Part shown: positions 1-64,000 of the stretch, in pieces
Layout: every line of letters starts with the position of its first letter
Position numbering within the stretch: position 1 is the stretch's first letter
Source: Umbilicaria muhlenbergii
Lineage: Eukaryota > Ascomycota > Lecanoromycetes > Umbilicariales > Umbilicariaceae
Assembly (NCBI GenBank): GCA_000611775.1
Contig: KK106983.1
Location: 1,512,654 to 1,576,653 of the forward strand
Direction of reading: 5' to 3'
DNA: 64,000 nucleotides
The notes under the pieces: model-generated
What the model was told of the DNA's origin: nothing
Databases searched by the model: none
Seen by the model: only the letters and a program-made list of their open reading frames with translations
Program-made: the position numbers and the translations under genes

Positions 1-46
1 AGACTTCCCAGTCTTCTTGATACGAGCTGCTATTTGAGAACGAGGC
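1..46 (-). CDS. possible 5' end of a gene leaving the left edge
   Basis: On the minus strand an ATG at 46 opens a frame that stays open to the window edge (16 codons, starting MPRSQIAARIKK). The stretch is basic and there is a stop a few codons upstream in the same frame, so this could be a true start. I do not recognise the protein and the fragment is too short to judge. It could equally be chance or an internal exon. Confidence 0.2.
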
Positions 47-1182
47 ATTTCGAGCAAGTATCACAGGACTGGGCGGCGACGAGGAGAGGTTTGGTGTTTT
101 GGCACCTGATGGAGGTGAACCGCCTGTGGAAGAGGTCGCAGAGCCATTCGTAAGGGTTCTTGCAATTTCGGGGGCAAGGCCTTCGTTGTGGGAAGGCAAG
201 TGCGATGGCGCCGTTGGTTGGCCTGTTGGATCCGACATGGTCCGGATGTGGTCCCTGAAAACGGCGACCTCAGGATGTTTCGACTGAAAGGAGTTGGACC
301 GCGTCCCAAAACGCTGCAGCGCGAGGACTACCATGGGTGCAGATGTTAGTTCGTGTCGCCTGGGAAATGATGGCGGCGTCTGAGACAGAGGCTTTGCGAG
401 GTGAAAGAAGCAGGAAACAATGCAAGAGTTGGAATGTGAATGGGCTGAGATGCCGACAGAGGTGGGAGTGGATGACAACAGCGCGTGGAACTCACTTTAT
501 CAGAGATCGTCAGAATGCCAGAGCGTCGATAAGGACAGGCGCCCTATGGGCAGGCCTCTGACTCTGCCTGTGGCTACGCCTAGGTGCTCGTTCTCCTACC
601 CTATAGCTGTGCTTGAACGCTACGGAGGGTGCATGAAATGTGCCGAGAGCGTGCACCAGGAGTGCTTCCCCCACAGCCTGTGTCTGGACCGAGCTAGATG
701 ATCAAATCAGCGGCAGTGATCTTGGGGCAGATAAAGAAAGCGAGGGGCGAGCTCGTCGAGGGACGGGGGAGCTTGAGCGTTGCGCCTTGAGGGTCGTGTT
801 GAAGCCGAGATACTTGGTTGGCCACAATCGTCACCGGCGCGTGAAATGCCTGGAAAGGGAATCGGGGCGGAACACGGCAGCACTGATGATCCTAGCGCCA
901 GTCGCGTCCCAGCCGCCAGTCACGCCACCTTCCGAGTGCCCAGCACCCACACACGTGAGAGCGCTCCCGAGCAAGCTATTCGACAGTCGCGACCAGCACC
1001 GTACTCGCACTTGCACTCGTGTCGTTGCACTGTTACCGCCTGGCTCCTTTCGCGTCCTGCCAATCATAAAACCATCCAATGCCGGAACCCTGGTCGAGAA
1101 CATCAATGTCGAATCAGTAGCCATCTTGTCCGCTCGAATCTAGGTGACGCCGACTTGCGCGTCGACCCTCATCGCAGACGCC
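47..1182. other. intergenic region upstream of SMC1
   Basis: Several overlapping open frames of 60-170 codons occur on both strands, but none has a recognisable domain and many start only at GTG, TTG or CTG. I see no tRNA and no repeat. This stretch most likely holds the SMC1 promoter and 5' UTR. Confidence 0.5.
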
Positions 1183-4100
1183 ATGGGGAAACTCATCCGA
1201 CTTGAGCTGTACAGTTCGTGCTCTGCGAATATCACCCATCGGGCATGCTGGTCACTGATCAGTAGACAGACTTCAAGTCCTACAAAGGCCATCACACTCT
1301 GCTCTTCGGCGATTCTTACTTCACATCAATCATTGGTCCTAATGGCTCTGGGAAATCCAACTCGTGAGGACCATCGAACCTGTCGTTGTACGGCGATATG
1401 CTAATAATACGCGCAGGATGGACGCCATCTCCTTCGTGCTGGGCATCAAATCCTCCCATCTCAGATCCTCCCATCTTCGCGACTTGGTCTATCGCGGTCG
1501 AGTCCTCAAGACATCGACCATCAATGGCGATGGCTCGGCTACGGCAAACGGCGCGAATGCCCACGCGGATGGCGACGCAGGCTCCGATGGCGAGAACACG
1601 CAGAATAGCACTCAGGGGCGCAACGACCCGAGGAGTGCCTGGGTAATGGCTGTGTACGAGGATGATGCGGGAGATGAGCAGCTCTGGAAGCGAACAATCA
1701 CCAATCAAGGCGTTAGCGAATACCGCATTAACAATCGCGTGGTCAATGCACAGCAGTACAACGAAGCCCTTGAGGCAGAAAACATCTTGATCAAAGCGCG
1801 CAACTTTCTCGTCTTTCAAGGAGATGTCGAAGCCATCGCCTCCCAATCACCGCGGGACCTTACACGCCTGATTGAGCAGATATCCGGCAGTTTGGAGTAC
1901 AAGGCCGAGTATGAACGCTTGAAGGAAGCCCAAGAAGAGGCACTCGAGCACCAAAATTATAATCTCAATAGACGACGAGGCATCAATTCTGAGATCAAGC
2001 AGTACCAGGAGCAAAAGCGCGAAGCGGACAGCTACGCGAAGAAGGCTGATCAGAGAGATCAAGCCATCGTGACTCACATTTTATGGAAGTTGTACCATTT
2101 CCAGCGAGTTATCGAAGAGTCCGGCGCGGAAATCCAAAGACATCAAGAGGAGTTGAAGGAGCACCGACGCGGTATCGAGAAATACGAGCATAATCTGGAT
2201 GAGGCGAAGAAGGAGCAAGCTAAAGTCGGGCGAGATGTTGGCAGAGCTGAAAGGAGTATTAAGATCAAGGAGAAAGAGATCGAAGAGAAGGAGAACGGGC
2301 TTGTCCCAGTCGCCGAGAAGATCGATATCACCAACAAAAACATGAAAAGATACGAGGCGCGCATCGCGGAGATTGCAAAGGAACGAGACAGCCAGGCGAA
2401 CGGCCTAAAACAATCAACGAAAGATCTCAAGGTAGTCGAGAAGGCCCACGCCCAGTGGGAAGCCGAGTGGAAGAAAGTGGCAGAGCAGGAAGGGCGAGAA
2501 TTGAGTGAAGCAGACCTTCAGCAATACAACAGGCTGAAGGAGGAAGTCAACAAACGCACCTCCACCGACCAGATAAAAGTGGACAATCTTGCACGCCAAC
2601 AGAGGGCAGATGAAGAAACCGTCAACAGCTTACAAAGTAAAGTAAACTCGGTGGATTGGCAGATCCAGAAACTCAAGGGAGAGCTTCAAGATATCAGCGA
2701 GCGGAAGGATAGTATTCAGGGCCACATCAAGCAGACATCGAATGATATTGATAGCAAGAAAAAAGAGTTCAATAATCTTGCGTCTGAACGCCTTCGATTA
2801 GCCCAGCTCAGAACAGAACTTGACGAGAAGCTACAAGAGGTTCTTACCAAGCTCTTAGAAGCGGAGGATGGCAAGAAGCAGAATGAGAAAGAGCAACGTC
2901 TAAAGGCAACGATTGCTGATATGAAACGTATCTTTCCTGGAGTCAGAGGTCGGATTAGCGAGCTTTGTAAGCCTAAGCAGAAGAAGTATGGAGAAGCTGT
3001 CAGCACTGTTCTTGGACGTCATTTTGACGCTGTTGTGGTCGACACTGAAAGCACGGCGAAGCAATGCATCCAGTATCTGCGAGACCAGCGCCGAGGTCAA
3101 GCTACGTTCATCCCGCTTGATACTATCCAGGTGAAGGCAATTAACTCCAGCCTCAAGGGTACTCACCGCGGCACACGCATGGCAATTGACACCATTGACT
3201 ACGATAACGCCGTTGAACGTGCGATGTCTTATGCTTGTGGAAATGCTCTAGTCTGCGATGACCTGGCAACGGCAAAATACGTCTGTTACGAGAAAGGAGT
3301 TGAAGCTAAAGCTGTGACTCTCGATGGCACGGTGATACACAAGGGCGGTTTGATGACTGGTGGTCGAGGGCGGGAGCAAAACGCTCGAAGGTGGGAGGAT
3401 ACTGAAGTGGACAACTTGCGAAAGCTGCAAGAGAAGCTGAGGGCCGATCTCGCTGCACTCCCAGAAGGTCGGCGTGGTGCAACCGAAGAAGAAGCGTTGC
3501 AAGGTGAGTTGACCGGACTTGAACAAAAGTTAACATACGCCAAGGAGGAGGCAAAAGCACTCGATCGAAACCAGGCCAGCAAGCAGAAAGAACTATCCCA
3601 TGCGCAGCAGGAAATAGCCGAAGCCAAGCCTAAATACGAGGAGAAGCTACAGGAACTTCAAGGCTTGAAGAACGAATTGAAGCAGTATCGAGATGCGGTG
3701 AGCGAGGTTGAGGACGAAGTATTTGCGGATTTCTGTCAACGCCTAGGGTATGATAATATCCGGGTCTATGAAGCTCAACAAGGCACACTGCAGCAAGAGG
3801 GTGCTCAGAAAAAGCTAGAGTTCAAGACGCAGAAGAGCCGCCTCGAGAGCAGAATCAGTTACGAACAGCAGCAATTACAAGAGACCAAAAGCCGTATTAA
3901 GCTGTTGGAAGATCGGGCACGGCAAGATGAGTCACTCATCTCCGAGCTTGAAGCGGAGAAGGAGTCCATCCAGAACGATCTTGACACACTCAGCGTCGAG
4001 CTTCAACAGCTGAAGGAGCAGTTAGAGCAGCAAAAGTCTAGGTATGCCAAGAAAGCTGAAAAAGTGGCTGAGCAGCGTCGGGAGGTGCAAAGGCGGAGCA

Positions 4101-5256
4101 AGACTGTGGACGGAACTATCAAAGCTGTTGCAGGACTGGAGACCGAAATTCAACGCAACGCTGCTGGGAAGTATGCACTTTTACGACGATGTAAGCTCGA
4201 AGATATCACCATACCGCTAGCAGCAAACTCGAAAAGCCTCGATCAATTGCCCGTCAATGAGATTGTCCAAGATCCCGATGCTATGGATGTGGACGAGGAC
4301 GCAGGTAATTTCCATTTACCATCAGTGCAAGATTATGGGATAGAGGTCGACTTTGAGGATCTCGATGACGACCTCAAGGAGGTATGGCTTTGCCCTAGTC
4401 TAGCGCGGACACGTATGACACTGCGCAAATGCATGGGATTACTAACAGATCGTCTAGAATCCGGATGAGAAGCTCGATGACGAGCTGCAGGAGAAGATCA
4501 CCAATCTCAATAGCGAGCTCGACAAGATGGCACCAAACATGCGAGCCATCGAACGGCTAGAAGGTGTGGAAAGTAGATTGAAGAGCACGGAGAAAGACTT
4601 CGAAGACGCAAGGAAGCGAGCGAAGAAGGCCAAGGATGACTTCCAGGAAGTCAAAGAACAGCGCTTCGAACTCTTCAACAAAGCCTTTTCGCACATCTCC
4701 GAACAGATCGGGCCAATCTACCGCGACCTTACCCGAAGCGCGTCGCTACCGATGGGAGGACAGGCGTAGGTGTCCATGCATCCCGTGCCGCGCCCATGCT
4801 AACATGGTGCCAGGTTCCTGGATCTCGGGGATTCGGATGAACCGTACCTTGACGGCATCAAGTACCACGCCATGCCGCCGCTCAAGCGGTTCCGAGACAT
4901 GGAGCACCTCTCGGGTGGTGAGAAAACCATGGCGGCCTTGGCTCTCCTCTTCGCGGTGCATAGTTATCAACCATCTCCGTTCTTTGTTCTGGACGAAGTC
5001 GATGCTGCACTGGACAACGCCAACGTGGCAAAGATCGCAAACTACATCCGAGAGCATGCGGCACCAGGCATGCAATTCATCGTCATCAGCTTGAAGACCG
5101 GCCTTTTCCAGGGCAGTGAGGCATTAGTGGGCATTTACCGAGACCAGGGAGCCAACAGTAGCAAGGCGTTAACACTTGATGTAAGTTTTCGCGGGGTCCT
5201 TGGGGATGGGCATGAATGCAGCACTGACACGACGGCAGTTACGGAAATACCAGTAG
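1183..5256 (+). CDS. SMC1: cohesin subunit SMC1
   Basis: This is the structural maintenance of chromosomes protein that pairs with SMC3 to form the cohesin ring, an ATPase holding sister chromatids together in the nucleus. Exons read as 1183-1213, 1270-1363, 1417-4381, 4458-4765, 4814-5180 and 5239-5256, giving 1260 residues, a normal SMC1 length. The start is the only ATG giving the MGKLIRLEL opening of the family. The Walker A motif (GPNGSGKS) is at residues 33-40, long coiled coils flank a hinge near residues 530-650, the ABC signature LSGGEK is at about 1165-1170, and Walker B (VLDEVDAALD) is at about 1191-1200. A polar, Asp/Asn/Ala-rich insert of about 45 residues (around 70-115) lies in the N-terminal head. 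The last exon has only 18 nt and encodes LRKYQ. Introns are 48-76 nt with canonical ends. Confidence 0.97.
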
Positions 5257-6598
5257 GGTTGATGCTCTAGGATATCCATCTTCAATCTATGAGGGGCGAT
5301 ATCTGGTTTAGCAGGGCCTGAAGCCTTGTGATCTCTGAGTCGGATTTTTCAAGACGATTGGGATGTACAACAGTGATAGGTAGGTAGCATCAAGAAGCTG
5401 GCATGAGTTATCCTTCATGTTTTGTCTTGAATGTCGCTTGCCACGCGAGCTGGGCTTTTAAGCAAGGTGGACTTTGAGGCTCAAATATGCGTGACGCTAG
5501 TCAAGTGTCAAGCCGGTAGCGAACGATATCCAGCGACTCCAGCCTGTCAGCGTCAGTCTGTCTCGCCCTGTCAGATCGAAAGTCAATTTTATACGGAAAC
5601 GTCACCTCAGCGGCGTTCCGGGTATGAGGTAGAGTAAGAGGACGCAAGGATACAATGCGAGGAAAGACGTGAAAAGGCTCAATTCGGGACTCAGCTCGGT
5701 ATAGCCAGAGTCTATGGGTAAACACGTTCGATTGATTGATCCTGCAATGTCCGCCGTATTCCTTCCGCTCTGTCAACAGCTTCTCTGCCTGCTGAAAATA
5801 TGTTGTGATACTCGGAAATCACTGTAGTGCCATCTCGCTGACCAGGCTTGAAGCTTCCTTACTCTGGTGTTCAAATTCGTTCCTCCCATTGCTGCTTGAG
5901 ACGCTAGGCCTCATTTGGTTTTATTCGAACTGATTTCGCGCCTTTTGGAAAAGCCTTTTTGGTCGCGTCTGTTTCCATCTTACCATGCATGCTTCTTGTT
6001 GTCTTTCTCACGCTGCTCCTCGAAGTTCGTAGGTTCATGCCTGTTTCGGCTGTATCTCGCAGCGGACCTTGACCTACTGTGAAGCCGTAGGCGTTATGCG
6101 AGGCAATTTGAGGAAGCTTTTTAGCCATCCATGGCGGCTTTTGCTCCGCTGATGGAGCATCCTTCGAACAGAAAGGGGTTTAGTACCTACAGCTTATCCT
6201 CTTCGCGCAATATCTCAAGTATCTCGATACACCATGACAGCTGTTCCCCATACATGGCGCCCCCCGCTCAGTTAAGGGAGCACATTTTCAGTGTTTGGCA
6301 CTCGCAGTTTATCCTATTCGAGCGATATATCACGAAACAGTTGCCCATATGGCAATGACACCGCAGTCAATATGCGAATAGCTTACCACCTTGACTGTTG
6401 GCTGGAGGCCTATAAGTATCTGACGAGCGCCCTGTTCTACATGACAACATCATTCCCATCTTGCCATTGCATATACACATACACCCACATACATTCACAT
6501 CTACAGTGCCCGTCTCCACATCCACTCGACCTCACCCATAACACTCCTTGGAGTGCCTCACTACAACAAGACCACATATATAGCTATATATGTTAACC
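5257..6598. other. intergenic region between SMC1 and an orphan gene
   Basis: I see no confident gene here. A minus-strand ATG frame at 6128-5904 (74 codons, basic, no known domain) overlaps a second minus frame that ends near 5984 with a highly charged, coding-like tail (EEQREKDNKKHAW). These might be pieces of a small spliced gene. The stretch just before 6599 is CA/CT-rich (about 6470-6550), like a fungal 5' UTR. Confidence 0.4.
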
Positions 6599-7342
6599 AT
6601 GGCTCGCCACGCCAAATTCAACACCTCGAGTATCCCCGCCAAGTCCCTCAACCCCTTTCGGGAGTGGTGCCACTCACATGGGCTTCCGGAGAACACCCAA
6701 GACTCTTACGAAAGGTACCTCGACGCCCAGAAAAGCAAGCAAGGCGCCAGCAATGGCAGTCGCTCCCGCCAGAAGCCAAAAGCATGCAGGGGGCCCCCCA
6801 AGTACGACCCCGAGGAAGCCGCGAAGCACAAGCGCGCCATCCAGGAGCAACTGGGCAAATTTATTCGGCCAGCGGCAGCCGCTCCCAAGGCGGCCCCCAC
6901 AACGCCTTCGAAGCTCCGTGCCGAGGCGCCATCGTTCACTCCCTCGCCACCCCACAGTGCGAGCGGTCGGAGGGGCACCCCCGCGACATGTCCGCCAGCG
7001 CCGATTCTGCCGCCGTCGCCTGTTACCTCCTGGGACGGCGCTTGGGCCAACGATGCTTGGGGCTCGTGGGACCGGGCTGGATCGAGTGTGGCGTTGGCTG
7101 ACCGCCTCGGCCGTGGTTTCCCGGAGTACGCGGGGTTGATCATGGCACCCGGAAGTGCGACGGAGGGCCTCCCGGGTATGGCAACTTCGGCGCCGGACGA
7201 GGACGAGGACGAGGAGGACGAGGAGGACGAGGAGGATGGGGAGCCCGTTTCGCGACCTGCTTTTTACAGTGGTATGGGGTTGGAAGCATTCATGGAGGCG
7301 TTTGAAGAGCACCTTGATGCATGCTGGGCACTACGTTTGTGA
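6599..7342 (+). CDS. hypothetical proline/alanine-rich protein with acidic tail
   Basis: This is an intronless frame of 247 codons. I chose the ATG at 6599 because its context (ACCATGG) fits the fungal start consensus better than the in-frame ATG nine bases upstream. The N-terminal part (residues 1-90) is basic with Ser, Lys and Gln. The middle is Pro/Ala-rich and probably disordered. Residues about 199-214 form an almost pure Asp/Glu run, followed by a short helical C-terminus. I recognise no domain, signal peptide or membrane segment. The pattern suggests a nuclear or nucleic-acid-associated accessory protein, but that is only a guess. It could also be a lineage-specific orphan. Confidence 0.55.
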   Translation: MARHAKFNTSSIPAKSLNPFREWCHSHGLPENTQDSYERYLDAQKSKQGASNGSRSRQKPKACRGPPKYDPEEAAKHKRAIQEQLGKFIRPAAAAPKAAPTTPSKLRAEAPSFTPSPPHSASGRRGTPATCPPAPILPPSPVTSWDGAWANDAWGSWDRAGSSVALADRLGRGFPEYAGLIMAPGSATEGLPGMATSAPDEDEDEEDEEDEEDGEPVSRPAFYSGMGLEAFMEAFEEHLDACWALRL

Positions 7343-7708
7343 CGGATGGCGGTTCCACGGTGAGGAGCCCCTGGGTTCGCCGTCGCTGGTGCGACTTGGT
7401 TTTCGGTTGCTTCGTTGTACATTGTCTCTTCGAAGTTTTTGTAAATAGTCTGAGGCGCCCTATAGACCTATACAAATTCTATTAATACCTTCATGTTCTA
7501 CATGCCTTTAGAAAACCCAGAACATCACTAGTCATGAAGGTCCTCCGTAATATCTACATGTTACATGTTGAGAAGTCGACAGTGTTGTGTACTCACACTA
7601 ACATGGTAGAGGCAGTCACCAAGTCCGATCATTGTTTTACCACTAACATGGACCAACCGCTAGAATTTCATGTCTATTTAAGGGTACCAGGCGCTGTACG
7701 TAGGTATT
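7343..7708. other. intergenic, converging 3' ends
   Basis: This AT-leaning spacer lies between the orphan gene (+) and PDX1 (-), which converge here. I see no further feature; it probably holds both 3' UTRs. Confidence 0.5.
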
Positions 7709-9289
7709 TTATAACACTAAGCTCCCCGGCTCGACCTGCAAGATCGTCTTCACCCTCTCCAAGAAGACCCTCGCCCTCTTCTCCTCACCCTTGGGCACAG
7801 TTATGCTAAAGACATTCGTCGATGCCAGCGGCCCAGTACTAGCGCCGGCCAAGATATTCGGTGTTCTATTGAGTCCCGGAGCGGGCTTCGCACCGGTAAG
7901 AATATCGATGATATCTGGCTTCTTCAAGCCTGGCCTCGCACCCATCCGCATCGGTGCGGATGGCAGAGCAGTGATTTGCGGCGTAAAGCTGCCTCTCGAG
8001 GTCTTCGCGCCAACCTTATCAAGACCTAGCACTTGGTCGAAGAGCTCGTCTGCGCTAGGTTTTGAGAACTTTGAGCGGGGGAGGTCGTCGTTGGCGACTT
8101 CAGTAGCACGGGCAAAGAACGTGGAGAGCGGAAGATTGACGCCGAGGGTAGATTGGATGCGCTGTTGGACTTCGAGGACGGCTTTTAGGGAAATAGAGAC
8201 GGCTATTTCGGTGTCGGGTTCTGGTTCAGGGGATGGAGGTACGGCGGCAGAGGAAGGAGGGGGTGGGGCCGCCTGCTTGGGTGGAGCGATCTTCACATTA
8301 CTGAGATCTAGGTGACCAAGTTTGGCGATTCGTGCTGACTGATCAGATGAATAAGAAGAATTGATGCTGCCAAGGTAGGCTAGCACGTCGCCTTTGAGGA
8401 GGCGGCCTTTGGGGCCACTTGCAGGGATTTTGTCGGCTTCGGAGACGGGGATGTTATGTTCGTGGAGCAGTTGCGAAACGGACGGATAGAGAGGATACGT
8501 TTGCTTTGAAGGTTTGCTGGAAGACGAGGGTTTTGATGCTGTGTCAGGATCGGAGACAGAGCTTGCGGGCGTTTGAGGAGGTGTATCGGCAGCTTTGGAT
8601 GATGGTGGCGCTTCGGCTTGAGATTCAGAGGATTCCGAAGCATTGACACCGGATTTCGTGTTTTCTTGGGGTGATGGCGCAGATGCTGAATCCTCGGGTG
8701 GGAGCGAAAGGCTGCTCAAATCGTCGTCGGCCTCAGCGATTACGGCAATGCGAGTACCAACTTTGATTGCCTTCGAGCCGTCGCCTTGCTATGTGACCAG
8801 CCCCATCAGTCTCAAAGAAGTGACGAGTCTTCTAGTCCGTGCCAGGTACATACGGTGATCTTAGCCATCACGCCGTCGTCCTGCGCCTCCACATCCATCT
8901 GCGCCTTGTCCGTTTCGACTTCTAGCAGCACATCCCCGGCGGAGAAGGAGTCACCTGGCGATGGTGTTAGAAGTCAATTTGCCTTGAATAGACGCGGAAA
9001 GTGGGAGGCAAGCCAGAGCCCATGCGATACACTTTGCGTACCTTCCTTGACTTTCCAGCTTGCAATATTTCCCTCGGTCATTGTTGGTGACAATGCAGGC
9101 ATTGTAAAGTTTTGAGCAGCCAGGCCTCTGGAGGAAGTTCGGAAGCCTGAGACGTCAAACATGTTAGTTAGTAAAGATGAGGGCGAGTATGCTTCGGGAT
9201 CACTGCGAACCTCGAGAGACTCCATGGCTGCACATCTGTTGGCCGGAGAGCCTTGCAAACCCCTTCGACAATGTAATCAAGGCCGCCAT
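7709..9289 (-). CDS. PDX1: pyruvate dehydrogenase complex protein X (E3-binding protein)
   Basis: This component anchors dihydrolipoamide dehydrogenase (E3) to the E2 core of the mitochondrial pyruvate dehydrogenase complex. Exons on the minus strand are 9289-9211, 9146-9042, 8954-8854 and 8788-7709, giving 454 residues. Residues 1-35 look like a mitochondrial presequence. A lipoyl domain follows (about 38-115) with the lipoyl-lysine motif ETDKA, Lys at about 78. After a Ser/Pro/Ala linker there is a peripheral-subunit-binding domain at about 195-235 ([13 protein letters not shown]...GRLLKGDV). The C-terminal third is only a degenerate remnant of the acyltransferase fold and lacks the His-x-x-x-Asp-Gly active site, which separates PDX1 from E2. 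It is divergently paired with another mitochondrial gene at 9543, with 253 bp between the starts. Confidence 0.9.
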
Positions 9290-9542
9290 GCCCGCCAGCC
9301 TTGCTCTGCGACTCTACCAATAATGCCCTTCGACAGCAAAGAAAGATAATTGAAGTCCGTAAGACACACGGAGCGTTGACCGTTGGGAAGCTTGAATAAC
9401 GCCGGAAGTCGGGCGGAGTCTTGCCGAGCAATTCGCGACGCTCACTCTCTCGTAAAGGATAACAGAGTAGATACTTGTTCGAGGTACCATCAAAACCAAT
9501 TGCTGCAGCTCATCGAGCTTGATCCTTATCAGCTCGCCAGCT
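9290..9542. promoter_or_regulatory. shared bidirectional promoter of two mitochondrial genes
   Basis: Only 253 bp separate the start codons of PDX1 (-) and the two-helix membrane protein (+), so both promoters must lie here or overlap the genes. I see no clear TATA box or named factor site. Confidence 0.5.
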
Positions 9543-10518
9543 ATGGCAGTGATTGCGGCAGGCGCTCCAATATTACGGTATACATGTTCTCAGCTTTTTC
9601 ATATACGCCCTACTCCGTGGAACGTGTTCAAGCGTGTCCATGGCATGGGACCCTCGACAAGACAATTGTCTGTGACCGCTGGCCGTCAATGGGCAAACAA
9701 GAAGGCCCGGGTTTCTCCCATTGCAAAGGCTGCATCCAAAACAGTAGTACCTGCTTCGCTTCCCCCTAAAGCGTACGGGTCATTCGCAGATACTCTCGCC
9801 CTCCGCTCTTCTCCTATCCTTCTGTACCAGGCACCTTCTCATGCGGTCTACATTACCGGCTGTTGGCTGCTTGGTGGATTTTGCATGACTTGGGCAACGT
9901 TCAATTTCTACAGTCAATACCTAGATCCGCTAAAGGGGACACCTGAATGGATACCCGTGCTTATGGGAGGCGTTTGCGTTGCAATGGTGTGTGCTGGGTC
10001 GTGGGCAATCCTTGGCGTACGAATCCAGATGTCGCGCCCATGTTCGGTGTGTATGCTTATAGAAATTGCAGGCTTACCGGATCGTTCGCAGCATTACCGC
10101 TATACCATCTTCCACTGGCCCCAGATCACGCACGCTTCATATCCAACTTGAGTGTGCGCCCATGCTACCGAGGCTGAAGCCAGCGACGGTGACCGTGAGT
10201 CCTAGCGACCTTATTCTTTCTTCGTATCTCTACCAGGACGCAGTGAAGCAGACACCTGCCGAAACAGCCGAGATTCAAAGAAGGCTAGCTAAGTTGAAAG
10301 AGTTTGAAAAAACCAGGATCATGACTCTGCCTTTCAGACAGGCAAGCTACTGGATCTGGAGAGCGTTTCAGGCCTTAAAGCGAGTGTGGAGCAAGGAGGG
10401 ATTCATCTATGTCCAGATTAAGGGTCGAAACGGCACCTGGAAGCTCGACCAGAATGCAGCATGGATGTTAGATAACGGCCGAGCTTTAGACCGGCTGGCG
10501 AAGCACCGCCTATTATAA
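9543..10518 (+). CDS. mitochondrial two-helix membrane protein (TMEM223/TMEM186-like)
   Basis: Exons are 9543-10016 and 10072-10518, giving 306 residues. The start is the first ATG in frame; the frame is open a little further upstream but only with a TTG. The N-terminus is basic and Ser/Arg-rich, like a mitochondrial presequence. Two hydrophobic segments lie at about residues 104-125 and 142-160, separated by a short loop, as in the small TMEM223/TMEM186 family of inner-membrane assembly proteins. The C-terminal part is soluble and contains a Trp-rich stretch (YWIWRAFQALKRVW). A 42-nt stretch at 10195-10236 begins GTGAGT and ends CAG but stays in frame and looks coding, so I kept it. Family assignment is from overall layout, not a diagnostic motif. 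Confidence 0.7.
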
Positions 10519-11054
10519 GATCAGAAGTTACGCCACCCCATGGATACAGGAGCTGTGAAGAACAGAATCCTCGTGCCGTGCTAAGCTTCGGCCACATGAT
10601 GTTTTTCTAGTCTTGCATAATATCCATCAAGCAGCAGCGCGGAATTAGAAAAGACGATGTCTCTTGGCCCCGGCACCGCAACCTACAGGGCGACCAGCGC
10701 GCGATGTTACTGACTTGCCCGTTGACCAACATGAACCCGAGAAGATCCTCCGCACCTTGTTTACATCAAGTGGAACGAGATTGAAAGGTAGCATAAGAAG
10801 GAAAAGTTGGGTTATATGGAGACCAAGATGGTGCATGAGTGGACGTATCAAAAGTGGGTAGCCAGAATATGCCAGCTTTCAGGAATCGGCGCCTTGTCCG
10901 TCGAGCCGTCACCGCTCTGCGCATACCACCTTAACCTCGGTCTTCGATAGGCTGGATGTAGCTTCTATTTTGGGCTATCCATTCCCTGAAGCCAGGAAAG
11001 CGCTTATATGCACACGTGTAGCTATCGTCTTGTTCAAATATACAGGCTACCATT
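10519..11054. other. intergenic with a coding-like remnant
   Basis: Between the convergent genes, about 10657-10940 on the plus strand shows frames that look protein-like in pieces. One runs from an ATG at 10657 (through DVTDLPVDQHEPEKILR). Another holds YIKWNEIER, a stop, then HKKEKLGYMETKMVHEW and reads on to about 10950. No plausible intron joins them. This may be a decayed host gene or chance. Confidence 0.3.
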
Positions 11055-12811
11055 CTAGTCAACCAATATTTTCCCCTCCAAGTCAGAATAATGCTCGAAG
11101 AAACTCTCAAATAGCTTGATGCCATACTCGACGTCGTACACCCCTCCGGTCTCCCGAATACTATGCATACTTAGCTGCGGATTGCCCAAGTCCAGCGTCC
11201 GCACCCCCAGAGCCGCCGACAGCATTGGCCCGATGGTGCTTCCACAGCTCGAGTCGTTGCGGACAACAAAGAGCTGTAAAGGAACATTCTGCCGTTGGGC
11301 AACCTCCTGGAGCAGGACGATACCCGGAGAATTCGTGGCATAGCGAGCGTTGGCATTGATTTTGATCACGGTACCTTTGTTCATTTCGGGTCGGTGCTCA
11401 GACTCATATTTGGCGGGGTAATTGGGGTGGACAGAATGGGCCATATCGGCTGAGATGAGGAAGGATGAAGAAAGGGTTTGCTCGTAGGCGGTCGGGTTAT
11501 TGGCATCGGATTCTTGAGCGGAAGGGAGGACAGAGAGACGGCGAATGATGGAGGGCAGGAGATTGGAATCCGCGCCTTGGGCTGTTTGACTTCCAATTTC
11601 TTCGTGGTCGAAGAGAGAGATTAGGCGGATGGAAGAATCGTTCTCCAGAGCTGAGGAGGAGACGAGGGAGTTGATGAGGCCCATAGTGCTACAGTAAGAC
11701 ATGCCGAGGTTATCGAGACGTGCAGAGAAGATCAGCTCGTTGTTGAGACCGCCGATGCAGGCTTTCTGCGTGTCGTAGAGGATGATTTCGAAGTCCACCA
11801 CGTCTGACGCATTGACACCCGCTTCGGTTGCAACAAGCTCTACGATGTAGGGATGATACCGCTCAGTAAGGACCTTCAGTGACTTGAAAGGCGTTTCGGG
11901 CTCATTCTCGGCCCCGTTCTCTAAAGGCTCGGGTTTTGCGATAGTTCCAGTCGAGCCTTGTCGGTTGAGCTCAGCCGCGACCAGTCCAGCGATTGGAAAT
12001 AGCTGAGCTTCTTTGTTGAATTCGAATTTCTCCTGACGATCCAAATGTATCGCAAGCGTTGGTATCCGAAGGACTTCACAGTAGATTAGTCTAGGACTTG
12101 TTCGGATTTGATGGTATTGCGTACTCGGCCTATCAACCTTAACAAGCTTCTGCACGTAGTCCCCCTTTGCCGTCTTAACCATGGCTCGGCCTGCGATGCT
12201 TAGGTCGCGATCAAACCCTATATCCCCCATCAATTCCGGTATATTGGACGTGGGTTGGACGTGGCATCGTACAGGTATGCCACAAGCCACCTCCGTAGGT
12301 TTCCACTCCCACTTGTAAGAAGCCGTCATTCTGCTTCCTGCTGACAGGCTTGATTCGGAGGCACGGCGAGTCGGTATGAGCGCCTATCATCGCGATTGGA
12401 TTCCCTGGCTATGATCGGTTGGTGCTTGCTCCTTTTATAGCGGTGCCTGGAGTGTCACCAACCTTCCACTTCTTCCCAATTGCGAAAGCCAAGATGGTCG
12501 AGGCGTTGCGCGTCAGGTAGTACTTCCCCCCCGGCTGACATACTGAAGCCCATGCATCTCTTTCCTGAGCACCATATGAGCCGTTGACAAAGTAGCATGC
12601 CTGTACCTGTGGGAGCGAGACACCTTGATTTCCTTGAATCCTGCTCCCACGAGTCTTTGCTTGGCCGATTGAACAGCGTGGAAAGCTATGTGGTGTACGC
12701 ATCAGCCGCAGTGTACAACGCTGCAAATGGAGGATACAGACGAGTCGGCGAGGCATTGACGAAGGATAGGAAGTCATTGGCGGCTTTGGAGGAGACATCC
12801 ATCCCTGCCAT
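11055..12811 (-). CDS. aspartyl aminopeptidase, M18 family
   Basis: This is a cytosolic or vacuolar zinc metallopeptidase that removes N-terminal Asp and Glu, the homologue of human DNPEP. Six minus-strand exons, 12811-12742, 12685-12624, 12564-12463, 12408-12273, 12217-12125 and 12073-11055, give 493 residues, the usual length. Family motifs appear in order: GAHTDSP (zinc His at about 89), FSARLDNLG (bridging Asp), LFDHEEIGS (catalytic and ligand Glu), [13 protein letters not shown], and the C-terminal LSMHSIRE with the last zinc His. All metal ligands look intact. The start gives the common [20 protein letters not shown] opening; a second ATG three codons inside is an alternative. Confidence 0.95.
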
Positions 12812-13292
12812 GCTTGGGGTAGTATAGCTGCGCAAGAAGGTGGCGCAAGGGTTGTATTGCTGGATCCTGAATGTCACTAAAGGTATATGAGATGGAAGAT
12901 TAGTGTTTCTACAACAAATCATCGATACATGCTCGGGATTGCTGGGATTGCTAGGATGATGTTGGAGCTATTTACGATGTACCTTACGCTTCTGACGGAG
13001 TCCCATCGGACACGGGAAGTACCCGTGAAGCAACTTCAACTCCACTTCCCACGGACAGCATGGTAAGGTACCAGGGAGAGGTCATGCTTGAGTTTCTTGA
13101 CCATTCAGCGCTCATCATACGAGTACGAGTAGGCGGGTATCCTCTTCCCCTACCGCCGAGAGCAGGGGAAGGCGGTTGAACCAATCACACGAAGCTATCG
13201 GAGTCTCCTTGCTGTTCCTCAAACACTCTCACCGTGGGGAGCGTTTGACAACGTGCGCACTTCAGTCTTGCACGCCTAACCCGTCCGGAAGG

Positions 13293-13319
13293 CACTTCCA
13301 CTTCCACTTCCACTTCCAC
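13293..13319. repeat. CACTTC microsatellite
   Basis: A six-base unit (cacttc) is repeated about 4.5 times without interruption in the DAP-CDH1 intergenic region. Confidence 0.8.
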
Positions 13320-13518
13320 GCCGCACGTCCACATGTTTTGATCATCTTCATCCACGTTAGAAGCTGTAAGGTGTTGAAAGGAGCGGAGCGTCGCGTAGCC
13401 CTGATTGAGCTTATTTTGAACCATCGCAGACCCGTAAGCCTCGCTGCGGTTGATGTCGACATTACACTGGCAAGAGGGTGCTTTGTCTGACTGCCTTACA
13501 ATCTTGCCTCAGGTTGTC

Positions 13519-13577
13519 ATCAACAACAACAACAACATCATCATCATCATCAATACCATTATCATCATCATTATCAT
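13519..13577. repeat. CAA/CAT trinucleotide microsatellite
   Basis: A run of CAA units passes into CAT/ATC units, with a slightly imperfect second block. It lies upstream of CDH1. Confidence 0.8.
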
Positions 13578-14093
13578 GGCCATGGCCAGTTGAGACAACT
13601 TGAGAGAGGGGACCGACGCCAAGCTCTCCGGTCTAAGCTCTGGGCTAACGGCTATTTCCATTTTCCCTTTTCTGGCCCATTGGGGGTTGCGATAGCCGAG
13701 CGGGAAGTCCCCTAGCTTTTTGGAGCTCACAACAGCGGCAACATCGCCAGTATCGACAACATCGCCAACTCCATCGTCAGGACGATTGATTTTGCAACCA
13801 AGGGCGCAAAGGATCATTGATGCTGCTTCCGCTGCAGATAGGATAGTCATTGCTCGGATTCCACTGCGGCTAGGGCACCCGTTCTCAGGAGATCCCGAAG
13901 CCGCCGTTCTTGGCCAGGTTGCGGGAGGGCAACAACGGCTTGTGTACGGAGGGGAAGGATAGGTCGAGACTCTGGAAATACCATCTTGCTCCTATAGGCC
14001 CTTGCGAACGTTGGTCCTGCCTTGCTCACGCACCTCCCCGCATTGCATCACCGCAAGTGCAGTCCTGTTCGTTGATCTAGTGGCTCCATAGCC

Positions 14094-16155
14094 ATGAAGG
14101 AAACCACAGTGGAATCGCAATACTTTTCATCTACCGTCTCTCGAATCGTCGAGAACCCTGAGATACCTGCCTTAACCTCACCTCCGGGCATCAAGACCCC
14201 ACCGCCAGTCTCAGGCAATCGCATTCATGCAAACAAAAACAACATTACCGGCCATGAAAGAGCTGTCTCGGAGGCTATAGATGCAGGTGCGCTAAGCAGG
14301 GCATTGAAGGACTTTGAAGAATCCGGAAGGTCAAGAGAGAGGACTCCTGGAGGCAGCCCAAGTAGGAAGAGGCAAAGGGTGTATGGTGACAGGTCAGTGG
14401 CAATCATCTCCTTCGCCGATCTCCTTCGCCGTGTTTGAGACGCAGCTCGCGGCAGCAAGCAACAGATTCACTAGCCGCGTTTGATCAGCATCGTTTGCAT
14501 CATGGAAGAACGCATGTGTCATTGCCAATTTCGTCGGGTGTTCTCAGGCAGAATTTACTCCATCAAGAGAAGCGGTGCTGACATTGTGTGTTGGTGTAGG
14601 TTCATACCGAATCGAGAAGGACAAGACCTTCAAGCTAGTTTCAGCTTATTACATGATGATGCATCGCCAGCTACACCATCTAAAGCGAAGAAACGGACGC
14701 CTCACGGTGAGCTCCACTTTCAGAAAAGTAGGCCGAATCAACATATTGACACCTGAAAACAATGCTAATCAGTGTTTAGCTGATGAAGCGAATCGCACCT
14801 TTTCGACTCTTCTGCGCTCTGAGCTCTTCGATACATCAATACCTCAGCCTACACCACCAACCTTATCGCCAGATCCTACATTACCACCTTCGACGCACTC
14901 AACCACTATCAACGACCCTTCACGATCAAGAACCCCTCCAACAAATGTCTCCTCCTCCTCACTGCCGACGAGCCTCACCCCCTCCACACCCCACAAGAAT
15001 CTTTTCACATATATGTCACCTCGGCATCACACCAGTATCTCAGGCCATCCCACGCCATCTCGGACACCGCAAAGCCGACACGGCCCCAACCTAAATGCAC
15101 GATCAGAGCTCTACAGCCTCTCGCCCGTTCGCTTCGATAGCCAACGTCTTCTCCTGAGCCCTCGGAAAACACCACGCGCCGTGAGCAAAGTTCCTTTCAA
15201 AGTTCTTGACGCCCCAGATCTGGCGGATGATTTCTATCTCAATCTGGTCGATTGGGGCAGTAGTAACATCCTTGGAGTGGGACTTGGCTCCTGCGTCTAT
15301 ATGTGGAATTCTGCAACTGGCCGTGTCACCCAACTCTGCGAGCTCCAAGATGACATTGTCACCTCTGTTTCGTGGATCCAGCGTGGCTCCCACGTTGCCA
15401 TCGGCACCAACAAAGGCCTCGTCCAGATCTGGGACGCAGAGCGATGCCGACGCCTGCGGACGATGACTGGTCACACCGCCCGCGTAGGCGCGCTCGCCTG
15501 GAATGATCACATCTTGACATCAGGCTCCCGAGATCGCCTCATCTACCATCGCGATGTGCGGCAACCGGATCAATACCTACGGAAACTTGTCGGCCATAAA
15601 CAAGAAGTCTGCGGTCTACGATGGAATACGGAAGACGGGCAACTCGCATCTGGCGGCAACGACAACAAACTCATGGTTTGGGATAAATTATCAGAAACCC
15701 CCCTATGGAAATTCAGCGACCACACCGCTGCCGTCAAAGCTATAGCCTGGTCACCCCATCAACATTCTCTTCTCGCCTCCGGCGGTGGAACGGCAGACCG
15801 GCGCATCAAGTTCTGGAATACTTCCACCGGTCAATGTGTTCAAGAGATTGACACCGGCAGCCAAGTGTGCAATCTCCAATGGAGCAAGAACAGCAACGAG
15901 ATCGTTAGCACTCATGGGTACAGTCAAAATCAGATTGTGGTCTGGAAGTATCCAAGTATGACGCAAGTGGCCAGCCTGACTGGACATACGTACAGAGTTC
16001 TGTACCTCGCCATGAGTCCCGACGGGCAAACCGTTGTAACCGGGGCGGGGGATGAAACGTTGAGGTTCTGGAAGTGTTTCGGAAAGAGGGACAGGGACGG
16101 AGTTGGTGGAGATGGAGGGGGCTTGAGAATGGAGAAGTGGGGCGTTATAAGGTGA
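14094..16155 (+). CDS. CDH1: APC/C activator Cdh1 (Fizzy-related)
   Basis: This WD40 substrate adaptor turns on the anaphase-promoting complex in late mitosis and G1. Exons are 14094-14392, 14600-14706 and 14780-16155, giving 593 residues. The C-box (DRFIPNR, about 99-105) spans the first splice junction and is restored exactly by the 207-nt intron, the longest in this gene. Seven WD repeats fill about 300-575. The protein ends in Val-Ile-Arg, the IR tail that docks on Cdc27/APC3. The Ser/Thr/Pro-rich stretch at about 155-250 is a likely CDK-regulated region. The C-box spacing and NLVDWGS context favour Cdh1 over Cdc20. Confidence 0.94.
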
Positions 16156-16659
16156 CATTCACGGCGGCGGTGAAAGAATTGGCGCAGAAGTGCCGTAAAC
16201 GGAGCCGTTTCCCGTGGCATGGGGGCCCTTCAGCAGGTGCAAGGGTTGGTGATGGTGGGGTTGTTGATATTTATGGCTCAATCTAAGAGGGCTTTGGGAG
16301 ATGTTTTGTGGGCTCGGGCGCTGGCCCATCTCTGGAGCCGGGGGCTCACATGATCTCGAACGATACCTGGCGCATGTGCTCTTCTTTGGCGGTGGGTGTG
16401 AGCGGTTGCATGGCGCTCATCTGGGTTGCTCTTGGGATAGAAGAGCCGGCGCTTCTGTATAATTGATACAAAATTCAAAACCTTCAACTCGGATTTCGCT
16501 ACGTTTCAAGAATGATCAAATGAACGCATTGCGATTTCCCATATCATCTCAGATAGAGAGGTGGAAAATTATGCGTTTTGTGGCGAAGTCTCTCTATTTC
16601 TATAGTTATGTCTGTATCAATCCACGTTTACGCCCCTCAAGCCCTCCCACACCTCCATC
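16156..16659. other. intergenic, converging 3' ends
   Basis: This is the 3' side of both CDH1 (+) and the HAD phosphatase (-). I see no feature beyond probable 3' UTRs. Confidence 0.5.
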
Positions 16660-17991
16660 CTACTCCCTCAAATCCCCCAACTTATCCACATAAGCCATCG
16701 GCACCACCGGCTTGCCCTCACCCTCCCACTCCTCCTTCTTACTCACCCCCGTCAACACGGCCAACGTGCCCCCCAAGCCGCCCTCGATCCCAAACCTGAT
16801 ATCCGTATCCAGCCGATCGCCCACCATGCACGTCCGGGCCCGATCGAACTGGAACTTGCCCTCAATGGCGTCCATCATCGCCTGGCTCGGCTTCCCCAGC
16901 GCCACCGGCTCCCGCCCCACCATCTTGATCAGCGGCGCCGAGATCGCCCCGGCCCCGGGGAACAGCGTGCCCGCGGACGGCAGGGTGCTGTCGGTGTTGG
17001 TGGCGAGGAAGACGGCGCCCCGGCGCAGGTAGTGGTACGCCAGACTCAGCTTCAGGTAGTTGAGGTGGAAATCCAACCCGCACAGGACGACGCCGACGCC
17101 GGGGTCGAGGGCCTCCCCCGAGGCGATGGAGGCGTAGTCGGCGGGGGTGATGTCGCGGAGCAGGGAGGGGTCGGTGCCGCCGATGTGGGGGATGTTTTCC
17201 GAGTCGAGTTCGTGCTCGATGCCGGATTCGCCGAGGACGAAGACGGTGCGGGTGGTGGGGGGCAGAGAGAGGATGCGGGAGATGTAGATGGCGGCGCTGT
17301 AGGAGGAGCCGAAGACTTCGTCCTGTGGGGGGTTAGTGATGGGGTAGGGCGTTGAGGGCGGGAAGGGAGATGCAAGGGGGGAGGGGTGGGCCGTACCACT
17401 TTTGCGGGGATGCCCATTGTGTCGAGTTTCTTCTTGTAGTCGGCGCGGGATTTGGTGCTATTGTTTGTGACGAAGACTGTTTGCTTGCCTGCGGGGTGGG
17501 TTCAGCCATTCGTGCATGCGTCAAGTCATCGAGGCCGATAGCCAGCAGCAGTGATGATAATCAGATACCTTTACTTCGCAGCATCTCCAGGGTATCGACC
17601 GTGCCCTCGAACAGGTGATCTCCCGACCATAGTACGCCTGTGCTTCTCCTCATATCCTCAGCCAACGGTCATTGTACAGCACCTGTCATCAATCGAGACT
17701 CCGCCAATTGCAGTGGCCGCAGTTGATCACGGACGGGAGCAATTGAATAGCAGAAGAGAGGGCGGGCTCGGTAGTACACACCATCGCAATCGAACAGAAA
17801 GACCTATCCCGTCGTTAGCTTCGTGGGTACACCAGAGAACCACAGTGTAAGCTACTCAAGAGCTTGACGGAGGAACACCGCGCTGCACTGATAAAGTAGA
17901 GAGCAGACAATGGTAGACTTACATCGAATTTATCAACGAACTCCTTGATTCCCTCGTTGTCACCGGTTAGATATTTAGGCCGAGGAGCCAT
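16660..17991 (-). CDS. HAD phosphatase, PHO13 / phosphoglycolate phosphatase type
   Basis: This haloacid-dehalogenase phosphatase (4-nitrophenylphosphatase family) removes phosphate from small metabolites such as 2-phosphoglycolate in metabolite repair. Minus-strand exons are 17991-17923, 17803-17782, 17637-17569, 17488-17397 and 17322-16660, giving 304 residues. Motif I (FDCDGVLW) sits on a 22-nt micro-exon plus the next exon. Motif II is VFVTNNSTK. The motif III lysine is in ALGKPSQAM, and motif IV is MVGDRLDTDIRFG near residue 250. The cap region is of the C2 type. All catalytic residues are visible. The start is a single ATG with an A at -3. Confidence 0.93.
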
Positions 17992-18251
17992 TGTTGTAGG
18001 AAAAGGGTGTTTCTTCTTGGACAAGCGGACAAACGTTGAAGTTGCTGCTATTTTTTCCGTAGTGTCTGTGCAGGTGATTCCATCCACCTTTAAGAAGCAC
18101 AGAAGCACAGAGGGAGGGAATTAGGATCATGAAAATGCAAAATATGATTATCTTCAACAGAAGACAACTGGTAGAAAAGAGAGTTCCAAATGGGCACAAA
18201 AGGAAAGCAAAAGAATGACCAAGTTGAGGATCGAACTCAAGACCTTATCCG

Positions 18252-18265
18252 CAGCAATGAAACGT
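18252..18265 (-). other. canonical tRNA intron in tRNA-Val
   Basis: Fourteen nt lie directly after position 37, one base 3' of the AAC anticodon. This is the standard place for a nuclear tRNA intron cut by the Sen endonuclease. Without it the loop is seven bases, TTAACAC. Confidence 0.75.
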
Positions 18266-18287
18266 TGTTAAGGATACGTGATAACCA

Positions 18288-18342
18288 CTGAGAGTCGATT
18301 TAGTAATTGTATGTAGCTTTGAGACATCAGGATAAATCTTAC
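18288..18342 (-). other. GT-AG intron-like insert in the tRNA-Val D-loop
   Basis: The 55-nt insert starts GTAAGA, has a branch-like ATTACTAAATCG about 11-13 nt from its end, and finishes CTCTCAG. This is the anatomy of this genome's pre-mRNA introns. Precise removal gives the D-loop AGTTGGTTA, standard for tRNA-Val. A 56-nt removal shifted by one base would give AGTGGTTA, also acceptable. Confidence 0.7.
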
Positions 18343-18358
18343 ACTACACCACTCGGCC

Positions 18359-18756
18359 CTTGCTTGTGCGATGGAGAGTGAAAGTCCTTATGCATTTATA
18401 TCAAGTAGAAAAGGGTTCGCAGCAACTTCTTCCATCAACAAGCAGCTTGGCCGTGCCTTCTCAGGCGGGTACCCCTAAAACAACACCTCGAACTGTTGTT
18501 ACATTGTTGACAACCCCCCGCCCCCCAAGACATTGAACACTCAGTTAGAGGCCTACTCAAATCCCTAACTAAACACAACATTCATAACGCAAGCGCTTGA
18601 GTGCTCACTACAACCACCGCTAATGCTGAATTCTGAGACAACTTGGCAGTAACCGACTACTGAAGCTGCCTGTATAGGGGATTAGGTCTAGGGCCGACGG
18701 CATTGAGCGGTTAGGTGATTAGGGTTAGATGGACGTATGTAGTGGGTGTCATTATA
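18359..18756. other. intergenic between tRNA-Val and a MITE
   Basis: I see no gene here. The stretch is A/T- and C-rich in blocks, with short inverted pieces around 18480-18535, but none convincing enough to call an element. Confidence 0.4.
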
Positions 18757-19032
18757 CGAGGGCCCTTTTCAGGCCTTAGGCTGGTTTTACCTGAACGGAC
18801 ACGTGAACATTCAGAATTGCAGTCTTAGTCTTGACTGCTATACAACTTCACAACGGCAACAAATATGAAGGAATTTTCAACTATGAGGTTTCAGAGCTTG
18901 ATAATCTCTGTCATCCTGCGGCTGAGTAATTCATAATATCTGTGTGTATTCTGAAGTGATCTAACCATTCATGAAACGGGCCTTCTAGATGTTCCGCGTG
19001 TCCGTGTTTGTAAAACCAGCCCGAGTGCCTCG
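18757..19032. mobile_element. Tc1/mariner-type MITE, 276 bp
   Basis: The ends form imperfect terminal inverted repeats. The left arm reads CGAGG...GGCTGGTTTTAC...ACGGACACG...GAACAT through about 18811. The right arm, 18990-19032, is its reverse complement with a few mismatches and a shorter spacer. Both sides carry a TA dinucleotide (18755-18756 and 19033-19034), the target duplication typical of Tc1/mariner and Fot1/pogo elements. The interior has no coding frame, so it is non-autonomous. Confidence 0.7.
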
Positions 19033-19241
19033 TAGTACTCGTATGTATGCAGGGGAATTATTGCTTGCAGTAAAGCGTGCCGAATCCGGCTAATCTCGAT
19101 TTTGCCGCCCTCCCCTTTCTTTGACTGCCGTCATAACTTCTACTTTACGGCCGCTAACGTAGAAGAGCAAAGATTCAAAGATACTTGCAACTAAATTTTT
19201 AGTATCAGAACCCGTTTTTGGTAGTAAGCTTCATGTAATTG

Positions 19242-19370
19242 GGTCGATTAGCTCAGTTGGTTAGAGCGTGGTAAGTTGATAGGCCATTTACATTCATAAC
19301 AACATCACATTGACACGATCTCAAGGTGCTAATAACGCCAAGGTCGAGGGTTCGACCCCCTCATTGACCA
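19242..19370 (+). tRNA. tRNA-Ile (AAT) interrupted in the anticodon stem
   Basis: Joining 19242-19270 to 19326-19370 gives a 74-nt cloverleaf with every stem paired: acceptor GGTCGAT/ATTGACC, D-stem GCTC/GAGC, anticodon stem TGGTG/CGCCA with loop CTAATAA (anticodon AAT), T-stem GAGGG/CCCTC with TTCGACC, and discriminator A. The A box and B box are both good, and a TTTT follows near 19377. There is no intron at the usual 37/38 site. Instead a 55-nt insert splits the 5' strand of the anticodon stem after position 28. Unless it is removed, this gene cannot make a folded tRNA. Confidence 0.82.
19271..19325 (+). other. GT-AG intron-like insert in the tRNA-Ile anticodon stem
   Basis: The 55-nt insert begins GTAAGT, a perfect fungal 5' splice site, contains CATTGACAC as a possible branch region 13-17 nt before the end, and finishes CTCAAG. 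Because the flanks share GTG/GT, the cut could be shifted by one or two bases with the same product, but only one placement gives GT...AG ends. Confidence 0.7.
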
Positions 19371-20754
19371 TATTATTTTACTTTTGGCCTCTTTAGTTCT
19401 TTTTGTCGATGCGGGGTGCTGCTATAGGAGTAAATCAATATAACTTCTACTATACACCGTTATCTCCTAAAGATGGCAGCTCTTTCATATGCAAGGTCGG
19501 CATAATTTGCCCGTTGGCGAGTAAAGACAGTGGCTTAGTGAAAGGTGAATATTATCATACCTGCTTCGACAATAACATACCTAATGAAAGCATGCTGAAA
19601 AATGAAGTGAAAAGAGAACTCTTCTTATGAGTGACATTTCAAGCCAAACTATTTAATAATAGCAGCGTGCATTACATAATACTGACTTTCTAGCTTTCAA
19701 TTGATTCACAGAACAATTTGACCTCCTTTCCCAACTTCATGTACCGGCTCGTCAAGTGTCCTGCTCCTTTGTTCATCCTTCCCTCAAGCCAATTGACCTG
19801 CTCATGTCCTCCTACTTTCCAGCCAGAGGCGCATTCTCCTTCGACCCACGATGACAAACAGCGAACTCGAAGCGAAAACGACAAAGCTCCTCCGTCTTCT
19901 TAAGGCGTGTCGAGGGAAAGAACACTGCCTTTGGACCCAACAGATACATCTGGATGCAGAGGTAGCAGCTCTGTTTGCCTATCAAGCCAAAATTACTCTT
20001 CGTGATGAGGAACTCTGTCATTTGGAGAAATTCTAAATCATTTCGTACGTCGCCGCAAGATGGAAATTTCTTGCAATCTTACCTTTACCCCTAATAGCTG
20101 TCGCCGGAGAAGGCGCCAAACATCAAACCCTGTCGGACAAGACCCGACGCCTGAACGCACGCATTTCGTCGGAGGCAACCACATCAGGAGTTAGCAAGGA
20201 ATGTTTGGAAAAACAGAACAGAATCATGAAGTCATTTCCATCCTCCATAGACAATTCCTTTATGACATGAGGGTCGGCATCTTAACATTACCCTGGATCT
20301 CCGAGATGCGCTGTCTGGGATGCGAAAGAGTGGTGACTTTCAAGGGCGGCGACTATCACAGATCCCCGCATGAGAAAAGAGGGTTGAACCAGCGTCGATG
20401 ACGTAGTTAGCCCCCATGGAGCTCGCCGCGACAAGGCAGAATAGCAGCCTCGACAGGAATTCGGCGTCCGAGCCTTCCACCATCGATGCATGCCTTGACA
20501 GACGATGGTCCTCAACAATCCGTACAACGTCATTCGTTATACACAGATAATAATTTCCCTCTCTGTATTGTGCCGGAATCTATCCTTACGGATGCAGTTC
20601 TAATTAACAAGGTTCATTTTACATCGACACTGAGTGTATACGCATCCAGCTGTATCAACGCATGCCCTCCGTAACAGCGCTAACTACACCGTCCGTGCCA
20701 AGGGCGCCAGCTGTGGGACTCCCGCTGAAGGGGCAAAACCAATTTACACCCAGC
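19371..20754. other. intergenic between tRNA-Ile and YTA7
   Basis: No confident gene is seen. One ATG frame at 19851-20036 (61 codons, Lys/Leu/Glu-rich, helical) could be a small protein but shows no family signature. The rest is AT-rich with short, unrelated frames. Confidence 0.4.
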
Positions 20755-23700
20755 TTATCCGAATCTTGCTCGTGCCTCATCTTCCAAACTCGCCGGCAAG
20801 AAATCCTGCATCTCCTGCATATCCTCCAACACCTCACTGAACAAAGCACCCAGCCTCTCTGCTACCCGAAGCCTATTCCAATCCCCTCTTGTCTTCCAAA
20901 TATCATCCATCAGTGCCGAGTAAATCTGTTCGAGTTGCTCTACAGAGCAACCACTCGTGCGGTCCACGAGCTCGTCGAGGAATCTGTCAGCTGTTGCGCG
21001 GTCAGCCACCAACAAAGAATCTGCTTTTATCATCGCTGTGGACGTCGGGAGAGGCTCGTCATTCAGCAAAGAGTGGATGCTCCCATGCTGTTGTCGGGCC
21101 GGGGCGTTGAAGGGCGGAACAGGCGGCTGAGAACCGTTGTGTTGTGAGTTCGGTAGAGATTGGGAGCTATTGGGGATGCTGTCGGGGCCACCGCTGCCTT
21201 GTGATGGTGGAAAATCTGTTTCGAAGCGGTGTATGTTAGACTTGATGCGTCATCAGTGTTTTTGCCTTAGATATGAATTACCTTGAGTATCTGGCAGCTG
21301 AGAGTTTGCAGATGCTGAATGCAATAGCATGGTCAAATCCGGGCCTTCAGGCTTGCCTTGCGAACTCTGGGTATTGAACGGACCCGAAGAACCAGAAATT
21401 CGAGCTTTGTCCGAGGATGTTGTGGAGGCGTCGTTGGTATAATCCCGTACATGGGAACCTTCGGCCATTGGTGTGATTGCGCTTCTCTGCGAAAGGCTTC
21501 CTGGTAGTGATCGGCGTTGTTGCAGGGAAGCAGGGCCTCCTGTGTACGAGTGCAGGGGACGGGTTTGCGCAGAGGGCCCGAAGGAGCTGTCTTGTGTTCC
21601 GCGTTCTGTCGATGGCCCATCCTCGCTGTTTGTCATATGAGTATCCCCGTCACCATGAGAAGGCACGGAAGAACCGTTGCTCTGTGGCAATTGGCTATGG
21701 GACTCCGTGAGGTTGGAAAGGCTGCTGGACACGCCGTTGGTGAGCGTGCTGTGTTGCGAAGGACGCAGCGGCGTGAACGGGATAAAAGGAGGGATCGAAT
21801 GGTGTGAAACACCGTTTGTCAGCGGCTGTCCAAGCATGATCGGACCGGATGACTGTTCGTTTGAAGGCTGCGTATGGTTTGGTGGCACGTTAGATGGCAG
21901 AAGCTCAGGTTCGCGGCCTTCAGCCGCTGCTGCTCGCTTCAGTTTCTCAGTTCTCTCCTGCTCTCTCGCAAGCTCCCTTGTGTACACACTCTCGCACTCT
22001 GCCGCGAAAGCTGGCTCAGTGAATTCAATGTTCAACATATCGACTTCGACATTTGCTAGTAGCTCGTTGGCCTTTAGCAACCGGTCTTGATCATCGGAGG
22101 CCTTCGCATCTTTGGCTAATTTCTTGATGTCGGCTACAAAGTCCTTCGGCCTCTTGTAGTAACCATTGGATAGGCGCTTTTCTATGGTGACAATCTCCAG
22201 GTTGTAGAAGAACTTGCCTGTTGCTTGTTCGATCAGTCCTGGCTCACCATGATCATCTGTACCTTTCTCGTAAGGACGAAGTGCGACCTGCTGACGGGCT
22301 GCTTCCGGCAGATCAGTGCTAAGAGTGTTTGGATCTTCCTCTTCATACAAGTATCGGATTTGATTCTCGTCGATGACCCCAGTCCTGAATTTCTTGAACT
22401 TTTGCTTGATCTGATCCATGATGGGATGAATACGGAGCTTGAGCATGTTGAGCGTTTGGCGATCTCTCAGTTTCTGCGCCCTAATCTCTGCTTTCGACGG
22501 CGGCTCGGGCGCCTTTGGTGGGTCCGGGGGCGCAGGCAACAGTTCTTCAATCCTACGCTTCTTGCGGTTCTCAGGCTCGGGAAAGTCCTCTGGTGACATA
22601 GTGAGATAGGCAGTGACAGCGTGGAAATACTCGCGTCGTCCGGCCTAGTCAATTATCAGTAAGACATCAGAGCTATAGCTCAAACACAATAGCCTTACCT
22701 CTTCCGGCCTCCTGAGCAGGAATTGGTTCCGTCGTGAGAAGCCAAAAAGATCCTTGATCATTTGCTGATCAACGTATGCCTCTTCACTTTCAAGGATTCC
22801 CAGTAGCAATATGGGATCGGTGGGGGCCAACGTTCGTAGGAGGACAAGGAATGTTGAAATGACCGTCGCTCCAACAGTTCTATACCATGCGTCTACATTT
22901 GGGATATAGATTACGCTGGGTTTATGCCGGCGCACTTCCGCGAAGAGCTGAACGACAGCTGCCTCAGGTGACTAATAGTCGTTAGAACGGCGTCTGCTTG
23001 CAGATATATGATGCACTCACCCGTGTTGAATCACTCAGCAAGGTGGGTAAATCGAACGACTGGACGTGCAAGCCTTCGAAGTGATTTAGGAGAGCCCCGG
23101 CAAGGTACTGCTGCCCCATTCCGTGAACGCCTCGTATGAGTAGCCTTGGTCTAAACACTCTCGATCGCTCAAACTCTAGTTTATATCAGCTTTTATGCCT
23201 TGAGGGACCTTGGAAATTTAAATAAACCTGTACCTTGCTGCATGCGTTCTTGATTCATACCCCTGTCATCTTCTGCATCCTCAAATTGTGCTTCTTCCAA
23301 CGCGGTCAACCTTTTTTTTTGAGGTAGTATATCAGCAACGATGTTTTCAATCATGGAGAGTGGGTGTCGCAATAATGGCTCAATATGTTTTGGTAGAGGT
23401 GCGGCACCAGAGGAGGTTGACCGTTCTGAAGAGGGCACCATCTTTTTGACCGATATCATGAAGTCCTTCGCAGTGATAGTTATTGTTTTGGGGTCAATTT
23501 GGAGCTTCTCATTGGACTTGTAGATCTGGGGATATCTTCTCTGCACAGCGTTAAGAGCGGCTTCAGTGCAGAGTGCGCGAAGGTCAGCACCCCCGTAGCC
23601 CTTCGTCAGATCGGCCAATTCGTCCTTCAGAGTGTGTGGTAGTGGCGGTTCCCAGCCCTTGGTATGGATGTCCAGAATAGCTCGCCTAGCTTCTGTGTTA

Positions 23701-26190
23701 GGCAAGGGAAAGTAAAACTCTCTATCAAATCGCCCAGGACGGCGGAGGGCAGGATCAATTGAGTCAGGACGGTTTGTAGCTCCAATAACGATGACCTGGC
23801 CGCGGCCATCCATCCCATCCATAAGCGCTAAAAGGGTCGACACAATGGAGGCATGGATCTGTTCCTGCTTGCTGGATCTGACTGGCGCAAGTCCTAAATA
23901 ATGGATTAGTTACGACTGTAGTGTGTAATTCTAGGAGACTTTTACCATCTATTTCATCGAAGAAGATTATACTTGGCTGTGTCTTCCGCGCCTCGTCAAA
24001 CAGCAATCTTAGCTGACGCTCTGCCTCACCAACCCACTTGCTCAATGCATCCGCGCCCTTTCGCATGTAGAACGTAACCTTACGGCCTTGAGAGCTCACG
24101 CTTGAAGCCAATGCCCGAGCCAGCAGCGTTTTCCCAGTACCAGGAGGACCATGGAATAAGACGCCTCGAGGCGGAGTTACATGGAAACGTTGGAAGACCT
24201 CGGGGTACAGTAAGGGTAGAGCCACCATCTCTTTCAGCTGATCAATGTGGCCTTGTAGCCCCCCAACGCTATCAAAATTGACATTTTGATCCACCCCCAA
24301 GGGATCAGCATCTGCCAGAGCATGCTTGTCTTTGATTCTCCCGAGATTTGCAGGAGTGCCAGAGGGTCCTTGAACGGGGTCCGCACTGTGCGCTTGAGCG
24401 GCTGGAAAAAGGCCAAAACCAGGAAGTGCACCAGATGTCGGTGTCATGCCAACAGTTCCGCCAATGGGAGCAGTGGTTCGTGGACGTTGCAGCGTTTCGT
24501 CGTCGCTACTGTCAGAATCCACGCCACCAGCGGCGCCGATTCCGCCGGGACCACCAAACACGGGAGGAGGTCCTCCTGCACCACCAAACGGTCCATAAGT
24601 AGAGAATAGTGGTCTATGCCACGCCCCTCCTGCACCGCCACGGCTTCTGCGGGATGGAGTTGATGCAGAGGGTGCTTGATCGTCGTCCATGGGTATCACC
24701 AGGTCCGGTCGCAGTATACGGTAATCGACAGGCTTTCGCTTCCTGGTTTGCGGTTTGTCATCGAAGAGGATCTCTGAGCGCGGTCCACGGCGGGACCGAC
24801 TGGGTTGCAGGTCCTCCAATTCCTCGGCCAACTCTTCAGCCTCTTCACTGTCATGGTCATCGGAAGGCGGGCCCCGTCGAGTCCTCGCTTTTCCTTTTGC
24901 AAAGCGGCCATTTCTTCGGCTGTTACTGCTGTGATCATCGTCATTCAGCTGACTAGCTTTTCGTGGCGAACTCGCAGAAGCTTCAGAGTCGGAGACATCC
25001 TCTTCACCCCCTTCCTCAACCCCAGGTTCAAAGTCACTGCTTTCTTCCTGGCCACCTTTCTTTCGCCTCTGAGAGCTTCGAGTGGAATGGGTGCCTTTGC
25101 CGGAGCGAAGGGCACGACGCAGCGATCTACCGCCAAGGCGACCGGCAACATCATTAGCGTTGTCTGGTTCATGCTTGGCACCAGTGTGTCTCGTAGCCCT
25201 TCGAGGTTGCCTGACCAGATCCTCGTCATCGTCTTCCTCCCCAGCAGCGCCTTCTCCACCTGACTCGGGAATGACAGCAGCATCGTCAATGTCAAGTTCT
25301 TGTGTGTCGCCTAGACTTGGCTCCTGGACATCAGGCTTCTGCATCGGTTGCTGCTCTCCAGACTCTTCATCCGGGTCATCACGGCTAGATGCTACCTCTA
25401 CCGTGCCAACAGTCATGATCTCGCGCCGTTGACTTTGATCTTCTGGTTCTTCCTTGGTCCGTGCTGAGCTGTCTTCTTCCTCTTCGACGATAGCACTAGC
25501 TGGAAGAGACTTGATGCCTTTACCTCCCTTCAGAGCCCTCGGAGGAATGCCTTCTGGGCTCCGAGTTCCTGCACGTACGATATCCGCATGACGACCCGAA
25601 TCTGTCAACGCCACGATCGTCTCAGACTCATCATGGGCAATCCGGCTGCTACGACGTGTGCCCCCAGACGCCATTTCAGAGGGTGAAGAACGTCTCTTTG
25701 TAGTGACGCTACCACTGCGAGCTCTCGCACTCCTCCTCGCTGGTGCTGGAGTCGGCTGCGGTGTCCGGACGTTGAGCTTCAACACCAAAGACCGTTTGTC
25801 TTTCCGTTGCCTTTTCGCTGGCGGTTCCTCTTCAGCCTCGGAATCGACGGCCTCGAGAAACTGTTCACTATCACCGTCGCTCTCTTGGTAGTTTTGCCGG
25901 TTTTTTGTAGCCTTGCGCTTCGGTCGCCCGGTGCGCTCGTCGATTTCGATCTCTTCTTCCGGAAGGTCGTCTTCGAAAGACTCTTCGCTTACCTCGCTAT
26001 TCTCACTGATATCATCGGAACCGTCTGCTCCGTAAGCTCGGCGCTGCCGCTTCCGCGCTGGCTTGCCACGGTGCGTTTTAGCAGATTTAGTTCTCGCAGG
26101 TCGAGCGGCGGAGGCACTGTAGGTAGAATCTGCAGAGTCGGATTTGAGCGGATCGAAGTCTTCAAGGGTGCGCTTGCCGCGATTTGGCAT
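20755..26190 (-). CDS. YTA7: bromodomain-type AAA ATPase Yta7/ATAD2
   Basis: This is a chromatin AAA ATPase that acts on histone H3-H4 and marks chromatin boundaries. Minus-strand exons 26190-23946, 23893-23234, 23175-23021, 22971-22699, 22644-21282 and 21215-20755 give 1718 residues. The N-terminal 560 residues are disordered and rich in acidic and basic blocks. AAA1 carries Walker A (GPPGTGKT), Walker B (IIFFDEIDG, split by an intron) and the Arg-finger region (RRPGRFDREF). AAA2 is present but degenerate: its GVHGMGQQ site lacks the Walker lysine. A divergent bromodomain lies near residues 1240-1330 (FFYNLEIVTIEKRLSNGYYK). The Ser/Gln-rich tail ends in a helical segment. The ATG at 26190 is preferred; upstream codons in frame carry no signal. 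Confidence 0.93.
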
Positions 26191-27720
26191 ATTGTAGAAC
26201 CGTTGGCAGCAGATGTGCTGACGAGACCTCGCCCGTACTATTGGTTTAGCGTCAGCTGTGTCATGTTGTTCTGGCCAAGTCGACTGTATTGGCGGCTTAG
26301 TATCGTACATACCCAAGTGATAGGTGATGCTACTTTGGGCGCGTAGCTTGTCCTCATACCAGAAAGCAAGCTATTAAGTGCAGCACCGATGATTCATTGC
26401 CTTGGCTTGAGGCATGCAACACCGGATGAGTGAGAAGCAGCGGGACAGGGGATAGATGAAGTAGGAGGTCTTTCGCAAGAAGACGGGTACTGCGACAACC
26501 AGACGTTGCACATTGGCTTCTTGTTGCGAATCTGGGCGAATGTGGCAAAGTGCCAAAGGTGCCAAAGGTGCCGAAAGTGTCAAATGTCAGATGCTTGTGG
26601 CGGGCATGGGTGCACTGTCGCCTGGGAGAACGTAAGTCATGGTTGCATTCGATTTCGCGGTTTAGGCGCTAAGCTCGAAACTGACGCTAGCTAGAGCGAC
26701 GCTTAAAGCACGACTCCAACGCCAGGCGAGAGGCGGGGGAGGGGAAACGCGAAAATGAAATGTGCTGCAGCGAGATCATTAGGAACGCGGCGACTTGGAA
26801 GTGATTGATGGATTGCATCAAGTGCAAGCATCGCACACGCTCCCGTACGACGCCAGCATGAGCGATTTGTTCGTCGTCGCCAAGCATCTTGTCGGATCCG
26901 ACCACGGCCCACCACACCGCCGATCTGGTCGGAGTGTTACTGTGAGAGAGAGCTCCATGCTGAGTCTGAGGGGCTTCCTCATTGACCACGATCTACATCG
27001 GCGGCTTAAAAGCTTATATTGTCATCGCCCTGCCCTCCGTCACGTGACTGATCCATATTCGATACGGTTGTCCAGTCCAACCAAAGCCGCTTGTTCTTGC
27101 GGAAGCCAAGGTAATGATACTTGGTGAGTTGAGGATGATGACAGTTCAAACAAATCATGATAATGCATGGCATGGGACTTCACAGTCAGTGCTAAAATAG
27201 AGAATGCCTTTCTGTCGCTCAAACGGGTTTTCCCGCTGTACCGGTAGATGAGAAAGCACTACAACAGTTATTGTTCCGGAATCAATGTGTTGGACTTTTC
27301 TACCGCGAAGGGTCACCTGTGATGAGGGGTTTCAGCCAGTACTGGGGCACATGGTCTGCTCTGAGGCAGAGATAAGGAGTTGTAATCTTACCTCGAAGCA
27401 AGCTGCTATGGGCATGCAAAAAGGCAGCAGTAAGGCCTGGCGTTGTGACACTTATTTCGCAGATAATGACAACCGGATGTCATGCAAAGTAATGATATAT
27501 TAGTCTAGTCTAATCTACTCTACTTGCGAGAAACCCCCCCCCAATCCGCGCCCGGGGTCCTTCAACATCCTTTCAAAACTCCACCCAGTTTTCTGAATAC
27601 GGAAAGGCACCACAAGTAGCAGAGCAATACAATGCAGAAAAACCAATGTCGAACGGGTACAATGGGAGGTTACAAATGAGGCATATGTTATCCCCAATGC
27701 AGATATCAGTAACGATAATC
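26191..27720. other. intergenic between YTA7 and the WSC gene
   Basis: The 5' side of YTA7 and the 3' side of the WSC gene lie here. Around 26545-26575 a short direct repeat (gtgccaaag) occurs two to three times. A poly-C run lies at 27533-27542. No supported gene is seen; minus-strand frames up to 100 codons have no domain. Confidence 0.45.
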
Positions 27721-30700
27721 TCAAGCGGTCTGTCTGCGACGTCGGGACGCTGTTGTGCTGGTCGCGCCAGACGTCACAGTCACGGTGAAAGTTGATGGCA
27801 CGCAGAGGCAGGAAGAAGTAGACGAACTGGCCAAGCTCGACAAGCTGGATGTGCTAGTGGAGCTGGCCGAACTGGATAAAAAAGAAGTCGTGCTCGAGGA
27901 AGTGGAGGAGCTGGAGGTGCTGGTAGAGCTCGAGAAGCTGGTTGGACTCGTGGAGCTGGTGGGGCTCGGAGAACTGGAGGAGCTCGACAGGCTAGACGTG
28001 CTAGTGGAGCTGGATGAACTGGATAAAAAAGAAGTGGTGCTGGGTGAACTGAAAGAGCTCGACGAGCTGGACGTGCTAGTGGAACTGGCCGAACTGGATA
28101 AAAAAGAAGTGGTGCTCGCGGAACTGAAGGAGCTGGTGGTGCTGATAGAGCTCGAGGAGCTGATAGTAGACGAGCTGGTACTCGCTGTAGAGCTTGTCGT
28201 TGCACTGAGTACTAAGGCGACTCCGTACAAATTCAAGAATCCATTGCCACCGCAGTACTCAGTGTTGTTACCGTTACACAGGAGATTGCAGTTCGCGATG
28301 GATGCGTTGACAGCGCCTGCTCCAAGAGTATTGCCGCAGTAACCTACATAAGCTTTAGCATTTCTTTCAGGCTGTGAAACAAGGGTGTGACTTACACTGT
28401 TGATAATATTCCAGAGCCATGTATGTGGTGTTGCCGTTTGTAAGACAGAACGATGCGCATGCTTCAACACTGGTGACCGCTTGATTGCTTGCTCCATTAA
28501 GAGCGCGACCACCGCTAGTGGCTTCACTGTAGCAGCCAATGAAAACATATTGACCTGCTGTGCGTACAGTTATTGGACTGGTAGATGTCGCGGTTGGCGA
28601 GGTGGATGAGCTGCTTGAAGTGCTTGACGAAGTGCTGCTCGAACTGCTTGTAGAGCTAGAAGATGAGCTGCTTGAGCTGCTTAAACTGCTGGAAGATAAG
28701 GTGCTTGAGCTGGTGGAAGGGCTCGAAGATGTAGTGCTTGTGGTGGGTAGAATACTAGAAGAGGTCGGGGTTGGTGGGAAGTATGTTGTTGTGGGCTGTG
28801 CCGTTATTACCTGCGTAAGAGTGGAAAATATATCTGAGATGAATACTGATGTTTGTATCGCTGTGGTTGTCGCGGTAGCCGTTATTGTTGTTGGAATTGT
28901 GCTAAAGATATCAGAAGTGGAGACAGAAGTAGTTGTGGCGGTGGTTGTTGTTGAATACGTAGTGGTGACGGTAGTGGGTACGGTCGTGGTAAAGGTAAAC
29001 GAGGTGGTCGCTGTTGTTGTATACGTCGTTCCCGAAGTCGTGACTGAAGTTGTTATTACTGTCGTGGTGGACACTAAACTTGTTGTGGAAATGACGGTCG
29101 TAGTTGTGATCATGGGCGGGGCGCTACTTGTCGAGTTGGTTGTTGAGCTGCTTGAAGAAGTGCTCGAGGATGTTGGGCTTGACGTAGAATTTAAGGATAT
29201 GGTGGTCGAAGAGGTGCTCGAGGATAGTGTGCTCGATGTGGAGCTTGAAGAAGTGCTCGAGGATGTTGGGCTTGACGTAGAATTTAAGGATATGGTGGTC
29301 GAAGAGGTGCTCGAGGATAGTGTGCTCGATGTGGAGCTTGAAGAAGTGCTCGAGGATGTTGGGCTTGACGTAGAATTTAAGGATATGGTGGTCGAAGAGG
29401 TGCTCGAGGATAGTGTGCTCGATGTGGAGCTTGAAGAAGTGCTCGAGGATGTTGGGCTTGACGTAGAATTTAAGGATATGGTGGTCGAAGAGGTGCTCGA
29501 GGATAGTGTGCTCGATGTGGAGCTTGAAGAAGTGCTCGAGGATGTTGGGCTTGACGTAGAATTTAAGGATATGGTGGTCGAAGAGGTGCTCGAGGATAGT
29601 GTGCTCGATGTGGAGCTTGAAGAAGTGCTCGAGGATGTTGGGCTTGACGTAGAATTTAAGGATATGGTGGTCGAAGAGGTGCTCGAGGATAGTGTGCTCG
29701 ATGTGGAGCTTGAAGAAGTGCTCGAGGATGTTGGGCTTGACGTAGAATTTAAGGATATGGTGGTCGAAGAGGTGCTCGAGGATAGTGTGCTCGATGTGGA
29801 GCTTGAAGAAGTACTTGAAGACGTAGTGCTTGATGTGGTAGTGGAGGTGGTGCTCGAGGTGGTGCTCGAGGTGGTGGAGGATGTGGTGCTCGAGGTGGTG
29901 CTCGAGGTGGTGCTCGAGGTGGTGCTCGAGGTGGTGCTCGAGGTGGTGCTCGAGGTGGTGCTCGAGGTGGTGGAGGATGTGGTGCTCGAGGTGGTCAAAG
30001 AAGACTTGCTCGAGGTGGTGCTCGAGGTGGTCAACGAAGACGTACTTGAGGTAGTGCTTGATGTGGTGCTCGGGGATGTGGTGCTTGAAGAAGTAGTCGA
30101 TGATGTGATGGTTGAAGAAGTAATCGAGGAAGTAGTGCTTGAAGAAGTAGTCGAGGAAGTAGTGCTCGAAGATATACTGCTTGACGTGGAGCTGCTGGAA
30201 GTGCTCAAAGAGCTAGAAGTCGTGCTGCCGCTGACAGAAGCGACCACGTACAGATCAAGATATCCGTTACCACCGCACCATTCAAGGGGGGAGCCGTTAC
30301 AGGCGGTGTTGCAATTGGACAGAGAACCGTTGACCGCACCGGCTCCGATTGTGTTTCCACAATAGCCTATCGCGTATTAGAGCTTGCAGGAATCAACAGA
30401 GAAACGTCACTTACACTGTTGATAATACTCAACTCCCATATAAGTTGTGTTGCCGTTGGAGACACAGAATGCTGCACATGCCTCGACGCTAGCAACATTT
30501 TGGTTACTGATCAGGTTCAGGGCACGACCACCGCTTGTAGCCTCACTGTAACAGCCAATGAGTGTATACTGGCCTGCTGTCGGTACATGTTGTGGACCTG
30601 TTGCCGTGGCACTTGAAGTTGTGGTGGACGCGCTCGAGCTCGAGGTGGACGTGCTCGTGGTGGACACGCTCAATGTGGACGTGCTTGAGCTAGACGTGCT

Positions 30701-31989
30701 CGTGGTGGAGGTGCTCAACGTGGATGTGCTCGTGGTGGACGTGCTCGAGGTGGTGGACGTGCTTGAGGTGGTGGACGTGCTTGAGGTGGTGGACGTGCTT
30801 GAGATGGACGTGGATGTGCTCGAGGTGGTGGACGTGCTTGAGATGGACGTAGATGTGCTAGAAGAGGAGCTCGACGTGGTACTGGATAAGGTAGCGGAGG
30901 AGGAGACAGTTGACGCCACACCTCCAGCGTCGGCAGGAGCCACGTAAGCCTGATTTACTGCTGCGCCGGGGACATTGGGACTATAGCAGCCTTGCAAGTA
31001 GGTGTTCAAGAAGACTGAATACGCTTGATTACCACCGCAAGCGTTTGGACCGCCCCTGAACACATTGTTAGTAATCTGGGCCTTCACCGCCTTATCAGGG
31101 TAAAATTCATAGAAAGTATATCGTGGGAGAGCATCCGCCGAGAGTGATACTTCGGTGATGATCGATTCAGAGCAAAACACCACAATACTTACTGGCCGCC
31201 AGTAGTTCCGTTACAGTAATAGCTGCAGGCAGTCTCCGCCTGCTCCAAACCAGCCTGAATTTCCGTCCCACACTGACATGAGCTTGTAGTTGTTTGACTG
31301 TCGATAGCAGATCGGGCCGAGAACGGGTACCCCAATTGGCCGCAGTAGGTCTGACAAGCGACCGTGTTTGTCGTTTTGATAGAGACATAGAACGGGCCAG
31401 GCGAGACGTTGTTGTAGCATCCAAAATACAAGTAGTTAGATGGAGTAGCCTGGCTCGAAGTCGCATTGAAGGAGGGGTCCATGTATATATCGCTCGCAGT
31501 TGAGGAACCACAGAATTGTGCAGAGTTTCCGGCACAGGGCGATGCTGCAACATGACAGGTATTGATAGTGGCATTGCTGTTCGTTGAATCTTGTGTGGGC
31601 GTTCCTGGCTGGCTCCCCGAATAAGCACCCGGGCCCACGGAAGTGTTGGTCACCGACTGGTAAACCGGGAAATTGGCCGAGCAATAGCATTGATTTGTGC
31701 CGTAGAGAAGTGCATACTTGAAGCCGTGGCCTCGACAGGCTTGAAGGCAGAGGTCGACCGTCATTTGCGTGGCATTAGTGAATCCCGGATAGCTCTTCGC
31801 CGCTCCGGCGGTTGTACTAAGCTGCCAATTGAAGCCCCCATGCCTGCCATTCTGTGTGTCGGAGTAGCAACCTTGGTAAACCCAAGCCTGCGCGGCACTG
31901 CACGATGCTTGGCTTCCACCCAAAGATCCTTGTGCGCATACGCTACCTACAAGACCGAGCACCACCGCAATGATGCTAGTCCAACGCAT
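27721..31989 (-). CDS. secreted multi-WSC-domain Ser/Thr-rich surface protein
   Basis: Minus-strand exons 31989-31193, 31055-30415, 30366-28396 and 28343-27721 give 1343 residues. The true ATG is at 31989; a longer frame starts only with TTG. Residues 1-22 form a signal peptide. WSC-type cysteine domains lie at about 30-130, 180-310, 385-480 and 1040-1135, the last two nearly identical (GCYSEATSGGRALN...). Each is followed by long Ser/Thr linkers that should be heavily O-glycosylated. The linker between domains 3 and 4 holds a 31-residue tandem repeat. The C-terminus is short and basic (SRRRRQTA), with no membrane or GPI signal, unlike yeast Wsc sensors. It probably binds wall glucan. Splice sites in the two near-duplicate WSC domains fall at the same codon. 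Confidence 0.85.
27795..28190. repeat. degenerate Ser/Thr-coding repeats in the last WSC exon
   Basis: On the plus strand, GAGCTGG/CTGGTG-like units recur, including three copies of a block with GAACTGGATAAAAAAGAAGT (near 27869, 28016 and 28093). On the coding strand they give Ser/Thr runs broken by FLSSS motifs. Confidence 0.7.
29160..29810. repeat. 93-bp minisatellite, seven copies, in the WSC linker
   Basis: Seven head-to-tail copies start at 29160, 29253, 29346, 29439, 29532, 29625 and 29718. The copies look identical or nearly so by eye. Each encodes 31 residues of Ser/Thr linker with the invariant TTISLNSTSSPTSS segment. The unit length is a multiple of three, so copy number can change without breaking the frame. 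Confidence 0.92.
29846..29990. repeat. 12-bp minisatellite in the WSC linker
   Basis: The unit GTGGTGCTCGAG recurs about ten times with a few variant units. On the coding strand it gives Thr-Ser-Ser-Thr steps. Related but looser units go on to about 30200. Confidence 0.85.
30620..30875. repeat. GTGGACGTGCT-type repeats in the second WSC exon
   Basis: Units of 9-18 bp built on GTGGACGTGCTTGAG recur and encode the Ser/Thr linker before the third WSC domain. Confidence 0.75.
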
Positions 31990-32537
31990 GGCCGCTCTCA
32001 AGGCGGTTCTTCAGTTCGAGGTCGCCTTTGACAGGGATATGTGGAGTCGATAGGGTGCTGAAACTGGGCACCCTATGGAATAGAAGAGCAAGTGAGTAAG
32101 TTAGATGTTTATAACCTCACAGGAAATGATATCACAGTGGTGAAACTCCTAAGGGGAGTCACCAGTCTAGTAAGATCTCTCCAATATTGTGACATTCGAA
32201 ACATGTCGGAGTCTGGCGACTATATAAACCACAATGCCGCCCATTCCACGCACTATTGTAAGGTACAAAGGCTGAGATTGCGAATTCCATAGCAAGCACG
32301 AGTAGAACATTGTCCCAATGGGAATGCAAGACATTGTTGGCACTAGCCGGATAATCGAGGGTTACACAACCACATACATTATGGAATGCTCTGTGCAAGA
32401 GAGCTGGAATGAGCCGTTGCCCATGGTATTCCAGAAAACAGCAGCAAATCCTTGTGCAAGAGTCTAGATTGAAAAATTCGGAAGGGCAGTCCCACAGAAT
32501 GAAACGTGCCGCTGTTTGGGAGACGCTCTAACAGGAA
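31990..32537. other. intergenic, WSC gene promoter side
   Basis: This AT-rich spacer holds the promoter of the WSC gene and the 3' end of the minus-strand dehydrogenase. Small frames show no domain. Confidence 0.5.
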
Positions 32538-33634
32538 TCACAACTTTGAACGTCTCATTTTCAAGCTGTCAAGTCGATCACCTTCGTCGTCATGTTCGTC
32601 GACCCTCAGGTTGGGAAGGTGAACGGGCATGATTCTTCGAGGACAGGCGCCTTCCACTAGGGCATACCTCGAGAAATCAGCGACGCCGTAATACTTACGG
32701 AGGAAGTCCTCATCAATTTCCAGAAGCCCATTGACCGTTGAAGTGGGGGCCTCGAGCATCGACAGGATTGCATCAGCAAATATAGTCTAGAAGCTAGTTA
32801 GCTGGTGGTAGGTCTGCAAGAGCGGTGATACTTACAGGCTTCCGAAGGTCACTGATCCCTGAGCCATTTCCAGCAACAACCTTCCCAGTGGCAGCTGACT
32901 CAATCGCCTGAGCACTTTAATATCGTCACAGGCATTACATGGGCTTGTGTGTGCTCACCGTTGCGGGCCATATGCTGGTGATAGACATTCCGTGTCGTTG
33001 TTCGCGCTCGAAATCCATAGCAAGACCTTTTGTGAGAACACTCATAGCAACCTTGCCCATTGCATATGCTGTCTTCCCTCTGAAGAAGCGGGAGTAGATT
33101 GGAGGCGAGACAACAATAATGCGCCCATTCCAGCCGTTGGCCTTGAAGTGTGGCAACACGGCTTGTATCGTACCATAAAGACCTTCGGGATTAACCTGTT
33201 GCATCAACTGGAACCTCCTCATAGGCGTATCCTCGACCGAAGCCCACCAAATGGCTCCACTGTTGTAAACCAGGGCATCCAGGTGACCGTAGGTTTCGAT
33301 TGTCCTGTTGACCATGTCTTCTATGCTAGTGACATCCCTAGTATTGACTGCAATAGCTGTCGCATCTCCCCCGGCTTCACGAATCTCTCTCTCAACAGTA
33401 TTGATCGTTGACTGTTGAGAGTTGGGGTCTGGTGGGAAAGGCGTCACGCCGGTTGCGTCGGAGGTACTCTTCGCCGCGATAACGACTGTTCATGCCTTCA
33501 GTATGCCATCTCAACCCAATAATTGGGTTGAAGTCCCTGCCTGCATAGCCCTTCTCCGCGAGACTAATAGCTATCTGTCGTCCTATCCCTCTTGACGCTC
33601 CGACTACCAAGGCAACTTGCTTTTCGCTAGACAT
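32538..33634 (-). CDS. peroxisomal short-chain dehydrogenase/reductase (PTS1)
   Basis: This NAD(P)-dependent oxidoreductase is of the classical SDR family, closest in layout to HSDL2-like enzymes. The substrate is unknown. Minus-strand exons 33634-33541, 33485-32959, 32907-32836 and 32786-32538 give 313 residues. It shows the TGxxxGIG-type loop (GASRGIG, 12-18), the NSG stretch (YNSGA), a catalytic Ser in VVSPPIYS, and Tyr/Lys in TAYAMGK. The first intron (33540-33486) starts with GC rather than GT; only this join yields the standard AVVIAAKS strand. The protein ends Ser-Lys-Leu, a perfect type 1 peroxisomal signal. It is divergent from another SDR gene. Confidence 0.88.
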
Positions 33635-34212
33635 TTTGAAGGCGTCAATTGATGGAACCTCGCATGATAGTAGAGCAAGAAAGGAAGCTGCATGTTAGAT
33701 GTGTAGCTGCCAATTCTTATGGGATGCATCGTGCCATACGGCCGTACAACGTTGGCTTACTCACAGCTCGTCAACCACAGGGTCATCGGGCAAGACGGGG
33801 TCGTGTGTAGCCGAGGCTCACCCCGTATGGGTGCCTCTATCTGCTAAGACCAATCACCACTCTGATGCGGATTATGCTACCTTTGACAACGGCACAAAAC
33901 TCATCAGTAATCGCGTCGGGTCTTGGAATGATGGCGTGGTGATGAAAGGCGAACGGCTTGATCTTGCAATGCCTGATCCAAGCAGTACGAGCTCCGTCCT
34001 ACGCGCGACGTGGGTTGATTCAGTCACGGCCCAGTGAACTAGGGCGTGGATAATCATACCCTACGTCATGGCTAACATTCACGAGCACTATCCCGCGTTC
34101 TGCGGACTTTTTAAATGATTACGAAGACTGCTTCTACACGCCTCAAACCAGCAGAGCCGCTATAAGGTCGGTGAAAAGGTCTCCATATTCGCATACTCAA
34201 CCTGCCAGAACA
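33635..34212. promoter_or_regulatory. shared 5' region of two divergent SDR genes
   Basis: The 578 bp between the two start codons must hold both promoters. I see no named site. A plus-strand frame at 33699-34037 overlaps it but has no domain. Confidence 0.45.
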
Positions 34213-35030
34213 ATGCCTCCATCGGGTCTCGCGATCATCATAGGAGCAGGTCCCAACACGGTATACAGCTTTCCTTCGTAATACCTTGTCATGGCTGACT
34301 CCCCTCTCGTCAGGGCACCGGCATTGCACGCATTCTCTCCCACCCGTCTCATGGCAACCTGGCCGTCGCACTGCTTGCCCGCAACCCCGACACGCTCTCC
34401 TCCACCCACTCCAACCTGAAATCCACCTCCCCCGGTTCCACCGTCGAAACCTTCCCTACAGACACCTCCCCAGATTCGCTGACCAAAATCTTCTCCGCCA
34501 TCCGCTCGCACCCGTCATTCAAGGGCCTTAAACTCTCGGTCGCAGTCTACAGTGTCAAGCACTCGTCCAAAAAGCCCTTTATGGAAGAAACCCACAAAGA
34601 CTTCACAGACAGTTTGGAAACATATGTCGGCGGTGCTATGGCCTTTGCCCAAGAATCTCTCAAACTCTTCTTCGAACACCACGGCGAGGATGATCTCAAC
34701 GCCACTAATGGTACCAAGAAGGGTACTTTGATCTTTACTGGGACGCTGGGAGCCTTGAGGGCGAACTCGGAGTACGGCGCCTACGGAGCTGGCCGTGCAG
34801 GCGTGCGACAACTGGCGCAGAGTCTGGCGCGGGAATTCAGCCCGAAAGGTGTGCACGTAGTTCACACAATTGCCAACGGCGCAATCAGCGACGAAGAGGG
34901 AGAGGCGCAGAAGGTAGGCAAGAAAATGAGCGCGGAGGCCGTCGGTAGGACCTATCTCTGGTTGGCACAGCAAGGCCCGGACTTGTGGACACATGAGCTA
35001 GACATGAGACCCGCGCAGGAAAAGTTTTAG
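34213..35030 (+). CDS. short-chain dehydrogenase/reductase with Arg in place of catalytic Lys
   Basis: Exons are 34213-34260 and 34314-35030, giving 254 residues. The Rossmann dinucleotide loop is GAGPNTGTG (residues 11-19), formed across the splice. The later part follows the SDR pattern (GTLGALRANSEYGAYGAGRAG, then LAREFSPKGVHV). The active-site YxxxK reads YGAGR, so the lysine that helps proton transfer is arginine, while the Ser position is also replaced (Thr/Gly context). It may bind cofactor but have weak or altered catalysis. It is a different subfamily from its divergent neighbour and has no peroxisomal tail. Confidence 0.8.
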
Positions 35031-35269
35031 GTGGGTTGGTGAGCTGTGGATTATCGAGAAAGCTCAAAAGTGACTTCACTGCGACTCGAGAGTGCATTGA
35101 GCCCGTAGGAAGTGAAGTTCGGAGATTCTCTATTAGACATTTGGAGTATCTATGTACTATATAGTGAGATTGTTGTAAGGAATAACGCCAATGTTCCTGG
35201 TATCTTCGAGCACATGTTCAAAAGACCGCCACAACCGCTGAAGAAATTCAATCAAATGACCCTCACTAC

Positions 35270-37664
35270 TCAACCACTGAGATACCTCTCAATCTCTGGG
35301 TTATTCCTCCCCACCATAAAACTGTCCATGCTATATTTCTTCGTCATCCGCAGCGGAGTCGGCTTCTCCACTTCATCATCTCCATAACAGCTACTGGCGC
35401 TTCCGCCGCCATATAAGCTGTAATGATCCATGGCTGGCCATTCATCGTCGCTCGACGTAGCACTCCATCCGCTACTCTCGCGACTGCCGCGGTTACTACC
35501 ACTGCTCGATGTCGGGGACGAAGGATCTTCATTCTCGACCTCGGAGTCAGAGGTAGCAAGGCCGTTATCGTAGCCCTGGATAAGGATCTCGCATAGACCT
35601 GTTTTGACCGGTTGCGGGGAATGTACAGAGATATGACCGAATGAGAGACTTCGAGAGTCGCGCCTTGAAGGTGTCTGTGGCTGAGATTGAGGTGAGAAGT
35701 ACTCGGCTGTAACTGGCTTGATTTCAAGAAAGGCATCGAGGGCGGTTGGAGTCATCTCTGGTTCAGCAACGACCTCAAGACCAGGCTGCTTGAGAGTTTC
35801 GATACTTGGTTTCTTGCTGAACCCGGGAGTGGCGGCTGCGGTGCGGATCTTCCACGGTGGAGTGCCGGCTGTCTGGCAGCAGAGTGGGTAATTGATGCCC
35901 TCAATATCGCGAACCTCCTTGGGCGCACGGGTTACTGAGATGAGGGTCTGTAAGATCGCGTATATTAGGATCCACCGGACCTTCCTAGCATCTGCAGACG
36001 AGACCTTCTCTTCCTCCTTCATTGTCCACGACTTCTCGAATCGCAGGTACTCACGTACGAGTGGGCTCTCCATGACTGAGATGTCGTCAGAATTGGTTGC
36101 GGCGGACAAAGCGGTTAGGGCTGCAATGCGGCGCTCCGATTTGGCTCGTTTTCCTACACCAAATAGTTTCGAAATTGATTGGACGGGGCCATGGCCATTC
36201 ACGTCTGACAAAGACATCTCGGGAATGAGCGGAAGTGGGTGAGGTAGCGAGCCATACTTGTGCTTTCTGTCGAATACGGTAATGTTTTGGAGCACGCAAA
36301 CTCCACCGTCTGCCCGTCTGTTGTTTTGGATAGACCAACTCGAGCCGGAATCAACCAGATACTCGTATAGATTGCGGAAGTCGAGGTACATGGCGAGGTA
36401 AGTGGGCTTTGACAAGGCAGCGGATTTTTGCTGGCTTTGAGGGGGCCAGTAGCCATACTTTCCAACGTAGTATCCATGCAAGAAAGACCTGAAACGGTCA
36501 AGGTGAGCTTGAGCTTCGTTACCAAGGCCAAGGGTAGACCCGGATAGGGAATCTTCAAGAAACGAGGTTAAGGAGCGGCCGGCGTGTTCGAGACGCAAAT
36601 CCATTTCAAGGTGAGCTCTTGTAATGAGAGCTTTGGAGGTACGAGAGATGGCCTAGACGAAGATCAGCAACGGCCAGTGGAGGTGTAGATGTTGCATACT
36701 TCGAACTCGGCACTCGAGATCAGTCTGTCATTCATCCCCGCGCAGTGCACGAAAGCGTCAATCCACAAATCCCGGAATTCACATTTCTCGGCAAAGCGAA
36801 GGACTGCAAGAGCGTGGTCAGGACATTCGCGGAAGTCCGCATAGCCCTGTCCGTCAATGTAGGCTAATAAATCATCCTGGTTCTCTTCTTCATCAGGCCG
36901 GAAATCGTTCATTCTGTCGAGGAGAGCGATCAAAGCTTCGCCGAGCTGAGTGCCTACGAGAGGTTTTTCAAACATCCAAGCGAAGAAGTTCCGGGTAGTC
37001 ACATGGTAGTTGAAGGCATCCTCTCGACTCAGGTAAGAAGGAGCTGGAATGTAAAGTTCGTATTTCCTGTCAGCTGAGGGATTTGTATAATATCCTCCGT
37101 CAGAGGAGCTGCTGGAGACGCTGTGTGAAGGCGACTCAGGCACAGGGCGAGTGCAGCATTGCTCAAGTAGTGGCCGGCAATTGCTGGACTCGATGTCTGC
37201 TAACGAGAGCCGAAACGATGGGCCTCGCCTTGATTGCCCACGCTCATAGAGATGCACCAGGCAATTACCGCTGGGATACCACAGCTCTGGATCCTGATGA
37301 GGCAATGCATGGTCAGTGTCTAAGGTCTGGCCGAAAGGTTTTGGTGAAAAGATTCAAAACGTACCCTTCTCAGGCAATCCCAGTCGGTCGTAGTTCTCTG
37401 ATTTCCATTCCACCTCTTAACGCCTGCAGGACGGAAGGATTTGCCAATGATACTGACTGCCTCCGAGCTGGTAGAAGGTGGTACATGCAACGAGGAGGGA
37501 AATTTTTGTGTGTACAGATCAAGCTTCGCCTTCCGTGCCCCAGGACCACCGCGAGACGAGCTTCTGCTACCTTGGGTAGTAGACATTGTGCGAGATTGTT
37601 TTCCGATGGTTGAGCGACGTTCCATTTCTGGCGGCGCGGCTCCTTTTAAGGTGGAGTGAGGCAT
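35270..37664 (-). CDS. large fungal protein of unknown function (DUF8004-like)
   Basis: Minus-strand exons 37664-37365, 37293-36700 and 36652-35270 give 758 residues. An alternative ATG lies at 37625. Residues 1-75 are basic and disordered. A globular core spans about 85-560, with conserved-looking blocks such as DPELWYPSGNCLVHLYERGQS, NFFAWMFEKPLVGTQLGEALI and WPPQSQQKSAALSKPTYLAMYLDFRNLYEYLV. The last 200 residues are Ser/Pro/acidic and probably phosphorylated. I recall this layout from a Pezizomycotina-only domain family and suggest DUF8004 with moderate confidence. No enzyme motif, signal peptide or membrane segment is visible. Confidence 0.75.
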
Positions 37665-39710
37665 CACCGTTGGCTGTGTGTTCAAAGCTACCGCAGCAAG
37701 GAGACAAAGCCACTGTCATATGGATAGTATTGTTTTCGACGAAGGAGGTGAAAGTTTGACAACAAGGCTGGCATTCGTGTGTCCTATGTATCTGCACTGG
37801 ATCTACCCCAGCTCTAGCGACCCGCATCTCGAACGTGGGACAGGCGGCCGGTGGGTCAGGCTGGAGGTTATGGCGTTGTGGTGCCTGCCATTGGAGACTT
37901 TTGGCGACCATGGCGATTGAGAAGCTCTAGACACCGTCATGGATGATGAGTACGCACTCGCATGGGCTTCAGCCCGTACTAGCGCCAATGAAGCCTCGTC
38001 TCCAGGTTTGCACGGTCGAGATTTGCGACTTCTGGCTGCTGATTCGTACCAGGCTTGGTAAGGGCGCCTGTAGGGGTCAAGTTGGTGTGGCCCAAAGGAG
38101 AAATCATCGACCCATCGAGATCGACGACAAGGGTCTTAATTGCCCTACTAACGCAGCCCACGACTCCCGGGGTAGAGTCGATCACTTATACTACCTCGTA
38201 CCGTACCAGTACCTCACTACCGTAGCAGATTGCCCAGCACGGCGGCCAGTACGAGTATCCGGAGCTCGGATCCTACTGCTGTGCTCTCCGTGCGCAGACA
38301 CACCTGCGACTCGGAGAGAAAGGAAGTTCACAGTACGTAGTACACGCTAGGTACCCCTGTTGAGCCATAGGTGTTTACTGGTGATGCTTCATCTTGACAC
38401 GGCCGGAAAGCTGGCCAGCCGGCGAGGGATGGTCCACAATTTGGGAGAAAAGGGAAACGCCACCTTAGCGACGTGCGGAGTTGTCGCAGTTCAGTGTCCA
38501 TCGATGATTCCATGACCCCGCTTGTCGATGATGGAAAAGCTGCAACATGTCGTCGCCTCGCAGGCGGCGACACGGTGACACTACGCAGCGTCCAATTATC
38601 ACGCGTCGCATGCCATGGGCGTAAATATTGGCTCCAGGGAGATGGTGTTGCTCCACCACTCCAGTGGCAATCCACCTCTCCCACCAGCCGCCGAAAGTCT
38701 CCGCCGATAGCTCAGCTCGGCTTTGGATAAGAAACGCCATGTCCTTAGCGACATGGAAATTTGGAAGTCAGTCACCGATTAAGGCTTGTGGCTTCTACCA
38801 CTAGTCCCTTGACTCCTTGACTCCTTGACTCCCTTCGTCCACGGTCCAGCCTTGGTGAGTTCCAGGCGTGTAATAGTCATAATCAGATGCTGACGATCGC
38901 ACACACCGATGCAAGGACTTAGTGCTCTGATAAAGAGACTGATGACTTAGAAGAGAGCCTGGCCCTCGTGCACGAGCGCATCGTTCGAGCCTGCCCGCCA
39001 CGCATTGACATTGTTCGACAAAAAGCCTCAAGCCTCAATTGATGCTATCTTTTATTTCGATTGTTTCTTTCCGCTTCTAAGTCGCCGCGCTTGGAATTTT
39101 CTAGACAAGGCCTTTGTCGTTGTTGATGTCGGCGATTCGGCGATGTTTCATCCAACTGACGTTCTGGAAGGAAGCGCTAGAACCGGCGGCCGACTGAACT
39201 CCACGACTGTACAACTCCACGACTCCACGAGCAGCATTTCCGCTGCGCTGAGCTGAACCATTGATATTTTATAAAATGAACTCCTTGCATCATTGCGTCT
39301 GTTGTTCCATGATGCCAGTCTCTTCCTGCAGATCCATGTGCTGGTCTTGTCTGACGCATTGAGGCTCACGGACGAGGGACGAGCAAGGAGGGTACCTACT
39401 GACAACAGTGCGTTTTTAGCCCCAGGCCCTTCTCGACGATCATGATCAACCGGGGTTTCTATAATCTGGTCGGCATATTGGAGAGGCTCTATGACAACAG
39501 TTGCCTTGCAATTTATACGACATATTACAGGTCGCTCTCTTCTTTCATGGCTATCCCTCGCGCATTCCTCCCTTCGTTCTTCTTTAACATACACATTCCT
39601 GTGTTGTGCAGGGGCTATGACATTCTCTTTCCTATTTTCTTGAGATGTATCATATTCTGTAGTTATATCACAGATTATCCATGCTGTAGCTCCTTTAGTA
39701 TCTCGATGTG
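37665..39710. other. 2-kb intergenic region
   Basis: This is upstream of both flanking genes, so it holds two promoters. Many short frames occur on both strands without domains. A 9-bp tandem (ccttgactc) lies at 38806-38833 and small ctccacgact repeats near 39198-39235. I see no RNA gene. Confidence 0.45.
38806..38833. repeat. 9-bp tandem repeat
   Basis: The unit ccttgactc occurs three times in a row. Confidence 0.7.
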
Positions 39711-41475
39711 ATGGCTCATAATAGTATTCTACCATGGATGGTACAGAGTAATGGACATATTAATCGGGCACCCAGGCCTTTACTCCGTCTGCTGGGATCG
39801 TTTTCTGTCGCACTTCTTTTCTTCTTCACAGTCAGATACATTGCCAACCCTTTGGGTGACGAAGTGACTCGTTCATCTGTGTCTACAGCTGAGGAGTTCG
39901 GCTCTCAATCTTCACAGCCTTCTTCAATCGAGTTCTTGAGCACCGGGTCCATCCCCTTGGAGCACCGGATCGATCCATATCGGCGAGGCAATGGCCATCA
40001 TGGTATTGGAGCAGAATCCACTATTGGAAAGGTGACTGTCTTGTTCCATGGTAGGGACCCGACTTTCATACGAGCAATACAGACACACGAGGCCCACAAT
40101 TGGCGGTTTGGGTACCCGTTGCTCGTCCTTCGTCATGGACTTCTAGATGGTGTTTGGACTAAGCCTGCAACGATCTTGTCGGCTCTGCTGGAAGAGCTAC
40201 GTAAACCAGAAGGCGACCGACTCAAGTGGCTAATGTGAGCCTATCTAACCAACAGCAATGTGGGCCGAGCCATCAGCTAACGTACTTTCCAGGTGGTTTG
40301 ACGCCGACAGCGTTATCATGAACCCAAATGTCCCTCTCGAAATTTTCCTTCCCCCGGCAGCATTTCCCCACATACATCTTCTTGTCACCGCAGATCCGCA
40401 CGGGCTCAACAACGGTGTCTTCTTTATTAAAGTGCATTCGTGGTCTGTTGAGCTCATCTCTGCTGTTGTCGCCTTTCCATATTACCGCCCTGAAACTGAA
40501 CTCCAATATCGCGATCAGAGCGCCCTCGTCGGAGTGTTGAAAGAGAAACATTTCAAAAACAATGTATTGTACCTCCCTCAACGGTGGTTCAATGCCTATC
40601 AACAAGCGCTTGACCCTAATGAGTCTATTCTCCCCTTCCAGCTCCAGAGAGGGGACCTTCTCGTCCATTTTCCCGGCGTACCCGATCGAAGTGACCGAAT
40701 GAGATTTTACCTCGAAAAGGCAGAGCGGCATCTTCCCGAGTGGGAGCTCGATCTCGTACGTACGACTTATCCAACAGACGTCGAGGAGTTCTGGGCAAAG
40801 CAGCAAGTGGCGCTGGAGGCTCAGAGATCTGAACTTCGTAAGGCAGTCGAAGAAGCAGAAAATACGATGAGAACCACGGGAACGTATTTGCGGTCATTCC
40901 ATGGCGAGCTGGGCAAACAAGAAGCGGAGCGGATTGAGGTGCAATTGCAGACCATGAAACAGGTGCTCTCTGAGCACTCGGATGATCTCGATGCCGTACA
41001 ATCCACCCAGGAGCAGTTACACAAGGTATGATCTCATTGATCCATATATTACTATAATACGTAATTTGAGTTTCAGCTCTCTCTCCCACTCCGAAATGTT
41101 GCCACCCAAGCTCAGAAATCCCTGATCAAAGACGCCCACGCGATTATCTACTCTGCCGAGAAACAAATCCTCGCTGTTGATGAAAGTGACACCCGCTACT
41201 TCACGAATGTGCAACGTGTGCAGTCTAGACTCGAAGCGCTTAGGGAACTGGTCGTGGCAGAGCCGGAACAGAGCCAAAAAATCAGCAGCGCTATGGAGGA
41301 GGTGCGCACGGTGAGTAAGCCTACGGGAGTTTGGAGAGACAGCTTGGGATGGAGACTACTGTTTCTGTTGAATCTATGCATGCTGACCATGGTGGTGCGG
41401 GCCCAGGCGAGTCAAGAATTTGAGAACAAGCTGAAGAGCAACGAGTTGAGGGAAGGAGAGGTGTCCGCACGCTAA
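39711..41475 (+). CDS. GT34 family glycosyltransferase (GMA12/MNN10 type)
   Basis: This is a Golgi alpha-galactosyl/mannosyl-transferase-type enzyme acting on N- or O-glycans. Exons are 39711-40234, 40293-41025 and 41077-41475, giving 551 residues. It is a type II membrane protein with a signal anchor at about 27-45. The family motif LMWFDADSVIMN with the metal-binding DAD (178-180) is built exactly by the first splice. LNNGVFFIKVHSWSVELI and GDLLVHFPGVPDR follow. After about residue 365 come coiled coils not needed for catalysis. Inside exon 3, 41311-41406 (96 nt) has GTGAGT and CAG ends yet is open in frame and encodes a hydrophobic run, so a 519-residue spliced form is possible. Confidence 0.87.
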
Positions 41476-42671
41476 GGGAAACCACGAAGCGCCTGACGAT
41501 ATGGAAGATGCCAAGTGCCGGAGGATAAGATGACCAGGAAGAGAGCATGAGGAGTGACAAGTATTGACAAGTAATGACACTATTTGTTTCACAAGGGACG
41601 CCACCGAACCCCTTCCCATCTCTTTTGTCTCTAACGGGACGTCAACCCCGCCTAAGCACTCCAACCCAACCTCATGCCCTAAAACCTACATGACCACAAC
41701 CCTATTCACCGCATCCTCGAAAAGGTCATCATCAACCCCCTTGACACAGCCGCGAGCGTAATTGTGCCCAAGATTCCTTTTGCAAAAATGGACTGTCCCG
41801 AAACAGTACAGCCTTCAGCTCGATTCCGTAACCCCGGCCGGCTCAATCACGTTTTGTATCTTACCTCAAAACACTGATTACAACCTTGACTTGAGAGGAC
41901 AACTATTGTAGTTAAAACTCAGTCTCAAAATAGACCACGTATAGCACAGAGGACTAACTGGCGAAGACTACAAGTATCAGTCGTCTGGTACGACCGTAGG
42001 ACCAATCCGCAACCCCATACAGCAGACTGGCGACGGAGCGATCCCCCGGCGGCACTTTCACATGGGATTTATTAAGCCTCGTGGCGCACACGTGGAACAC
42101 CAACAATCACCAAAACGGGGTCGCTGGTGGCGTTGTATAAATATATACACGCAGGGGATTTTTCTCGGTTCGGGGATTTTATGATGTGTGAGGGGGGACA
42201 TGGGATGAGGCAAGCGAAGGGGGGGAGGTCAGGATGGAAAGATTGGGTAGGCGGGGGAAAGGCTTGGATCGGTTGCTGACAAGGGCTTGTAGGAATTGCT
42301 GTTGCAGCATGTGATCGCAGTGTTTGGGTTGATTGCGGCTACGATTACAGAGATGTTGATCGATGGACTGTTACACCAATTTGCCACGACGGCTTCATTC
42401 TCCGTGCTACGGATATCCATGTTCTGCCCGGGCACCTGATGGGTACGCTCACTCAAAGCTAAGCGGCATTTTGGATGTTGTCCCTGACGGAACACACTGT
42501 TCTGAGTACGGAGCGATTCCTGATTGCAGCCTCGGGTCTGCTTTCGGACGCTCGTGTTGCAGATAGCTTTCTGTGACTGCAGTCAGTAAATGCACTGGTT
42601 CAGGCATAAGAGGGTTCTACCATGCTCATGACGCTTCGTTCCCTGGACATCACTCGTAGCAGCGTGATTCA
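41476..42671. other. intergenic, converging 3' ends
   Basis: The GT34 gene and CSN1 converge here. The stretch holds no recognisable gene or repeat and is probably 3' UTR plus spacer. Confidence 0.5.
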
Positions 42672-44303
42672 TCAAATTCTCATCCCGGATCGTAAGCCAC
42701 CCTTTCCTTGTGGCCCAGAAGCACCCATGAAGACGTCCCCCATATTCCCATAGCCCTGTCCCATACCACTTCCCATGCCTGGCCCCTTCGGCGCCTTGAC
42801 ATCTAGTCCTGCATTCAGAATTTCCATTCTCATGATCCGGAGATGCGCTGTCCTCTCATACTCTTTCGCCGTCTCCAACGCTCCCTCAAGGACTTTGCCC
42901 CTTACGTCCGTCCGCTTCGCTAGTAATACCCTCTCCTGCAGATCGATCCTCGCCTCAAGAGTACCCCTATGTATCATATCAACCAGCTCTTCTTCGATAT
43001 TTTCCTCACTTGTAGCAAACGCAGATGCCATCGCCTTGAGCGTCACCGACGAGAACGGAATGAAGTATTGTACGATTGATTTACTGCGGACTTGAAAGTA
43101 AAGGTCAGGAACGTGGCGTTGCAAGTGAAGATCGAGAAGGTAATCTGTCTTGTAGGATTCCAGAATGGAGAGGCAGGAGGAGTATTTTGATGAAACGAAG
43201 AAAGATATGGCGCGCCGAATGTGTGGCTCTAGCTCGAGGTAGTTGCGGAAGTACGAGTTCTCTAGTACCAGCTTCTGAAGCTCGTTGCGGTTCATCGAGG
43301 CAAGAGCACAGAGACCGCCGTATACCGCAATATCATTGGGAGTGATGATCTCGTTGTAAGCATCTTCGTCGCTGGGATCATCGAGCTTGGCGGTGATCAT
43401 GCGGGGATCGGTGGCTAAGAAGCTAACAGCTGCGTCTCTGTAGAGACCTAACGCGAGTTGAGCCAAGCCTGTTGCAGCGTGGAGCTTTGCTTGGTGCTTT
43501 TCAGTATCGGCGGGTTTCTGGGTCAGGTGGCGGATCTTCTGGACGTTGGATTGAACAGCCAGCCAATTTGCTTGGTCAATCGAGACATGAATTATGCGGA
43601 AGCACATTATGGCTATATGGGAAGGGGTCGTGCAGTAATCGCGCATGCGAGCATAGGATTTCGTAGAAGCTGGGAGGTCACCGATGCTGTGGTAGTGTTG
43701 ACCTAGGTCATCGTAGCCCATCTTTCGTTACCTAACGTTAGCCCAAGTCATGCAGTCTCCTTCGAATGAGATGTGGCAGTGGTTTAATCATACTCTTATG
43801 CTCTCTTTGATCAGGTTGTTCTTGTAGCCCTTGAGCTCCAGCTCCAGCCGGTCGGTTTCTGCCTTCACTTGCTTGTTCATCCTTTCTAGCCACACCAAGT
43901 CCAGTATTGCATCTGGATCGTTGGGGGCAATCTCTCGAAGTGTGGCAACAGCAATTTCATAACGACTGATATCTTTGCCTCGTTTGGCCTCGGCGATGGC
44001 ACCTTTCAGGGCCTCAAGATAGAGATACGACGATGTGGAGCCGATGAGGTAGAGTCGGTCGAAGCGAGTTTTGCCTGTTCTTCCCATTAGGCTCCATTTT
44101 CTAAAGTCCATGTTTGACCCAAGCCAAACGGAACTCACCCTTGTAGTTGGCAATGTACGCATCAAGGTCAAATTTCGGTGGATCTATGATCAAGAGTCAG
44201 CTTTATGCCTTCAAGAAGATCACTACTTGCGAACACCTTTCACGACGGGGCGTCCTTCTTGTCGAGCCTTGACAAAGTATTCTGGCTCGTTGTGTCCCGC
44301 CAT
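42672..44303 (-). CDS. csnA: COP9 signalosome subunit 1
   Basis: This PCI-domain subunit belongs to the COP9 signalosome, which removes Nedd8 from cullins and in filamentous fungi controls development. Minus-strand exons 44303-44237, 44183-44139, 44074-43794 and 43721-42672 give 480 residues. The N-terminal region is helical TPR-like (LDAYIANYKGKTRFDRLYLIG, then MGYDDLGQHYHSIGDL). The PCI domain covers about 270-430, with the winged-helix stretch containing YFIPFSSVTLKAMASAF. The Gly/Met-rich tail (GPGMGSGMGQGYG) is typical of fungal CSN1. The splice before MGYDDLG falls in front of an ATG, which could mislead automatic annotation into a short model. It is head to head with the next gene. Confidence 0.93.
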
Positions 44304-44581
44304 GCTTGTGGTAAGCCCGGTTTAGGCCCAATGTGACGCAGGTGGGGGGTGAGTGGTGAGCTTGAAGATGGGCCTCTCATGGGGGCTGTCTTGGCACGCT
44401 GCGGTAGGGCTGATCAGCGCATTGCATGAGGCGTCCAGAATATTTTACTACGTTTTCAACATATCCATTACGATTGTCTGCCCCAGTCACAATGAGATTG
44501 TCGAGCTTCAGTGGAACATTCTGATCGTTCCAAGAAGATATTAAACCAGTTATCCGCCACTTCTTACTGAAGTGAAGCTTC
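44304..44581. promoter_or_regulatory. bidirectional promoter of CSN1 and a mitochondrial methyltransferase
   Basis: Only 278 bp separate the two start codons. I see no specific factor site. Confidence 0.5.
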
Positions 44582-46028
44582 ATGCTCGTTCCCCGTCCCC
44601 AAACAGCGGCCAGGCTATCACAGCGATGGCGTAATAGTCTATGCAGGCAATGCAAAAGATCGTTTACATCAGCCTTCAACATTATAGCAGGTATATAAGT
44701 ACATGAGAAGAACTGATAGAGCATATCTGCTGACCCAATCAGAGGGCGATCACGTACTTTTACAAGCCAAAAACAGCACCAAAGCCCCAGTGTTCACGAA
44801 GCGACTTCGACACGGTAGAAAAACAGAGTCTTGGTGGGGGAGTGTGGATCACACGAGCATCATAGGCAAGCGTGCCCGAGACGTCGTAGAGACTAGCAGA
44901 GGCCGAGAGATTCGAGTCAACCTCCCGACTCTTGAAGAATATGTTACCTTGACTCCTCGTATAGTCACTCCTGTAGGTTGGTGGTTTCACCTCCATGTAC
45001 TTCTGTGGCTGACGAAGACCCAGTAGATCTATCCAGCAGATGCTAATCTGATCGTATCTTTACTCGACATTCATGTCACCCCCACCGATCCTATGACAGA
45101 GGGTGATGCACCACTGGAAATTCTAGAGGCTGGTACGGGGCATGGGGCATTGAGTCTGCATTTGGCGAGAGCCATTCATGCCGCCAATCCCAGGCCTTCG
45201 TTCGATGCCAAGCGACACAATCTGATTACGGACGGAGATGCGCCATCGTCCAGTGGTGTCGATGTCTGTACCTCCAGCTTGACGCCTGATGTTCAAGCAT
45301 CCAGTTCCGACCTTGACGAATACAAGTCCCAGCGTAAAGCTGTAATTCATACCTTGGACATCTCGTCGCGCCACTCGGATCACGCCATGAAAGTCGTGGC
45401 CGGCTTCCGGCAGGGCCTTTACGCTGGTGACGTTGACTTTCACGTCGGTGATCTTTCCGAATGGATCCAAAAGCAGTTCACTGCTCGAGCTGAGTCCCAA
45501 GCAGACACAGAGGCCAAAGCGTTCTTGTCCCATATAATCCTTGACCTGCCGTCTTCCCACCGTTACATCACGCAGGCAGCATCAGCCCTGCATGTCGATG
45601 GCTGTCTCATAGTTTTTAACCCTAGTATCACGCAGATCACAAAGTGCGTTGAGAAGATACAGAAGGAGAGGCTCCCGCTTATCCTTGATCGAGTCCTTGA
45701 ACTGGGAGCTGCCATGACAGGCGGAAGGCGATGGGATGTCCGTTCCGTGAGACCAAGGGTGTTGGCCCAATCAGAGGCAGAGAAAGAGAAGGATCTCGCT
45801 ATTGCAAGCACCCTGGAAACTGATCGTTCTGAAGAGACAATTGCAGGAGGCGGAAATCTACCGGTGAACGTCGGTACTGATGGCATGGGCAGGGACGAAG
45901 AGCAGGCACAAACGCTTGACGAGCAGGAAACAGGGTGGGAAATGATTTGCAGACCTAAGGTCGGCCAGATGGTGACAGGGGGCGGCTTCTTGGGTGTATG
46001 GAAGAAGATGAGAGATCGCACAGCCTAA
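44582..46028 (+). CDS. mitochondrial tRNA (adenine-N1)-methyltransferase, Trm61/TRMT61B-like
   Basis: This is a SAM-dependent methyltransferase of the TrmI/Trm61 group, which methylates N1 of adenine 58 in tRNA. Exons are 44582-44690, 44743-44972 and 45027-46028, giving 446 residues. The first exon encodes an Arg/Ser/Gln presequence (MLVPRPQTAARLSQRW...) that predicts mitochondrial import. The next block, EGDHVLLQAKNS...KRLRHGRKTESWWGSVDH, is the family's N-terminal beta domain. IYPADANLIVSLLDIH and the SAM loop ILEAGTGHGALSLHLARAIH follow. The C-terminal 100 residues are acidic and variable. Nuclear Trm61 lacks such a presequence, so I favour the mitochondrial paralogue. The 3' end converges with the lipase 73 bp away. 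Confidence 0.86.
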
Positions 46029-46101
46029 AAACAGTGCCTGATTCATGACACTACACCCACCAGCACCAGCGCTATCCAAAACATTCCACTCTCATGGATC
46101 C

Positions 46102-47114
46102 TCAGAGCCTACTTTTCGCCCCTAATGCTTCCGTCGGCTGTTCCGCCTGTGATCCAACTCTTGCCAGTATCCAATTCCCAACGTCGTTTGCAAACGTGAC
46201 CTGGTCTTCCCCCGGCTCGGCATGCAGAACATGGTAACACCCGGCATAAACCCGAAACTCCTTATCCGTTACGTTAAGCCTCCCCATAAACCTCTCGCTA
46301 GCTTGGAAACTCGTAACTCGATCCGCATTCCCATGTCCAAGCCATATCTTACAGCCCTCCGGCATCACCCTTCCCGTATCCAACTCGTCGCCCCTATCTA
46401 ACATACCCGCCAGCCCCTCCAATGTTCCCGTATTGTGACACAGCGGATCCTTCTCCCAATTCTCCACCACCTGCTTATCCCGACAGAGATACTCCCCGTC
46501 CAACTTCTGCACCATCTGCGCATGTGGGAACAATTTCGCCGCCAACCGGCCGGCCACCACTGTAATCTTCAGAGGTTTCGAGCCATCAGCCACGGCTATA
46601 AGCGGCGCAGACGCTAGGTAGCCCGCGATATTCTTCCGCACCTCGGGCGGCCCACGGGCGGCGTATTGCAGGATTTCCCCACCGCCCATGGAGTGGCCCA
46701 TCAAGAACAGGGGTGCTTGCGCCGGGAGGAGGGATTCGAGGAAGGAGGTGATGTCTGCAAGGACTTGGGTCGTTGGGCCTGTAAGACCCTTCTCCGAAGG
46801 CTTCTGTACGGAGCGGCCCCAGCCGCGTTGGTCGAAGGCGTGGACTTGTATTGAGCGGGCGGCCAGCCTGTCGAAGAAGGGGCCGTAGGAGGTGTTGCAG
46901 TGGTCGCTGAAGCCATGGATGAAGATCAAGATTGCGATGGGAGGGGTGTCAGACTGTGAATATGAAGGGAGACGTTAGTGCTTGCTGTTCGATGCCCAGT
47001 TGGGGATTGGGGGGGATGAGGGTTGCGCTGAGGGGGGAAACGAACTTTCCATGTTTTGGTGTAGAGCTTTTTGCCATCTTTAGCCGTGTGCCAACCGTCT
47101 TCGGTCGCTGCCAT
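46102..47114 (-). CDS. monoacylglycerol lipase-like alpha/beta hydrolase
   Basis: This serine hydrolase is of the MGL/YJU3 group and splits monoacylglycerol to fatty acid and glycerol. Minus-strand exons 47114-47046 and 46953-46102 give 306 residues. It shows the oxyanion strand FIHGFSDH, the nucleophile elbow GHSMGGG (Ser near 125), a cap region, and a C-terminal HVLHAEPG-type stretch with the catalytic His; the Asp is probably in the LGHGNADRVTS segment. The last three residues are Ser-Arg-Leu, an accepted type 1 peroxisomal signal variant, so it may be partly peroxisomal or on lipid droplets. It is divergent from the LYR gene. Confidence 0.9.
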
Positions 47115-47488
47115 TGCTGCAGTAGATAACGAGATTGTTTCGAGGCTCCACGGGCTTAGGCGCTACTTTGTCGACTTACCACAGGCGTGTGCTGTTAGAC
47201 ACGGTCGATTGCGGTTCAGCGCAGTATACAGCTTCTCAGCTTCTTGCTGCTGAAGCTGGAAATGGCATTGCTTAGGGAAGGAATAAGGTCTGTATTTAAG
47301 GGGAGCCGGGATCCAGCAGGCGTCGGTCGTCAGGCCTGCATTCAGCTCAGCTCAGCTGCGTGGGCGTTATCGACAAGGAAGCCGGACGCTACGGTAAGGC
47401 TGAAGCTTTTCGCCGAGGTCAGTGCTTTCTCCCCACATTCCACCTGTGCCACCGTCCGTCACAACTTTCTGCACCACACATCTCATTG
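47115..47488. promoter_or_regulatory. bidirectional promoter of lipase and LYR genes
   Basis: The 374 bp between the two starts contain a direct AGCTC/AGCTG-rich patch near 47346-47358 but no site I can name. Confidence 0.45.
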
Positions 47489-47942
47489 ATGATGGCTGCA
47501 GCCAATCCTGCCCTCCGTCAGCAGGTTCTCAGCATCTATAAAGGTATAAGTTATTAGGAGGCTCTACAGAAACATTCATCAACTACAGCTACTAACGTTA
47601 TGGAACGCCCAGAGCTTCTGTACTTAGGTCGGGAGTACCCTTTGGGCTACTCGTACTTTAAGCCACGGCTACATAAGGCCTTTGCAAGTCAAGCAGGTCT
47701 CAAAGACGAGGAAGAGATTAAGAAGGGGATTGAGAGGGCAGAATTTGTCAAAAAAGGTCAGCACTAATTACAAGCAAAAGACTTTTCCGCCCCAAACACG
47801 CTGACAGCCAGGTCGTGTACAGAGGTGGAAGCATTGTCAGTCCAAATTCCTTCTCCAAAACACCAGTCCTTTCTGACGAAGCCACCTTAGATACTACCTG
47901 AAACGCTATCGAACCTTACGCCAGCGTTATGAGAAGACCTGA
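47489..47942 (+). CDS. LYR-motif protein, ETFRF1/LYRM5-like
   Basis: This small mitochondrial LYR protein resembles human ETFRF1, which removes FAD from electron-transfer flavoprotein. Exons are 47489-47543, 47613-47756, 47823-47835 and 47891-47942, giving 87 residues. The third exon has only 13 nt. The product reads [20 protein letters not shown], then [13 protein letters not shown], a charged helix, [23 protein letters not shown] and a short tail, matching the ETFRF1 pattern block by block. The first intron has a perfect TACTAAC branch site. An alternative ATG lies one codon in. No single open frame is longer than about 50 codons, so frame-based gene finding will miss it. The 3' end is 15 bp from the next gene's stop. 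Confidence 0.88.
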
Positions 47943-47957
47943 TGCGCCTTTCGCATC

Positions 47958-49325
47958 CTATTCGAAGACCTCTGCCCTCTTCCGGCCCCACCAAGCGCCG
48001 ACCTCCAAACATTCGCCATTCGCGGTCCCGTTTTGCTCCAACAGATTCGTAGTCATGCTCGACCACCATCGATCCCATTCATCCTGCCGCTTCCCGCTCG
48101 CCTCCTTCAGCATGGGCTCCAGACTCTCAATGAATTGAACCACGGTCAACAAAGCAGTGCGTCGCAGGGCAGCTTGGTCCTGCGTCAGGATTTTCCGCTC
48201 CGCTCGCAGGCCTTTTATCTTTGAATGCCTCTTCTCGCGGCTGTCCTGCTTCTGGTTCGCAGATCCGATCCCTCCCCGTTCCCATCGGATATCCCCAAGC
48301 GGAATCGCAATTCTGCGGCTGCCAAGATCCATGAGCACATCTGGACTACTGGAGAAGGCAAAGGCAGTCGACGCGCACGGTACGGGCGACAATCTCCGTT
48401 TATCGAGCGCCTTTTGCGCCCAGTCGTTATAATCCTGCAAGTATTTGTTCTGTGCCGTGGCGAATGCGGTACTTGAAGATATCAGATACGTTGCTGTGGC
48501 CTGCGCCTGTTCTAAATCGTCCTCTGACAAGCCTGGAGCTTTCGATGAGTGCGGGAGAAGGTTTCGAAAGATGTGATCAGAATCCCAGACCTCAAGCACA
48601 CCTCCTGGTTTAAGGATCCGCAATGGCTCGTCCAGCGAAGCGACCTGCAGTTCCACAGCGGCTGTACAAAAGCTGGTATCCTTGACAAATACAAAATCGA
48701 ATTCTTCATCGGGGAAAGGTAATGGCAGCTTTCGCAGGTCATGCTGTATGAATCGCCAGTCTATACCTTGTTGCTTCAAATCAGGCGCAAGAGGTGCAAT
48801 ATCCAATCCCGTGAAAGAGATGTTCGAATAACCCCGGTGCTTGAAATACTGATGGCACTCCGACGACCATAACGCAGACCCACAAGCTATTTCCAACACT
48901 TTCTTCGGCGGTGTGTCTTCCAAAGAAGGGCAGCAAAACGGTGCGCCATAGACCTGCAGTAGCAGCAGTGTGCGCAGGCTCTGTCGGTGCAGCTCTGCCA
49001 GGTCGACCGGTAGTGGGTAGGGGAGCGTTGGGTCCCGGAGGAATCTGCGCGCATGCCGATAGGTGAAGGGATTCGTCATGTAGTCGATGGGCGTTTTGGG
49101 GCTTGGGACGCTAGAGTGCGATTTGAAGGGAGTGAAGTCGGAATCCGAACGCGACGCTGATTCCCCCGTGGTCACATTCTTGCGATCGATGTAGTTACTG
49201 AAACTCTGCCCAGCCGGCACCTTGGTTTTGACCAGTCTCGTACCGGGATGCGGCTGCAGTATTCGGTCGTAGGGCGTAATGCCATTGAGTCGCTCCGCTG
49301 TTGGATTAACTAGCCATCCCTCCAT
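47958..49325 (-). CDS. SAM-dependent methyltransferase of unknown substrate
   Basis: This intronless gene encodes 455 residues, starting at the first ATG. A class I methyltransferase core follows a 130-residue N-terminal region: motif I is VLEIACGSALWSSECHQYF (about 143-161), with TGLDIAPLAPDL next, then WRFIQHDLRKLPLPFPDEEFDFVFVKD and RILKPGGVLEVWDSDHIFR. This layout is common in fungal UbiE/Lae-like and orphan methyltransferases. The C-terminal 150 residues are helical and include a Trp-rich segment (DEWDRWWSSM). I cannot name the substrate. Neighbouring genes give no hint of a biosynthetic cluster. Confidence 0.82.
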   Translation of the reverse strand: MEGWLVNPTAERLNGITPYDRILQPHPGTRLVKTKVPAGQSFSNYIDRKNVTTGESASRSDSDFTPFKSHSSVPSPKTPIDYMTNPFTYRHARRFLRDPTLPYPLPVDLAELHRQSLRTLLLLQVYGAPFCCPSLEDTPPKKVLEIACGSALWSSECHQYFKHRGYSNISFTGLDIAPLAPDLKQQGIDWRFIQHDLRKLPLPFPDEEFDFVFVKDTSFCTAAVELQVASLDEPLRILKPGGVLEVWDSDHIFRNLLPHSSKAPGLSEDDLEQAQATATYLISSSTAFATAQNKYLQDYNDWAQKALDKRRLSPVPCASTAFAFSSSPDVLMDLGSRRIAIPLGDIRWERGGIGSANQKQDSREKRHSKIKGLRAERKILTQDQAALRRTALLTVVQFIESLEPMLKEASGKRQDEWDRWWSSMTTNLLEQNGTANGECLEVGAWWGRKRAEVFE

Positions 49326-50937
49326 ATTAACCAGGGATCCAGCTAGAGTTCCGAGTCACCTATGCTTGATGTGGACACGGGTGGGGATGTCGGATCATGG
49401 TTCAGCCATGATAAGGTTATGCCGGTTGATACTCGTACCAACACACGACTGGCCTGGAGAGGGAAGAATTAGCAAGGCCAAGAAAGGGAATTCAGGAGAA
49501 CGTGGAGAAGGCGGGCAGAGGGCAGGAAGGTGTACGGTGTATGTTGGCCTGTGCCAGAGGCTCGGAGGGGTATCCGTAGTGCATTTTGGACGAGGGCGAG
49601 CCAGTCCGTGTCCCTTTGGGCAGCCCCTGAATGTGAGAACATACGGTACGGTACCCTATCGTGGGGGTTCGCGATTCCGTGGGCTCAGACTTTACAAGTA
49701 ATCAATGCTCCAAGGAAGACAAGATCCTGCCGTGATTGTGTGCAGACTGCACGTTCCTGCGCTGCCGAGGCGTGCAGTCTGATGGTTACACGATGAAGGA
49801 GAAGCTTTCTTGGTCGACCATCGGTTGCAATCGAGGAAGCTTGGTGGACATCTCAGGGGCCATCTACCACAAACGTAATCATGTAGGTCAGAGAACCAAT
49901 TGTTTAATCGTTCAATGAACACTCCGGAGTAGCGTAGTTGTAGCGAATAGAGGTGTAGGAAGAAAAGACGTCCTTCTAACGATGCAGTGAAGGATGCCAT
50001 GTGCGCATTCGCATTACATTCGCATCTACATTCGCATCTACATTCGCATCTACATTCGCATTGATCGTCTGCACCTTAGCATCTCAGCGTACCTGACACC
50101 CGTAGCCTGCCCGAAAGGTGACGCATGGTCGAACAGGCCTCTTCACCGTCCGAGTGCCTTAGGACAGAGTGCAAAACTCCTGAGACTGCATACATGTATT
50201 CGCTCGCAATTATGATCGAAATCTTTAAATATGCCGATGTGCGCTGCTTAGTCATCTGGCACGTGAGTGGTCGAATTTGGAGCAGCTAGCATCGATGCGG
50301 CTTGCCAGGACCCGGAACCGCAATGCTCCTGGCATAGCTCTCAAGAGACAGAGCCAGCCAAAGCGACAACACCGACACCCCGATCCATACCGCGAGAGCC
50401 AACCGACATACTGGAGGTCCTGCAGAAAGATACATGAAGGCTTTTCTGGCGTTCTCGTGAGTCCCTGCTTCTTGAAACCCCAGCCTGCTCGACTGCAGTA
50501 ACAACTGTGTTCCCCCATGAGTATGAATTATAGACGTCGCCGCTGACGACGCATCATTCGCCAGCTCAGATAGCACCTTCCCCTGGAAAACATCTCCAAC
50601 CTTGGACTATCAGTCACCACGTTGTGAATCGAACACCATCGAAGATTCAAGGACCACACATTCATCCCCTTCGCTTCCTCGTGTCACCGGAGTGTACATG
50701 CTTCACAACACGCGGGTACACCACGTATATAAGTGTCGGCCTTTTATCAACATCAAAGCGAAACGCTCTGTAGATGAGGACAGGCACGAAGCTATTCCAT
50801 GTTCAAACGAAGACGGATAAGAAAGCCCCTCTTTCCACCGCAAACCTAAACCCACCACTGTCAATCTTAGATCGCTACGAACACCTCAGACATTGGAACC
50901 CTGTCTACGCCCTAAGTTATCTCATTTGGCCCATTAG
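49326..50937. other. intergenic upstream of CCR4
   Basis: Both flanking genes start outward from this region. Apart from a 12-bp minisatellite I see no gene or RNA. Frames reach about 140 codons but lack domains. Confidence 0.45.
50004..50062. repeat. 12-bp minisatellite
   Basis: The unit acattcgcatct occurs about four times with degenerate edges (gcattcgcatt). Confidence 0.85.
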
Positions 50938-53276
50938 ATGGCAGATGGTTCCTACCGCTACCAGCAGCAGCCTGGGGCTGGGCAGTTCTACTACCCACAG
51001 CACAATCAACAGAACCATCATCAACGCCAATTAGCCCGCAACGGGTCGCCTGTCAACAGCGGAAGAACTGGCTATAACAACGACACTCCTTCACCCTCCC
51101 GCTCTCCGGTCTCGCAATCGTCCTCCCAGAACCCTTTCGGTATGTTCAACCAAGGCCATCAACAAGGGCAACATGTTATGATGAACGGAGGGAATGGCCA
51201 TCAGCGGTATATGCAGATGAACATGACCCATAAGTACCAGCACCAACCGCACCAACAACATCACAATCAACAAAATCATCATCACCAGCAGAACCATGGC
51301 GGGGGGCACGGAGGCATCGGGCATCAGCACACCTTCTCCTCCAGTACTATGTCAACCTCTACGCCTCACTTTACTCCTAGCACCCTTCACAATGGCACAC
51401 AGAACGGCAATCAGGGAAATGTGGGTGAGAATGTTAGCGAGCACTGGCAGCAGCAATTACAACTGCTTGCAGAATCGAGACAGACGGTGTCGCAACCCCA
51501 CCACCATTGCAAAAAGGATGGCCCTTTTAGGACGAATAAGGGGGGCAGCCAAAATTCCGTTGATGACGAGCCGAGAGAAGACACAACGGAGGAGCGGAAT
51601 CGTGCCACCACGAACGGCGAAATCCGAAGACAAGATTGGGCTGCTATGGATCTCAGTGGTCAAGGTCTCCGAGCCGTCGCGCCCATGCTGTTTTCCGCCT
51701 ACACTTTCCTCGACAAGCTGTACATCGACAATAATAAGCTCACACATCTCCCTCCTACTATCGGTCGGCTGAAGAACCTCAGCCTCTTGAACGCTTCAAA
51801 CAACGAGCTCTTGGAACTTCCCGAAGAGATTGGCATGCTTGTCAATCTCAGATCGTTGCTGGTCTTCGACAACAATCTTCATACACTGCCCTTCGAGATT
51901 GGGTATCTTTACCAGCTTGAAACACTTGGCATTGAGGGAAACCCTCTCAATGATGATTTGAAAGCGGAGATCGTGCAGAACGGGACCAGATCGCTTGTCA
52001 ACCATCTCAAAGAGAATACCGAAGGTAAGCCAGCGTCTGTAGCGTGTCTGACCTTCTTACTTGCTGATCTCCTCCAGCTGGTCCTCCACCAATCGACCGA
52101 GACTGGCACGTCATTGATGACACTCCCGCTGCAGAGAAATTCTCAGTCCTCACATATAACATTCTTTGTGACAAAGCCGCTACGACAGCGCAGTACGGGT
52201 ATACTCCGTCGCTTGCGCTATCCTGGGAGTATCGTAGAGACATCATTCTCCGTGAGATCAAGGATCGAAATGCCGACTTTGTGTGCTTGCAAGAAGTGGA
52301 GATGGAAAGCTACAATGACTTCTTTAGGAGGGAATTGGCGTTCAACGACTACAAGGGCATTTTCTGGCCGAGATCGAGAGCGCGGACAATGCCGGAGAAA
52401 GAGGCAAAGCTCGTCGATGGGTGTGCCACTTTTTATAAAAGTGCCAAGTACGTGTGTCTTGACAAGCAGGTGATCGATTTCGCCAACATTGCCATCAACC
52501 GACCGGACATGAAGGGCGAACATGATATCTTCAACCGGGTTATGCCTCGTGACCATATTGCGGTGGTTACCTTCTTCGAGAATCGACTTACCGGTTCAAG
52601 GATTATAGTCGCGAACGCTCACATCTTCTGGGACCAGGCTTACGCAGATGTCAAGCTCGTTCAGGTTGCTATTCTGATGGAGCAAGTAACGTTGCTTGCC
52701 AACAAGTGGGCCAAGCATCCTCCTTGCACGGATAAAGTCGCCTTCCGGCACTCGGAGCCAGACGGTGATACTGATGACGAATCTCCCGAGGAGCCACCCG
52801 CAGAACCCGGTCCATCTCTCGAGTACTCGAGTGGATCCCAAATACCTCTCATCGTCTGTGGCGACTTCAACTCCACGGATGCGTCTGGCGTTTACGACCT
52901 CCTCGCCCATGGCAGCCTACCCAGCAATCATTCCGACCTCGCAAATCGGGGCTATGGGAACTTCACCCGCGACGGTATTACTCACCCGTTCAGTCTCAAA
53001 TCGGCCTACAGTAACATCGGGGAGCTGAGCTTCACCAATTACACGCCAGGTTTCGTCGGTGTGATTGATTACATCTGGTACTCGACAAACGCCCTGCAGG
53101 TCACGGCATTGCTTGGTGCAGTGGACGAAGATTATTTACAGAAAGTACCTGGTTTTCCCAACCACCATTTCCCTAGTGATCACCTGGCATTGCAGGCGTG
53201 TTTCTCGGTCAAACCTCGAAAGGAGCGGAAGGTTGTCGAGGCGGATTTTGGGCCACAGCGGGAGAGGAGGAATTAA
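50938..53276 (+). CDS. CCR4: CCR4-NOT deadenylase catalytic subunit Ccr4
   Basis: This is the main cytoplasmic poly(A)-shortening exonuclease. Exons 50938-52024 and 52078-53276 give 761 residues. The N-terminal 215 residues are Gln/His/Asn-rich and disordered. A leucine-rich repeat domain lies at about 235-350 (DLSGQGLRAV..., LTHLPPTIGRLKNLSLLNASNN), which binds the NOT scaffold through Caf1. The endonuclease/exonuclease/phosphatase domain fills about 370-735: LTYNILCD, CLQEVE (metal Glu), ANAHIFWD, CGDFNSTDASGVYDLL and PSDHLAL (catalytic Asp/His). All active-site residues are present. An acidic insert with DTDDESPEEPPAEP sits before the CGDFNS strand, as in other filamentous fungi. Confidence 0.95.
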
Positions 53277-54921
53277 TCAAGCTGCGGGCCGACGACTAAT
53301 ATCTCGACGAATCTGTACCTAACTTTTTGCTTTGACGGCTCGCGCATGCTTTCCTTCCCACCAGGCGACCCGGCGGTTCTTGGAAAACCCTTACAATGGC
53401 GGGCGTCACCTTATTTTCCTGATGCTGGGTTGGCAGAATCATGGTGTTCTGGGTGTACCGTGCATCTTTTGTCTTTTTTTTTCCATGTATTAACTGGGCA
53501 CGGGAAGGACGCTGTTCTTCCTCTTCGCCAAGCGCTGCTGCGAGACGAGCGTTTCTTCACTCCGTTTCGGTTGGGAATTGTCATTCAGATAGCAGTAGGT
53601 AGTTCAAGGGTATGTTTCCTGACCATCTGGTCTGCATGCTCTGGCAATGGACCTTGGTCACATCGAACGCTTTGACACATTCTCCCTGCAGGATGTCATA
53701 CTCTGCTCTGTTTTATGATCTGGCACGGAATGATGTAGCCATCTCTGTTCCTCCAAGAGAGTTGCGGGATATTGCAGCAGGCCTGTGCACGATTGTCCAG
53801 CCTCACGTCGTATCTGGGCATCTCCCATGGCCCTTCCGAGCATTTCCCCGGATCCCTTACAGTAGCATCTCTGCCCGCCCCGATCTGATAGGGTCCCCGT
53901 TCCTGTCCTTGCCCGGGTGCGGCCAGCCACTACCGTCGGACAAGGACCTACCTGCCAGGTGTAGCGACAAACATCCCGCTAGCCGGCATCATGTCAAACC
54001 GGAGAGAGGCAAGCTCGATGCGGTGGTCTGAACGGATGTGTGCATTCCTCGGTAGAGGTATAGGCGTGCCAGTCACAGCGAAGCGGGCCAGGGCCGAACC
54101 GTGCATTTGCGGGGAGAGGGTGCCTCATGCTGGATTTGGAATGGTGATGGATCTGGAGAAGGCGTTTCGAAATAGCAGTGCCTTGTCGGGATGCCTTCTT
54201 TTAACGTGGCCGGTCTCGGGCCTGGGGTTCTTTCGGCCCCTCGCCATGCCGTTCGACATGACTCTCTACCTTGGTCTGTACCTGATTGTATCTTACCTGT
54301 GTAGGTAAAACGTATGGCGCATCGCAGCGGACGGGCCTTCAGTATTTATCAAGGTTCATCGTTCAAAGCATCGCGATTCGAGATGAGACGGTTTAACCGG
54401 CCCCCGTCAAATCAAATTACTCCGTGGCATGTATGCAAGATCAAGGTCGATCTTGGTCCTCCAGGCCAGGGGAATATTATCGAGCCCGGGGGATGCATTC
54501 TCCACTCCTTCGAGTACACGAACGGTGAAACGAGATGAGCCAACATCACAAATGCCACTCTCACGCATGATGCGAATAGAAGCCAGAGTTTGATTACGAT
54601 AAGACTACCGGATGCGGCGCTGGAATGAGGGTGGCCTGAGGGACCCAGTTGTGCCGACTCAGCCAATCTCATTCGCGTGGAAAGGTACAGTTGGGAGTAA
54701 GGCTGAATGCGTGCGAAAAGGCAAATGACTGGGTCTCGTCTCTTCCGTCGCAGTCGGGGATTATTCCTGCTGACAACCCTCGCAAATGCTGTGGTGCTGC
54801 TGAAACATCCCGCTGCTGTCGCGGGCGCCGTGCAGCCAGCGAGCAGGGCCGCCGATCTCCCAACAGCCGCAGCTTCAGACGTGTGAGTGCGATGGCGCGT
54901 GAGGACGTCGGCCAGGATGGA

Positions 54922-54976
54922 GGAGCGGGGAGACGGGGAGACGGGGAGACGGGGGAGACGGGGGAGACGGGGAGAG
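54922..54976. repeat. GGGGAGAC minisatellite
   Basis: The 8-10 bp unit GGGGAGAC(GG) recurs about six times. It is strongly purine-rich on the plus strand. Confidence 0.85.
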
Positions 54977-55374
54977 TTGTTCGGACGAGCCAGACGGCGC
55001 TGGTCAGTCTCCTTGGGGCACGGTAACGGTTGGGATGAGTCAGGTATTAGGCTCGAACCGGCTCCAAGTGGCTCGTTCGCGGCGAGCGTGTGGGTACCGA
55101 GTCCGAGGTGGAAGGGGAAGTGTTCTGGCTGATCTGGCTGCTGGTCGCTTGGCCGCCGAGTGCATCGGACCAATGGGCGGCGATGGAAGAAGGCTAGAAG
55201 TGGTAGAAGGAAAACCCGAGTGGATCTCATTCCACTCGGACGTTTTTGAGTTGCAAGGGTTCGACATCCTTGCGCCCACCCGCTCCAATGCCCAACTCAG
55301 CTCTGGCGGAGCAGAAGAAGCTTCTTTGTGACTGCCTTACGGCCTGCTCCAAGGCGGCCAAACAATCCTGTCCA

Positions 55375-55411
55375 CCCTCGACCCTCGACCCTCGACCCTC
55401 GACCCTCGACC
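55375..55411. repeat. CCCTCGA heptamer repeat
   Basis: The unit ccctcga is repeated five times without interruption, followed by a related ccgccaacactcgactcgac stretch. Confidence 0.85.
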
Positions 55412-56250
55412 CGCCAACACTCGACTCGACCCCGTGCAATTCTCGCCTCGCCACCACTGGCTCTGCGGTCGTCTTCTCTAATGTTCCCATCACTTCCTGG
55501 TCTGATTACTCTCGCTGTCGCTGTCCTGGACGTCGGGCGTACGTGCTAGCATCCACTGCTGCTCCTTGCGCGCCTCGACCGTCAGGACGATTCCCCAGTA
55601 CATACCGGATGTTGTGCGTAGAGCCTAACTCGTGTGTGCGACGCCGGCGCCGCTGCATTCCACCTGTGCAAACGAAAATAATATCAAGACCGTCACGGAC
55701 ACTGTGGTGGGGGTCCCGATAACTGTTCATAGGGAGGTTCGCGGAGAGGAGGACTTCTGCTCCCGGAGGCGTTGTGCCGCATTAAAAGACCACGAATTCT
55801 TTTTTTGGTCGCCTGCCTTTTCTTCTATCGAGGCTTGCTTCAGGCTCTTACCCGGTCTCTGGAATCGTGCGTCGCCCATTTGCGCTGCAAATCTTCCCCC
55901 GTGATCTGCGAACGGTGCGATGATGCGTGGATGACCTCGTCGGCGCGACAACCCAGGCAACGACTCACCCCTCGTCGCGGTTGAGCTACAACTCACTTCG
56001 CCCGACATTCCTGACCGTCCATTCATCTTCTCAGCCAGGAAATCCACCTAGCGTTGTTACAGGACCATTGTTCGACGGCCGGCACGGCTACGCTGCTGGA
56101 GACGCCTGCTCGCAAATATCAAAACAGGCTAGGGAACTACAAACTCTTCTGTTTGCTACTCTCAAGTCCCTCGTGGGCAAGCACACGGTCACATTTCAGC
56201 ATACCCCAGGATCTATAATCTTATCCTTCAAAGCCCGGTCGCTAGCCGTG

Positions 56251-59200
56251 ATGGATTATGCGGCCTGCCATGTTGTCTATGTGGACAAGCGAGCGCGCGA
56301 AGAGAGATTTGTGAGGAAGGATGGCTTGGCACCTTCCACTGTTACGAGGCGGAATGAGGGAGCTTTGGACGTTTCCGACGTCCATGAAGATCTCGCAGAG
56401 CTCGAGGAAGTACAAATGAACGTTCAGGCGATCTTGTCGGTCTTCAATGGAGGTATGTTTTACAACACTCTCGAGTCTACGTCGTTTTCTAGTCTCGGCG
56501 TTCATCAGCATCACCGGCTATGTTTTGTCTCTGGCGTGATGAGCGATAACACGCAGTCCCGCATTGTTGACCACAGATTGTTCCAGTGAGAGGAGCTGAC
56601 AAGTAACAGTGTGGGTTTGTACTTCTGGCACGTCCTGCATGGCCAAGCTTGCAGAGCTCAACGAGTCCATCGGCACCGACCTCAAGCCAACACTGGTCAT
56701 ACTCGAGACCTTCGTGGACGCTGACGTCGAGGGTCATGATCCTAGGAGAGCTTCTCGTGAGCTTGCGACTCCTTCCCCTACTTCACAACAGCCAGAGCCG
56801 TCACTGGCCCCCGAACCAGACAATCTTTACAGCTTTGCGCTTCTTCAGCATATCTCTGCAGAGGTTTCCTTCAAAAACTTATCCAAGCTAGTCGTACCGA
56901 TTGCAATGATACAATATCGGGAGTCCGGGTTTGCGATGCGCCATGCCATTACTGGCGGTGCTCGCCCTCGTCCGTCGTCGAGTAGCTTCGGTCGATTGAG
57001 TGGATCTCCGGTGTCTACAAGTCGCGAAACAACCGAGGCATTCGCTCCAGTAGAATCAAGTCGAATGTTAAAGTGCCTGGATGCGGGTGCAATTGATGTT
57101 CTCACTAGCCCGCTACAGAAAGATCGCGTCTATGGGCTGGCGGCGCATGCATACCGAGCGCATATAGAAGCTACAAGAGACCAAACCGCATTCCTTCCGA
57201 CTAAGCGGCTACGAAAGCGCTCTTGGGTGGGTGTGGATGATGAAAAGCCGTTCGCTTACTTGAGGGAGTCAATGTACGTACTTCGAACTCGATGCACTTT
57301 CTCCTGATCAGCCCAGGGATGTGATCGCTACTGTGACGAGAGAATTCTAACGACAATGCGTAGGGTATCTGGTCTCATGATGGGAATTTGCAAGCCAGAA
57401 AGCGTGCCCGAGAACTTTGATCATAGGTACGTTGGATCAGCCGAACCCTCTTTGGCGCAATGTAGACCTGACGTATACCGGTCTCTAGGGAGCTATACAT
57501 CCTTGGCCCTCGACAAGCAGAAATTGCCAGAGCGATTGGCACCTGGAATTTTTCAGCTCATGACTTCTCCGACGACGAACTGGTTCATGCCGCCTTCCTC
57601 ATGTTACAGCATGCACTGCAAATGCCCGAACTCGAGAAATGGCGGCTGCCTGCTGGTAAGTCACTCGTGACTGGGTACAACATAACAATGATCCGAGGTC
57701 TGACGTGAACACCACAGCTGATCTCAAGAACTTCCTAATGGCCAGTCGAGTTGCCTACAACGCCTTCGTACTCTACCACAACTTTCGCCATGTGGTGGAC
57801 GTGATGCAGGCGGTGTTTGTCTTCCTTCTTGAAATCGGAGTCCTACCTCCTTATCAAGGCCGTCCCACTCGCTCAGATGTTGTCAAAGACTCCTCATCCA
57901 TTGCGGCTCTGCTGACGCCGTTCGACGCTTTGACGCTTCTGATATCTGCGATCGGGCACGATGTGGGACATCCCGGCGTAAACAACGCCTTCCTGGTTGC
58001 GCTCAACGCCCCGCTCGCACAGTTGTACAACGACAACTCGGTTCTTGAAGCCTTCCATTGCGCTGCTTATTCCCAGATCCTACGGCGATACTGGAATGCA
58101 GCGTTTGTGGACACGGACATGCGCCGTCTAATGATCCAATCCATCTTGGCCACAGATATGGGCATGCACTTCAAATACATGGAAGATTTGGGCAATTTAC
58201 AGCAGAAGGTGCACGACAATCGAGGGACCGATGGATGGAGCCCGCAGGTCCTTCAGGGCTACAGGACGCTTGTCTGCGGTCTACTCATCAAGTGTGCTGA
58301 CATCAGCAATGTGGTAGGTTCCACCAGCGGCCTCGGAATGGTCTTTGCGCTGACATACAGTAGGCTCGGTCTTACGAAATAGCTGTAGGTTGGACCGATC
58401 TCCTCCAGCTCGAATTCGCAAAGCAAGGGGAGATGGAAACAGACGTCGGTCTGCCCACAACTCTGTTCGGTGGGCCTCCAGAGCTCGGTAACGTCATGAA
58501 GCTGGCCAATTCACAAATCGGCTTCATGAACGTCTTTGCGAAACCACTCTTTGAGGCCGTTACGGACATCATTCCTGCCATGGGATTTGCTGTAGAGGAG
58601 ATTTCCAAGAACGTGTCAATATGGCAGGGCAAGATCGAACAAGAGAAGATGAAGGAGACTGCGAGAGGTGGGACACCTCACCACTCGTCGGAAGGCATCT
58701 TGTCTCCCCGGTCAAATACCCCAAATCAATCGCCAGACGTACCCGAGCTTTCTCACCCTGACGAAGGAGCATCGGCTTCTGCAGCGTCATTGCAGATCTT
58801 GTCGCCCAACCCACAGCTTTCCTTACCGACCCGCGAGTCGCGACGTTCCTCGGTCGGGTCAATCTCTGCCCTGCTAGCGGGTGCGTCTCCGTCACAAACC
58901 GAGTCGCACAACCCGTCGCGACGCTCATCCTTGGGCTCCCCAACCCTCGGTGGTCAGGCATTAGGCTCTTCTTTTGGTGGCTTTGCAGGCGTAGGCTCAT
59001 CCGCAGACCCCGTCTCTTTCTCCCGGCGATCTTCAGGTGCGTTTCCCAGCGCGAGCATAGTCGGCCCGAACTTGCAAACCCGAAGGTCAAGTAACACTTT
59101 GCCCAGTCAGTTGCAGCTAGGCTTGGGCCCGGGCCAGCAAACTTTCGCTCCAGCACCACCCTCGGCGGAAAATGTCCAGCCTGGCAGACCTGGGCCGGCA

Positions 59201-59821
59201 TCGGAACTCCCGCCACATGACGTTGTTTCTGCCACAGCCGCACCCGCATCTGGTCCCAGCTCTCGCGATAGTAATAGTGGCGGTGGTGGTAATGGAGGTG
59301 GTGGCGTCCCCACTCATCGAGGCTCGAAACACGGCGATTCCGACACCAGTCCGACCAAGCACCAGCTCGCTCGACACTTCCCCAACCGCCACCACGGTTC
59401 CTCGTCCAACAGCCGACGCCCCTCCACGCTCGACCGCAGCTATTCGCCCACGACATCCAACGGCGCCCACACCACCGCCGACGGCAGTCTCAGCCACTTC
59501 CCCACCGCATACTCGCCCACCAGCCCCTCGGGCACCCAAGCCACTAGCTTCCTGACCGTCGATAGCGATTATAAGGAGAGATGGCCCGAGCACGAAGGCA
59601 CGGCCCCGCCGGCGGTCGTGGATTTGGATAGGCCGGGGAGCGGATACACGGGCGCTGGCACGGGGGTTGCGGCCGCCAAGAGCAATACCGTTAAGACGAG
59701 CATAGTGGCTGGGAATGGGCATGGGAGTGCGGGCGAGCCTGGGCGCGTTGTGCAGAGGAAGGGGAGTCGGTTCCTCAATTTCTGGAAGAAGAAATCCAAG
59801 TCCCAGGGGTCGAGTCCTTAG
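56251..59821 (+). CDS. pdeA: 3',5'-cyclic-nucleotide phosphodiesterase (class I, high-affinity cAMP type)
   Basis: This enzyme hydrolyses cAMP and lowers PKA signalling. Exons 56251-56452, 56610-57273, 57364-57426, 57489-57655, 57718-58313 and 58364-59821 give 1049 residues. The N-terminal 350 residues are the receiver-like regulatory part common to fungal PDEs (DLKPTLVILETFVD..., LDAGAIDVLTSPLQKDRVYGLAAHAYRAH). The catalytic HD domain spans about 340-630, with HNFRH (386-390), IGHDVGHPGVNN near 444, a conserved TDMGMHF, and LIKCADISN metal Asp. The final 400 residues are a Ser/Gly/Pro-rich disordered tail ending in a basic patch (FLNFWKKKSK). The first intron is 157 nt; an alternative small exon inside it cannot be ruled out. 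Confidence 0.93.
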
Positions 59822-60586
59822 GTTGGCGGATCGGCTGGACGGGGTGAGATAGCTGGACGTGGGGCTTTCTGAGGAGATCTTTGTCGAGCGGGCTGGAACG
59901 GATTTGGTTTTCTGGCCGGTGGATATGGTCCGCGAGGATGGGAGCGTTGAGATGGATGGGATTCTGGCTAGGGGTGTGACTAGGGGAGGCTGGATCTGGA
60001 GTTTCGATCGCGCCGTCTAAGAGGCGGACGAGAGCGGTGTTTTGCGAAAGTCAGAGACGCAGATACCACGGGGCATATTTTATGTACATGAGCGCTATGG
60101 TGGCGGAATGATGATTGAGGAGGCTACAGTATTTTTTATCGTTGTCGTTGGTTGGTATCGAGAGCTGCTGTGTTGTGGAACTTGACGGGTGGAGAGGCCG
60201 ACAGCCGTGGAGGAGCGGGCGAGAAGTGGATGTTGGGGGGGGCCCGAGCACTACATATGGTATCTGGCCTACTGTCTGTTTGTCTGTCTGCCTGTCTGTC
60301 CGTTTGCTGGCGAACTGGCCGGCTATCTGTCTAGCTAGCTTTTCAGAGAGGGCGACTTGGGGATGTAGGCTGCTGGGGGGGCTTTAGTCGTCATCATCAG
60401 GTACAGCCGCACGGACTTCCTAAGTGGAAAACGTAGGCAGAGGCAGTAGGCTAGGAGTAGATAGTCAACATTTCCCATCCTGATCTTTTTGGTCTTGAAA
60501 TGGTGTCGAATTGTGATTGGATGAAATGAAGTCAACGGCCTTGTCCATTTAAGGGAGTACAACTACAAAAGCCCTTCCTAATGCTG
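59822..60586. other. intergenic, converging 3' ends
   Basis: This holds the 3' UTRs of the phosphodiesterase (+) and the Rdx protein (-), plus a tetranucleotide repeat. I see no gene. Confidence 0.5.
60273..60302. repeat. TGTC tetranucleotide repeat
   Basis: TGTC/TGCC/TGTT units recur about seven times. Confidence 0.75.
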
Positions 60587-61839
60587 TTAATTACAATCTT
60601 CACATATATTCCCGTCTGGGTTTCGCTTTATCTTTTCTCCCATCTCCCCTTTTGCCGCTCCCTTTGCCTTTTCCTTTACCTCACCATCTAGGTTACCCTC
60701 TTGATTACCCTCTTCTCCTTCTGCCTTCCCCCCTTGTGTCCCTTTTGCGACCTCGTCGGCGGTGCTGGATGGCACGGACTTCTTCTTTCCGTCTACGTGG
60801 CCGAGGTCGCGGGTGGGGTCGATGATGTCCCGCACGCGCTTTTTGAGCTCTTTTGTTTCTGGGGAGAGGGGGGTCGGGTTAGTTGGGGTTTACGTGGAGC
60901 TTGTGAGGGAGGAGAAGGGAAGGGGAGGATGGTGGATGGTGTGGGGATTTTGTAGGTGAGTATTAGTGGAGGGTCTCGGCTGGATAGTTGGGTAGAGGTG
61001 ATTTGGGAGGTGGTGGGGAGGATGGAAAGGGTTAGTGGGGGGTGAGGGAAGAACAAGGACAAGAGTAAGAATAAAAGCACTTTTGCAGACATGTCACCCC
61101 CTTTGCTGAAGGGGAGAAGTAGAATGGGAAGATCTCGTAGCTGAAGAGAAGAAGGAATATTCGTAGCTCGCAGGTACCTACCTGGAAACCCTCCCTCAGT
61201 CTTTCTATCCCACAACGTCCGAGTCTGCGTTACCACTTCTGCTGTGCCGCTCTCGGTAATCCCATCTGCGTTCTGGCTGGGTGCGTAAACGATATCCACA
61301 GTGAAGACGCCGCCGGTGGAGGGAATGAGAGAGACTTCGCCTAGGGAGGTCGAGAATGTGGAGAGGAGTTCTTGTGCAAACTAGATATGAGGGAGTGAGT
61401 GGAGAGTAGAGACGGATAGTATATAAAGACGATAGTTGAGAATCTTGCAAATTGAGTAGGGGATAGAGGTGGGCCGAGGAGAGAGATACGAAATAACTCT
61501 GGTGCAAATTGGAGATGGGGAAAAGGTGAGTGAATAGTACGAAGTAGATAAGAGATAAAGAATCTGGTTTGCAGCTCTTTGGATAACGGAAATGACCTCG
61601 TAAGAGGAAGTTCAGTACAGTATAGGAGAAGGATGAAGGGCACGAATCAGATTTTGTCATTGATATGCTGAAATTGAGTTGGGGAAGAAAGAATACGACA
61701 TGTAGGATGCATGTTGGAATAGACATACATAGGCAGCTCTAAGCATCCATTTGCACTGCGTACAGAATCTGATGCTGATACGGGGAAGTGAGACTGGAGC
61801 CACGTTCTCCGTATGACTCGAGTCTAATATTGCCGCCAT
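60587..61839 (-). CDS. Rdx/SelW-like thioredoxin-fold protein
   Basis: This member of the SelT/SelW/SelH (Rdx) family uses a CxxC redox motif near the N-terminus. Minus-strand exons 61839-61729, 61380-61182 and 60858-60587 give 193 residues. The motif is CTQC at 26-29, with Cys in the place of selenocysteine as expected in fungi. The fold continues with FAQELLSTFSTSLGEVSLIPSTGGVFTVDI and the family signature LWDRKTEGGFPETKELKKRVRDIIDPTRDLGH. A Lys/Glu/Gly-rich disordered tail ends in a second CxxC (ICEDCN). The two introns are 348 and 323 nt, far longer than the usual 50-60 nt here. Confidence 0.88.
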
Positions 61840-62483
61840 GTTGAGATGATGTGGGGTGGACGATACCCATTATACAAATCAATCCGAAGAGGGAGTAGCT
61901 AGATAATGAAATCCCAACATTCTTGTAGACTGGCTCAAGAACGCCACGTTAATGCTCAAAATCTGCCGTTTACAATCTACGATCACGTCATGTTGTTCCT
62001 CAACAGCATCGCAGTTTTAGTGTACTTGAAAGTCATCCCCTAGTAATTTACATGAAAGAATCGGTATTAGAAGACAACTGTTGCTTTTCCACCGAACGAT
62101 TTTGACGAAACGCAGAGTGCCACCGTAGACAAGCATTGGCGACGGACCACATTAAATCGAGATCGCAGGGTTCAAGGAAGGCACTGATAGACCTTGAGCT
62201 TCGGTCATTGCTCTGCATCTCAACCTTACAGGAAGAAGAGCATATACAATGTCCTGTGACCCAAAGTAGTCCAGTAACTGTCCGGACGAAAACGACGGGA
62301 AAAGAAACACGAAGAACCATGACCACCTTGACAATGTCTGCTCCCATTCCCCCACACGCTTTGCCGTCGAAAGAGAACACAGTGTAAGGGTAAACAAGGA
62401 CGATTGCTGGTATGGAACAATGGGTGATTAAAGAGCCGTTGACGCCATGCTGATCCGAGAAGAAGACGCTAGACAAGGCCGCT
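61840..62483. other. intergenic between Rdx and G-gamma genes
   Basis: This is the 5' side of the Rdx gene and the 3' side of G-gamma. Minus frames up to 142 codons start with non-ATG codons and have no domain. I see nothing else. Confidence 0.5.
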
Positions 62484-62952
62484 TTACATCACCGCGCAAC
62501 AACCACCAGACTGCACCGGCGAGTAGGGATCTTCACGCTTGTCAACCTACAGGAGAGACTCTAAAGTTAGCACGCAATCTTCGTGAGGTGGCATGATTGT
62601 GAGGCCATATTGACACGGAATGAAAGTGAGCATACCTGGCCCCAGAGGGAAGGTACCATAAAGTCTTTCGTGGAATTGCAGTATTGAACCAAACTACGGA
62701 AGAGCTTGCGGTCAGCAGAGCTCGCGTTTCACCAACTCCGAGGCGAACGGAAACATCGAGGACTCGGCGAGGGGCAGAAGGCGTAAGGGAAACGTACGAG
62801 CTGGCAGCCTCTGAGACCCTTATGCGAGGGCGATTCAAGTCTTCAGTCAGTCGACCGTTGAGCTCGTTCAGCCGGCGCAGTTTTAGGTCGGCCATGCTTT
62901 GCTTCTTATTCTTGACATCACCCCCCGCGCGGATTTCATAGGTTGGCGCCAT
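62484..62952 (-). CDS. heterotrimeric G-protein gamma subunit
   Basis: This small subunit pairs with G-beta to signal at the plasma membrane. Minus-strand exons 62952-62798, 62693-62636 and 62546-62484 give 91 residues, the usual fungal length. The sequence runs MAPTYEIRAGGDVKNKKQSM, then a helix [53 protein letters not shown] and the tail GGCCAVM. The last four residues are a CaaX box (CAVM) for farnesylation, with a preceding Cys for palmitoylation. The longest open frame ends at the first intron and would give a wrong C-terminus lacking the CaaX box. Confidence 0.95.
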
Positions 62953-63765
62953 CGCTTCTGAGTTGCTGGCGGGTGCGAGTCCTTGTTGAGGTGGTCGCTC
63001 TCTTCCGTGAGAATAATTGCGTACGGGTCGATAGTTTGCTTTGTTGCATCCATTAGCTCGAGCACCACGGTCGCGACACTCTGACTGCGGAGACTTACAC
63101 CTTTGCTTGGTGATCCGCGGTGAGCGAATTTGGTATAGACGGCAATTCCTCGATCGTTGTCGACGGAAAGGCGCTCGAAGAACTGGGAGCAGTCAGACGG
63201 CCAAAGAGCTTCTCAAGTGCAAGCGGTCGGAGGAGATCTACCTGCGCTTCGCCCGCTGGGATGGGCCCCGACCCCGGTGAGAGTAGTCCCTTGAGCCCGT
63301 GCACGATTGGTGCGCTTAAATTACCTCTTCGCGTTAGACACTCCTCGGCTGAGCATCAGGCGAAAGGGCGAATGTATATCCGAAAAGTATCGGATCACGG
63401 CGAGATAAGGCCGAGCTCGGTGATAAATGTACTTACCACAATAACTTCCACTGTACTCTTCGTGGAGATACGTTGAGTGATTCTGCTCTGAGGCGGCGCT
63501 GCCAAATGACTTTGGGGGCCATGGTGGTTTGAGTTGGTGGTGAGCTTGGAATTTCGTTTGCTTTATAGCGGCGAATGACGCTAACCAGAAGTGTACTAGC
63601 TTCATATTGATCGCACTCTGAATTTGCAGCGTCGCCCTGTTGGTTGCACAGAAGCCACGGCACGGCCATCGACACAACTACGGATCAAGGAATCATTCCT
63701 GGTGGCAAAGCATCGCAGCTACTGATCAGTTTATCACGCCCAAGTTCTAGAGGAGGTTGCCCAGC
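62953..63765. other. divergent region between G-gamma and eIF3a
   Basis: The 813 bp between the two starts hold both promoters and probably an intron-bearing 5' leader. On the minus strand three coding-like frames lie in order: from an ATG at 63522 (MAPKVIWQRRLRAESL, ending at a GTAAGT donor near 63436), 63304-63095 (IPAGEAQVDLLRPLALEKLFG) and 63068-62883, which overlaps the G-gamma start in another frame. I cannot join them into a known protein. Confidence 0.35.
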
Positions 63766-64000
63766 ATGCCTCCTCCGCCTCATACAAAGCCTGAGAATGT
63801 GCTCAAGGTCAGTCCGTCTAACCCCTGGCATGAGGGTTCACTCCGATCTACAGGCCGTCTCGACCATCCCAGGGAGAACAAGCCTCCATTCTGTCTTTGG
63901 GTCAATATGCTAATGACTTTTGATTCCCACAGCGTGCACAGGAACTCATCGCAGTCGGGCAGTCTCAAGCTGCTCTCACAATCCTCCACGAACATGTCAC
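63766..64000 (+). CDS. translation initiation factor eIF3 subunit a, 5' end (partial)
   Basis: This is the N-terminal start of eIF3a (TIF32 in yeast), the large scaffold of the eIF3 complex that recruits the 40S ribosome. Exon 1 is 63766-63807 (14 codons, MPPPPHTKPENVLK) and exon 2 starts at 63933 and runs off the window (RAQELIAVGQSQAALTILHE). The intron is 125 nt with a GCTAATGAC branch site. The opening matches the family closely. Only 36 residues are visible. Confidence 0.92.
   Translation, partial: MPPPPHTKPENVLKVSPSNPWHEGSLRSTGRLDHPRENKPPFCLWVNMLMTFDSHSVHRNSSQSGSLKLLSQSSTNMS

Follow-up and report, generated by a model that had tools for sequence, protein, structure and literature searches.

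Putative mRNA-type introns at ectopic sites in two neighbouring tRNA genes of Umbilicaria muhlenbergii

The window analysed here, a stretch of 64,000 nucleotides from the genome of Umbilicaria muhlenbergii, encodes proteins of a fungal nuclear chromosome, including SMC1, a CDC20-type WD40 protein, an M18 aminopeptidase, RPN7 and a GCD14-type tRNA methyltransferase subunit. The head region of SMC1 scores 296 bits over 199 residues against 6qpw, from Chaetomium thermophilum, and 133 against 1w1w, from S. cerevisiae, a difference that hints at a filamentous ascomycete. The open reading frame matching the GCD14 family (45027-46028, + strand) lies about 26 kb from the tRNA genes described below. 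A strong skew of G over C (0.279) is found between 28001 and 32000, where pieces of a WSC-domain-like protein are encoded. A PHO13/phosphoglycolate-phosphatase-like gene occupies 17991-16660 on the minus strand; at 119 and 144 nt, the introns nearest its start are long. One alignment to solved phosphatases spans all four intron junctions of this gene, whose introns start with GTAAGT, GTGTGT, GTATCT and GTACGG.

Two tRNA genes, one for valine and one for isoleucine, are recognised in the window, and both carry an insert of 55 nt that resembles an mRNA intron, at different sites (Table 1). The two genes point away from each other, their 5′ ends being separated by 883 bases. The Val gene lies on the same strand as the phosphatase-like gene, which begins about 225 nt downstream of it.

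Table 1. Features of the two interrupted tRNA genes, in coordinates of the window
Feature	Position	Strand	Basis or remark
tRNA-Val(AAC) gene, doubly interrupted	18216..18358	-	ARAGORN Val(aac) once the 55-nt insert is removed
Val 5′ exon, positions 1-16	18343..18358	-	sequence
Val 55-nt GT-AG insert, D-loop, between positions 16 and 17	18288..18342	-	
Val insert, best branch-point match ACTAAA	18304-18299, branch A 18300	-	
Val ordinary tRNA intron, 14 nt, 37/38	18252..18265	-	ARAGORN
Val anticodon AAC	18267..18269	-	ARAGORN
TTTT, Pol III terminator-like, Val	18209..18212	-	
TATAAA, at -42 of the Val gene	18395..18400	-	
tRNA-Ile(AAU) gene, interrupted	19242..19370	+	Rfam tRNA 45.7 bits; Ile(aat) by ARAGORN after excision
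Ile 5′ exon, positions 1-28	19242..19270	+	sequence, ARAGORN
Ile 55-nt GT-AG insert, 5′ strand of the anticodon stem, 28/29	19271..19325	+	upstream of the anticodon
Ile insert, best branch-point match ATTGAC	19309-19314, branch A 19313	+	
Ile 3′ exon	19326..19370	+	anticodon AAT 19331-19333
TTTT, Pol III terminator-like, Ile	19376..19379	+	

In the unexcised window, the Ile gene is the sole tRNA visible to Rfam and ARAGORN, and it was absent from the preliminary description of this DNA. From the raw sequence ARAGORN names it Leu(CAA) and places a 46-nt intron at 32/33; removal of the 55 nt gives Ile(AAU) with all 21 of 21 stem pairs formed. The unexcised Val gene has no Rfam match up to E 5 and is not called by ARAGORN with introns allowed. 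Once its 55-nt insert is excised, ARAGORN calls Val(aac) and finds the ordinary 14-nt intron (18265-18252) at the canonical site, as first described. The Val cloverleaf had also been described as fully paired; the identity stands, but 20 of the 21 stem pairs are formed, the exception being a U.U at 13-22. A U.U at these positions is usual for eukaryotic Val tRNAs. The conserved T8, A14, G18G19, T33 (U33), TTC and A58 are all present in the excised Val body. Minimum-energy folding does not predict the mature Val form as a cloverleaf and brings Ile near to one, with a different T-arm pairing; these folds were counted neither for nor against any reading. Both genes contain a B box; the A-box pattern applied here is found in Ile and not in Val. 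This bears out the earlier statement that in the Val gene the Pol III A box is disrupted by the insert, whereas the B box, the TTTT and the TATAAA at -42 remain.

Left in place, the inserts split the D-loop in Val and the anticodon stem in Ile, and the 5′ exons that precede them are very short (16 nt in Val and 29 nt in Ile, plus leader). The anatomy given earlier for the Val insert, which runs from 18342 to 18288 (55 nt) with GTAAGA at its start, ATTACTAAATCG inside and CTCTCAG at its end, agrees with ours in every coordinate. The Ile insert has the donor GTAAGT, where Val has GTAAGA. Both inserts start with GT and end with AG at ends that restore the host RNA, both are 55 nt long, and in both the best branch-point A lies 12 nt from the end; the branch-point matches themselves, ACTAAA in Val and ATTGAC in Ile, are imperfect against the consensus ACTAAC. 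Only a single placement of the insert yields the Val product, and it is GT..AG. The Ile product is obtained from four equivalent placements (27/28 to 30/31), one of which is GT..AG.

How readily such excisions arise by chance was gauged by scanning the whole window. Excision of segments of the form GTRNG...AG, 45-90 nt long, made a junction-spanning tRNA in 2 of 2,668 cases, which are Val and Ile, and in none of 26,082 cases in ten dinucleotide shuffles. When any GT...AG of 30-150 nt was allowed, 58,229 excisions gave six hits at three places (two at Val, two at Ile and two near 55201-55290), and 20 shuffles gave none in 1,152,276. The tRNA-like structure at 55201-55290 on the + strand, which has 90 bases, an 8-base anticodon loop, a long variable arm, one unpaired acceptor position and an unclear identity, was judged spurious. 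Around 355 TTC[AG]A sites, single deletions with lengths of 8-130 nt, 3,994,653 in all, produced tRNA calls at three T-loops only, those of Ile, Val and 55260. At these loops ARAGORN tolerates 108 single deletions for Val and 2,203 for Ile, many of the Ile ones under other names, and GT...AG excisions of 57 nt at Val and of 51 nt at Ile pass as well. The shape of a tRNA by itself thus leaves the ends of the insert unfixed; the strong donors, GTAAGA and GTAAGT, belong to the 55-nt versions.

The inserts were compared with mRNA introns predicted by a small gene finder; of its 46 predictions, 38 (45-150 nt, GT donor) were used, seven of more than 150 nt and one with a GC donor being dropped. This set is mostly predicted and its scores are consensus-seeded; four of its introns are supported by homology and at least two members are shown to be wrong. 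These two are gene-finder introns in the phosphatase gene, 18034-17944 and 17097-16988, which were among the 38 and are missing from the homology-supported model. The Val insert scores 11.37 and the Ile insert 10.73, against a median of 10.94 for the predicted mRNA introns when each is left out in turn; on the same footing Val equals or exceeds 20 and Ile 17 of the 38. The earlier claim that the Val insert resembles the mRNA introns of this genome fits its score, which is in the middle of the range of these 38 mostly predicted introns of the window, and the same is true of the Ile score. The window contains 5,393 GT-AG segments with lengths of 50-60 nt; 46 of them match or beat the Val score and 85 that of Ile. 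Arbitrary segments of 55 nt reach these scores far more rarely (4 of 127,890 for Val and 7 for Ile, the inserts themselves counted).

From this anatomy, we consider both inserts to be probable U2-type spliceosomal introns, lodged in nuclear tRNA genes of the Pol III type in a filamentous ascomycete. The preliminary description had left three options for the Val gene, namely processing by the spliceosome, processing by a relaxed tRNA endonuclease, or a gene killed by an insertion. The first is now favoured because a second tRNA gene, found through Rfam, bears a similar insert at a different ectopic site; the other two keep a lower weight. As it was found in this way and not through intron features, the Ile gene is an independent test of the original idea. 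It counts against the spliceosome that the two genes, being neighbours, may not be independent of each other.

The canonical position of nuclear tRNA introns, and of cleavage by TSEN, is 37/38; the 14-nt Val intron belongs to this class, whereas the two 55-nt inserts sit elsewhere (16/17 and 28/29). A permissive tRNA endonuclease of the kind found in red algae and nucleomorphs might nevertheless remove them, their GT-AG appearance being incidental. Ectopic and multiple tRNA introns, D-loop sites included, are reported for C. merolae and the G. theta nucleomorph (PMC4090602), and many G. theta introns are without a defined bulge-helix-bulge (PMC3978253). The likeness extends to inserts in both the D-loop and the anticodon stem and to more than one intron per gene (PMC4090602, PMC3978253). 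These introns differ in being filed under endonuclease processing, the nucleomorph ones quoted measure 3-24 nt, and the available parts of the two papers do not describe a GT-branch point-AG anatomy. Endonuclease introns do not require GTAAG, a branch point or AG, yet both inserts have all three. The 4-bp central helix is absent at the right place in both inserts, for every equivalent placement, although this argument is weak, as the 14-nt Val intron fails it too. Taken with these points, removal by such an endonuclease appears distinctly improbable.

Self-splicing deserves still less credit. Miniature group I introns of a comparable size class are known in fungi, with lengths of 56-81 nt in the rRNA of Phialophora (PMC3160393), and it is barely conceivable that the two inserts are of this type: Rfam group I models gave zero matches up to E 5, and no Ile placement combines a U ending the 5′ exon with a G ending the insert. 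The +2 placement, with U at the end of the exon and U at the end of the insert, starts with AA.

A more serious objection is that both genes may be dead copies, pseudogenes into which intron-like or other DNA was recently inserted, while uninterrupted copies elsewhere serve the cell. Short direct repeats surround both inserts, GGT in Ile and AGTG in Val (18345-18342 and 18289-18286), in both cases as expected after insertion with target duplication. Excision of the GT-AG segment from Val gives AGTTGG; deleting 56 nt from one AGTG to the next would give a shorter D-loop, AGTGG, and this alternative, which has no GT-AG placement, counts against the spliceosome. The broken A box of Val also fits a dead gene. 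So does the view of a review that short insertions in the D or T arm of eukaryotic tRNA genes are supposed marks of pseudogenes (PMC4090602, section 5), which again weighs against splicing of the inserts. The paper on tRNAscan-SE 2.0 states a maximum of one intron per eukaryotic tRNA gene (PMC8450103); algae and nucleomorphs break both rules (PMC4090602, PMC3978253).

The state of the tRNA bodies bears on the age of any such death. Bodies given two random changes stayed as intact as the present ones in 1,140 of 5,000 trials for Val and in 991 for Ile, which means that a recent death would be invisible; with eight changes this happened in just 34 trials for Val and 8 for Ile, again of 5,000. 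The intact bodies thus exclude a long decay, but not a recent loss. Dead copies would further require that two neighbouring genes were hit by inserts which can both be excised as GT-AG introns with good donors. Nor do the inserts look like recent copies of one element. Their inner identity is 11/39, against a shuffle mean of 11.2, so that no clear kinship was found by this measure, and a check for introner-like elements found no second copy of either insert in the 64-kb window. With gaps allowed, the two align with a score of 22, to which the shared ends contribute; of 76 comparisons with predicted mRNA introns, only 5 attain this value. As far as their sequences tell, the two inserts are not recent copies of one sequence, and they may be weakly related. 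If they are old, or arose separately, the intact tRNA bodies point to use. Weighing both sides, we regard dead copies as unlikely.

Exact joined Ile exons had no match in viral and none in prokaryotic contigs, Ile exons with a gap of 35-65 nt had none in either, and the joined Val pattern and a looser Ile pattern had none in viral contigs; being viral or prokaryotic, these collections say little about relatives.

The neighbouring phosphatase-like gene suggests another origin for the Val insert: a Pol II transcript of that gene (start codon 17991) might run through an old tRNA, and the insert would then be an intron of its 5′ UTR. In favour of this, the Val gene shares the strand of the phosphatase gene and precedes its ATG by about 225 nt. 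Such an intron would leave unexplained both the exact restoration of a tRNA upon excision and the whole of the Ile gene, and we find it very improbable.

Ectopic spliceosomal introns are already known in U6 and in rRNA; what would be new here is tRNA as the host gene class. Those in ascomycete rRNA are reportedly the subject of Cubero 2000 and Bhattacharya 2000, which are named here through the citations of others. In lichen-forming and other ascomycetes, rRNA genes carry short mRNA-type introns and thus resemble the present case in having them in a non-coding RNA (PMC8527467; such introns are also reported in PMC11889510), and lichen rRNA introns of this type are removed from a Pol I transcript when placed in yeast (PMC8527467). 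They differ in that their host transcript is Pol I rRNA, whereas here it would be a Pol III tRNA. A closer parallel in this respect is the U6 snRNA gene, which in fission yeast (S. pombe) has an mRNA-type intron and in S. pombe and other species combines, as here, a spliceosomal intron with a short, structured Pol III RNA (PMC10484740). U6 is thought to have been hit by reverse splicing near the catalytic site inside the spliceosome (PMC10484740); tRNAs, in contrast, are no part of the spliceosome. Phrase searches in a library of open-access papers gave no report of spliceosomal introns in tRNA.

If both inserts are spliceosomal introns, a simple order of maturation can be proposed. Pol III would transcribe each gene, aided in Val, where the A box is interrupted, by the TATA box and the B box. 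The spliceosome would then take out the 55-nt intron, using GTAAG(A/T), the terminal AG and a branch A that precedes the 3′ end by 12 nt. The D-loop of Val and the anticodon stem of Ile could take shape only after this removal, and the body would then fold. In Val, the tRNA splicing endonuclease and ligase would next remove the 14-nt intron at 37/38; the spliceosome is placed first and the endonuclease second because the tRNA body is the supposed reference from which the endonuclease measures (PMC4090602, section 5). We infer the transcription of both genes, the use of the spliceosome, the order of the steps and the function of the products from the anatomy and excisability of the inserts, their scores and the intact bodies.

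By the usual division of labour, the spliceosome acts on mRNA, and an endonuclease and a ligase act on tRNA. Maturation of tRNAs by the spliceosome would cross the border between mRNA and tRNA splicing. A single tRNA precursor would pass through two splicing machines in turn, and the gain of introns by a gene class supposedly closed to them would become datable in sister species. As Rfam and ARAGORN miss the Val gene in its present form and ARAGORN takes the Ile gene for Leu, the tRNA sets of such genomes would be wrong; the naming of Ile(AAU) as Leu(CAA) from raw sequence is an error that an annotation pipeline could carry. Further interrupted tRNA genes can be sought with a simple excision scan. 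More tentatively, and with somewhat less than even confidence, we suggest that spliceosomal introns may have entered tRNA genes repeatedly in this fungal lineage, that many such genes may be unseen or misnamed, and that the spliceosome may be a regular machine of tRNA maturation acting before the endonuclease, which would couple the supply of some tRNAs to splicing capacity.
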